Shown in pieces: positions 1-47,451 of a stretch of DNA of 47,451 bases (within the stretch, counting starts at the first letter, position 1; each line of letters opens with the position of its first letter). A program made the position numbers and the translations under genes. The DNA lies in contig DVGF01000030.1 in the NCBI GenBank assembly GCA_018712835.1, positions 1-47,451 on the forward strand. The letters are read 5' to 3'. This DNA comes from Candidatus Ventrenecus stercoripullorum (GTDB lineage Bacteria; Bacillota_I; Bacilli_A; RF39; UBA660). The notes below the pieces were generated by a model. That model was given only the letters and a program-made list of their open reading frames with translations. It ran no database searches and had not been told where the DNA came from.

Positions 1-483
1 CATTATCATACCAAAAGACCTATTCTTACTTTTAAACCTACCGATGAAGAAGGACATATTGAACATGGTTTATATACATCCTTTCATCTTGTTCTTGAAA
101 ACTTTGACAATCCTCAGTATACTATAAGTGAAAGAGTTAGGAAATTCATGGAATTTATGGGGAATAAGCCAGATACAATTTCTAACTTAAAAGAAAAGTA
201 TAAGGATGGTGATGTCATGGCATTTGCTAAAAAAGCAGAAGAATTATCCAAAAACACAAGATTTATTAACTATTACAACATTGAAGAGATGCATGAAGCA
301 GAGAAACAGGACTTTTATAACACTGGTAAACTTGAAGGCGAACATCAACGTAGCATAGAAATAGCTAAAAACATGCTAGATTTAGAGATTGACATCGATA
401 AAATTGTAAAAGCAACCGGTTTATCAGAAGAAGAAATCAGCCATTTAAAAGAGTCATCTGATAACAATGCAGATAGGAAATAG
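1..483 (+). CDS. Rpn family / PD-(D/E)XK nuclease-family transposase, C-terminal part (5' end outside window)
   Basis: Frame is open from base 1 (HYHTKRPILTFKPTDEEGHIEHGLYTSFHLVLENF...); C-terminal helix IAKNMLDLEIDIDKIVKATGLSEEEI is typical of the family and parallels the copy at 44190-45082. Confidence 0.7.
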   Translation, partial: HYHTKRPILTFKPTDEEGHIEHGLYTSFHLVLENFDNPQYTISERVRKFMEFMGNKPDTISNLKEKYKDGDVMAFAKKAEELSKNTRFINYYNIEEMHEAEKQDFYNTGKLEGEHQRSIEIAKNMLDLEIDIDKIVKATGLSEEEISHLKESSDNNADRK

Positions 484-489
484 GATTAT

Positions 490-1356
490 CTATTTCTTTT
501 TTATTGCTGTTAAGTGCCTCTGTGATTTTCCTATCATATAAATTGCCATGATAGAATTAATTATTGTTACAGCAAAGCCAGATATAGCTGCCATTATTGT
601 ACGAAATATTGCATCGCCATCGCCAAATTGACTTATCATTGCGACTTCTAAAGAAATCATAGCAATCATCGCAGCAGTCAGATTGATAAATTTACTAGCA
701 GATAGTACTGGGCTTTGCGTGTTTTTATATTTGATAACATTCACAATTCCAGCAATTACTAGATAAAAGTCATATAAGGCCACTAAATAAATTAAATATC
801 CTGGGTAAGAAACTTCTTCTTTTTGATGGATAATTAAAATTATCATTCCTGCTAATACAATGTCTAAGAATAAAAGAACAATCCCTATTTGTTTTAGTTT
901 CTGATATTCTTTTATAAGATTTTTTCCAAAGTCATTTTTATGAGCGCTTTTTATTAATGATAGTTTCATAAACCATAATAAAAGGTAATAGACTCCAAAG
1001 GTTATAAACCAAGCAGATTGATAATAAATTCCGGTAAAACATTTTAATAATCCAAATCCTAAATTTATAATAGAAGAAAAAATTAATGATAGCTTGGAAA
1101 TTCTACTATGATTTTGTTGAAACCATTGATAATGTTTGCTTTTTTTCAGAAAATCATTGCTAAATTGGCACGCTTTAAAAAACCATATGCAAAAAATAAT
1201 TAAAGCATAAGTAGATAATAAATATGAGAAGTATGCTAATGGGGTGTCTTCTAAGTGCATGCTAAAAACATAAATTAATAGGATTACACTAATAAAACAC
1301 AGAAGAAATCCAACAATTTTATTAGGATGAAATATTTTTGTGATTATTTTTTTCAT
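490..1356 (-). CDS. Polytopic membrane protein, unknown function
   Basis: 288 aa ORF with multiple hydrophobic segments. Confidence 0.7.
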   Translation of the reverse strand: MKKIITKIFHPNKIVGFLLCFISVILLIYVFSMHLEDTPLAYFSYLLSTYALIIFCIWFFKACQFSNDFLKKSKHYQWFQQNHSRISKLSLIFSSIINLGFGLLKCFTGIYYQSAWFITFGVYYLLLWFMKLSLIKSAHKNDFGKNLIKEYQKLKQIGIVLLFLDIVLAGMIILIIHQKEEVSYPGYLIYLVALYDFYLVIAGIVNVIKYKNTQSPVLSASKFINLTAAMIAMISLEVAMISQFGDGDAIFRTIMAAISGFAVTIINSIMAIYMIGKSQRHLTAIKKK

Positions 1357-1401
1357 AAAGATTAACTCCTAAAAATATTGTATCATAAAAAAAGAAGTTT
1401 T

Positions 1402-1806
1402 TTATTCCTTCTTTCCATTTTTTTCTTTTAAATAAGAATAAACTGGGTAGTCTAGAACACATATTACTAGCCCTATTACACCAACTATGATGCCAATTAA
1501 CATTTCGGATGCTTCTACACCATCAACCATGCATCTACTCATTCCAAAGCCCATGATAAGTGCTCCGATGACGCCAATTACCCAAGCAAATACTATGCCC
1601 CAGTTCACAGGTCCATGTGTTTTCTTTGGATGATGAGTTCGATATACTGGAATGATACATAATAAGATAATAAAACCAATGATTGCTACGACTACTCCAG
1701 CATTAAATAAATTCCATTCAGGAATTAAGCACATGCACATTCCAACAGCGAATATAAGTCCACCGATTGTTCCTAAAACGATTTCTAATAAAGTTTCTTT
1801 TTTCAT
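1402..1806 (-). CDS. Small membrane protein with four hydrophobic segments
   Basis: 134 aa ORF, hydrophobic helices, SD-like GGAGGG upstream. Confidence 0.65.
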   Translation of the reverse strand: MKKETLLEIVLGTIGGLIFAVGMCMCLIPEWNLFNAGVVVAIIGFIILLCIIPVYRTHHPKKTHGPVNWGIVFAWVIGVIGALIMGFGMSRCMVDGVEASEMLIGIIVGVIGLVICVLDYPVYSYLKEKNGKKE

Positions 1807-1823
1807 CTGTTTCCCTCCATTTT

Positions 1824-2051
1824 TTATTTTCTTTCTTCTTGTTCTTTTTTTAATCTTTCTTTTGCTTCTTCGATGGTTTCATCTTCTTTTCTTAAAAAGG
1901 TATCTACAAATTTGTTTTCGATTTTTTCATAACCACCAACGACTGTATCTTCTACCTTTTTATAGCCTCCAACGACGGTGTCTTCAATCTTTTGGTAACC
2001 GTTGACTACAGTTTTTTCGATTTTTTTGTTTGCTTCTACTAATTTAGACAT
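1824..2051 (-). CDS. Small protein with 11-residue repeats
   Basis: Tandem (K)(I/V)E(D/K)TVV(x)GY(x)K units, then a charged tail; SD AAGGAG upstream. Confidence 0.65.
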   Translation of the reverse strand: MSKLVEANKKIEKTVVNGYQKIEDTVVGGYKKVEDTVVGGYEKIENKFVDTFLRKEDETIEEAKERLKKEQEERK

Positions 2052-2165
2052 ATTTACTCCTTTCTAAAACAACACTTGTTTGTTTCATACGTTTTTAGTA
2101 TAATTTTTTTAGAAAAAAGAAACAATCATCAATTTTTAAACATTTGTTGGAATAATGGAGGAGAT

Positions 2166-2702
2166 ATGAATACACCGAATAATAAAAGAAAAAGGGAGTC
2201 GAAGCAAAAAATAGAAAAAGTTTTTATTCAATTGTTGCAAACAAAAGAATTAAATGAAATCTCTGTTACAGAAATTTGTAAAGAAGCTCATCTTAATCGT
2301 TCTACCTTTTATGCAAATTATTTAGATGTTTATGATTTAGCAGATAAGGTTGCCTTAGATTTAGAACAGGAAGTTTTTTCTCTTTATAAAGAAGAAAGAG
2401 ACACAAAATATAATTCTAATGACTTTTTAAAATTATTTCGGCATATTAAAGAAAATCAAATTTTTTATCAAACTTATTTTAAATTAAATAAAGATCAAAA
2501 TTTTAATGGAGTTTTACTTTATGACACAAATCTATCGAAAGTATTTTTTAATGATAAATATGTGGATTATCATATAGAGTTTTTTAAGGCAGGGTTGAAT
2601 GCAATTATTAAAAAATGGCTTTATAATGGGTGCAAGGAAGAACCAGAAGAGATTGACTTTATTATTAAAGAGGAATATAAAACCAAGAATTTTAACTTTT
2701 AA
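2166..2702 (+). CDS. TetR/AcrR family transcriptional regulator
   Basis: N-terminal HTH (KIEKVFIQLLQTKELNEISVTEICKEAHLNRSTFYANYLDVYDLAD); SD ggagga upstream of ATG 2166, preferred over the ORF-track start. Confidence 0.85.
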   Translation: MNTPNNKRKRESKQKIEKVFIQLLQTKELNEISVTEICKEAHLNRSTFYANYLDVYDLADKVALDLEQEVFSLYKEERDTKYNSNDFLKLFRHIKENQIFYQTYFKLNKDQNFNGVLLYDTNLSKVFFNDKYVDYHIEFFKAGLNAIIKKWLYNGCKEEPEEIDFIIKEEYKTKNFNF

Positions 2703-2717
2703 TTCTTGGTTATTTTT
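2681..2717. terminator. Bidirectional intrinsic terminator between convergent genes
   Basis: AACCAAGAATT...AATTCTTGGTT stem followed by a T-run. Confidence 0.8.
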
Positions 2718-3222
2718 TTAGTTGAAATTGATTTTGATTTAAAATTTCTTTTACTGTTTCTTCTACTGAAAGTTTTGACGTATCTAGGATATTTTGTTTT
2801 GGATATTCTGCTTCTTTAAAATCTTGGAGGAGTTCTAGACACCGTGGACCCATTTGCCAGTCTTCTCTTCTTTCTTTATCGCGAGCCAAAATGGTTTCTT
2901 CATCTACTAAAAGGACGATGAATTTTGTATCAATTCCTTCAAAAGAATTTTGTAATAGGCTTAAATTTTCTGGCATAATGATGTAATTAAATACAACATC
3001 GTATCCATAGTCTAAATAGGTTTTGATTATATTTATGCAAACTTTCCAGAAAACTTCTAAGTGATTTCCTTCTTTCCAAGGAGACACATAACTACCTACT
3101 ACATGATGATATACTTCATCACCTTCTAGTAATACAGACTTTTCTAAGGACTCTGCGATAGCTTTCGAAACAGTACTTTTTCCAACTCCGGCCGGACCGG
3201 TAATTAAATATAATTTACTCAT
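2710..3222 (-). CDS. AAA family ATPase / small P-loop kinase
   Basis: Walker A GPAGVGKSTVS; ATGA overlap with upstream NUDIX gene. Confidence 0.75.
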   Translation of the reverse strand: MSKLYLITGPAGVGKSTVSKAIAESLEKSVLLEGDEVYHHVVGSYVSPWKEGNHLEVFWKVCINIIKTYLDYGYDVVFNYIIMPENLSLLQNSFEGIDTKFIVLLVDEETILARDKERREDWQMGPRCLELLQDFKEAEYPKQNILDTSKLSVEETVKEILNQNQFQLKK

Positions 3223-3821
3223 GATTTTCTCCTTTTTAATTTCAGATATGTTTCAATTAAATCTGGGTCGTTTTGATTTTCTGGAATATTTGAAATATCA
3301 AAGAATTTTATTTCTTTTGACTCTTCATCCCATTTTAACTCTCCTGTGTAATTACGAACACAGTAAAGAGCTGTATTATTTATCACTACATCTCCATTTG
3401 GATAATCATTTCTTCTACTTGGTCCGGTTACTAGTGCGATTAATTCTAAATCTTTTTCCAGAACTTCTAAATTTGTTTCTTCTTTGATTTCACGAATGAC
3501 TGTCTCTTCGATTCTTTCTCCTAATTCTTGACAGCCTCCTGGAACTCCCCATTTATCTCTGTCAGCCCTTCTTTGTAACAATATTTGTCCTTTGTCATTT
3601 AAGATAATGGCTGCGGCTCCATCTTGGAGTAAGACAAATTTATGACGTAACTCTCCCATACACATTCTAGCGAATACTGGGTAACCGATAATATTACTTA
3701 GTTTTATAATTTCATCGGGTGTCATTTGGTTTACGATTTCTGTTAGTTGTTCATAAGAAATATTTCTTTTTTCTTCTGTTGATAATTTTTTTATATCATT
3801 TAAGATTTCTTTTGAGTCCAT
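3219..3821 (-). CDS. NUDIX hydrolase
   Basis: Nudix box GGCQELGERIEETVIREIKEETNLEV. Confidence 0.9.
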   Translation of the reverse strand: MDSKEILNDIKKLSTEEKRNISYEQLTEIVNQMTPDEIIKLSNIIGYPVFARMCMGELRHKFVLLQDGAAAIILNDKGQILLQRRADRDKWGVPGGCQELGERIEETVIREIKEETNLEVLEKDLELIALVTGPSRRNDYPNGDVVINNTALYCVRNYTGELKWDEESKEIKFFDISNIPENQNDPDLIETYLKLKRRKS

Positions 3822-3839
3822 TTGTTTTACTTCTTTCTT

Positions 3840-4220
3840 TTAGATATGATTTTCCATATTGATGTTATTTTGTTTGATTAAATTATCTAGTTCTTTTTTG
3901 GAAATGTAACTTTGCGAATAAGGAAGAGTCTCTGTTTCTTTTTGGTAAATGCTTTTAATACCACTTAGGAAAGGAATTCTATCATAGATGTAAAATGCGT
4001 CTTGTAAAAATCCTATGTTCTTTTGATACTTACTTGCTTTTTCGCTTGTATAATCTTTTTCCATTTTTTCTATTAGTCTTGTTACATCACCGCCATCATA
4101 ATAATCTTCCACAGCATTCGCTAAACATAGACTAAGAATATTATTTTTCATTTTATATTCTACATCAATTACAACATAATAGATATTGTTTTGTAATTTT
4201 ATTCTTTTTTCAATAGTCAT
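3840..4220 (-). CDS. Hypothetical protein
   Basis: 126 aa ORF in a same-strand run. Confidence 0.5.
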   Translation of the reverse strand: MTIEKRIKLQNNIYYVVIDVEYKMKNNILSLCLANAVEDYYDGGDVTRLIEKMEKDYTSEKASKYQKNIGFLQDAFYIYDRIPFLSGIKSIYQKETETLPYSQSYISKKELDNLIKQNNINMENHI

Positions 4221-4250
4221 ATTTTTTTCTTCTTTCTTTATATTTTTTGT

Positions 4251-6734
4251 TTACCAGGAAGAGCCTCCTCCTCCGCCACTTCCGCCGCCAGAGGAACCGC
4301 CCCCTGAACCACCAGAAGAACCACCGCTAGAAGGACTTTGGGACATTGCTCTTTCTGCAGAAGTCATTGTTGTATTCATAAAACTTGAAAACATTACTAC
4401 ATCAAATGTGCTTGGAGAGTCATACCAGGTTGGTGGTTCAGTCGCAATAGTTTCAAATTTTTTAATCCATTTATCAGAAATTCCTAAAACATATGTGTAA
4501 GGTAAGATGTCATAGAAGTAAGTAGGATGTTCCATTACAAGGGCTTCTAATTTTTCTTTTTCTGCGGTTTCAAGGAAATTTTTAAATCCCTTAATCTTTC
4601 CTAACATTTCTATACCATAGTCGGTTCTTTTTGGCATAAGTTTAAAGAAAACCATAATTCCTATTAATGATACTAGACCTAATATGCAGCCAACAAGAAA
4701 GATTGGTTCGCTTAATACGATGTTCCAAATCGGTAATGATGAGACTATTGGTATGAAAGATAGTAACATAATAACATTCCATGCGATTGTAAATGATATA
4801 TTTGGGACCGTGAGACCAATTAAGAAAAACATAGAATAAAATCCAAATACAAAGAGGATTGTTATTAATGTACTTATGCCACCGGTTTCTAAAGAAGGTG
4901 CAGTTAATGTTGCAATCATTGTTAAAATCATAAATAATATCAGAATTGGTTTAGTAAAGCTATTTTTTACAAATATTTTTTCTTTATTTTCTTTTGCTGA
5001 TATATTTTTTATAATTTCATTCATTGTAAGATAAAAACTATTTTCTAAGTCTTCTTTTCTTACTTCATTTTTCATTTTAAATAAACCTGTTAAAAATAGT
5101 CTTTCTGAGGCATCGTTGCCATCGTATTCTTTTAGTTTGGTAATTTTAAAACTTTTTGACTTAGCAAATAAAGAAGTTTCTTCGGTTTCACTAATTTTTA
5201 TATATCCTTTATTAGCCAGATAAATCATTAGGGATATTACATCTTTTTTCTCGGCTTTGCCCTTATACAAATAGCCTACTTCTAAACTATTAAATCCTTC
5301 TGGTGGATAGAATTCAACGGTCTCTATTACCTTTTTGTCGCGACCAAATTTTAACCATAAAATGAATGAAATAATTAAACATAAAATAGGAACAATTAAC
5401 ATGAAATAGGTATCACTACCATAATTTAGTTCTGCTCCGACAAAATAACCTTCTTCTAATTCTGTTCGAATAGTAAGTCCTTCATTTTCTTCTAATATTC
5501 CATCATAGCTACCAGTAATGGTGTTATTTTCCACTTGGTATGTAATATTCTGGTTTTCTAATTCTCCATGACTCCCACTGGAAAATCCTAGCTTTGTTTC
5601 ATCAAAGTCTTTTGGCATTTCGACAGTAAATGTGATATTTCCAATGGCTGTATCCCACTCTTCACCAATTAAGTCAAAATATAATTCGTCATAATCTCTC
5701 GTTTTATCTTTTCCTAAATTGTAGTTGTATTTTATGACATAAGTAGCTTTTCCTGTAAATGTTTTAAAGGCATCTCCTATTTGTATTACATAATATCCAT
5801 TTTCTTTTGTTGTTGTGTAGGTGTTATCTACTGTTACATTAGAAATTTGTACTCTGTTTTGTTCACTAGTACCATCTAATCTTTCTACTAAGTTGGTAAG
5901 AGGGATCCGTCTAATAATTCCATGTCTTTCTTCTTGAAAATTTGCTGTGATAGTTTCTGTAATATCTAATGTATTGTTTTCATTTACTTTTACATGGATA
6001 TCGTAAGCATCAATCACATATGGATATGCATTATATTTAGAGAGCTTGCTAGGAGTAGTGGATCCTGACTGGGTTTCAAAGTAACCTTGTGGTAGTTCTA
6101 AATACATTGTTATACCTGCATATTCTTCTAATATTCCTTGATATGAGCCCTTTATCGTAGTATTTTCTACTGTATATTCGATTTTTTGCTCTGTAGATCC
6201 ATAATTACCACCTAAAAATTCTAAATTTGTGTCATCAAACTCTTTAGGCATCTCTATTTGAAAGGTCACATTACCAATGACTGTATCCCAATCTATACCA
6301 ATAATATCATAGTATATTTCATCAAAAGTAAGATATTCGTCTTGGCCTAAGTCTAAAGTATAGGAAATCATATAAGTATTTGTTCCTGTCACTTCTTTTT
6401 CTGTAGAACCAATTTGAATTTGATATTCTCCGTCTTTTTCATTTGTTGTAAATTCTTGGTTTACTTCTACATTAGAAATGGTTTCATTTTCGTTTAAAGG
6501 AATATTTCTTAAAATACCTTGAGATGCTTCGCGGAAATTTACTGTTATCGTTTCACTCACATTTATTGTATTGTCTTGCTGGACTTCTAAATTCACATCA
6601 TAGGCATCTATAACATATTCATAATTATTGTATTCTTCTTGCATACTTGGTGTATATTCATCTACTAAAGCATTCCCTTGTTTTATAAAAAAGCAAGAGA
6701 GAATTACTATTATCCCCAATAACCCTTTTTTCAT
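4251..6734 (-). CDS. DUF2207-type membrane protein with duplicated extracellular domain and Gly/Ser-rich C-terminus
   Basis: Two copies of Y(V/I)IDAYD...ETIT...G(I)(L/I)R(N/R)IPL...; TM segments; C-term GGSSGGSGGGSSGGGSGGGGGSSW; next to LemA. Confidence 0.88.
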   Translation of the reverse strand: MKKGLLGIIVILSCFFIKQGNALVDEYTPSMQEEYNNYEYVIDAYDVNLEVQQDNTINVSETITVNFREASQGILRNIPLNENETISNVEVNQEFTTNEKDGEYQIQIGSTEKEVTGTNTYMISYTLDLGQDEYLTFDEIYYDIIGIDWDTVIGNVTFQIEMPKEFDDTNLEFLGGNYGSTEQKIEYTVENTTIKGSYQGILEEYAGITMYLELPQGYFETQSGSTTPSKLSKYNAYPYVIDAYDIHVKVNENNTLDITETITANFQEERHGIIRRIPLTNLVERLDGTSEQNRVQISNVTVDNTYTTTKENGYYVIQIGDAFKTFTGKATYVIKYNYNLGKDKTRDYDELYFDLIGEEWDTAIGNITFTVEMPKDFDETKLGFSSGSHGELENQNITYQVENNTITGSYDGILEENEGLTIRTELEEGYFVGAELNYGSDTYFMLIVPILCLIISFILWLKFGRDKKVIETVEFYPPEGFNSLEVGYLYKGKAEKKDVISLMIYLANKGYIKISETEETSLFAKSKSFKITKLKEYDGNDASERLFLTGLFKMKNEVRKEDLENSFYLTMNEIIKNISAKENKEKIFVKNSFTKPILILFMILTMIATLTAPSLETGGISTLITILFVFGFYSMFFLIGLTVPNISFTIAWNVIMLLSFIPIVSSLPIWNIVLSEPIFLVGCILGLVSLIGIMVFFKLMPKRTDYGIEMLGKIKGFKNFLETAEKEKLEALVMEHPTYFYDILPYTYVLGISDKWIKKFETIATEPPTWYDSPSTFDVVMFSSFMNTTMTSAERAMSQSPSSGGSSGGSGGGSSGGGSGGGGGSSW

Positions 6735-6735
6735 C

Positions 6736-7284
6736 TTATAACTCCACTTCTACATTTTCTTTTTCTTCTTCTTTTATTTCAAGCATTTTTTTAGTTCGAT
6801 AATGAAAGAGTTTGGCAATCATGTTACTTGGAAACATTTCTACTTTATTGTTATACATACGAACAACTGCGTTGTAATATTTTCTAGAATTAGCTATATC
6901 ATTTTCTACTTGTGTTAGTTCTTTACTTAAATCCTTAAAATTTTCACTTGCTTTTAAATCTGGATAATTTTCCGCTAAAAACATAATTTTTTGTATATTA
7001 CTGTTTAACTCTTCGTTTGTTTGTAATTTTTCTTCGTTTGACATTGTATCATACATATGATTTCTTAAACTGATTACTTTTTCTAATGTCTCTTTTTCGT
7101 GTTTTGCATAACCTTTTACAGTTTCGACTAAATTAGGAATTAAATCCCATCTTTTTTTCAAATAAACATCCATCGTTGAAAACGCTTCTTTCACTTTATT
7201 GGTTAGGGTAATTAAACTATTGTAAACTATAAATACATAAATTAGAATTACCACTACAATCGCAACAACAATATAAATCCACAT
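6736..7284 (-). CDS. lemA: LemA family protein
   Basis: N-terminal TM then YNSLITLTNKVKEAFSTMDVYLKKRWDLIPNLVETVKGYAKHEKETLEKV. Confidence 0.93.
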   Translation of the reverse strand: MWIYIVVAIVVVILIYVFIVYNSLITLTNKVKEAFSTMDVYLKKRWDLIPNLVETVKGYAKHEKETLEKVISLRNHMYDTMSNEEKLQTNEELNSNIQKIMFLAENYPDLKASENFKDLSKELTQVENDIANSRKYYNAVVRMYNNKVEMFPSNMIAKLFHYRTKKMLEIKEEEKENVEVEL

Positions 7285-7350
7285 AGTTTCACTTCCTCTA
7301 TGATTTTATTATATCATGCTACTTATTTCATGAAAAGAAAAAAAAGTCAC

Positions 7351-8199
7351 TTAGACTTTCTTCTTAAGTTTTTGAATCGGGCTACCTATAAAGCCATAAA
7401 TTCCTACTACACTAAAAAGAAGACCTACTCCTAAAGCTAGATAATCTGGTTCTCTTTCAATTACAAGGATTTCTTCAGGTTTTTTTGGATTATAACGGAC
7501 ATCTACTGTTGTATTTTGTTTTTTAGGTTGTGATGTATAATAGTTTCCTGTTGATTGGTAAGTTTGACCATCTATAACAAACTCTAATACTTCGGTTTTT
7601 AATCCTGCTTTATTTTCTTCATACCCTACTACTGTAGCAGTTGTAGGTTTATAAGTTATTGTTTTTAAATTGAACGTTTCAAATCCATCTGTTGCATAGG
7701 ATAATATGACAATCCCAATTAAAAAGAAGATAAAGCATAGTAGCATTTGTTGCCATAATTTCATTGGTGTCACTTTTATTCCATTGATATATTCTACATT
7801 CTCAGTTCTTTCTATACCAAGAGATTTTAAAAAGAAATGTATTCCTAGTATTGCACTTGTAAAAATAAAAGCAATGATTATGATAATTGTAGTATCAAGA
7901 GAATTAATAATATCACTAGGATTTTGTGGGTTATACTTTATGTTTACTGTTCGAGGAATTCTCGTTCGACCATCAGAAATTTCTTCTTGATAAGGCTTAT
8001 TATTTACTACATATTCTATTAGTAGTTGACCGTCGTTATACTCCTCTATCACTACAGCTTCTGCTGGTTCATAGTTTAAATATTTTTCGATATAATCACT
8101 TAACTTTGGAAAAGACATGTAAAGTATAAATATTGATGCGGCAATGCCAACAATCCCTAGTGCTATGCCTATCCATTTTTCTTTTTGTAATTCTTTCAT
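7351..8199 (-). CDS. DUF3592-like membrane protein (two domain copies)
   Basis: Repeated pattern A(V/T)V...Y(E)...Y...VRYNPKKPEEILV / IKYNPQNPSDI between TM helices. Confidence 0.75.
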   Translation of the reverse strand: MKELQKEKWIGIALGIVGIAASIFILYMSFPKLSDYIEKYLNYEPAEAVVIEEYNDGQLLIEYVVNNKPYQEEISDGRTRIPRTVNIKYNPQNPSDIINSLDTTIIIIIAFIFTSAILGIHFFLKSLGIERTENVEYINGIKVTPMKLWQQMLLCFIFFLIGIVILSYATDGFETFNLKTITYKPTTATVVGYEENKAGLKTEVLEFVIDGQTYQSTGNYYTSQPKKQNTTVDVRYNPKKPEEILVIEREPDYLALGVGLLFSVVGIYGFIGSPIQKLKKKV

Positions 8200-8241
8200 A
8201 ACATAAACTCCTATGGTTGTATTTTATCATGAATAAACTAG

Positions 8242-8264
8242 AAAAAAAAGAACGAAATTCGTTC
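8242..8264 (-). terminator. Intrinsic terminator
   Basis: GGAACGAATTTCGTTC + T-run on the minus strand, just downstream of the flavin reductase reading frame. Confidence 0.6.
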
Positions 8265-8269
8265 CTTTC

Positions 8270-8832
8270 CTATTTAAGATCTAGCCCGTCTTTAAAAGCT
8301 TCGCCAACTCTTTCACCAATTTTATAATATCTATGGGTATAAGGGTCAAATGCAATCGCGTTTAGTAAAGAAATATCGACATTTCCATCTTTTAAAATGC
8401 TTTCATCGGCTGTTACATTGCAAATTTTTCCTACGACACCACAGCCATATTCATTGTCTTGATATTCAATAAATTCACATTCCATGCAAATTGGAAATTC
8501 GTTAATAATTGGAGCATCGATGAAATCTGATTTGGTTGCGGTTAGGCCACTTTTGGCAAATTTGTCTTTCATAGTATTGGCTGAAACTACCCCAAAATAG
8601 TCGGCTTCTTTCACATGATTTGCATCGGCGATGCTAACGGTAAAAGATTTTCTTTCTTTGATGTTTTTTACTGTTTTATGACTTTCTGTTAAGTTTAGAA
8701 CAATGATATCTCTTTCTAACATCATTCCCCAAGCTGCATTCATAACGTAATCGTTTCATCTTCATTATATGTAGCAATCATAAGTACAGGCATCGGAAAA
8801 ATGGCTTCTGTTGTTTTTATTTGTTTTCTCAT
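8270..8832 (-). pseudogene. Flavin reductase family protein, frameshifted near codon 30
   Basis: MNAAWGMMLERDIIVLNLTESHKTVKNI... is the family core; the missing N-terminus (MRKQIKTTEAIFPMPVLMIATYNEDETIT) is in another frame from ATG 8832 with SD GGGAG. Confidence 0.8.
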
Positions 8833-8860
8833 ATTCTCCCTACTTTCTATGTTTATTTTA

Positions 8861-9346
8861 CTATTTTATTATTTCTATTTCAATACTACCTGTTCCTATT
8901 ACTTCTTGTAATTCTTCGACATTTTCTATTTTCCCAATTCTAGTATAGGAATACGATGTTTTAAAATCTTCATAAAAGAGAACTAAGCAATTATCGCCGT
9001 ATAACATGATATCGCCCGCTTCAATGGTTTCGACTTTTATAGGATTTGACGGTAGCATACTTTCTAGATAACGGTATTTTTCATTGCCATTTAATTCATT
9101 CATTGTTATTTTTAAAGGAAGAAGTTTTTGAAATGCTTGGGTTGTTTCGTTTTGTTCTAGAGAGGCTTCAAATGGACGTCCATTTATAAGGATAGAAATT
9201 TGTGTTTGGGTTTCCATGGATAATTCCTCACTTTCTAAGTTATGATTTTCTTTAATTATTAATTCTTTTTCTTGGAATGATAAAGAAAAAAACATTCCTA
9301 TACAACAGCAATATAATAATATAATTAATCCCCAACTCTTTTTCAT
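8861..9346 (-). CDS. Cyclophilin-like fold protein with N-terminal membrane anchor
   Basis: ILINGRPFEASLEQNETTQAFQKLLPLKITMNELNGNEKYRYL...GDIMLYGDNCLVLFYEDF. Confidence 0.8.
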   Translation of the reverse strand: MKKSWGLIILLYCCCIGMFFSLSFQEKELIIKENHNLESEELSMETQTQISILINGRPFEASLEQNETTQAFQKLLPLKITMNELNGNEKYRYLESMLPSNPIKVETIEAGDIMLYGDNCLVLFYEDFKTSYSYTRIGKIENVEELQEVIGTGSIEIEIIK

Positions 9347-9424
9347 ATTTTGTCCTTTCTTACATTAGCTTAACACCTAAAGTCTACTTTAAAGCAAGAA
9401 AAAAAAGACAAATTTTTATCTTTT

Positions 9425-9673
9425 TTATGACTCTAGAATTTTTTGGGCATAAGAGCAATCGGCAATGACTTTTTTCTTTTCATTTTTTGCTTCTTCTATC
9501 ACTTTCATTACTAATCTTTTGGCAATTTTTTGTCCTCGATAATTCTCGTCTACTTCGGTATGGATAATATTCCAAGTATCTTTCTCTTCGATAAATTCAC
9601 AAATTCCTATTACTTTTTCTTCGTCTAAAGCCACGGCTTGATTTTCTTTTTTATTCCATAGTATTTGAACCAT
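9425..9673 (-). CDS. GNAT-like N-acetyltransferase (short, YjdJ-type)
   Basis: HTEVDENYRGQKIAKRLVMKVIEEAKNEKKKVIADCSYAQ. Confidence 0.85.
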   Translation of the reverse strand: MVQILWNKKENQAVALDEEKVIGICEFIEEKDTWNIIHTEVDENYRGQKIAKRLVMKVIEEAKNEKKKVIADCSYAQKILES

Positions 9674-9685
9674 ATTCTTTCCTTT

Positions 9686-10357
9686 CTATTTTTTCTTTTT
9701 TGTTAAATCATAGCTTTCTTGTACATAACTCATAATTTCTTCATCACTTAGTGTATCATCTAGTAAAATAGTAATCCATGTTTTTTTATTCATGTGATAG
9801 GCTTCATAAAATCCTTTCTTTGGTAAAAGGGTCTGTATTTTTTCAGGATTTAGTTTCACATCAATGATTTCTACCTCATAGGTGCCTTTTTCTATCTTTT
9901 CTTTTAAAATGTTCATAATTGCAGCATACCATTTTTTGTTTTCGTTATTTCTAAAAATAGCATAGCCTGGATACTTTTTCCATAAAAATTCTGGCTGTCC
10001 TTGATATAATTCTTGAATTTTTAGAGCAATACGGTTGGCTTGGGCTGTTAAAAATTTGGTGGCTTCTGAGCATTTTTCTTTTATATCTGTTAAGAGGTCT
10101 GTTAGTTCTTCGCGAACCTCGGAAACAAATTTTCCGGTTTGGCTTTCGATACGATATAAGGTGTATTCATAGTTTGTGTTTAAATCAACTACTTTGATAC
10201 TAAACTTTTGGTCTTTTGGTATGATGATTGTCACTTCAAAAGTATTTTTCATGATATTAGTTTGATAGATATAGTTGTCTTTCTCTTTATAAAAGCCATA
10301 GTTTTTTAATTTTGTATCATTGAAATTACATCTTTTCCATAGTTCTTCTATATTCAT
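9686..10357 (-). CDS. MmcQ/YjbR family protein
   Basis: PGYAIFRNNENKKWYAAIMNI...YEVEIIDVKLNPEKIQTLLPKKGFYEAYHMNKKTWITILLDDTL. Confidence 0.85.
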   Translation of the reverse strand: MNIEELWKRCNFNDTKLKNYGFYKEKDNYIYQTNIMKNTFEVTIIIPKDQKFSIKVVDLNTNYEYTLYRIESQTGKFVSEVREELTDLLTDIKEKCSEATKFLTAQANRIALKIQELYQGQPEFLWKKYPGYAIFRNNENKKWYAAIMNILKEKIEKGTYEVEIIDVKLNPEKIQTLLPKKGFYEAYHMNKKTWITILLDDTLSDEEIMSYVQESYDLTKKKK

Positions 10358-10361
10358 TTTG

Positions 10362-11246
10362 TTATTCCATCTTTTCTTTTTGTATCCATAGGATTTTATT
10401 TTCGGTTATTTTATAAGTTAGTTTTTCTTCTTCGTATAGATATGTGACATAAGCTTTTAAGGTGCTACTAATTAAAACATATTGATTTAAATTCATTTTT
10501 AAATTGTATTTTTTAAATATTTCTGTCAAGATATTTTCCATTGTTTGTTCTTGTTGACAGATATTGTAAATACTTTGGCATATCTCTTGTACTTTGTTAC
10601 GATTTAAGGTAATTAAGTCTTTTATATTTGAAGTCCCTTCGGTATGGGATGGGATGTAAAAGTGGCTTTTTAATGTGGATAAGTACTCTAAAGTGTTTAG
10701 AAATTCCTTGACATTATAAAGGTAAAATAAATGGTATTTTGTAATTGTTTCTTCACTCAGTAAGGCGTCTCCTAGGAAATATATGTTGTCACTTGTTTTT
10801 ATTCCAATCATGTCAAATGTGTGTCCTTTTAGTGTCAATATTTCTAATCCTTCTGGCAAGTTGTCTTCTACTTCTAATGTGTTTGTTTCCTTGGCCATTA
10901 AAAATTTGTTTTGTAAGTCTTTTAGAGGGTACGCTCCATAAAGGAGAGATGGCTCTAATACGGGGTACTTCGCAAAGCATGTTTCTATATTGTGGGCTAG
11001 GACTTGGCAGTTTGTTCGGTCTTGAATGAGTTTTGCTCCACCCATATGGTCGGCATGGGAATGCGTTAGAATAACACCTTTACATGTCCATCCTTGTTCG
11101 TTTAGGATTTTTAAGATTTTCTTTCCAGCATCTTTATCGTTTCCAGTATCAATCAGATATACGTTCTTTTCGTCTATTTTGTATATTCCAATATTGGTAG
11201 CATTTTTTATGTAATAAGTCTTTTCTCCTAATTGTACTAGTTCCAT
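10362..11246 (-). CDS. MBL-fold metallo-hydrolase
   Basis: THSHADHMGGAKLI motif and downstream metal-ligand motifs. Confidence 0.92.
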   Translation of the reverse strand: MELVQLGEKTYYIKNATNIGIYKIDEKNVYLIDTGNDKDAGKKILKILNEQGWTCKGVILTHSHADHMGGAKLIQDRTNCQVLAHNIETCFAKYPVLEPSLLYGAYPLKDLQNKFLMAKETNTLEVEDNLPEGLEILTLKGHTFDMIGIKTSDNIYFLGDALLSEETITKYHLFYLYNVKEFLNTLEYLSTLKSHFYIPSHTEGTSNIKDLITLNRNKVQEICQSIYNICQQEQTMENILTEIFKKYNLKMNLNQYVLISSTLKAYVTYLYEEEKLTYKITENKILWIQKEKME

Positions 11247-11249
11247 TTT

Positions 11250-11612
11250 TTACTCCTTTTCTATGGGTAATGAATCATATGCACCTAAATCATAGACTTC
11301 ATAACCGAGACTTGTTAATTGCTCATAGACAATACTACTTCTTTTCCCACTACGGCAATATACTAAGATTGTTTTTTCTTTGGATAATTCGACATTTTCG
11401 TCTATTTCATCATAAGGAATGTTTATCGCACCTTTCACATGTCCTTCTTGGTATTCTTCGAAAGTTCGAACGTCAACAATCGTATAGTTGTTTTCTTCTA
11501 GTATTTCTTCTAGGGTTTGGGTGGTGTCTGGTTCTTTTTTTGTACTTTCACAACCTAGTAGAGTCATACTTAATGTTATTATCATTAAAATTGCAATGAT
11601 TTTCTTTTTCAT
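11250..11612 (-). CDS. Rhodanese-like lipoprotein
   Basis: Lipobox LLGCES; active-site loop VYCRSGKRS. Confidence 0.9.
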   Translation of the reverse strand: MKKKIIAILMIITLSMTLLGCESTKKEPDTTQTLEEILEENNYTIVDVRTFEEYQEGHVKGAINIPYDEIDENVELSKEKTILVYCRSGKRSSIVYEQLTSLGYEVYDLGAYDSLPIEKE

Positions 11613-11698
11613 AATTCTACCTCACTTTTTTTGTCTTTATTATATCATGTGTCCTCTTGAACATAAAGATTGCAAAAAAGTAGATATTGTTAGGAATT

Positions 11699-13132
11699 TC
11701 ATTTTTCTATTTCAAACTCTACGGAGAAATATTTCTTTTCTAATGTACTATCTTCTAAGGCATCTTTTACAATCCGATAGGTTCCGTTTGAAAGACTTCC
11801 ATACAACCATTCCCAGTCTATTTCCAAAACTATTTTGTTATTTCTATCTATTTTGTAGCCTATCGAGTTCCAGAAATAATTTTCTTTTATTATCACATTT
11901 ACTGGCTTCCATGTTCCATCTTCTAATTTGTCTATCCGGTATTCTTCGCCATAGGTATGAGACTTCCCACTGTAATCGGTAATGATAATGGTTGCTCCTT
12001 TGTTTGTTAAAGTTCCTTCTTTTACCCTCATAGTGACACCTGCTATTTCATTTAATTCGGCATTACTTGATATTTTTTCGGTGACTATGATTGGGTCATT
12101 CTTCTCTTCTTCTTTTGAACGTGTACTTTCTTTTATGGTGCTGATAATTGCATGTTTAAAAATATCTTCGATGGTATCATTTAAGTCCTCAAAGGTATAG
12201 AAAGTAAATTCATAGGTTTTGCCTACTATAAGATTATAGTTGTTTGGTAGTTTTACGGAAGCATTTTCCATTTTATTATTTTCTAAAGTTACTTCGATTG
12301 TTTCTTTTTCTAACTCTTTTAGTGCTTTTATTTGATAAGTTCTTGTAAATTTTTTGATATTACTTTTTTCATGTCCACAGTAGGCACCATCTAATTCTTC
12401 TATCATATAAGTACTCCCAAAATAGAGATCTTTTTGTTCTTTTGTATTACAAAGAATTGCCGTATAGTTATTGTGTGTGTATATTGTAGTTCCACCGTCA
12501 TAAAGTCTTTCTTCTTTGAGTCTTTCGTGAAGGACTTCTTCTTGTAGGAAATAGGAGATTTCTTCTAAAGTGATTTGATGATGGCTCAGGGCATCCTTTA
12601 ATTCGTAACACTTTTCTTTTCTATCGCAAAGCATGATTTTTTCTACGCCGTAATAATATATTTGTTGGTCTTGATATGTGAAAGGTGTTGTTAATTCATC
12701 TATTTTTTCTGGTTCGTTATGATAAACTTCTATGTCGTAGAGTTCTATTTTTGGATATGTACTTTGATAATGCATCACAATTATCCATAGAAGTAAGATG
12801 ATTATACTTAAGGAAACTAAAAGAGCGATTTTTATTTTTTGGGATTTCTTTTTTATTTTATTTGTTGCTTCTAGGGAATGTAATAAATTGTTTTCTGAAG
12901 ATGGAATTATTTTTTCTTTTGATATTTTCTCACCCATCACTAGTTCGTTTACTGTGATACCTAGAGTTTCTGCTAATGGTTTTAATAAAGAGATATCTGG
13001 CATTCTTCGACCATTTTCCCAGTTTGATATAGCACGGTCTGTTACTCCTAATAAATTTGCTAACTCTTGTTGAGTCATTTTTTTATTTTTTCTTAAGCTT
13101 GCAATAAACTTGCCTATTTTTATTTGGTCCAT
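11699..13132 (-). CDS. Membrane-anchored XRE-type HTH protein with large extracytoplasmic domain
   Basis: HTH IGKFIASLRKNKKMTQQELANLLGVTDRAISNWENGRRMPDISLL, one TM (IALLVSLSIIILLLWIIVM), about 330 aa C-terminal region. Confidence 0.85.
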   Translation of the reverse strand: MDQIKIGKFIASLRKNKKMTQQELANLLGVTDRAISNWENGRRMPDISLLKPLAETLGITVNELVMGEKISKEKIIPSSENNLLHSLEATNKIKKKSQKIKIALLVSLSIIILLLWIIVMHYQSTYPKIELYDIEVYHNEPEKIDELTTPFTYQDQQIYYYGVEKIMLCDRKEKCYELKDALSHHQITLEEISYFLQEEVLHERLKEERLYDGGTTIYTHNNYTAILCNTKEQKDLYFGSTYMIEELDGAYCGHEKSNIKKFTRTYQIKALKELEKETIEVTLENNKMENASVKLPNNYNLIVGKTYEFTFYTFEDLNDTIEDIFKHAIISTIKESTRSKEEEKNDPIIVTEKISSNAELNEIAGVTMRVKEGTLTNKGATIIITDYSGKSHTYGEEYRIDKLEDGTWKPVNVIIKENYFWNSIGYKIDRNNKIVLEIDWEWLYGSLSNGTYRIVKDALEDSTLEKKYFSVEFEIEK

Positions 13133-13171
13133 ATTATCACTCCGTTTTTCTCATTATAACTGAAAGATATG

Positions 13172-13198
13172 AAAAAGTCTCCACACAGAATGTGGAGA
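13172..13198 (-). terminator. Intrinsic terminator of the metallophosphoesterase gene
   Basis: TCTCCACA cagaa TGTGGAGA followed on the minus strand by a T-rich run. Confidence 0.65.
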
Positions 13199-14047
13199 TT
13201 ATTTTTGAAGTTTATAAATATATGGATTTTCTTCTTTTTCTAGGCCATAGTTTGTAATATAATATCTTGTAAATTCTAACTTCACTGTTTGATTGTTTTT
13301 TGTTGAATACATTACTATAAATCCAGGTAAGCCTTCTTTTATATTTGGATATTGTAAATCACTACTTAAAGTTGGAAGTTTAACACAGTTTCGAGCAAAA
13401 TTATTTTTGTGAGAATGGCCGGCGATACTAAACTCGTAAGGCATAATTTTCTCTTCTGGACTTAATTTTGGACTATGTTCTATTGAAACAGCACTAGTAA
13501 ATATACGGATAAAACTTTGGCGGTATCCTAAAGGAATAATGTTTCTTTTGTTTTTTGCTAATTCTTTTAAAATATCTATGCCATGTTTTTGATATTTTTC
13601 GTCATGATTGCCACCTAATATGTACTGCGTTAATAAGGGGTGATCGATGTATACCTTTAAAATATAGTCTAGTTGTTTTGAAGCATCAAAACAATCTTTG
13701 GAATATCTTACTAAGCCATCACCAATATCGCCACCATGAATTAAAGTAGTGATATGGTTTTCTATACAAAAGTTTATAAATAGCTGGTAGTATTCTAAAT
13801 TCTCATCTTTGCTTCCAAAATGGGTATCTGAAAATAAGGCTACAGGTTCTTCGGTAATCGTTAGCATGCTACATTCTTGGTAAAACATCGCGGTTAATTG
13901 GTTTTTGGGTTCATAGTTTTTAAAATGTTTTAATTCCCATAATTCATTTCTTAATTCTTTTAATATTTCATATTTTTGTAACTCATAACTATTCATTATA
14001 TTGGCTAGTGATTTTCCATCTAGCAATTCTTTTATATATTCTTTCAT
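13199..14047 (-). CDS. Metallophosphoesterase
   Basis: LFSDTHFGS, HGGDIGDG, GGNHDE, AGHSHKN motifs; ATG 14047 preceded by AGAGG. Confidence 0.9.
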   Translation of the reverse strand: MKEYIKELLDGKSLANIMNSYELQKYEILKELRNELWELKHFKNYEPKNQLTAMFYQECSMLTITEEPVALFSDTHFGSKDENLEYYQLFINFCIENHITTLIHGGDIGDGLVRYSKDCFDASKQLDYILKVYIDHPLLTQYILGGNHDEKYQKHGIDILKELAKNKRNIIPLGYRQSFIRIFTSAVSIEHSPKLSPEEKIMPYEFSIAGHSHKNNFARNCVKLPTLSSDLQYPNIKEGLPGFIVMYSTKNNQTVKLEFTRYYITNYGLEKEENPYIYKLQK

Positions 14048-14119
14048 AAAGACCTCTGGTGATACCATACTTGAATTTCCGAAAAAAAGCAACAGTTATT
14101 TTTTGCCAGCTGTTACTTT

Positions 14120-15622
14120 TTATTGTTTTTTCTTTAATCCTTCTTTGGTTAGTACATATACTGTATCTATTACTTCTTCTATATATTTTCGGTCATGTGA
14201 AACGCTGATGATGCAACCACTATATTCTTTCAGGGCCTTTCTAATTACTGGATTAGATAATGTGCTTACATTTCTTGTTGGTTCATCTAATAATAATACA
14301 TCACACTTTTCTAGGACTAGTTTGGTTAGAATTAATTTTGCTTTCGAACCATTGCTTAAATCACTTATTTTTCCAGTCATTTCTTCGCGAGTAAATTTCA
14401 TATTTCCTAGTATCATTCTTGCTTTTGTGATTTCTTCTTTGTTTTTTGTTTGAGCAATAAAATCCAGTACGTTTTCATAGTCCTTTAATATTTCTTCATA
14501 ATCTTGAGGCATGTAACCCATGACTATGTCTGTTCTTGGGGCTAGTTGCTTTTTTATTTCTTTTATTAAAGTAGATTTCCCTACCCCATTGTTTCCAATG
14601 ATACATAAATGAGCACTACCAGTTACCTCTAGTTCTATATTTTGGGCAAGAATGTTATTTTGAACTTTTAACTCTGGAAGAGATAAATAGAGTATTTGTT
14701 TGGATTTGGGAAGACTTACTGGTTCGAAGAAGAAATTGATGCTTTCTTCTACATCTGGTATTTCTGTCAATTCTATTTTATCTAGTTTCTTTTCTTGGGA
14801 TTTTAGAGAATGCATTTTCTTTTTTAATAGTTGTCCACCATGAGGATTGCTTCTCGATATGGTTTCTTGTTGGTATTCTACTTTCTGTAGAACTTTTGTT
14901 AAGCGTTCTTCTTTAGCTAGCCAATCTCTTTTTTCGTTTTTAGCAAGTTGGGTTTGTTTGGATAGTTTGGCTAGTCGTTCAGCCACATAGGTATCATAGT
15001 CTTCCTTTAATAAGGTATGACGGCATTCTGTTTTGTGTTTTATTTGTTCTAAATGTAAAATCATGGTGGAGGTCCTAGATAGCAAGGTTTCATCATGGGA
15101 TACGTATAAAATTGGATTTTCACTTTCATTTATAAAGGTTTCTAACCATTCTAATGTTTCTATATCTAAGTCATTGGTTGGTTCATCTAAAAGAAGGATA
15201 TCGTTTTCTTCTAATATTAGTTTTAAAATTGCTAGTTTTACTTTTTCTCCGCCAGATAAAGTTTTTATTTTTCTATCTAGCATTTCTTCTGTTATATGAA
15301 AGCGTTCTTTTTCTTTATAAAATTTTCCTATATTGTGATAGTAATCTTCTTCAGTTTGAAACAGATACTCTAGAGGAGTTTGTTCTTCTGCTTCTTTGCT
15401 CATGGATTGTTCTAGGTATCCTATCTTGTGATTTTTGGCACTCACTCCTCCGGTTACTTCGCCATAATCTAGCTTACCTGCAAGAGCTTTTAATAATGTG
15501 GATTTGCCATTTCCTTCTTCGCCAATGATGGCAAGTTTGTCTTTTGGATTTACTGTGAAAGATAAATTTTTTACTAAATATCTTTCCTTTACTTGAATAC
15601 TAATATTTTTTATTTCAAACAT
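14120..15622 (-). CDS. ABC-F family ATPase (candidate antibiotic-resistance/ribosome-protection type)
   Basis: Two ABC domains without TM (GEEGNGKST, LSGGEKVKL, LLLDEPTNDLD; GNNGVGKST, LSNGSKAKL, LLLDEPTRNVS); elaborate leader upstream. Confidence 0.9.
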   Translation of the reverse strand: MFEIKNISIQVKERYLVKNLSFTVNPKDKLAIIGEEGNGKSTLLKALAGKLDYGEVTGGVSAKNHKIGYLEQSMSKEAEEQTPLEYLFQTEEDYYHNIGKFYKEKERFHITEEMLDRKIKTLSGGEKVKLAILKLILEENDILLLDEPTNDLDIETLEWLETFINESENPILYVSHDETLLSRTSTMILHLEQIKHKTECRHTLLKEDYDTYVAERLAKLSKQTQLAKNEKRDWLAKEERLTKVLQKVEYQQETISRSNPHGGQLLKKKMHSLKSQEKKLDKIELTEIPDVEESINFFFEPVSLPKSKQILYLSLPELKVQNNILAQNIELEVTGSAHLCIIGNNGVGKSTLIKEIKKQLAPRTDIVMGYMPQDYEEILKDYENVLDFIAQTKNKEEITKARMILGNMKFTREEMTGKISDLSNGSKAKLILTKLVLEKCDVLLLDEPTRNVSTLSNPVIRKALKEYSGCIISVSHDRKYIEEVIDTVYVLTKEGLKKKQ

Positions 15623-15625
15623 CTT

Positions 15626-15659
15626 TTATGCCTTTCTAGGCATAATTAAAGTTTATGCC
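15626..15659 (-). promoter_or_regulatory. Three-segment mutually exclusive hairpin covering the ABC-F SD
   Basis: Minus strand: GGCATAA (15659-15653), TTATGCC (15645-15639), GGCATAA (15632-15626); SD GAAAGG at 15636-15631; start codon at 15622. Confidence 0.75.
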
Positions 15660-15663
15660 AGAC

Positions 15664-15684
15664 TTATTTTTTTCTTGTTAACAT
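15664..15684 (-). CDS. Leader peptide 2, MLTRKK*
   Basis: Strong SD GAGGAGGTG at 15696-15688 before ATG 15684; stop 5 nt before hairpin segment 1. Confidence 0.7.
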   Translation of the reverse strand: MLTRKK

Positions 15685-15697
15685 ATCACACCTCCTC

Positions 15698-15738
15698 AAG
15701 AAAAAAGACTCTCTAGATTATGGACTAGATAGAGTCTT
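15698..15738 (-). terminator. Intrinsic terminator in the ABC-F leader (attenuator)
   Basis: AAGACTCTATCTAG tccataat CTAGAGAGTCTT followed by TTTTCTT on the minus strand. Confidence 0.8.
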
Positions 15739-15773
15739 GTTTTTATTTTTTATTACATAGCAAGAAAATCAAT

Positions 15774-15821
15774 CTATTCACAATCTATTTTTATACATAT
15801 GTTATTGATTTTCTTACTCAT
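15774..15821 (-). CDS. Leader peptide 1, MSKKINNICIKIDCE*
   Basis: SD GAGGAAT upstream of ATG 15821; codons 3-6 form one arm of a 12-bp hairpin with 15762-15773. Confidence 0.7.
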   Translation of the reverse strand: MSKKINNICIKIDCE

Positions 15822-15856
15822 AGGAATTCCTCTTTTCTAATTTTTTTCTTTCCTGT

Positions 15857-15866
15857 ATTATAGCAT
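15857..15866 (-). promoter_or_regulatory. Extended -10 promoter for the ABC-F leader transcript
   Basis: Minus strand TGCTATAAT (TGn-TATAAT). Confidence 0.55.
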
Positions 15867-15873
15867 AGTTTTG

Positions 15874-16149
15874 TTATTTTTTCTCTTTTTTCTTAAAGTA
15901 TGTTTGGGCGAGGATATCTTTTAATACTAACATTGCATCTAATTCGTTATAATGGTAGGTATCTTGTAGTTCTTTTAATAAACGACTGATTTCTTTTTGG
16001 TATTTTGGAATATCTACTTCTTTTTGATACTGTTTTAAAATAGGATATTTAGTACTCCAAGCTTTTGTCCAATCTACTTTACTTTGTTTTTTTTCGGTTG
16101 TATTTTTGATGATTTCTTTAATATTTTTCCTAAAACTACTCTCGCCTTA
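15874..16149 (-). pseudogene. C-terminal remnant of a truncated gene
   Basis: Minus frame reads ...KVDWTKAWSTKYPILKQYQKEVDIPKYQKEISRLLKELQDTYHYNELDAMLVLKDILAQTYFKKKEKK* with no start codon before an in-frame stop upstream. Confidence 0.5.
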
Positions 16150-16285
16150 CTCGAGATTAGAGAAAAAGGTAAGTATTATTTCAGATTTAGACTTTTTTGG
16201 AGTAGTATTCCGAAAAAATCTAAAATGTATAGACAAATTATGCTCTATCTATTATAATAAATATAGAAATACGAGGAGGTATATC

Positions 16286-17548
16286 ATGAATTATAAAAAT
16301 AGAAGTATTGAGAAAACATTAGAAAAAATGATTGGAGTATATCCTGTCATTGCTATTACTGGTCCAAGACAGGTTGGGAAAACCACGCTTTTAGAATTTT
16401 TCAAAAAAAATAGTGAGCAGAAAATTCATTATGTTACTTTAGATGATTTTTTATGGCGAACTCAAGCAAATGAAGATCCTGAGTTATTTTTAAGAAATCA
16501 TGAAACACCTTTAATTATTGATGAATTTCAATATGCTCCTAATTTACTTAGTTATCTAAAAATGAATGTGGATGAAATGAGAAATCAATATATGTTTGAT
16601 AATAATGCTAAAAGATCTACTATGTATTATCTCACTGGTTCTCAAGTATTTTCCACTATGAAATATTTAAGTGATTCTCTGGCTGGTCGAATTGCTATTT
16701 TAGATTTGTATGGTTTTTCTTTTCGGGAAATTCTTGGGTTAGAAGAAACAGAGTTTATCCCTGATATTTCTATTCTTAGAAAAAAAGAAAAAGCTGGTCG
16801 TTTATCCATCCCTGATTTATTTGAGCATATTTTAAATGGTAGTTATCCCGAGTTATACTCCAATACCTCTATTCAACGTGAAATCTTTTATCAATCTTAT
16901 GTTAAAACATATATTGAAAGAGATGTCAGAGAATTTATAAAAATTAAAGACGAAAATAAATTTTATAAGTTTTTGTGTGCTTTGGCGGCTAGAAGTGGTT
17001 GTGAATTTAATTCTTCTGATATTGCTAATGATATCGAAATAGATTCTAAAACGGTCAACGAATGGTTAAGCATTTTAGTCAATACTCATTTGATATATCT
17101 TTTAAATAGTTACTCTAATAATCAAGTTCAAAAAGTAATTAAAAGACCTAAGGTTTATTTTATGGATACTGGCCTAGCTTGTTTTTTAGCCGGATATTTT
17201 ACTAGTGAAACGTTAGAGAAAAGCCCTTTTAGTGGCAATATCTTTGAGACTTATGTGATTACTGAAATTATTAAATCATATACAAACAATGGAATAGATC
17301 CTCATCACCGTCTCTATTATTATCGTGATAAAAACAAAAAAGAAATTGATTTGATTATTCTTCATGATAAGATACTATACCCAATAGAGATTAAAAAAAG
17401 TGCTAATCCAGGGAAGGAAGCTTTTAAGAATTTTAATGTTTGTGAGAAATTTGGATATACTGTCGGATCTGGAATCGTATTATGCATGGCTAAAGAAATA
17501 GTAGAAGTATCGCAAAATAACTACTTAGTTCCGATCGAATATATTTAG
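16286..17548 (+). CDS. AAA_14/DUF4143 ATP-binding protein
   Basis: Walker A GPRQVGKTTLL, LIIDEFQYAPNLL, C-terminal KKEIDLIIL...PIEIKKSANP; SD aggaggt before ATG 16286. Confidence 0.92.
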   Translation: MNYKNRSIEKTLEKMIGVYPVIAITGPRQVGKTTLLEFFKKNSEQKIHYVTLDDFLWRTQANEDPELFLRNHETPLIIDEFQYAPNLLSYLKMNVDEMRNQYMFDNNAKRSTMYYLTGSQVFSTMKYLSDSLAGRIAILDLYGFSFREILGLEETEFIPDISILRKKEKAGRLSIPDLFEHILNGSYPELYSNTSIQREIFYQSYVKTYIERDVREFIKIKDENKFYKFLCALAARSGCEFNSSDIANDIEIDSKTVNEWLSILVNTHLIYLLNSYSNNQVQKVIKRPKVYFMDTGLACFLAGYFTSETLEKSPFSGNIFETYVITEIIKSYTNNGIDPHHRLYYYRDKNKKEIDLIILHDKILYPIEIKKSANPGKEAFKNFNVCEKFGYTVGSGIVLCMAKEIVEVSQNNYLVPIEYI

Positions 17549-17587
17549 TCATTCATTATTCACTCTGAGTAGATATTAAAACTTTTC

Positions 17588-18235
17588 TTAACTGATGCGA
17601 TAGTGTCCAACAATATCGTTTCTATATTCTAGTATATCTTCTTCGTAACTACTTTGATAGGGATTTGCATGATGAATGATAAACGGTACTCCGTTATGAT
17701 TACGATGGTTGGAAATAACTGCGATGTGCCGAGTAAACACTACGACGTCGCCTCCTTGCCAAGCACTGATATCATGAATATCGGTTGTTAGTGATTTTGC
17801 ATGACGTTCTAAGTAGACTTTAATATTATTTACTCTTCGAAAATCAATATTTTTGTCTATTACTTCTATATCATAGGCTTCTTGGTCTTCTCTCACATCT
17901 TCGTTTATTAATTCTTGTAAGTCATATCCGGCATTTTTTAAAGCAATTGCCACGACATCGGTACAGACACCATATTCATCGTTTGGGTACCCTGTAGCAT
18001 AATATTTACTTTTATATTTAGGGTTCGTTGCTACATAGTCAAAAGCATTGTTTAAAATGTCGGTTTGATCATCTATCCCGTCCGCATCTTTATCTATAGT
18101 ACTTGTATATGTTGAAATATTAAAATCCTCGTTTGTATATTTTTTATGAGGAATGATATTATACCGGTATAAAACATAAGTTAAAATTATTATAAATAGA
18201 ACAAGAATGATTAATAGAATTCCTTTTGTTTTCAT
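17588..18235 (-). CDS. DUF1287-family secreted protein
   Basis: YPNDEYGVCTDVVAIALKNAGYDLQ...GDVVVFTRHIAVIS...PFIIHHANP; N-terminal TM/signal. Confidence 0.85.
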   Translation of the reverse strand: MKTKGILLIILVLFIIILTYVLYRYNIIPHKKYTNEDFNISTYTSTIDKDADGIDDQTDILNNAFDYVATNPKYKSKYYATGYPNDEYGVCTDVVAIALKNAGYDLQELINEDVREDQEAYDIEVIDKNIDFRRVNNIKVYLERHAKSLTTDIHDISAWQGGDVVVFTRHIAVISNHRNHNGVPFIIHHANPYQSSYEEDILEYRNDIVGHYRIS

Positions 18236-18298
18236 GGGTTCCTCCCAAACTCTAACTTTGAGTCTTTATTATACCACTGCTATAAAGTAATTTCTTCT

Positions 18299-18679
18299 TC
18301 AATTATTAAATCTAAGTAAATAACCATCAGGGTCTTGTATCAAAAATTCTTTGTCTTGGTAAGTGATACCATCTACGACATATTCACTTACTTTTAATGC
18401 TACAAATATTTTTATTTTTTGCTCTTGTACTTTTTTATAAAAAGCATCTATGTTGCTTACCGTCATGCTTATGTTCATTCCTCTTCCAAAAGGATACTCT
18501 AACTTTCCAACATTCCAATTGTCGTTCATTTCTTCTATCATTAGTTGGTTTTCCTCTAATTCTAAAAAATAAAATTTAGGACGACTATATTTTATTTGAA
18601 AGCCTAGACTTTCATAGAACATGCGACTTTTTTCTATGTTTGTTACACTTAATTCTGGAATTAAACTGTTAAATTTCAT
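18299..18679 (-). CDS. VOC family (glyoxalase/bleomycin-resistance-like) protein
   Basis: IPELSVTNIEKSRMFYESLGFQIKY...FLIQDPDGYLLRF. Confidence 0.9.
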   Translation of the reverse strand: MKFNSLIPELSVTNIEKSRMFYESLGFQIKYSRPKFYFLELEENQLMIEEMNDNWNVGKLEYPFGRGMNISMTVSNIDAFYKKVQEQKIKIFVALKVSEYVVDGITYQDKEFLIQDPDGYLLRFNN

Positions 18680-18771
18680 AGTCTCACATCTTTCTATGCA
18701 CATTATAGCATATTTTTTGTTTTCTTTTATTATTTTGTAACATTTAAAAAGACAAATAAGTTTTATCTGTC

Positions 18772-19062
18772 TTAGAGTTGTTTGATATCTTTGATGGTCG
18801 CGATTGGAATGCTTTTACCATCTAGTGTTAATAAAGAGCTTTGGTTTTTTCCAACAATGGTCGCTTCTACAATCCCATCGTTTGTTGTAATTTCTACCTT
18901 ACTTTTGTACACAAAGTTTCTACTATGAAATATCTTGTCTATTTCTCTCATAATGTCTTTTGTATCTTTCTTAGGGTCTAGTAATTTTGAATAAAACATA
19001 TCTTTGTTATTTCGCAAATCTTTATCAATTGGACTGACATATACTTTTGGTAATTCTTTCAA
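18772..19062 (-). CDS. Hypothetical protein
   Basis: 96 aa ORF, divergent from the FtsW-family gene. Confidence 0.5.
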   Translation of the reverse strand: MKELPKVYVSPIDKDLRNNKDMFYSKLLDPKKDTKDIMREIDKIFHSRNFVYKSKVEITTNDGIVEATIVGKNQSSLLTLDGKSIPIATIKDIKQL

Positions 19063-19104
19063 ACTTATTCACCTCATTATATTTTATGATTAAAATCTAA
19101 AGGT

Positions 19105-20229
19105 ATGAAACATAATATTAATATGAAAAAATTACATTCTCTAAAACATTTATTTTTTTGGATACCTTTTTTACTGTTACTTACTATCAGTCTTTTTTTG
19201 ATGTATCATGCTCAGTTTATTAGTGATACTTATCAAAATCATTTTGAACGGCAAGCATTGTGGATTGGAATAGGCTTTTTTATTTTATTTTTATTTCGTT
19301 TTATTAAAAGTGATTTTTTGTTTCGTTACAGTAAATATTTTTATCTTATTAGTTTAGCACTTCTTGTTTTAGTGTTGTTTGTTGGAACCGGTGTTAATGG
19401 TTCTCGGGCATGGCTTAATTTGAAATACTTTAATTTGCAACCCAGTGAACTTATGAAACTTGCTTATTCTCTTTATTTAACTACTCTTGTTACTCAAAAA
19501 AAGTTTCATAAATGGACGGATGAATTTAAGTTTCTTTTGTATGTATTACTTCTTTTAATCTTTCCTTGTATTTTGGTATTCTTAGAGCCTGATACAGGAG
19601 CAATACTATTTTACTGTCTTATTACTTTGGTATTATTATGGAATTCAAAAATTCATAAATGGTGGTTTCTTATTGCATTTATTTTAACGGCAGCTTTTAT
19701 TGGTGGTTTCTTTTATTGTTATTTCTTTCAAAAAGATTTTTTGATTTCTATTATTGGCACGACATTTTTTTATCGGGTTGAACGTCTATTCTCTTTTGGA
19801 ACTGGTATGCAGATTGAAAATGCTTTGATTGCAATTGGGTCTGCTCCGTTATGGCAGTTTTCTCTTACAGAGACTGGTATTTATATTCCAGAGAGCCCTA
19901 CTGATTTTGTATTCGCATTATCTAGTAATGTTTTTGGTTTAACAGGAAATATTGTTATTTTACTTTCTTTCCTTGTTTTAGATTTTTATCTTATTGGATA
20001 TATTAAAAAAATAAAAAGAAAAGAATACCGAATTTTTGGATATTCTTTCCTCGCTATTTTTATCGTGAGTCAACTTGTGAATATTAGTATGAATTTAGGG
20101 CTTATTCCTATTATTGGAATTCCTCTTCCATTTGTTAGTTATGGTGGTTCTTCAACCATTGTCTTATTCTTATACCTAGCTATTATATTTTCTTGTAATC
20201 ATAAGAGCAAAAGAAAGCAAAAAAGCTAA
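19105..20229 (+). CDS. FtsW/RodA/SpoVE family SEDS protein
   Basis: Polytopic; GSRAWLNLKYFNLQPSELMKLAY and GIPLPFVSYGGSS motifs. Confidence 0.93.
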   Translation: MKHNINMKKLHSLKHLFFWIPFLLLLTISLFLMYHAQFISDTYQNHFERQALWIGIGFFILFLFRFIKSDFLFRYSKYFYLISLALLVLVLFVGTGVNGSRAWLNLKYFNLQPSELMKLAYSLYLTTLVTQKKFHKWTDEFKFLLYVLLLLIFPCILVFLEPDTGAILFYCLITLVLLWNSKIHKWWFLIAFILTAAFIGGFFYCYFFQKDFLISIIGTTFFYRVERLFSFGTGMQIENALIAIGSAPLWQFSLTETGIYIPESPTDFVFALSSNVFGLTGNIVILLSFLVLDFYLIGYIKKIKRKEYRIFGYSFLAIFIVSQLVNISMNLGLIPIIGIPLPFVSYGGSSTIVLFLYLAIIFSCNHKSKRKQKS

Positions 20230-20330
20230 AATTCTAGTACCATTCTTAAAAAATGCAACTTTTTGGCACCACTTTCCGAATATAACTGCGCAAACCCTTT
20301 GATTTATATATTTTTGCTATATTTTTTGAA

Positions 20331-20678
20331 CTAATTTTTTATTCTTCCACCATGACATTTTAATATATAAATCTTTTTATCTTTTTTATATATTATTTCT
20401 TCTCCTTCAAAATATTCTATATTTCCTGTAACGTGAAATGTATATTTGTATTCTTTATTTTTATATTCTTTTGGTCCTCTCACAGGTAAAATATCATCGT
20501 CTCCAACTTTCATTAATGCCGGTCTTAATGCTTTATCAATTGCTTCTTTGCTTAATGTCTCATCTAAAGTGACACCATAATAATTCATTCCCCATATCGG
20601 TGTATTATTATTGCTTTCATATACTACTTCTTCTCCCATGAAATTTGTTCCACCAAAATATGTATCATGATATATCAT
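20331..20678 (-). CDS. DUF5680-like protein
   Basis: YHDTYFGGTNFMGEEVVYESNNNTPIWGMNYYG...LRPALMKV. Confidence 0.75.
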   Translation of the reverse strand: MIYHDTYFGGTNFMGEEVVYESNNNTPIWGMNYYGVTLDETLSKEAIDKALRPALMKVGDDDILPVRGPKEYKNKEYKYTFHVTGNIEYFEGEEIIYKKDKKIYILKCHGGRIKN

Positions 20679-20696
20679 ATTTTCATTTTTATATTC

Positions 20697-21479
20697 CTAG
20701 TCATGCGATCCTACTCTTGAAGACTGTCCTTTTTTTATATTTTCATTTGCATAGGTTTGTTTTTTTGCTTCAATTAAAAACTTTGAGAATTCTTCATTTG
20801 CTTTCTCTTTTAAAAGTCTATCTAAATCGTATATTCCTTTTGGCTTTTTATTTTTCATCAACTTGGCGATTGTCAGCACATCTTTAGCAAGTTCTTGAAA
20901 CCCTATTACTCTACAATTTAAGGGACCAACACGCCAATCATTTATTAGTTCATCATATTCTAAAAACGATTTTATTTCTACTTTTTTCCCTGTTTCTTCT
21001 AAAACTCTTTTTGCAATTACTTTTGCTGTTTCACTAGGAATTTTTTTCGTTTTATAATGTGTTTCTATTAATTCTATAATATCTTCATCACTTTTTTTAG
21101 CGTATTCTACTACATCATCAATGAATTCTTTTACTTCAAATCTAAAATTTCCACCCCGAAATACTGGTATTATATTTGCTGCTTCTTCCATATCTTTTAT
21201 TTGCTTTTCGGTTAAACCTGCTGTGCCAACAATGATTGGCTTTTTCGCTTTTAGAGCAAACTTTAACATTTCATTGAAGCTATCTTTATGTGAAAAGTCC
21301 ACGATTACATCAAAATCTTCTTTTATATTATCTAATTCATTATAATGATAATAAGACGGATTACTTCTACATATGCCGGCGACTATTTCTACTGAATTAC
21401 TTTGTTTTGCTAACTCTAATGCACACACTCCTGTTCTACCGGTTATTCCACTTCATAAAATTTTTGTTTTTTCTGTCAT
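20697..21479 (-). pseudogene. dapB: DapB-like dihydrodipicolinate reductase interrupted by an in-frame TGA at codon 9
   Basis: MTEKTKIL-TGA-SGITGRTGVCALELAKQ...VIVDFSHKDSFNEMLKFALKAKKPIIVGTAGL; SD AAAGGAC before ATG 21479; TGA at 21455-21453. Confidence 0.75.
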
Positions 21480-21648
21480 TTTTTCTTGTCCTTTCTTTAT
21501 TTCATTGATTTCATTATAAAGTCAATTTTCTTTACCTCACTCCTATTATATTATCAAGGTATTAGAAAGCAAAGTTATTCGTTCAAACAAAATAGCTTTT
21601 TAATTTTGTGATTTATTTTGTTTTGTCAAAATAACTTTTTTTGATATT

Positions 21649-21954
21649 TTAGATTTCTTCTAAATATTTTACTTCTTTGTGAAGGCTTTCAGCTAAAGCA
21701 ATTTCACTTTTTGTGCTTTCACCAATATAACCGCCAACATTTATTACAAATATTCCATCTGATATTTTTATCTTTTCTTTATGCATATTACCTAGCAAAT
21801 CCACTTCTTCTTTGGTTGGCATATCTTCTTCTTTTAAAGGAAACAATGGTGTTAGAACGATGTTACCCTCTAACTCTAAACGAATAGCTTCACGCATTAT
21901 TTCTTCTTTAAAATTTAAACTTCCACAAACAGTGATTATTTTTTTTCTTTCCAT
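21649..21954 (-). CDS. Nucleoside 2-deoxyribosyltransferase-like / DUF4406-type protein
   Basis: KIITVCGSLNFKEEI...GIFVINVGGYIGESTKSEIALAESLHKEV. Confidence 0.7.
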   Translation of the reverse strand: MERKKIITVCGSLNFKEEIMREAIRLELEGNIVLTPLFPLKEEDMPTKEEVDLLGNMHKEKIKISDGIFVINVGGYIGESTKSEIALAESLHKEVKYLEEI

Positions 21955-22153
21955 TATTATCAACCTTTCTAATTTTCTTATAGCCAATCTTCTTATACTT
22001 TTGGCTTAAAACAATTATATTATTCGAACTTATGTTTGTCAATGCTGGTTTAAAAAAATGCAATAGAGTGCATATTTTTTGTGAATTTAATATTTTTTTG
22101 CAATCCATTTCATTTTTTTGCGTATAATAAAGAGAAGATTTTTGAAACCTTCT

Positions 22154-24691
22154 CTAAATATTTTCTTCCCGTAAGGAATTTAAAATGTTTTCTTTTTTAA
22201 TTTTGGAACTAGAGTACATCATTGTTAGTAAAACGATTAAGAATACTCCTACAATTGCAGCTATCACAGATCCCCATGGAATTAGTATGCCATCAAAGGT
22301 AAATGTATAACCCATGCTGTTTGCAATCAAGAGAATTATGACAAATGAAACTGGTAAGGCATATAGTAATGATTTTAGACCAAAGAATAAACTTTCAAAG
22401 AAAATCATTTTTTGAAATCCTTTTGGAGATAAACCAACGCTTCTTAGTATTGCAAATTCTCTTCTACGTAAGTGAATACTTGTATAAATCGTATTAAAGA
22501 CACTGGTGACTCCAGTAAGTGTTACTAAAGCAATGAACCCATACATTAAAATTTTAATGGCAAGAACATTGTTTTTTTCTTGTTCATAAGTTATTCTTGG
22601 AGAAGATAAGTATCCATCGATGGTATTTTGATATTTTTTTTCTAGTTCATTGTAAAGTGTTTCATACTCTTCACTATAAATTGTGATATAGTTTGCAGCT
22701 TCGTCTAAATCATAGCTTGTGAATATACCATATTTTTTGGCAAGAGACTCTGATACAAATATTGTTGGAGTATATTGGTCATGGAAATAGTTTTCAAATT
22801 GCTGTGTTTTTTCATTGTTTTCAACAAAGTGAACTTTGGCATTTACACAACTATCTTCTACGGAACCGCATAATTTCATCGTATTTAACTCGGTATCAAA
22901 AATGCTTGTATGATATGAATGGCGATTTCCATTGTTATAACTGTTATACATAATATCATTTAAGAAGAGAATGGTCTCGTTATCTATCTGGTAGTTTAAA
23001 GCTAATCTTTCATATTCATCATCTTCGATAATGATAGCAGTCATTTGTAATAAATTATTCGGGTCATATTCCATTTCTGTTAGGAATTTAAAATAATCAT
23101 CTTGATAGATAGAGGTGTCTTCGACCGTATATTCTGCAAAACCAAATTTTGAAACATACATATCATTTACTAAAGCATTCGACTCTATTTCGTTCATTAT
23201 TTCTTGGTTGCTTGTTGAAATGACAATATCATAAGCTGGTAAATCTGTTAGTTCTGTTACAGATAGGCCATATTTTAAGTATGTACTAAATGAGATAAAT
23301 AACACAATACTAATGAATAGAGATAACAATGTAATTCGGTATTTTCTTTTATTTCTTTTCATATTTTTTAAGGCTATCTCACCTTCTATGCCAAAGATTT
23401 TACGAACCCATTTCGGTGTTTTCACTTTTCTCCGTGGAATTTTTATTTCATCATTTTCTCTGATCATTTCGATCGCGGTTACTTTGCTAGAACGTTTGGC
23501 AGGAATGAAAGCAGATATGAAAACAACAAGTATCATAAATAGAATTGGAATGATTATGTAGTAAGGATTGACTGTAAATACGAGTTTGAGTCCCCAACTG
23601 TCGGCAATTAAGTAATTTAATACTTGCACGACAACATAGATCCCTAAGAATGCGCCTAATACACCTAATATTATACCGATGAGGCCAACAACAAACGCTT
23701 CAAAGAATACGGTATATTTGATTTGTTTTGGGGTTGCGCCAAGACTAGAGTATAATCCAAATGATTTTTTTCGTTCCATGGTTGAGATAGCAAAGGAATT
23801 ATAAATGACAATGATGGAACCAACACTAAGTAAACTTAAGACAATGGCAAGAAGTGAAGTAATTGTTTTATTAACGTTGTCGTATCTTGATATTCCATAG
23901 TAATAAAGTAAGCTATCGTGTTCTTGGCAGGAAGCATTTTCTAAATATTCACAAATGGTGCTGGTTGTTTCGTAAGTTTTTCTAACACTTTTGTATTCCA
24001 CATAAGTCCTATATGACACGATGTCATTACTTTTGGTAGTAAATGCCATATAGCCTGGGCCAGAATAGTCTTCGCTATTGCTGCGGTCTATTATTCCGAC
24101 CACAGTATATGTTTTGGTCATTTTAGGAGCTAATGTTTCATCTAGTATTGCTTCACCTGTTTCATCATACACTTCTATTAAAGGAACTGTGTTATCATAA
24201 ACTTCTTCTCCTTGTGACACACGAGGTCCTACTTCAAGGGTAATAGTATCTCCTACTTTTAAATTTACTTCGCCATTTGTATTTAAGTGAGATGGAATTA
24301 CTATTTCTTCTTCATTTGTAGGATATCTTCCCTCTAATAAAGTTTCATGAGAGAAATAAGTATCATCTGCTGATGCGATAAACAAATAAGGTTTATAATC
24401 GTTGGTACTATTAATATTTGCATAGCCAACCGTTCCATAAGAGTAAGTTTTTTCTACTTCCAAATGATTTTTAATTTCATTTACTTCTTCTTTGGTTACA
24501 TTGTCAAAGTAGGCATGATATGAGCCACTTGAAGAAATGGTATCATCTATCATTGCTTGTAAAAATGTAGACACTAAAAGGCCAATCCCTACCATTAATG
24601 CTGTAGATAATGTAATTCCTATGATAGTCACGATTGTTCTTTTTTTGTTCATTAGGAGATGTTTGATAGTGAGTCTATTTAATAACTTCAT
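22154..24691 (-). CDS. ABC transporter permease (FtsX/MacB type)
   Basis: 845 aa with two FtsX-like TM domains; adjacent ATPase. Confidence 0.92.
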   Translation of the reverse strand: MKLLNRLTIKHLLMNKKRTIVTIIGITLSTALMVGIGLLVSTFLQAMIDDTISSSGSYHAYFDNVTKEEVNEIKNHLEVEKTYSYGTVGYANINSTNDYKPYLFIASADDTYFSHETLLEGRYPTNEEEIVIPSHLNTNGEVNLKVGDTITLEVGPRVSQGEEVYDNTVPLIEVYDETGEAILDETLAPKMTKTYTVVGIIDRSNSEDYSGPGYMAFTTKSNDIVSYRTYVEYKSVRKTYETTSTICEYLENASCQEHDSLLYYYGISRYDNVNKTITSLLAIVLSLLSVGSIIVIYNSFAISTMERKKSFGLYSSLGATPKQIKYTVFFEAFVVGLIGIILGVLGAFLGIYVVVQVLNYLIADSWGLKLVFTVNPYYIIIPILFMILVVFISAFIPAKRSSKVTAIEMIRENDEIKIPRRKVKTPKWVRKIFGIEGEIALKNMKRNKRKYRITLLSLFISIVLFISFSTYLKYGLSVTELTDLPAYDIVISTSNQEIMNEIESNALVNDMYVSKFGFAEYTVEDTSIYQDDYFKFLTEMEYDPNNLLQMTAIIIEDDEYERLALNYQIDNETILFLNDIMYNSYNNGNRHSYHTSIFDTELNTMKLCGSVEDSCVNAKVHFVENNEKTQQFENYFHDQYTPTIFVSESLAKKYGIFTSYDLDEAANYITIYSEEYETLYNELEKKYQNTIDGYLSSPRITYEQEKNNVLAIKILMYGFIALVTLTGVTSVFNTIYTSIHLRRREFAILRSVGLSPKGFQKMIFFESLFFGLKSLLYALPVSFVIILLIANSMGYTFTFDGILIPWGSVIAAIVGVFLIVLLTMMYSSSKIKKENILNSLREENI

Positions 24692-24693
24692 GG

Positions 24694-25374
24694 TTAATCC
24701 ACCTTTTCATCGCGAATGATACGACCATCTTCTATGGTGATAATCCGACTTGCATGCATTGCTAAATTTTCGTCATGAGTAATCATAATGATTGTTTGAC
24801 CATATTTCTTATTGGATATTTCTAATAATTCCATGATTTCATGACTACTTTTGCTATCTAGGTTTCCAGTTGGTTCATCGGCTAGAACTAAAGATGGATG
24901 ATAAATTAAAGCTCGTCCAATACTTACACGTTGTTGTTGACCACCAGAAAGTTCATTTGGTAAGTGATTGACACGTTTTTCTAAGCCCAATGTTTTAATT
25001 AATTCCATCAGATAGTTTTTATCTGGTTCTTTGCCGTCTAGCATCATTGGTAATGAAATATTTTCTGTTACATTTAAGATTGGTATTAAATTATAGAATT
25101 GATAGATTAATCCTACTTGTCTTCTTCTAAAGATAGCTAAATTGTTTTCGTTTAAAGAAAATACATCAGAACCTTCCACGTATACATGACCACTGGTTGG
25201 TTTATCGACACCACCTAAAATATGCAAAAGTGTACTTTTTCCAGAACCAGATGGCCCTACAATGGCGACAAATTCTCCTTTCTCTACCGTAAATGATACA
25301 TCTTTTAGGGCTTCTACCTCTGTATCCCCTTTTCCATATTTCTTGGATAAATGTTCTACTTTTAAAATTTCCAT
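24694..25374 (-). CDS. ABC transporter ATP-binding protein (LolD/MacB type)
   Basis: GPSGSGKST, LSGGQQQRVSIGRAL, VLADEPTGNLDS. Confidence 0.95.
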   Translation of the reverse strand: MEILKVEHLSKKYGKGDTEVEALKDVSFTVEKGEFVAIVGPSGSGKSTLLHILGGVDKPTSGHVYVEGSDVFSLNENNLAIFRRRQVGLIYQFYNLIPILNVTENISLPMMLDGKEPDKNYLMELIKTLGLEKRVNHLPNELSGGQQQRVSIGRALIYHPSLVLADEPTGNLDSKSSHEIMELLEISNKKYGQTIIMITHDENLAMHASRIITIEDGRIIRDEKVD

Positions 25375-25454
25375 ATAACCCTTCCTTTCATGAACTCATT
25401 ATACTAAATCTTTATGACTTTTTCGTGACTCTATCATTACAAATTCGTCATAAT

Positions 25455-25479
25455 CGAAAAAAGTAGAGCTACTCTACTT
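25455..25479 (-). terminator. Intrinsic terminator
   Basis: AAGTAGAG cta CTCTACTT + T-run on the minus strand. Confidence 0.75.
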
Positions 25480-25499
25480 CTTGAAATTCTTGTGCGATA

Positions 25500-26702
25500 T
25501 TAAACCACACTTTTATAAAAGTGGATTGTAAATTTTGTGTATTTGTTTTCTTCACTTTGAACTCTTATCGTAGCGTTTGTTTTATCTAAGATGCTCTTGG
25601 TTAAGTTTAATCCTATTCCGATACTATTTTTGTTAGGGCTACTTTTATAAAATCTTTCAAAGATATGAGGTAAGTCACTTTCTTTGATACCACCGCCATT
25701 GTCTTCTACTACCAGTTCTACAAACATTGGAGTTTCTTTGGCAGTTAGAGTAACACTTCCTTTTTCTTCAACATGTTCACAAGCGTTTTTAACAATGTTA
25801 GAAAGAGCCTCTCGAAGCCAATAAGCATCTCCAGTAATTTTTATGTTTTTGGGAATGTTATATGTTACTTTAATATTTTTTGAGACAATAATTAATTCTA
25901 ATTGATTGTATACTTCTTTTAGTAAATTTGTTAGAGAAATTGTCTCTTTTTTTAGAGTAATCATGCCACTTTCAATTTGGCTTACTTTTAAAAGAGATGT
26001 AATCAGTGTCTCGATGTGAGTTAGGATTTCTTCTTGTTTTTTTATAAATTCTTCTTTTTGAGTTTCATTAATATCTTTGTATTGTAAGGCTTCATTAATT
26101 ACAAATAAGCTTGTCAAAGGGGTTTTTAATTGATGAGAAATGTCGGCTAGATTTTTAGAAAGTTCTTGCCTATCTTTGGTTGAAGTATCTAGGGCATTTT
26201 TTAATTTGCTCGTTACTTTCATTAAGTCATTTTGTAAGGTTTCTAGCTCGCCACTTTGAAAGGCTTTTAAGTTGACATTAATGTTATCTTGCAGTAGAGA
26301 AAATAAGTATTTATCAATTTTTTGAATTTCTTTTTTTCTTCTTCTTTGGATAATGATGAAATAAATAATTAAAATAATGGCTAATGCTAGGAAAAACATG
26401 ATGTAAGTTCCTAATAATATTTGTTCTAATTTTTTTACAGACTCTAAGTACTCTAGTGTTTCTAAGTTTGTAAAGCCATATTTTTCTAATATCTCACGAT
26501 TTTCTGTGAAATTTTCTTGTTTCATAATTTCGATAATTTCTGTTTCTAGCTCGGGATGAGCTTCGATGATTGTACCTACGATTAAAGAATTATTTTCTAC
26601 AATAAGTTCTTTGGTTTGGTTATAAATATAAAACTGTAATCCTAGGCCGATTAAGAAAAAGGCAATTAGAATTACTAAAAATATTCTTGTTTCTTTTTTC
26701 AT
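25500..26702 (-). CDS. Sensor histidine kinase
   Basis: Two N-terminal TMs, LADISHQLKTPLTSL H-box, N/G boxes (NIVKNACEHV, VEDNGGGI, GIGLNLTKSI). Confidence 0.95.
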   Translation of the reverse strand: MKKETRIFLVILIAFFLIGLGLQFYIYNQTKELIVENNSLIVGTIIEAHPELETEIIEIMKQENFTENREILEKYGFTNLETLEYLESVKKLEQILLGTYIMFFLALAIILIIYFIIIQRRRKKEIQKIDKYLFSLLQDNINVNLKAFQSGELETLQNDLMKVTSKLKNALDTSTKDRQELSKNLADISHQLKTPLTSLFVINEALQYKDINETQKEEFIKKQEEILTHIETLITSLLKVSQIESGMITLKKETISLTNLLKEVYNQLELIIVSKNIKVTYNIPKNIKITGDAYWLREALSNIVKNACEHVEEKGSVTLTAKETPMFVELVVEDNGGGIKESDLPHIFERFYKSSPNKNSIGIGLNLTKSILDKTNATIRVQSEENKYTKFTIHFYKSVV

Positions 26703-27367
26703 AGGTCACTCCCGATTTTATAGCCGATGCCTCTTACTGTTTCAATGATTTTTGGTTCGGCGGGATTTTCTTCTATTTTTTCTCTTAATCTTTTAATATA
26801 AACGGTTAATGTATTATCATTTACATAGTCTTCATTGACATCCCAAATATCTGCAAGAATTTGTTCTCTTGTAAATACTGTTTTGGGATTGGTTGCTAAA
26901 ATTAGTAATATTTTATATTCCATGTTGGTTAAAAATAGGTCTTTGCCGTTTTTTAAAACTTTACCACTTCTCGTATCGATCGTGATATTTCCTAGGATGA
27001 TGGTTGCTTCATTGTTTTGGTTGTTTCTGCGTAAAATGTTTTTAATTCGAGAAATGAGTTCTCTTGTTTTGAACGGTTTGGTAATATAATCGTATGCTCC
27101 CATGTCTAATCCTTGAACGATACTTAATTCTTCATCGCACGCGGTTAGACAAATTACGGGTACTTTATCTTTCCATACTTTTAGTACTTCAAATCCATGC
27201 ATATCAGGAAGATTTAAATCTAAAAGCATTAAATCGAAATTTCCTTGGTAGTTTTTCGCACTTTCGCCATTATTTAAACACTCTACTAGAAATCCTTCTT
27301 GGGTTAAACAAAATTCTAGTCCCATCGCGATAGAACTATCATCTTCGACTATTAATATTTTTGCCAT
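26699..27367 (-). CDS. OmpR-family response regulator
   Basis: Receiver (DLMLLDLNLPDMHGFE) + winged helix (YVNDNTLTVYIKRLREKIE). Confidence 0.95.
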   Translation of the reverse strand: MAKILIVEDDSSIAMGLEFCLTQEGFLVECLNNGESAKNYQGNFDLMLLDLNLPDMHGFEVLKVWKDKVPVICLTACDEELSIVQGLDMGAYDYITKPFKTRELISRIKNILRRNNQNNEATIILGNITIDTRSGKVLKNGKDLFLTNMEYKILLILATNPKTVFTREQILADIWDVNEDYVNDNTLTVYIKRLREKIEENPAEPKIIETVRGIGYKIGSDL

Positions 27368-27407
27368 ATATAACCACCACCATTTTGATTATAGCATAAA
27401 GTATAGC

Positions 27408-27432
27408 AAAAAAGAGTGACAAAATCGTCACT
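27408..27432 (-). terminator. Intrinsic terminator
   Basis: GAGTGAC gattttt GTCACTC + TTTTTT on the minus strand. Confidence 0.75.
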
Positions 27433-27437
27433 CCTAT

Positions 27438-29030
27438 TTATTTAAGTTTCATTGTATAGATACTGCCCCGAATGGTTAGGATAATATCTATGGTTTCTGC
27501 GTTTTGTATTTCTCCTGGAAGTTCAAATACCCAATATCCTTCTAACTCTCTTGGTGTTACATTTGTTGGTTTGGTTGTTGTCGTACGGTTATCCACTGTA
27601 TATCTTACGGTGATAAAATCATTTACAAATGAGCCAGAACCACGACGTGCAGCATAGTAAGTCGTATAGGTATCTATTGAGAACATTCTTTCTAGAACTA
27701 GTAATTTTTTTGTAGAATTACTTACTATTTTGTTTCTTAGGGTTTGGCAATTTCCACTCTTACAAGACTGATATGAATATTCGTAAGAATTTGCTATTGC
27801 ATAATTTTTAAATTGTAATTGTGTGACACCTAATCTGGTTTCTGATAATTCCAAAATTTTGTTATAGTCGACTGTTCTTACATCTTTGTTTTCGGTTACT
27901 CTATCATAACTTAGATTGACTGTTTTATAAACAGGAGTAATACTTCCTACTTCGTATGTAATGGACTCTAGTATTTTTAAGTCGATGTTTTGATTGATAA
28001 GACTTGGGTCAATTTCATAGGTTAATACATACGTTCCTGTAGAACCTGGGGCAAATAAGGTATCTCTTGTATAAGGAATTCCAAAATCCGGGAAATATGT
28101 TCCTCGGTCTAAGGTTGCACTGATGCGACGGCGGGCTACTTCAAGCTGGAAGTTATCGTAATCTAGAGTCACAGAATTTGTGCCATTGTTTGTTATTTTT
28201 AGGGCTAGTGCTAAGTAGTATTTGCCATTGTCAATTAGGTTTCCATCAATTCCTAAGTTTGTTAGTATTGAGTCTTCGACACTGACGGTTAGATTGTTAT
28301 GACGAATATTTTGTGTTTGGCTATACTTTCTGTTATAAACACCAAAGTTCAAGTATAGTAATATTCCGAATACGACTACCACGATGGAAGCAAGAACCCC
28401 AAAAGTAAATTTGTTTTCTAGGACGTAATATTTAAATTCTCTTAGGAACCTTCTAAATGTTCTTTTGTATTTATAAGCATCTTTTCCGATTACTAATTCA
28501 AATTCTTCTGAGTCTATATCGGTTATTTCTAGTTCTTTGGCATCTTCTTCGAAATTAAATTTTTTAATATCAAAGCCAATACCACGAAGAGCTGAGTATC
28601 CTAGGAAGAAAAATTGTGGCAGATATATTACATAGGATAAATCTCTAAATACACGGACGGTTTGGGCTTCGATAGTAGCATTTTCAATACTTCCTAATAT
28701 GCTGTAATATACTGTTATGGCAATGAGCAGGAAAATATAGTAAATAATGATTGCCATGTAAAATTTGGTATCTTTTTCTTTTTTTCGCATTAAGAAGTAA
28801 ATAGCTAGGGCGAGCAATATTACTAAGAGAATTGCGCCATACATGAAATAGTTGATGTATGTTCCAGCAATGTTTACTTCACTCGTATAATAATTAGCTC
28901 GGACATAGTTTGATAAGAATGATGACATAGCACCAAAGCGTATAATTAGATACACAAAGGGAATACATAGTAATAAATGTATTAGTTTAAAGTGTTTGAT
29001 TAAAAATGCATAAGGCTTTCTTAAAATCAT
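27438..29030 (-). CDS. Large membrane protein with extracytoplasmic Ig-like (DUF4352-like) region
   Basis: N-terminal TMs; YYLALALKITNNGTNSVTLDYDNFQLE...FAPGSTGTYVLTYEI. Confidence 0.65.
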   Translation of the reverse strand: MILRKPYAFLIKHFKLIHLLLCIPFVYLIIRFGAMSSFLSNYVRANYYTSEVNIAGTYINYFMYGAILLVILLALAIYFLMRKKEKDTKFYMAIIIYYIFLLIAITVYYSILGSIENATIEAQTVRVFRDLSYVIYLPQFFFLGYSALRGIGFDIKKFNFEEDAKELEITDIDSEEFELVIGKDAYKYKRTFRRFLREFKYYVLENKFTFGVLASIVVVVFGILLYLNFGVYNRKYSQTQNIRHNNLTVSVEDSILTNLGIDGNLIDNGKYYLALALKITNNGTNSVTLDYDNFQLEVARRRISATLDRGTYFPDFGIPYTRDTLFAPGSTGTYVLTYEIDPSLINQNIDLKILESITYEVGSITPVYKTVNLSYDRVTENKDVRTVDYNKILELSETRLGVTQLQFKNYAIANSYEYSYQSCKSGNCQTLRNKIVSNSTKKLLVLERMFSIDTYTTYYAARRGSGSFVNDFITVRYTVDNRTTTTKPTNVTPRELEGYWVFELPGEIQNAETIDIILTIRGSIYTMKLK

Positions 29031-29103
29031 AGTGCATCCCCTCTTATCTTCTTAAATTATATCATGAAAAAAGAAAAGTGACTATTCCTTTTCTTTCTTT
29101 TCA

Positions 29104-29460
29104 TTATAAACGTGGGTTTACTAATACTTGTCCTTCTGATAAATAAATTACGCCATTCTTTTTTACTAAGTCTTCACTTGATATTTTGAACATATTCGCG
29201 ACTATGTCTAAGGTATCTCCTTCTTTGGTAATGTAGTAACTGTAACCATTTTTTGGAATGACTATTTCTTGGCCCGGATAGATGTATTCTTGCATGGATA
29301 GACCATTTAAGCCAGCAAGTAATTCCGGATTTATGTTATAACGTCTTGCGATACTATATAAGGAGTCTCCTTTTTCAATTGTATAATAGTTATAATAGTT
29401 TTGTTTATTTGATGGTGTAATTGTATTTGGTTCTCTTTCAAAATTAGAGGTCTGATACAT
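29104..29460 (-). CDS. Small protein with two LysM domains
   Basis: YTIEKGDSLYSIARRYNINPELLAGLNGL...YITKEGDTLDIVANMFKISSEDLVKKNG. Confidence 0.92.
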   Translation of the reverse strand: MYQTSNFEREPNTITPSNKQNYYNYYTIEKGDSLYSIARRYNINPELLAGLNGLSMQEYIYPGQEIVIPKNGYSYYITKEGDTLDIVANMFKISSEDLVKKNGVIYLSEGQVLVNPRL

Positions 29461-29506
29461 AAAAAATCACTTCCTAGTTATAAGATATGTGAAAGTGATT
29501 TTTTGG

Positions 29507-30634
29507 TTAATCTATAAAGATAACATTTTCTGAATTGAAATTCCATTCAAAGTAATTTAATAGTAATTTTTCTCCTTCTTCTTTGTTATAAGAGTATACG
29601 TTATCGTTTACAAGATAGTAAACTGTATTATCGGTATTGGAAAGGATTTTGCTTGGAGCAGACTCTCTTATTTTCATTTGATGATTGTCAAATATAGCAT
29701 ACAATCCATCTTCTTTGATATTATATTCTAAGATTGTTGTTCCTTTAAATGTGTTTTCTTGATATAGAAGACGGTTCATTGTAACGTTAGTCCACTCGTG
29801 GTCGTATATCTTACCACCTTTTTGTTCTGTACCTACTCTTTCTTGTTTTTGTTTGGCAATGTTTAGTTGCCATTCTGTTTTTTCGTGTTTATCAATGATA
29901 TAAAGATCTCCTTGATATACTCCTAGAACTGCACTATCAAAGTAGATACTTGTTTCTAATGTCCAGGTAGTTGTACGACCAGTATTCATGTCTAGTAAAA
30001 TGACTTTATCAAAGTAGTAATCTGCATTATAGTCGGGAATGACTAGTGTATCATTTACTTGGGTTATTAAAGTTGGGTTATAAATGTCTTTATCAAATAA
30101 TTGAATATTTTCTGTGGTATTTTCATTAATATGGTAGAAACCGCGATAGTTCCAAATATAGTAATTATGATTTCTATAGTGATATACATTAATGTTATTA
30201 TATGTGGTTAAGATTGTATCTTCTTTCGTTTCACTAGTTACTCCTAATTTTTCTTTCATTTCATCACTTACTAAATGATAAGATATTTGTGTTGCTTCTT
30301 TGGTACAAAGAGGTTCGATACGAACTTTATTACTACTTATTGTAATACAAGACTCTGTCTCTGTTTGGTATTCAGTGATTTGGTCGATATTTTTTTTAGA
30401 TGAAAAGTGTTGATTATAAACAATTGCAAAGCGTTCGGTTTCACCTTTTTTGATAATAAAAGAATAGTAATCTTCTTCTTTGTGATAACTTTCAGTAATT
30501 TCATAATCATTGACAGAGTATGTTACAGTATAATCTTTTCTTCGAAATAGAAAGAATAATACTAGAGCAATGATTAGAATGATAATTAGAAGTAATGCTA
30601 GTCTTCTTCTTTGCTTAATTTTGGCTTTCTTCAT
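29507..30634 (-). CDS. Single-pass membrane protein with large extracellular domain
   Basis: N-terminal KKAKIKQRRRLALLLIIILIIALVLFFLF anchor; overlaps the 30615-31055 gene. Confidence 0.6.
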   Translation of the reverse strand: MKKAKIKQRRRLALLLIIILIIALVLFFLFRRKDYTVTYSVNDYEITESYHKEEDYYSFIIKKGETERFAIVYNQHFSSKKNIDQITEYQTETESCITISSNKVRIEPLCTKEATQISYHLVSDEMKEKLGVTSETKEDTILTTYNNINVYHYRNHNYYIWNYRGFYHINENTTENIQLFDKDIYNPTLITQVNDTLVIPDYNADYYFDKVILLDMNTGRTTTWTLETSIYFDSAVLGVYQGDLYIIDKHEKTEWQLNIAKQKQERVGTEQKGGKIYDHEWTNVTMNRLLYQENTFKGTTILEYNIKEDGLYAIFDNHQMKIRESAPSKILSNTDNTVYYLVNDNVYSYNKEEGEKLLLNYFEWNFNSENVIFID

Positions 30635-31055
30635 AATAATACTTCTTTTTTTCTTCCATCATAAAGGAAGATATTACAGTTTCTAATTCTTGAAGAGATT
30701 CTTTAGATAAGTGTGAAAGCACTACTTTTTCACGAGCAGTATCAATTACAACTTTGCCCCAAAATAGGCTTTCAAATACTTGCATATCGTTGTATAAATC
30801 AGGAGTTACACTGTTGAGAGCATAACCAATTAATACGCGTTTTTGTCCAATTAATAATCTTTTGTTCGTTACTGCAACGACCGCTGTTTGAAATATATCA
30901 AACAATCCTTCGCCTTTTTGTCCTGCAAAAGCAAATGTTACTTCCTCATCTGGGTTTACATGCATATCTATTATTTTAGAGTTTTGAAATAATCGCCAAG
31001 CGATTGTTCCTGGATATTTTTTCTTCCATTTTTTTACAAGTTCATAACAAGTCAT
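30615..31055 (-). CDS. Bacterial PH-domain-like protein
   Basis: Pattern EEVTFAFAGQ...AVVAVTNKRLLIGQKR...VVIDTAREKVVLSHLS. Confidence 0.6.
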   Translation of the reverse strand: MTCYELVKKWKKKYPGTIAWRLFQNSKIIDMHVNPDEEVTFAFAGQKGEGLFDIFQTAVVAVTNKRLLIGQKRVLIGYALNSVTPDLYNDMQVFESLFWGKVVIDTAREKVVLSHLSKESLQELETVISSFMMEEKKKYYYEESQN

Positions 31056-31119
31056 AGTAAATCACATCCTTTAAAATATTATAATATTTCTTTTAAAAAA
31101 ACACAAACAAAAAAGAAGG

Positions 31120-32607
31120 TTATTCGGCCTCTTTTGTGTTACCTGTCCAAGTCCAACCTTCCACTTCTTTTTCTTTACTCCAAATCGTTTCTGTTTCACT
31201 TGTTGGAGTTTCATTTTCTGTTGCTAAAATCCTATCTGTTGAGTTTTCTTTATAGCATGTACTTCCTTCTAATGAATAACCACTAGGACAACTGTATGTT
31301 ATAAACTGTGTTTTTGCTGGGGTGATACATCTGTCACCTTGTAAAGTAGCATCACTTTGTTCACAGTAATAGTATGCTTCGGTTGTTGTTTTTTTGTAGC
31401 AGCGAGAATTTTTTCCGGAGCCGCTTTGTGTATAACCAGCTGGGCAAGAGTAAGATAGTCCATCATCCACGACTATAGCATCAACTGTTTTTACACATTT
31501 ATTGCCTGATATCATAGTATAGCCAGAAGCACAGAAGTAATTCTTTTTCACTGTTTTTTCAGCAGCTTCATAGCGATAGCAAATTAAGGTGTTGCCTTCT
31601 CTTCTTTTTGAATATCCACTTGGACAAGTTGTGTTATTTGTACTTGCTATTGTAAATACGCATCTTGCCCCTGATAGGGTTCCACCATTTGGACAGCTAT
31701 AAATATTTTCTGTACGATATCCAGCATCTACTTCTTTTGTACATTTACTGCCAGATAAGGTGTAGCCACTAGAACATCTATATGTTGCAGAGCCTTCTGT
31801 AACGATTGGGTCAACGTATTCATATTCTGTATCACTTGATTTGTAGATTGCTGGTCTATTTTTTTCTGGAATTACACGGTATTTTGGTGTTGCTGGAAGG
31901 GTTTCTGTGGTAGAAGCTCCAATGCAGTAACGTCCTGAATTTATATATCCTTCTGGACAAGTGTATTTTCCAGTTGTTACGGTTCTTTCTAGCTCATAAA
32001 GGATGGTGCCATCTTCACTTTCTGTACTTTCATCAAAGGTTACATCATAGGTGGCACTTTTATCTTCTTCTCCACATTTTAAATATACGTTTAAGTTAAA
32101 GTGTTCCCCAGTTTCTTTTACTAAAGATACATAACTTTCTTCACTACTACAAACCGTTTCATCTTCTTTTAGTTCTTCAATTAAACTACCATCTATCATA
32201 TCTTTTAAAGTTAACATGATTTCTTCTTTTTCGCCAGTTGGACGATGGGTATCTACTTTGAAATAGGTATAGCCTACTTCACGCATTCTTTCCATATTAT
32301 CGTCAAAATTGTTATGGCTGGTAGCATTTTTTATTTTTGTTACAACAAAAATCACCACAAAAGCTACGACTAGAAAAATTCCTAGTTTAATTAAGACAGA
32401 AACATAGTCTGCTTTAAAATGCAATATTTTTTTCGGTGTTTTCTCTTTCGTAGTTGTCGCTTTTTCTACTGTTTTCTCTTTTTTAGGTGTATCTGTTTTC
32501 TTTTCTTTAACAGTTCTGGTTTTTGTTCCTGTTTCTTTAAAAAACTTTTTTTCTGCTTTCTTTTTTGCTTTTTTTACTTTTTTTTCAGGAATTTTTTCTT
32601 CGTACAT
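31120..32607 (-). CDS. Anchored Cys-rich repeat surface protein
   Basis: Lys/Thr-rich cytoplasmic N-terminus, one TM, then about eight C-x(10-14)-C units (CPEGYINSGRYC, CSSGYTLSGSKC, CPNGGTLSGARC...); SD GGGGGA before ATG 32607. Confidence 0.7.
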   Translation of the reverse strand: MYEEKIPEKKVKKAKKKAEKKFFKETGTKTRTVKEKKTDTPKKEKTVEKATTTKEKTPKKILHFKADYVSVLIKLGIFLVVAFVVIFVVTKIKNATSHNNFDDNMERMREVGYTYFKVDTHRPTGEKEEIMLTLKDMIDGSLIEELKEDETVCSSEESYVSLVKETGEHFNLNVYLKCGEEDKSATYDVTFDESTESEDGTILYELERTVTTGKYTCPEGYINSGRYCIGASTTETLPATPKYRVIPEKNRPAIYKSSDTEYEYVDPIVTEGSATYRCSSGYTLSGSKCTKEVDAGYRTENIYSCPNGGTLSGARCVFTIASTNNTTCPSGYSKRREGNTLICYRYEAAEKTVKKNYFCASGYTMISGNKCVKTVDAIVVDDGLSYSCPAGYTQSGSGKNSRCYKKTTTEAYYYCEQSDATLQGDRCITPAKTQFITYSCPSGYSLEGSTCYKENSTDRILATENETPTSETETIWSKEKEVEGWTWTGNTKEAE

Positions 32608-32700
32608 CAGAGCATCCCCCTTTAGATAACATAAATACTTGACTGTATCATATCGCATTCGTTTTGAAAACGCAAGAATTTTGTGATATAATTGTGGTAC

Positions 32701-33073
32701 GGGGCAGTAAATGGTTTCGACAGCAATTACTAATTTAGACTGCAGGTAGTAGGCATACTATAAATGCAACAATTAAAATTAAATGACGAGAATAACTCAG
32801 TCTCTTCTTTCGGAGCTTTCGCTCCTGTAGCTGCTTAATTTAAAGCGAATAAGAAGGCTTTTATTCACTTTCTCTTATAGGGTGTTTAAAGGTTCATAGA
32901 TATAAGATATATAAAGTTGTTTGCTTTAGATAACTTTACGAATACTAATAAAGCTCGTATAAGAATTTGGTGAGTTGGATCCAATTCTTATATTAAATGA
33001 ATTCCAACTAAACCTGTAGACGTTTAGAGATAGGATTGTTTGGACAGGGGTTCAACTCCCCTCTGCTCCACCA
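32701..33073 (+). ncRNA. ssrA: tmRNA
   Basis: ggggcagtaaatggtttcgaca 5' end, GGGGCAG/CTGCTCC acceptor stem with G3-U pair, T-arm GACAGGGGTTCAACTCCCCTC, 3' CCA; tag ORF ends ...FGAFAPVAA*. Confidence 0.95.
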
Positions 33074-33074
33074 T

Positions 33075-33151
33075 GGGTGATTAGCTCAGTTGGTTAGAGC
33101 ACTTGCGTCACATGCAAGGGGTCATAGGTTCGAGTCCTACATCACCCACCA
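33075..33151 (+). tRNA. tRNA-Val(CAC)
   Basis: GGGTGAT/ATCACCC acceptor; anticodon arm CTTGC-GTCACAT-GCAAG gives CAC; TTCGAGT T-loop; CCA encoded. Confidence 0.92.
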
Positions 33152-33166
33152 TATTGATAATTACTC

Positions 33167-33190
33167 GAACTAGAAATAGTTCGTTTTTTT
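33167..33190 (+). terminator. Terminator after tRNA-Val
   Basis: GAACTAGAAATAGTTC + gTTTTTTT. Confidence 0.75.
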
Positions 33191-33196
33191 ATTTTA

Positions 33197-33229
33197 TGGT
33201 CGAAAAGTGGTCGAATAGTGGTCGAATAG
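33197..33229 (+). repeat. Three tandem 11-bp iterons TGGTCGAAWAG
   Basis: tggtcgaaaag / tggtcgaatag / tggtcgaatag, ending 1 bp before the -35 box. Confidence 0.85.
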
Positions 33230-33230
33230 A

Positions 33231-33259
33231 TTGATAATATTTTGGGATTTGTATATAAT
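33231..33259 (+). promoter_or_regulatory. Sigma-A-type promoter of the AlbA_2 gene
   Basis: TTGATA - 17 bp - TATAAT. Confidence 0.75.
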
Positions 33260-33267
33260 AATATTAG

Positions 33268-34578
33268 GTGATGAAAATGTATAAAGAAGATCAAGAAATA
33301 GAATTAAAAGTTGAACTTACAAAGGATATAAAAAAAGAAATAGTTGCTTTTGCAAATACAAATGATGGAACTATTTATATTGGTATAGATGATAATGGAA
33401 AAATTATTGGTTTAAAACAAGCTGAAAAGGATTTAGAAGCATTAAGCGGAATGATTCGTGAAGGAATTAAATCCGATTTGACACTTTATACAAAAATATA
33501 TATTGAAAGAGTTGAAAATAAGGATATAATCATAGTTAAAGTCAGTGAAGCTCCAAATAAGCCATACTATCTATCTGATAAAGGATTAAAATCATCAGGA
33601 GTTTATTTAAGACATGGTAATGTATCAGTTCAAGCAAATGAAGAAGTTATAAAAAGACTGTTAATAGAAAGCAATAGTAATACTTTTGAAAATAATGTTT
33701 CAAAAGTACAAAATTTACATTTTGAATATTTAAAAAACATTTTTAAAAACCATAATATTGAAATTGATAACAGCAAATTTAAAACATTAAATATTATAAA
33801 CTTAAATGATGAATACACAAATTTAGGTTTGCTTTTATCAGATGAGTGTCCTTATTCAATAAAATGTGCAATTTTTAATGGAAATAGCAAATTAGAATTT
33901 AGAGATAGAAAAGAGTTTACTGGTTCTGTTTTAAAACAAGTAAATGATACATTTGAATATCTTGATTTATATAATAAAACAAAAGGTAAAATTGTTGGGC
34001 TTGAAAGAATTGACACTAAAGATTATCCAGAATATGCACTTAGAGAATCATTATTAAATGCAGTTATACATAGAGATTATAATTTTACTGGGAGTATATT
34101 AGTATCATTATTTGATGACCGTTTTGAAATTGCTTCTTTGGGAGGCCTAGTCAAAGGAATTAATATGGAAGATTTATACAATGGTGTATCTGAATCTAGA
34201 AATCCCAATTTAGCTAATATATTTTATAGATTAAAATATGTTGAAAGTTTTGGTACTGGTATTGGAAGAATCATGGAATCTTATAAAGAATATGATAAGG
34301 AGCCATTAATATCAAATACCCAAAATACATTTAAAGTAACTTTATATAATGTTAATTATGTAGATAAAAATAATATAAAAATATTACCTACAAATTTAAC
34401 TCAAGAAGAACAAATTATTGAATATTTAAAGAAAAATAATAAAATAAATAGATTAATTGTAGAATCTTTATTAGATGTTTCAAAAACTAGGGCTAATGAT
34501 ATTTTAAATAAAATGATAAATGATAATATTTTAATTCAAAATGGTACTGGTAAAAATACATATTATGTATTAAAATGA
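33268..34578 (+). CDS. AlbA_2/Schlafen-like ATP-binding protein with C-terminal winged HTH (putative regulator)
   Basis: EIELKVELTKDIKKEIVAFANTNDGTIYIGIDDNGKIIGL; HATPase_c_4-like ALRESLLNAVIHRDYNFTGSILVSLFDDRFEIASLGGLVKGI...FGTGIGRI; C-term LIVESLLDVSKTRANDILNKMINDNILIQNG. Start could be ATG 33277. Confidence 0.88.
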   Translation: MMKMYKEDQEIELKVELTKDIKKEIVAFANTNDGTIYIGIDDNGKIIGLKQAEKDLEALSGMIREGIKSDLTLYTKIYIERVENKDIIIVKVSEAPNKPYYLSDKGLKSSGVYLRHGNVSVQANEEVIKRLLIESNSNTFENNVSKVQNLHFEYLKNIFKNHNIEIDNSKFKTLNIINLNDEYTNLGLLLSDECPYSIKCAIFNGNSKLEFRDRKEFTGSVLKQVNDTFEYLDLYNKTKGKIVGLERIDTKDYPEYALRESLLNAVIHRDYNFTGSILVSLFDDRFEIASLGGLVKGINMEDLYNGVSESRNPNLANIFYRLKYVESFGTGIGRIMESYKEYDKEPLISNTQNTFKVTLYNVNYVDKNNIKILPTNLTQEEQIIEYLKKNNKINRLIVESLLDVSKTRANDILNKMINDNILIQNGTGKNTYYVLK

Positions 34579-34655
34579 AATCAGATTGATTTTATATTTC
34601 AAATTATCAATTAGTTGTAGATAACTTTCCCAATGGCACCATAGGGAAATTAGTC

Positions 34656-34678
34656 GAACTAGAAATAGTTCTTTTTTA
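34656..34678 (+). terminator. Second copy of the GAACTAGAAATAGTTC terminator
   Basis: Same hairpin as at 33167 followed by TTTTTT. Confidence 0.7.
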
Positions 34679-34707
34679 ATGAATTTTAAACAACGTGGTC
34701 GAATGCG

Positions 34708-34736
34708 TTGATATTTTTAAGTATTTCCTATATAAT
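34708..34736 (+). promoter_or_regulatory. Sigma-A-type promoter upstream of 34839 gene
   Basis: TTGATA - 17 bp - TATAAT, with one TGGTCGAATgc unit just upstream (34696-34706). Confidence 0.7.
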
Positions 34737-34838
34737 TTGTTTTAAGAGGATAGAACAATAAAATATTTATTTTTATGGTTCAAACAAGATGATTGAATAA
34801 AAACTATAATCCCCCTTAAGTGAAAGGAGACTTAAACT

Positions 34839-35450
34839 ATGGATTATGATAGAATAATAGTAGAGCAAATGGCTAAAGCTGGTTGCAAATTGATCCCTAA
34901 AAATACGGTTGGAAGTATTTCTCCTGATATTGAGTGGATTAAATGGCTTTCCTATGAACCAGAATTTGAGAAAAGTAGAATGAAATATTTTGACTCTAAA
35001 AAAGTATCGGAATTAACTTTTGAAGAACTCGAAGAAGCTCGTAAATATCTTAGAAATAAAGCCTTTGCTGGATTATTCAAAATGTATGGCACTGATGAAT
35101 GCTCTGAAGAAGATTATATGAAAGTATATGACTTTATGTGTGATGAGTCTATCGAGGAATTAATGCTAAGCAAATTAACTTCTGAGGAGTTGCGATATGC
35201 AAAACAAGAAATAACTAGGTTAAGTAATGTGCCTAAAGAGCAATTGCAAGCTAAAGTAAAAAAAGAAATAGTTCCAGAAATATATAAACAATTGTCTATG
35301 GTTGATGCTTATATATTACACGTATTATCTGGTATTAATTTTGCTAGAAATATGGATGATTTCGATAAAAGAATTAGTGCTCAAATAAAACAAAAAGAAA
35401 TTATGAGGCAAAGAAGCCCACATTATACAACAAATATTTACGTTAAATAA
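34839..35450 (+). CDS. Hypothetical protein (accessory)
   Basis: 203 aa ORF with SD GAAAGGAG. Confidence 0.6.
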   Translation: MDYDRIIVEQMAKAGCKLIPKNTVGSISPDIEWIKWLSYEPEFEKSRMKYFDSKKVSELTFEELEEARKYLRNKAFAGLFKMYGTDECSEEDYMKVYDFMCDESIEELMLSKLTSEELRYAKQEITRLSNVPKEQLQAKVKKEIVPEIYKQLSMVDAYILHVLSGINFARNMDDFDKRISAQIKQKEIMRQRSPHYTTNIYVK

Positions 35451-35524
35451 TATGACTTAAAAAGGAGCATACCATCTAGTTTTTTATATAATATTGTTAT
35501 AATAAAGAATTTTGGAGTGATATT

Positions 35525-35911
35525 ATGTCAAAATTAAAAGAAATTAACGATTTAATTATAGATAGTAAATTATCTGGTGAGATATCAACAAAAGAAATTA
35601 GTGATGGGCACCATACTTTTGGAGAATTATATCATCATAGAATTATTTTATTTTGTACATTATGTAATTTATTCCCTGACATATCTTGGAAAAGTAGAAA
35701 ACATTTTGACGAAGAGAATGATCCAATGTTTGAAGGTGACTTTATAGCTGGTATTAATACTCCTGATGGGATTGCATCTTATCATATCAAATTAAAATAT
35801 TGGGATTTATTTCATATTTCAGAAATAGAAAGAGCTCCTCAATATGATTTTTATAGTAGTGATGATGTTCTTGAAAGAGTTTTATCATTAACAAATAATA
35901 ATAGAGATTAA
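35525..35911 (+). CDS. Phage-type hypothetical protein
   Basis: HHTFGELYHHRIILFCTLCNLFPDISWKSRKHFDEEN...IKLKYWDLFHISEIERAPQYD resembles small proteins common in Bacillota phages. Confidence 0.6.
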   Translation: MSKLKEINDLIIDSKLSGEISTKEISDGHHTFGELYHHRIILFCTLCNLFPDISWKSRKHFDEENDPMFEGDFIAGINTPDGIASYHIKLKYWDLFHISEIERAPQYDFYSSDDVLERVLSLTNNNRD

Positions 35912-35964
35912 AACTATTTATTCAGTTTCGACATATTGAATATTTTCTTCATTTATGTGTAGGC

Positions 35965-36000
35965 ATTTCATTCGTTATTGATGAATGAAGTGTTTTTTAT
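35965..36000 (+). terminator. Intrinsic terminator
   Basis: CATTTCATTC...GAATGAAGTG + TTTTTT. Confidence 0.65.
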
Positions 36001-36008
36001 TATGCTTT

Positions 36009-36992
36009 TTAAATATCTTTACTAATTACTTCTAAACCTAGTAATTCTATTTTATTGGATAATAACTCTTTATCTTCATCTATCTCTTTTGATAAATCAG
36101 TAGATAAGTATTTTTTTAAATCATCTGGAAATACAGTTACTGTGTTTTTACCACCTGCTAAAACACTAGCTAAAAAATTGGCACCGGAAGAAATACCGAC
36201 TCCTAAACCTAATTTATTCGCTAAAATTCTGCTCATATTTATCGCGTCTTCATCATTAATCTTAATTACTTTATCTATAAGACTAAAGTCCACGAGTTTT
36301 GGAATAAACTCATCTCCTATTCCTTCAATTTTATGATTTCCTATGATTTTACCACCACTTAAAAGGGGCATTTTATCTGGTTCTAAAGCAATGATTTTAA
36401 TATTTTTATTATATTCTTTTAGTCTTTTTGCAACACCCATTAAAGTTCCACCTGTGCCTATTCCACTCACAAAACTATCTAACCCGTTTACTTCGTTTAA
36501 TATTTCTTTCGCTGTGGTGAAATAATGAGTTTCTATATTTAATGGATTTTCAAATTGTCTTGGTAAGAAACCATTTATTTTAGAGGCAAATGCTTCACTT
36601 CTTTTTATTGCTTCTTTGAATCCTCCCTCTTCCTTACTTACTAAATATACATGAGCTCCATATAGTTTCATTATCTTTATTCTCTCTTCACTTACCCAGT
36701 CTGGCATAAAAATATGAACGGGATGGGAAAAATAAGCTCCTAATGCTGCAAAGGAAATTCCTGTGTTACCACTTGTTGCTTCGACGATTGCTTGATTTTC
36801 TTTTAATATTTTTTCTTCTTTTGATTTTTTTATCACATAATAAGCAAGACGGTCTTTGATACTACCCGTATAATTGTAATACTCTAATTTGGCATAGACA
36901 TAGCCTTCCTTATTCTGGTATCTATACTTTATCTTAATTATAGGGGTATTACCAATTAATCTATCTAAATTATTAATATTTTTTTTGAACAT
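36009..36992 (-). CDS. Cysteine synthase-like PLP enzyme
   Basis: LIGNTPIIKIK, YNYTGSIKDRLA (PLP lysine), VEATSGNTGISFAALG, SGIGTGGTLMG. Confidence 0.92.
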   Translation of the reverse strand: MFKKNINNLDRLIGNTPIIKIKYRYQNKEGYVYAKLEYYNYTGSIKDRLAYYVIKKSKEEKILKENQAIVEATSGNTGISFAALGAYFSHPVHIFMPDWVSEERIKIMKLYGAHVYLVSKEEGGFKEAIKRSEAFASKINGFLPRQFENPLNIETHYFTTAKEILNEVNGLDSFVSGIGTGGTLMGVAKRLKEYNKNIKIIALEPDKMPLLSGGKIIGNHKIEGIGDEFIPKLVDFSLIDKVIKINDEDAINMSRILANKLGLGVGISSGANFLASVLAGGKNTVTVFPDDLKKYLSTDLSKEIDEDKELLSNKIELLGLEVISKDI

Positions 36993-37329
36993 AATAGCTC
37001 CTCCTAGTATTATCATATAATTTAATTTTAAAAAAGTGCTTAGGTTTATTTTGTCTAATCTTCTTAAAAAATCGATGACGTAATTGCTCTATGTTCTGTA
37101 ATAACTTTTTTTCAATCTATATTTGTATTTTTGGTAATAGTAGCTTTTTCATTTCATTCTCTTCTTAGTTTTTTACTGTATACATTTAATATCTTTTTTT
37201 TTAAGTTAAATAGTACTATATTTTTAAATTGATTAATTAGTTTGATATAGAAAAAACACAGTGGTATAATACATTGTAATTTACTTGCAATTAAATTTTA
37301 ATATATTTTTATAAGGGAGAAAGGTAAAT

Positions 37330-38277
37330 ATGGAAAGAATAGACTACATTAGAAAAAATATTTATCATCAATATAACGAGCAATATTTAGAAAGTATTTT
37401 AAAAACTTTTTCTTCTCAAAATTTAGACTCCTCTCATTTTGATATACAAAACAGGAATATTAGTAAACTATTAAATTATTTTTTTGAAGACCTTATATTT
37501 CAAGCAAAATCTAAAAATGGAAAATATTCTCCTCAAGAGATTATTGATAGCGACGAACTACTATGTATTGCATTAAATTACATTGATAATCATTCTAACT
37601 TTTATCAGAAAAAAAGTGATGTAGCAAATTTACGAAGTTTTTTCTTTCATTCATCGATGGTTGGAAAAGTTAATAATTTTAATCCTGTTATAGCCAGAAA
37701 AATATTTGAACGATATATTCCTTTTTCAAATGCTACGATTTTTGACTATTCTTGTGGATTTGGAAGTAGATTGTTAGGTGCCTTATCTAGCCCTTATCAT
37801 TATCGATATATTGGAGTTGACCCTTACAAAGAATTGTATATAAGACTGTTACATTTTTCTAAATGGATTTTGCAAGTTTTAAAAAGTGATAATGTTCCTC
37901 TATTGTATAATCTCGGTTCTGAAATCTTTCTTTCTTCTCTTGTTGATGCAGTTGACTTGTCTTTTAGTAGCCCTCCTTATTTTAATTAAGAAACTTATAC
38001 TAATAGTAACACTCAATCTTATATTCAATATAACTCTTATAAGAAATGGTTACGTTTTTATGTAACCAAGACTATTCATAACATATTTCAATATACTAAA
38101 TATGGTGGCTATCATTTAGTTAATCTGGAAGATACTAAAAGAATTCATATTATTGATGACTGGATAAATATAGCACTCGAAGAAGGATTTTTATTGGAAA
38201 ATATCGAAAATATACCTACTTCTAAAAGAGCAAGTAGTAAAAATGAAAACAAATTAATTATTTTTCGAAAAAAATAA
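37330..38277 (+). pseudogene. Phage-type DNA methylase interrupted by in-frame TAA after SPPYFN
   Basis: FDYSCGFGSRLLGALSS, DLSFSSPPYFN-TAA-ETYTNSNTQSYIQYNSYKKWLRFYVTKTIHNIFQYTKYGGYHLVNLEDT...KLIIFRKK*; same frame open to 38277. Confidence 0.75.
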
Positions 38278-38374
38278 TTTTATTTATTAGAACTATACTT
38301 ATAAATTATTTTTATAGGTAATTGTTTTTCCTCTTTTTTTATGCTAGAATACGTCTTTAACGAAAGAAGGTGAG

Positions 38375-39469
38375 ATGATGATAAGACCTGTTCCTAGACC
38401 TGTTATAAAAAAGAAAGTTGAACCTATTTATCAGTTTTATGATTTTATTGGAAAAAGTGATGAAGAAATTAAGACAAGAATGTCTCGAAGTATTTATATT
38501 GAAGATTTGCATAATTTAAAGAGAAATTTTGATTTATTAAAAAGAGTTTTATCTTTTAAACAATGTGATAAGCTTTATTCTAAAAACTATGAATGTTTAA
38601 CGTTTATTGAAAGTGAATTAAAGGATTATGAAAATGTTACTCTATCGTTAGTAGATGACTATCAAAATAAAGATCGATCTTCTCTTGATTTTTCTGTTTT
38701 TCAAAAGACTACTGGTGAGATTCCATTTAGTTATGTATTCTGGAATCCAACATTACAGAATTTACAGCATATTTCTATATATACTAATAGTGATACATCT
38801 TATCCAATGAATATGTCCTATGAGCAAATTTCTAAAGAAAGTTTAGAAAGAATCAAAGAAATTGTCCATCATCTTGCTATGAAATATCAAGGTAATAGTG
38901 CAATCTATAAAACTATGGTTGTTTCTGATTATTTACAAGATCTTGTTCAATATGTAGATTCTGATAATATTAGTGAAGGTGTTTTAGGAACTTATATTAC
39001 GGACTCTTTTGGTAGGGATATTACTATTCCACTTACGGTAAATCCTGAAACTGTTTTATTTGAACATTTTGGAGTGTGTGCAGGAATTGGTAATGCGACT
39101 ACTCTTCTTTTAAATAATCCTTCTTTCAATGTATGGACAAGAAGTATGTATGGGGATAATCATGTTTGGAATGTCGTCATGCTAGATGATGGACAGTACT
39201 ACTTTGTGGATAATACATGGTGTATAACAAGAAATAAACATCAATATCCAGAAAGTTTGAAAGCAGCTAGTTTTAGTTCAGATTATTTGTTTTTCGGAAG
39301 TAAAACTGCAAAGCAAATTGGACATCATAATCCTGCTACTTTGTGTCCTACTCTCTCAGAGAATGATTTGAATTCTAATCTTTACGAACCTACCCCTATG
39401 GAGCTTTGTAAAACTTTAAAACTTCAAGATTATCATCCCCCTGTTTTTCCAAGTAGACTTCAAAAGTAG
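38375..39469 (+). CDS. Transglutaminase-like cysteine peptidase superfamily protein
   Basis: Cys-His-Asp pattern: LFEHFGVCAGIGNATTLLL ... GDNHVWNVVMLDDGQYYFVDNTW. Confidence 0.75.
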   Translation: MMIRPVPRPVIKKKVEPIYQFYDFIGKSDEEIKTRMSRSIYIEDLHNLKRNFDLLKRVLSFKQCDKLYSKNYECLTFIESELKDYENVTLSLVDDYQNKDRSSLDFSVFQKTTGEIPFSYVFWNPTLQNLQHISIYTNSDTSYPMNMSYEQISKESLERIKEIVHHLAMKYQGNSAIYKTMVVSDYLQDLVQYVDSDNISEGVLGTYITDSFGRDITIPLTVNPETVLFEHFGVCAGIGNATTLLLNNPSFNVWTRSMYGDNHVWNVVMLDDGQYYFVDNTWCITRNKHQYPESLKAASFSSDYLFFGSKTAKQIGHHNPATLCPTLSENDLNSNLYEPTPMELCKTLKLQDYHPPVFPSRLQK

Positions 39470-39476
39470 TTTTTTC

Positions 39477-39509
39477 AAAAGAATAAATTTTTTCATTTAT
39501 TCTTTTTTT
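39477..39509 (+). terminator. Intrinsic terminator
   Basis: AAAGAATAAA...TTTATTCTTTTTTT. Confidence 0.65.
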
Positions 39510-39553
39510 CGTTTTTTAGGTATTGTATAATTTTATAGGAAGAGGCGTATAGT

Positions 39554-39904
39554 ATGGAAGATATTTTAGTAAGACTTTCTAAATCTAAATTTCGTAGTAA
39601 GTTTCATTTATCAAAAAAAGATAAACTCTATATTGATGAAAAAGGAATGGACACGATAGAAAGGCATGCTCATGACTTTATTGAGAGTAGACTTGCACCT
39701 AAGGATTTATTGAATGACGGTCATCAAACTCCTTGGAAAGGTCATCCTGTATTTGTGGCACAGCATGCAACTGCAACATGTTGTAGAAATTGTCTATATA
39801 AATGGCATCATATTCCAAAAGGCAGAGCTCTTACAAAAAAAGAACAAGATTATATTGTTCATATTATTATGCAGTGGATTTCTAACGAAAAAAGGAACAG
39901 TTAA
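39554..39904 (+). CDS. DUF4186 family protein
   Basis: SKFRSKFHLSKKDKLYIDEKGMDTIERHAHDFIESRLAP...DGHQTPWKGHPVFVAQHATATCCRNCLYKWH. Confidence 0.9.
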   Translation: MEDILVRLSKSKFRSKFHLSKKDKLYIDEKGMDTIERHAHDFIESRLAPKDLLNDGHQTPWKGHPVFVAQHATATCCRNCLYKWHHIPKGRALTKKEQDYIVHIIMQWISNEKRNS

Positions 39905-39913
39905 TGTTCCATT

Positions 39914-40441
39914 TTATTTTACCCATTCGACAGCGATTAATTGATAATTTTCGCCATTGTTTTGATAGGTATAAGCATATGTTGTACCAAGATCTAATAA
40001 GGTATTGATTGTCGCATCGTCATAAGTTCCGATTAATTCATCTTCTAAGTTGTAAACATTGTTATCCGTACGTTTTAAGACATTTACATGTAATATCACA
40101 TTTCCAGATGCATCATAAGTATAGCCAATCATTTTTGAATAGTAATTTTCTGTTTTACATGCAGTAGTATAATCTTCTAGATTTTCAATTGGAACTTTAT
40201 CTCCTATGCTTAAATTCCATGTTAAAGCACCTGTACAATCTTTTGTTAAATCTTCATAGATTTGTTCTGCTTGATCTACTGATATTTCATCGTTATTTGG
40301 CTCTGTTGGAGCTGGAGTATTTGGATTTTCTTCCTGGTCAGGTGAGAACAATAATATCGCTCCACCTACTATTACCACTACTACTAAAAAAATACCTACT
40401 ACAAGAACTGTTATTTTCTTTTCTTTTAATGTTTTTTTCAT
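39914..40441 (-). CDS. Membrane-anchored hypothetical protein
   Basis: N-terminal TM (ITVLVVGIFLVVVVIVGGAILLF), Pro/Asn/Thr linker, 175 aa. Confidence 0.65.
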   Translation of the reverse strand: MKKTLKEKKITVLVVGIFLVVVVIVGGAILLFSPDQEENPNTPAPTEPNNDEISVDQAEQIYEDLTKDCTGALTWNLSIGDKVPIENLEDYTTACKTENYYSKMIGYTYDASGNVILHVNVLKRTDNNVYNLEDELIGTYDDATINTLLDLGTTYAYTYQNNGENYQLIAVEWVK

Positions 40442-40504
40442 AGTCTCCCTACTTTCATGAATAGTATAGCAAATATTAAGAAAAATGAAAAGATGTTTTA
40501 CTCT

Positions 40505-42130
40505 TTATTGTTCATTTAAATATTCATATGCTTCAATAATTTCTGGGTCAAAATCTGTAATTTTACCGCTTGGTAAGTAAAGCATTTTAGAAATATTTAA
40601 GTTTTTTACAAACTCTATATTGTGAGATACTACAAGAAGGGTTCCTGGATAATCTTTAAAAACTTCTGCTATTAAGCTTTGGGTATCTGGGTCTAAATGG
40701 TTGGTTGGTTCGTCTAATAAAAGTAAGTTTGATTTTTCTAAAGCTAGTTTGGCTAGTGCTACTCTACTTCTTTCTCCTGGAGAAAGGACACTTACTTTTT
40801 TATAAATGTCATCACCACTAAATAAAAATCTTCCTAAAACTCCTCGTAAAAAAGAGATATCTTTGGTAATACTTTCAAATTGTTCAACAATTGTTTTTTC
40901 TTCTTCTAGTGTTTCATGTTCTTGGGCATAGTAACCAATGCTTATTTTTTCGCCTATTTCTACTGTTCCTTCTAATGGTTGTAACGTTCCCATAATTAGT
41001 TTTAACAGAGTTGATTTTCCAACGCCGTTTTCTCCGACTATCACGAAACGGTCCCCACGTATCATTTGTAAGGAAATATTTTCATATAGTAGATGGTCTT
41101 TTGTATAACCAAATGTTATTTTATCGACTCGTAATGGATAGAAATCTCCTTTTTCTTTGATTTCCATTTTGAAGTTTGCTTTTTTACTTAGTCTTTCTAG
41201 GACTACTTTGTTTTGTTCTAAGCGAGCTAGTTTTTTTTGACGGTCTTTGGCAATTTTGGCTTTTTTTTCATTTCCACAAATATATTTGGCAATGATTTTC
41301 TTTAGCTTTTCTTCTTCTTTTTCTTGCTTAGCGGCAATTCTTTCGTTTGTTTTCTTTTCTTCTGCTATTCTTTTTTGGAACGTTTCGTAAGAACCTAAAA
41401 ATAACTCCATATTGTGTTTTTGTTTATCTAAATGTAATGTTTTGTTTGTAACTTTGTTTAAAAATGGAATGTCATGGGAAATTACTAAAATAATTCCTGG
41501 ATATTTTTGAAGATAGTTCATGATGTATTCTTTGCTTTCTAAATCAAGGTGATTGGTTGGTTCATCTAGTAAGACAATTTCTGCTTTGCTAAATAAAATT
41601 CTGGCAAAGGCTACCTTGCTTTTTTGACCACCTGATAAGGTATTTAAGGGACTATCTAGTAAATCGAATATATGAAAGCCTATGGCTAAGTCGATAAGTT
41701 GTTCTTCCATTTTATATGGTTCAAAGTAATCGATTTGTTCTTGAATTTTGCCAGCATTTTTTAGAATAGATGCACTTTTCTTTTCATTTGCTACACTGGC
41801 TTCTTGGTATAGAGTAGCAAGCTCTGCTTCTAATTCTTTTAAGGGTCTTGCATTTTTTAAATACTCTTCTACTGTAATACTCATATCGGGTATTTCATCT
41901 TTGATTACTTGAGGTAGATAAGCTATTCTTGTATTTTCGCTTGTCGTAATCGTCCCAAAGTCTGGTTGGTAATCTCCTAGTATTAAATGAAACAAAGTGC
42001 TTTTTCCAGCACCATTTACACCAACTACCCCAATATGATCATGGTTATTCACATGAAGAGAAATGTCATTAAATATTTCTGTTTTTCCATATGCAAAAAA
42101 AACGTGTTCTATATCCATAATTTCCTCCAA
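40505..42130 (-). CDS. ABC-F family ATP-binding protein
   Basis: Two ABC domains: GVNGAGKST/LSGGQKSKVAFARILF/LLDEPTNHLD and GENGVGKST/LSPGERSRVALAKLAL/LLDEPTNHLD. Confidence 0.95.
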   Translation of the reverse strand: MEEIMDIEHVFFAYGKTEIFNDISLHVNNHDHIGVVGVNGAGKSTLFHLILGDYQPDFGTITTSENTRIAYLPQVIKDEIPDMSITVEEYLKNARPLKELEAELATLYQEASVANEKKSASILKNAGKIQEQIDYFEPYKMEEQLIDLAIGFHIFDLLDSPLNTLSGGQKSKVAFARILFSKAEIVLLDEPTNHLDLESKEYIMNYLQKYPGIILVISHDIPFLNKVTNKTLHLDKQKHNMELFLGSYETFQKRIAEEKKTNERIAAKQEKEEEKLKKIIAKYICGNEKKAKIAKDRQKKLARLEQNKVVLERLSKKANFKMEIKEKGDFYPLRVDKITFGYTKDHLLYENISLQMIRGDRFVIVGENGVGKSTLLKLIMGTLQPLEGTVEIGEKISIGYYAQEHETLEEEKTIVEQFESITKDISFLRGVLGRFLFSGDDIYKKVSVLSPGERSRVALAKLALEKSNLLLLDEPTNHLDPDTQSLIAEVFKDYPGTLLVVSHNIEFVKNLNISKMLYLPSGKITDFDPEIIEAYEYLNEQ

Positions 42131-42182
42131 ACGTAACTCTCATTTTACACTGTTTTAGAAAAAAAGAAAAGAGGTTTCCCTC

Positions 42183-43325
42183 TTAAAATAGCACTTTCTC
42201 TTTGTCATATTGTTTGATAATGATTGCTAGGACAATCGCGATGTAAATGATAGATGACAAGAATAAAATGGCAATTTGTAAAATATTGTAGATACCATTC
42301 GTGATATCTGTAAAGATCATTGTCATATTTAAAAATGGAATGAATGCGATAAGATTGTTTGTTGGTATGCTAATCATGAAAGCAATCATACCTGGAAAAA
42401 ATGAGATAAATGTAAGTGGTGTTAGGGCACTTTGTGCTTCTTTGAATGTCTTTGATTTTGAGGCAATCGCGATGCAAAGACCACTGATAAAAAATGAGTA
42501 GACAATGATAATGAGTAAACCTAAGACGATGGCTTGCCATGAATAAACTAACGCACTATTTTCATAAATACTAAACATGTTTTTTGTAATCATCAAAGTT
42601 ACGATTGCTAGAATAAAACTTAATACTCCGGTGATTATAGAAGATAAGGTTACACTTAGATATTTCCCTAAAATGATATCTTTACTTTTGATAGGGAATG
42701 TAAGTAGAGTTTCTAGTGTTCCTCTTTCTTTTTCACCAGCTGTCGTATCTGTAGATGGATAGGTTGCTGAAACAGTAATAGCCATAACTACAAATAAGAA
42801 AGCATAATTTTGCATATAACTGGCAAAATAGAAGTCCTCTTCTTCTTGTTCTTCGGTTACGTTAATAATATTTAATACTTCACTTGCATTTATGCCCTCA
42901 TTTGTTAAGTATTTTTCTTGTAAAATGTTTTTATATGTATCAAAAAATCTTTCCATAAACGTTACAGCATACATAGATTCTTCACTACTAGAAGAATGAA
43001 TCGTATAGTTATTTTCTTCCTTTGTCACATATACATAGATTTCTCCATTATCATAAAGACTTTTTATTTCTTCTTCTGTACCTTGATATGCTTCAATATC
43101 CAACCTTTCTATTAAATTTTCTTCAATATCAGATAAAGTATATGTAAATCCTACTTTGTTATACTCGGAAATATCTTGATTTACTTGTGACTCAAATAAA
43201 AATGACATCATTAAAATAATACACGGGATGAAAATAGGAATTACTAGCATCATGGCTAAAGACTTTTTATCACGAAATAGTTCTCTTAATTCTTTTTTTA
43301 AGATAATCCATAAATTATTTTTCAT
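42183..43325 (-). CDS. ABC-2 type (NatB-like) permease
   Basis: KKELRELFRDKKSLAMMLVIPIFIP; TAGEKERGTLETLLTFPIKSKDIILGKY. Confidence 0.92.
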   Translation of the reverse strand: MKNNLWIILKKELRELFRDKKSLAMMLVIPIFIPCIILMMSFLFESQVNQDISEYNKVGFTYTLSDIEENLIERLDIEAYQGTEEEIKSLYDNGEIYVYVTKEENNYTIHSSSSEESMYAVTFMERFFDTYKNILQEKYLTNEGINASEVLNIINVTEEQEEEDFYFASYMQNYAFLFVVMAITVSATYPSTDTTAGEKERGTLETLLTFPIKSKDIILGKYLSVTLSSIITGVLSFILAIVTLMITKNMFSIYENSALVYSWQAIVLGLLIIIVYSFFISGLCIAIASKSKTFKEAQSALTPLTFISFFPGMIAFMISIPTNNLIAFIPFLNMTMIFTDITNGIYNILQIAILFLSSIIYIAIVLAIIIKQYDKEKVLF

Positions 43326-44073
43326 CAATTTCACCCCCAATTAAAGCAAAAAAGGCATCTCGTAAGTTTGTTGTTTTTGTGTTCTTCTTGATTTCTTCTG
43401 GAGTCCCACTTAGTAGTACTTCTCCTTCATGAATCATGATAACACGATCACAAATGTTTTCGGCTTCTTCCATATAATGAGTAGAATAAAGAACTGTTTT
43501 TCCTTTTTTCTTTTCTTCTTTCATAAAGTCTAGAATAATTTGACTCGAAATAATATCTAAACCTGTTGTGGCCTCATCAAATACATAGTATTTTGGATCG
43601 TGAATGAAGCATCTGGCAATATTCACTCTTTGTGTTTGACCTGTGGATAACTGACCTATTTTTTGATATAGGAATGAATCTAAATTTAGTTTTTTACTAA
43701 TCTCTTTGATTTTTTGATCAATCGTTTCCTTTTTCATTTTATAGATTTCACAACACATATATAAAAGTTCATAAGTTGTTAGAGTATCATATAGTTTTGT
43801 ATTTCCAGAAAGATATGCTAAGTTCATTTTAATTTCTATTTCATTTTCTTGATAGTTTTTCTTATCAAAAAAAATCTCTCCTTCTGTAGGATTTAATATT
43901 CCAGCAATCATACGAAGTAATGTTGTTTTTCCAGCACCGTTAGGACCTAAAATTCCAACGATTTCTCCATCATGTGCTTCTAGAGAAATTCCTTTGTTTG
44001 CATAGAATTCTGTTTTTTGTTTCTTTTCGTTCCATTTGATAAATTTTTTCTTAACGTTTTTTACTTCTATCAT
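43315..44073 (-). CDS. NatA-like ABC transporter ATP-binding protein
   Basis: GPNGAGKTTLLRMIAG, LSTGQTQRVNIARCF, VFDEATTGLD. Confidence 0.93.
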   Translation of the reverse strand: MIEVKNVKKKFIKWNEKKQKTEFYANKGISLEAHDGEIVGILGPNGAGKTTLLRMIAGILNPTEGEIFFDKKNYQENEIEIKMNLAYLSGNTKLYDTLTTYELLYMCCEIYKMKKETIDQKIKEISKKLNLDSFLYQKIGQLSTGQTQRVNIARCFIHDPKYYVFDEATTGLDIISSQIILDFMKEEKKKGKTVLYSTHYMEEAENICDRVIMIHEGEVLLSGTPEEIKKNTKTTNLRDAFFALIGGEIDEK

Positions 44074-44189
44074 ATAAACTTTCCTTTCCTTCATTATTAT
44101 CCTAGATATATATACTATCCGTCAAGAAAAAAGAAACAAAAGAATTATTTTTATGTTCCATTGTTTCTTTTTCTCTTTTTTATTTTGAT

Positions 44190-45082
44190 TTAAAGAAAAG
44201 ACTCTTGTTTTTTTTTATCGACTTTTTGTAATTCTTTGATTTCCTTTTTGCTTAAACCAGTCGACTTCATAATAATAGGAACTGCAACATTCAGATCTAA
44301 TAAATTTTTGGCTATCGTATATTTTTCTTGTTGCTTTCCTTCATGAACTCCAACTTTTAAGCCTTCTTTCATTCCATCTTTCTTGCCATCTTGATAATAG
44401 GAACTACTTTCTACCTTTTTTCTGTCATACAATAATAATTCATCAATTGCTCCCATCATACTGGTTACTTTTCCTAAGACTTGTTCCATCAAACCATCTC
44501 CTTCATACATAAATTTTATCTTTTGGGTGTCTTCGGCAACCATAAAATATAAATAATATTCTAAGCTGCCTTTCTTAATATGATTATAGTCCACTTTTCT
44601 TAAATAGTCTAGATTGATATCATAGATTTCTAAATATTTATTTCTTTCAATATGGATTCTACTTTCCATCACAACGGATTGATAAATAAATAAATTCTTT
44701 CCAAAGCGATCATAGTTATCGAAGTTTATTTGAATCACTTTTAAAGCATTTTGATAGTCTTTTGAACTTGATATCTTTCTTAAAACAATTGACTGGTATA
44801 AATATAATTTTTGGTATCTGAGATTTTAGAATATACCATATTCATTTCCATATTGATATAGGCATCTTTATAAAGATAAATTAAATCTGCTTCACTATCT
44901 ACGGTGTTTTTCCCAACTCCAATATCTGGATGGAGCATTTTAAACCCTTGAGTTAATTTTTCCAGAGCAATTTCAGTAACTAAGGAAATTACTTTTTGGA
45001 CATATTCTTCCATATCAGGATCAGAAAGAAGTTTTTTAATATACTTATCGTTAATAATAACTAATTTTCTTTTTTTACTCAC
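44190..45082 (-). pseudogene. Rpn family / PD-(D/E)XK transposase-like protein, frameshifted near 44780
   Basis: N-part (45082-44780) ends YIYTSQLF*; C-part continues in another frame RKISSSKDYQNALKVIQINFDNYDRFGKN... Confidence 0.8.
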
Positions 45083-45337
45083 AATTTTTCCTTTCTAAGA
45101 AGAGATTTTTCCCTTCTACTAATATCATTCCGGTAAAATTGTGAAGTTCCTTTTAGATGTAGCCAAAAAGTTACAAAAAAATGTTAATACCACAAAAAGA
45201 GATGGAAAGGCGTTGAATAAGTAATTTTCCATCTTCACTTTATTAGTCATTAATTCTGTTATATGATATGGAGAGGCATATAACGGTCTTCCTCCTTTTA
45301 ACAGACTTACTAGACCCTCACCCCTCCACATTTCAGA

Positions 45338-45368
45338 AAAAACGATGATTTTTCTATCACCGTTTTTA
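45338..45368 (-). terminator. Intrinsic terminator after rubrerythrin
   Basis: Minus strand AACGGTGATagaaaaATCATCGTTTTTTC. Confidence 0.65.
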
Positions 45369-45371
45369 TCA

Positions 45372-45911
45372 TTAATAATTTTCAGAACGAATTTCCATGA
45401 AGCTTTGTGGATGCTTACAAACTGGGCAAACTTTTGGAGCTTCTTTTCCTACATAGATATGTCCACAGTTGCGGCAAATCCAAACTTTTTCTTCTCCTCT
45501 TTGAAATACTAAATTGTCTTCAATATTACCAACAAGTTTTAGATAACGTTCTTCATGATTTTTTTCAATTGCTCCAACGCTTTCAAATAGATAAGCAATT
45601 TCATCAAATCCTTCTTCTTTAGCAGTTTTTGCAAACTCTTTATACATATCTGTCCATTCGTAGTTTTCTCCACTTGCAGCATCTTTTAAGTTTGTTACTG
45701 TATCTGGAATAGATCCTCCATGAAGATATTTAAACCATAATTTTGCATGTTCTTTTTCATTTTTAGAAGTTTCTTCAAAAATAGCTGCGATTTGTTCATA
45801 ACCATCTTTTTTTGCTTGGCTAGCATAGTATTCATATTTTGTATGAGCTTGGCTTTCTCCAGCAAAAGCAGCCATTAAATTAGCTTCTGTTTTTGAACCT
45901 TTTAGTTCCAT
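45372..45911 (-). CDS. rbr: Rubrerythrin
   Basis: Ferritin-like ExxH motifs and C-terminal rubredoxin-like [23 protein letters not shown]. Confidence 0.96.
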
Positions 45912-46023
45912 ATTCTTACCTCCTTTAATACGTATTTATTATACTGAAAATTCTATTTAAAGTAAAGCCGTTCTATGATGATTTTATAGTTTTAGACATT
46001 TTTATTTTTTATAATTTTTCAGA

Positions 46024-46686
46024 TTATTTCTTATTCTCACTTAATATTTTTAACTCTTCCATGTATTTCTTTATTAGTGCATCTTTGGTATAAGAATATA
46101 ATTCTTCTAATTCTTCCCAATCTAAACCTAGCATGATAATATACTTATATTCGTCGATTTTCTCAACGTTTTTCTCACGCCAATAACCAATAAACTTTTC
46201 CAGATTCATTTTCCGAACAAAGGCATTTTCATTCATACAAATATTATCTTCTGTTCCTAATGTAATATCTCGAAAATCTTTTTCATCGCCTATCATGCCC
46301 CAGTTAAAATTTAATTGAATATATTGATAGTCAGCTGTTATTTTTCTTCTTTGTTCTATCAAGTCCCAGTTATCCAAAAAAAGTATTAGACTTTTTTCTC
46401 TTGTCTTTTTTGTATCATCTAGATTTACTCTTATTTCTATAATACCAATATCTGTTTGTAGTAACATACCTGAAGATATATTTTCCATCCATTTGTGAAA
46501 CTCTTCTCGTTTTATATGATAAGGATTTATCTTACCACAGTTCTTTTTAATAGAAGCTTCTATTACAGAAGATAATAAATCTTTGTTTTGTTCTTTTAAA
46601 AAGATTTCTTTAAATATTCCCTCCTCTTTGCCATAATAAAATTCTTTTTCTTTCTTTTTGGGTTTCATTTTTAACCTTCCTTTCAT
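46024..46686 (-). CDS. Rpn/PD-(D/E)XK-like family protein
   Basis: FKEIFLKEQNKDLLSSVIEASIKKN...YIQLNFNWGM...EDNICMNENAFVRKMNLEKF. Confidence 0.55.
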   Translation of the reverse strand: MKGRLKMKPKKKEKEFYYGKEEGIFKEIFLKEQNKDLLSSVIEASIKKNCGKINPYHIKREEFHKWMENISSGMLLQTDIGIIEIRVNLDDTKKTREKSLILFLDNWDLIEQRRKITADYQYIQLNFNWGMIGDEKDFRDITLGTEDNICMNENAFVRKMNLEKFIGYWREKNVEKIDEYKYIIMLGLDWEELEELYSYTKDALIKKYMEELKILSENKK

Positions 46687-46912
46687 TTTTCCGAAATTAA
46701 AAAACTTTTCTTATATATTACCCTATACTAATAATATACAAGAAAAGTATTGCATTTCCTTTTTATTTTGGTCATTTTTTAACTTATTCATTATTTTATA
46801 TGATATAGAGCTAAAATTTAAACAAAATATCTTTTTTTTAAAATTGGAATAGTTCCAATCTTTTTTGCATGTTATAAAATCCATAAAATCAGTACTTTTT
46901 ACTTCATCTCAT

Positions 46913-46966
46913 AAAAAAAGATGGAAAATGTTGCTCACTGGACGTATCTTTTCCATCTTTTTTTAT
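46913..46966. terminator. Strong hairpin terminator
   Basis: AAGATGGAAAA...TTTTCCATCTTTTTTT. Confidence 0.7.
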
Positions 46967-47033
46967 TTATTTACCCTACTTCACCAAAAACTGTCCTTAG
47001 GTCAGTCTACTTGATATTATCGGTCGTAAAATC

Positions 47034-47060
47034 AAAAAAAGCCCAGCAATTAAGCCGGGT
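47034..47060 (-). terminator. Intrinsic terminator of the right-edge surface protein gene
   Basis: Minus strand CCCGGC ttaatt GCTGGG + CTTTTTTT. Confidence 0.75.
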
Positions 47061-47082
47061 TTTCTCTTTATGACTGATAATA

Positions 47083-47451
47083 TTATTCGACTGATAATTG
47101 ATATGGGTCTAGTGCCGTTCCTGAGCCTGACTTCAGACTACCAGACTTCAGATTGAGTACGGGCCGCACCCCGGTCGAGTAGTCCACGCCGTTGCCGCCG
47201 CCCACACTACCAAGCGAATCCACGTAAAGCACGCGCGCACCTGAGCCGCTGAAATCGTAAGGCGACATGGTCCAGTAATAGTTCCCTGTATATAAGTAAT
47301 ATCCTGAGTTACTTAAACTGTATCCTCCAGCCAAGGCTGCTTCGTCTGTTGTTAATAATCCCACTGGATATGTTAAGTCTCCATTTCCTGTGCTCACATC
47401 ACTCACTGTAAATCGATCATTTTGCTCTTTACACATAAGTCTTGGATTTGT
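47083..47451 (-). CDS. C-terminal part of a DUF6273-like surface protein (5' end outside window)
   Basis: GGYSLSNSGYYLYTGNYYWTMSPYDFSGSGARVLYVDSLGSVGGGNGVDYSTGVRPVLNLKSG...GSGTALDPYQL; frame open to window edge. Confidence 0.75.
   Translation of the reverse strand, partial: TNPRLMCKEQNDRFTVSDVSTGNGDLTYPVGLLTTDEAALAGGYSLSNSGYYLYTGNYYWTMSPYDFSGSGARVLYVDSLGSVGGGNGVDYSTGVRPVLNLKSGSLKSGSGTALDPYQLSVE

Follow-up and report, generated by a model that had tools for sequence, protein, structure and literature searches.

In Bacillus subtilis, vmlR is controlled at both transcription and translation through one upstream open reading frame (uORF), MIN, at the start of which the ribosome stalls, and vmlR-type drugs stall initiating ribosomes (PMC9226507). 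Its leader consists of an anti-antiterminator that contains the uORF, an antiterminator, an intrinsic terminator, and then a hairpin that sequesters the Shine-Dalgarno (SD) sequence (PMC9226507), an order very similar to that of the leader presented in this study; however, a single tripeptide uORF serves both levels in vmlR, whereas a 15-codon ORF 1 is followed here by a mini-ORF (ORF 2) past the terminator. Induction of cplR from Clostridioides difficile by lincomycin and retapamulin requires its uORF (consensus MR[I/M]), attenuation at the transcriptional and translational levels works jointly with this one uORF, and pleuromutilins, lincosamides, and streptogramin A are believed to cause stalling at such short uORFs (PMC10201436). 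Similar to most orthologs in this study, cplR is an ABC-F gene with a Met-Arg mini-uORF. It differs in having one uORF and in carrying the SD of the gene within the terminator hairpin, in place of the two uORFs, two separate switches, and probable pseudoknot of the present leader.

Two leader peptides (ErmBL and ErmBL2) precede the single resistance gene ermB, which is described as a case of erythromycin translational attenuation (PMC8274638), whereas here one ORF would serve transcription and the other translation. The ABC-F gene msrD is likewise attenuated and has a leader peptide, but this peptide is single and its stalling is macrolide specific (PMC10314930). The ermC scheme differs from the logic to which the anatomy here points, in which an early stall is the ON signal. 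Dual-level control by uORF stalling (vmlR and cplR) and paired leader peptides (ermB) are already established; what is unusual here is the presence of two uORFs, each with its own switch. The preliminary description of this DNA had called two leader ORFs at two control levels unusual, which is right for the paired uORFs and switches and not for dual-level control itself. In the open-access literature, we found no described case of one uORF per level or of an AAGT:ACTT pseudoknot.

We propose, with a probability of roughly 0.6, that this leader senses ribosomes in two stages and that a drug halting them at or just after a start codon thereby switches on an ABC-F ribosome-protection gene. Since both switches are kept in related genomes, they probably turn the gene on when ribosomes are frozen at that point.

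The ABC-F gene and its leader

The window, i.e., the whole 47,451-nt stretch of DNA that was analyzed, is contig C13 of a MAG (1.38 Mb, 65 contigs). Judged by the ABC-F gene, its closest relatives are Candidatus Ventrenecus avicola and an uncultured Bacilli MAG (98% identity). As listed in Table 1, the encoded protein exceeds the cut-off of the generic NCBIfam model, and it is far under the cut-off of every named ARE-ABCF subfamily model searched (Vga, Msr, CplR, Lsa, Sal, and OptrA), e.g., 226 of 780 bits for CplR and 243 of 725 for Vga. The generic model also matches a second ABC-F protein of the window (541 aa; 40505-42130, minus strand) and is thus no proof of a role in resistance; judging from its sequence, the gene is a probable candidate for ribosome protection with a putative role in resistance. 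Upstream of the second ABC-F gene (42130-40505), no attenuator-like leader was found. The window also contains a tmRNA with a tRNA gene directly after it (32701-33148, plus strand).

Orthologs of the ABC-F protein were drawn from the genomes of the genus, family, and order and from a genome collection, and 83 of these have at least 50% identity and sufficient upstream DNA. The protein was not found on plasmids at an E-value of 1e-80.

Table 1. Features of the leader and the ABC-F gene in the window, in the order of transcription
Feature	Position	Strand	Basis
Extended -10 promoter (TGCTATAAT)	15857..15865	-	Sequence
SD of leader ORF 1 (AAGAGGAA)	15827..15834	-	Sequence
Leader ORF 1 (MSKKINNICIKIDCE, then stop), 15 codons	15774..15821	-	Sequence; stops of relatives
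Anti-antiterminator 5' arm, ORF 1 codons 2-6	15804..15818	-	15 bp with 15773-15759
Antiterminator 5' strand (ATTGTG-AA-TAGA), over ORF 1 end and stop codon	15773..15784	-	RNAalifold consensus; constrained folds
Anti-antiterminator 3' arm	15759..15773	-	Pairing with 15818-15804
Intrinsic terminator with U tract	15701..15738	-	Fold of -12.9 kcal/mol; arm permutation test
Antiterminator 3' strand (TCTA-GTC-CATAAT), terminator 5' arm and loop	15717..15729	-	RNAalifold consensus; constrained folds
SD of leader ORF 2 (AGGAGGTG)	15689..15696	-	Sequence
Leader ORF 2 (MLTRKK, then stop)	15664..15684	-	Mini-ORF in 73 switch-bearing orthologs
Pseudoknot strand AAGT	15662..15665	-	Pairs with 15652-15649
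Segment 1 (GGCATAA)	15653..15659	-	Pairing with segment 2
Pseudoknot strand ACTT	15649..15652	-	Pairs with 15665-15662
Segment 2 (TTATGCC)	15639..15645	-	Alternative pairing with segment 1 or segment 3
ABC-F SD (AGAAAGG) and segment 3 (GGCATAA, 15632-15626)	15626..15637	-	Segment 2:3 hairpin
ABC-F protein, 500 aa	14120..15622	-	NCBIfam NF000355 ribosomal protection-like ABC-F, 396.6 bits (cut-off 380)

The elements named in the preliminary description, from the extended -10 promoter through the ABC-F SD, are all present on the minus strand where it had placed them, and a -10-like box lies at the equivalent place in L087, L088, L089, and L115. Folding of the leader RNA, which it had proposed as a check, gave -57.7 kcal/mol, far better than dinucleotide shuffles (z = -4.7; 0 of 200 as good), although conservation is much stronger evidence for the leader than the z-score of its fold. 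The reading of the leader as two stacked attenuators, one transcriptional and one translational, each with a leader ORF of its own, had been staked in part on such conservation; it is supported, as the stems and leader ORFs are conserved in relatives.

Probable transcriptional attenuator with leader ORF 1

About six lineages within the same bacterial group carry the upstream element (L085/L010, L086/L009, L087, L088, L089, L103, L115, and L068; partially in L054), always ahead of this ABC-F gene. A covariance model of the element gave strong matches in only 5 of 386 family genomes, each before this ABC-F gene (four with E < 1e-7, and G196 with E = 0.0017); the weak matches in G061, G266, and G353 (E = 0.03-0.04) were taken as chance. 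On the ABC-F tree, the element marks one clade and two distant branches, L103 and L068, which means that it is either older and often lost or was moved by recombination. In L054 (G163), where the upstream element is present and the three-segment switch is missing, a GGCATAA motif lies just before the antiterminator strand; this leader is possibly rearranged.

SD-like sequences are located ahead of ORF 1 in the relatives, and the ORF 1 peptides (MVINNQFKNFIYKIMD, MVINSQFKIFINKIMD, MRNNNQQNKKEIFHYVLD, MLINNTFKQFNINMF, and MFKNNHFKIHVLIMF) are variable in sequence and stop at or just past the same place. The anti-antiterminator, described earlier as a 12-bp hairpin (15815-15804 with 15773-15762), is present and actually extends over 15 bp, one of which is a G-U pair. 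The antiterminator consists of two helices, i.e., ATTGTG (15784-15779) with CATAAT (15722-15717) and TAGA (15776-15773) with TCTA (15729-15726), and the TAGA strand contains the stop codon of ORF 1. The 9-bp antiterminator helix suggested previously is part of this conserved structure without being the whole of it; the TAGA:TCTA helix, like the AAGT:ACTT pseudoknot of the downstream element, is absent from the preliminary description. Pairing of TAGATTGTG with CATAATCTA as the sole antiterminator was rejected, as its outer part is window specific and the conserved core is ATTRTG:CATAAT plus TAGA:TCTA.

MAFFT misplaced the window sequence when run on the whole upstream element, and the alignment was instead anchored at the antiterminator. 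From this anchored alignment, RNAalifold returned both antiterminator helices (ATTRTG with CATAAT and TAGA with TCTA) unprompted; no double changes were observed in them. The arms of the anti-antiterminator co-vary, as do those of the terminator: own partners beat the arms of other species in the former, with 30 of 5040 permutations as good, and only 1 of 5040 was as good in the latter, phylogeny being ignored in both tests. For the antiterminator core, 682 of 5040 permutations were as good; this core is nearly invariant, which makes the covariation test weak.

Eight upstream elements ending just past the antiterminator were folded with ribosome footprints as constraints. The probability of the antiterminator was 0.76-1.00 in all eight leaders with a footprint on the ORF 1 start, 0 in all eight with a ribosome at the ORF 1 stop, and ≤0.01 in seven of the eight as naked RNA; the respective values for the window leader are 0.97, 0.00, and 0.00. 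The naked RNA of L089 already favors the antiterminator (1.00), which counts against the attenuation model. As in a ribosome-mediated transcription attenuator, an intrinsic terminator precedes the gene, and the computed folds and the consensus structure place mutually exclusive antiterminator and anti-antiterminator forms under the influence of a ribosome on the leader ORF. On the basis of the constrained folds, the anatomy of ORF 1 reads as a device in which early arrest would be ON and completed or absent translation would be OFF.

In this first stage, a ribosome arrested at the ORF 1 start would cover the 5' arm of the anti-antiterminator, and the freed end of ORF 1 (ATTGTG..TAGA) would pair with the 5' arm and loop of the terminator (TCTA..CATAAT), so that transcription would go on. 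With no ribosome on ORF 1, the anti-antiterminator would form and the terminator would win; it would also win when a ribosome reaches the ORF 1 stop and covers the antiterminator strand.

Probable translational switch with leader ORF 2

A strong-SD mini-ORF followed by three segments, usually GGCATAA/TTATGCC/GGCATAA, is present in 73 of the 83 orthologs. These leaders have the make-up of a translational attenuator, i.e., a leader ORF and alternative hairpins, one of which closes the ribosome-binding site, which bears out the proposal that segment 2 can pair with either segment 1 or segment 3 and in the latter case sequesters the ABC-F SD. Segment 3 runs from this SD toward the ABC-F start codon, and the SD falls within the loop and stem of the segment 2:3 hairpin (-9.4 kcal/mol). 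A strict pairing score was reached by 58 leaders versus 0 of 1640 dinucleotide shuffles, and a loose match occurred in 7% of the shuffles. The segment sequences seldom vary, as expected if a single segment has to match two others; the variants that do occur mostly fit, many single changes being compatible with G-U pairing, and in L076 and L079 all three segments are changed together (GGTATAA/TTATACC/GGTATA). When up to two mismatches were allowed, the pattern AAGTNNGGCATAAACTTNNNTTATGCC matched 28 times in the 386 family genomes (reversed control, 0), and all 28 matches precede this ABC-F gene, a truncated version, or a remnant. The exact pseudoknot pattern was not found in phage contigs.

The GAGGTG of the ORF 2 SD is conserved in relatives. 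Across the 73 switch-bearing orthologs, the mini-ORF has 3-9 codons, and its peptide is well conserved at codon 2 alone, which is Arg in 55 (encoded by AGA, CGC, or CGA) and Lys in 7; MLTRKK of the window is exceptional in having Leu at this position, a point against the two-stage model. The Met-Arg start in common with cplR suggests a recurring rule for mini-uORFs that sense start-arresting drugs. Nearly all leaders have 21-26 nt between the ORF 2 start and segment 1, irrespective of ORF length (5, 6, 7, or 9 codons). The standard deviation is 2.4 nt for the start-to-segment-1 distance and 3.2 nt for the stop-to-segment-1 distance; both are constrained, and spacing alone thus does not decide the logic.

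Conserved sequences flank segment 1, with AAGT two bases away on its 5' side and ACTTTGA in the loop that connects it to segment 2. Segments 1 and 2 probably belong to an H-type pseudoknot, in which the loop strand pairs outside its hairpin with 4 bp (AAGT:ACTT) next to the 7-bp segment 1:2 stem and with loops of 2, 0, and about 3 nt. Of 74 leaders, 56 have the complete set of four pairs, compared with at most 6 when one strand was slid and at most 51 in 5000 shufflings of partners among leaders, and compensatory variants are present in L118 (AAGC/GCTT) and L068 (TAGT/GCTA). The position of AAGT is constant even though the stop codon of ORF 2 differs in frame (AAA TAA GT, AAG TAG, and TTA AGT TAG), which indicates that it is kept as RNA and not as a stop codon. 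L011, L059, and L070 have identical strands with a linker shorter by one base. A segment 1:2 stem of 8-9 bp or a loop of ≤4 nt is found in 13 of the 18 leaders that lack the pairing versus 1 of the 56 that have it (Fisher, 1e-9, uncorrected for phylogeny; several separate lineages), and the long stem or short loop reads as an alternative way to stabilize the segment 1:2 form.

Pseudoknot-free folding favors the closed segment 2:3 form (median P = 0.82), and a start-bound ribosome, which leaves segment 1 uncovered, causes no change; with a ribosome at the ORF 2 stop, the ABC-F site is closed (P = 0.98 for segment 2:3). Because the fold program cannot score pseudoknots and the naked RNA favors the closed form, we infer that the ON state of the second stage would come from folding order together with the pseudoknot. 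SD accessibility averaged over the SD was uninformative as a readout of the switch, probably because half of the SD sits in the hairpin loop.

In the second stage, nascent segment 1 would pair with segment 2, and AAGT:ACTT would lock both in the pseudoknot, which would keep the ABC-F ribosome-binding site open. A ribosome arrested at the ORF 2 start would end just short of the pseudoknot, whereas one completing ORF 2 would break it, so that segment 2 would take segment 3 and the ABC-F site would close. ORF 2 probably works like ORF 1, with an early stall as the ON signal; translation of both ORFs and the kinetics of switching are presumed in this scheme.

Several leaders show further arrangements. 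In the window, the terminator U tract plus CTTG can pair with CAAGAAAAAA inside ORF 2 (approximately 9-10 bp; 15706-15667, minus strand), which would bury the ORF 2 SD and start in the readthrough RNA; this pairing was not seen in L087 or L089 and thus may be window specific. The translational switch is retained in L226 (G307), where it is degenerate, L204 (G409), and L227 (G327), but the ABC-F gene downstream is truncated or has just its C-terminal end left, suggesting that the gene was lost recently. Genome G159 carries two divergent ABC-F copies (L213 and L231), with a complete switch before each. Distant orthologs of Erysipelotrichaceae (L129, L132, L133, L150, L153, L157, and L163) have other mini-ORFs (MKK, MKTA, and MKKN, each followed by a stop) and different hairpins between the mini-ORF and the ABC-F gene, and may represent comparable switches of independent design.

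Alternative readings and significance

Attenuation of the ermC or macrolide type, in which the ribosome stalls at specific late leader codons (e.g., the RKK of MLTRKK) and the peptide sequence is decisive, is unlikely. Macrolide induction through leader peptides is established for msrD (PMC10314930) and ermB (PMC8274638), ORF 2 of the window has an Arg-Lys-Lys run, and the last residue is Lys in 41 of 73 mini-ORFs. However, the closed state is favored once a ribosome approaches the end of ORF 2 and covers segment 1, a ribosome at the ORF 1 stop removes the antiterminator in every leader folded, and peptide-specific stalling does not agree with ORF 2 peptides conserved at one codon or with variable ORF 1 peptides. 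It is quite unlikely that only one level is regulatory, with either a working translational switch behind an inherited upstream remnant or a working terminator and an ORF 2 that merely guides translation. The downstream element stands alone in most orthologs (67 of 90 tree rows) and is therefore probably sufficient by itself, and in L054 the upstream element occurs while the three segments are missing; on the other hand, both elements are intact in nine leaders, and every part of the upstream element (ORF 1, hairpin, antiterminator, and terminator) is retained despite divergence.

A compact H-type pseudoknot that adjoins a ribosome-binding site and has a conserved loop resembles small riboswitches, and no relevant family for the leader was found in Rfam at the gathering threshold or at a relaxed E-value. 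That the downstream pseudoknot is such a riboswitch and not a ribosome sensor is nevertheless highly improbable: a strong-SD mini-ORF is kept at a nearly fixed distance in 73 orthologs, and most leaders without the pseudoknot have an elongated stem or a shortened loop in its place, so that no pocket is conserved.

For the two-stage ribosome-sensing leader, the inducing drug is probably a pleuromutilin, a lincosamide, or streptogramin A, as would be expected by analogy, since vmlR-type drugs stall initiating ribosomes and short uORFs are thought to be stalled by these classes. A broader generalization is tentative: in this family of gut Bacilli, the pseudoknot switch may sense exit from the start codon, with completion of the ORF (5-7 codons) breaking it and shutting the gene, and in some lineages it may act in series with an independent transcriptional attenuator that uses a second ORF and responds to the same signal, forming an AND gate against leaky expression. 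If the two-stage reading is true, two independent ribosome sensors would act in series on one mRNA, and a compact pseudoknot would be added as a sensor of start-codon arrest. Inducible ABC-F regulation would then extend to a large group of uncultured gut bacteria, with about 70 natural variants ready for studying how start-arresting antibiotics are detected.
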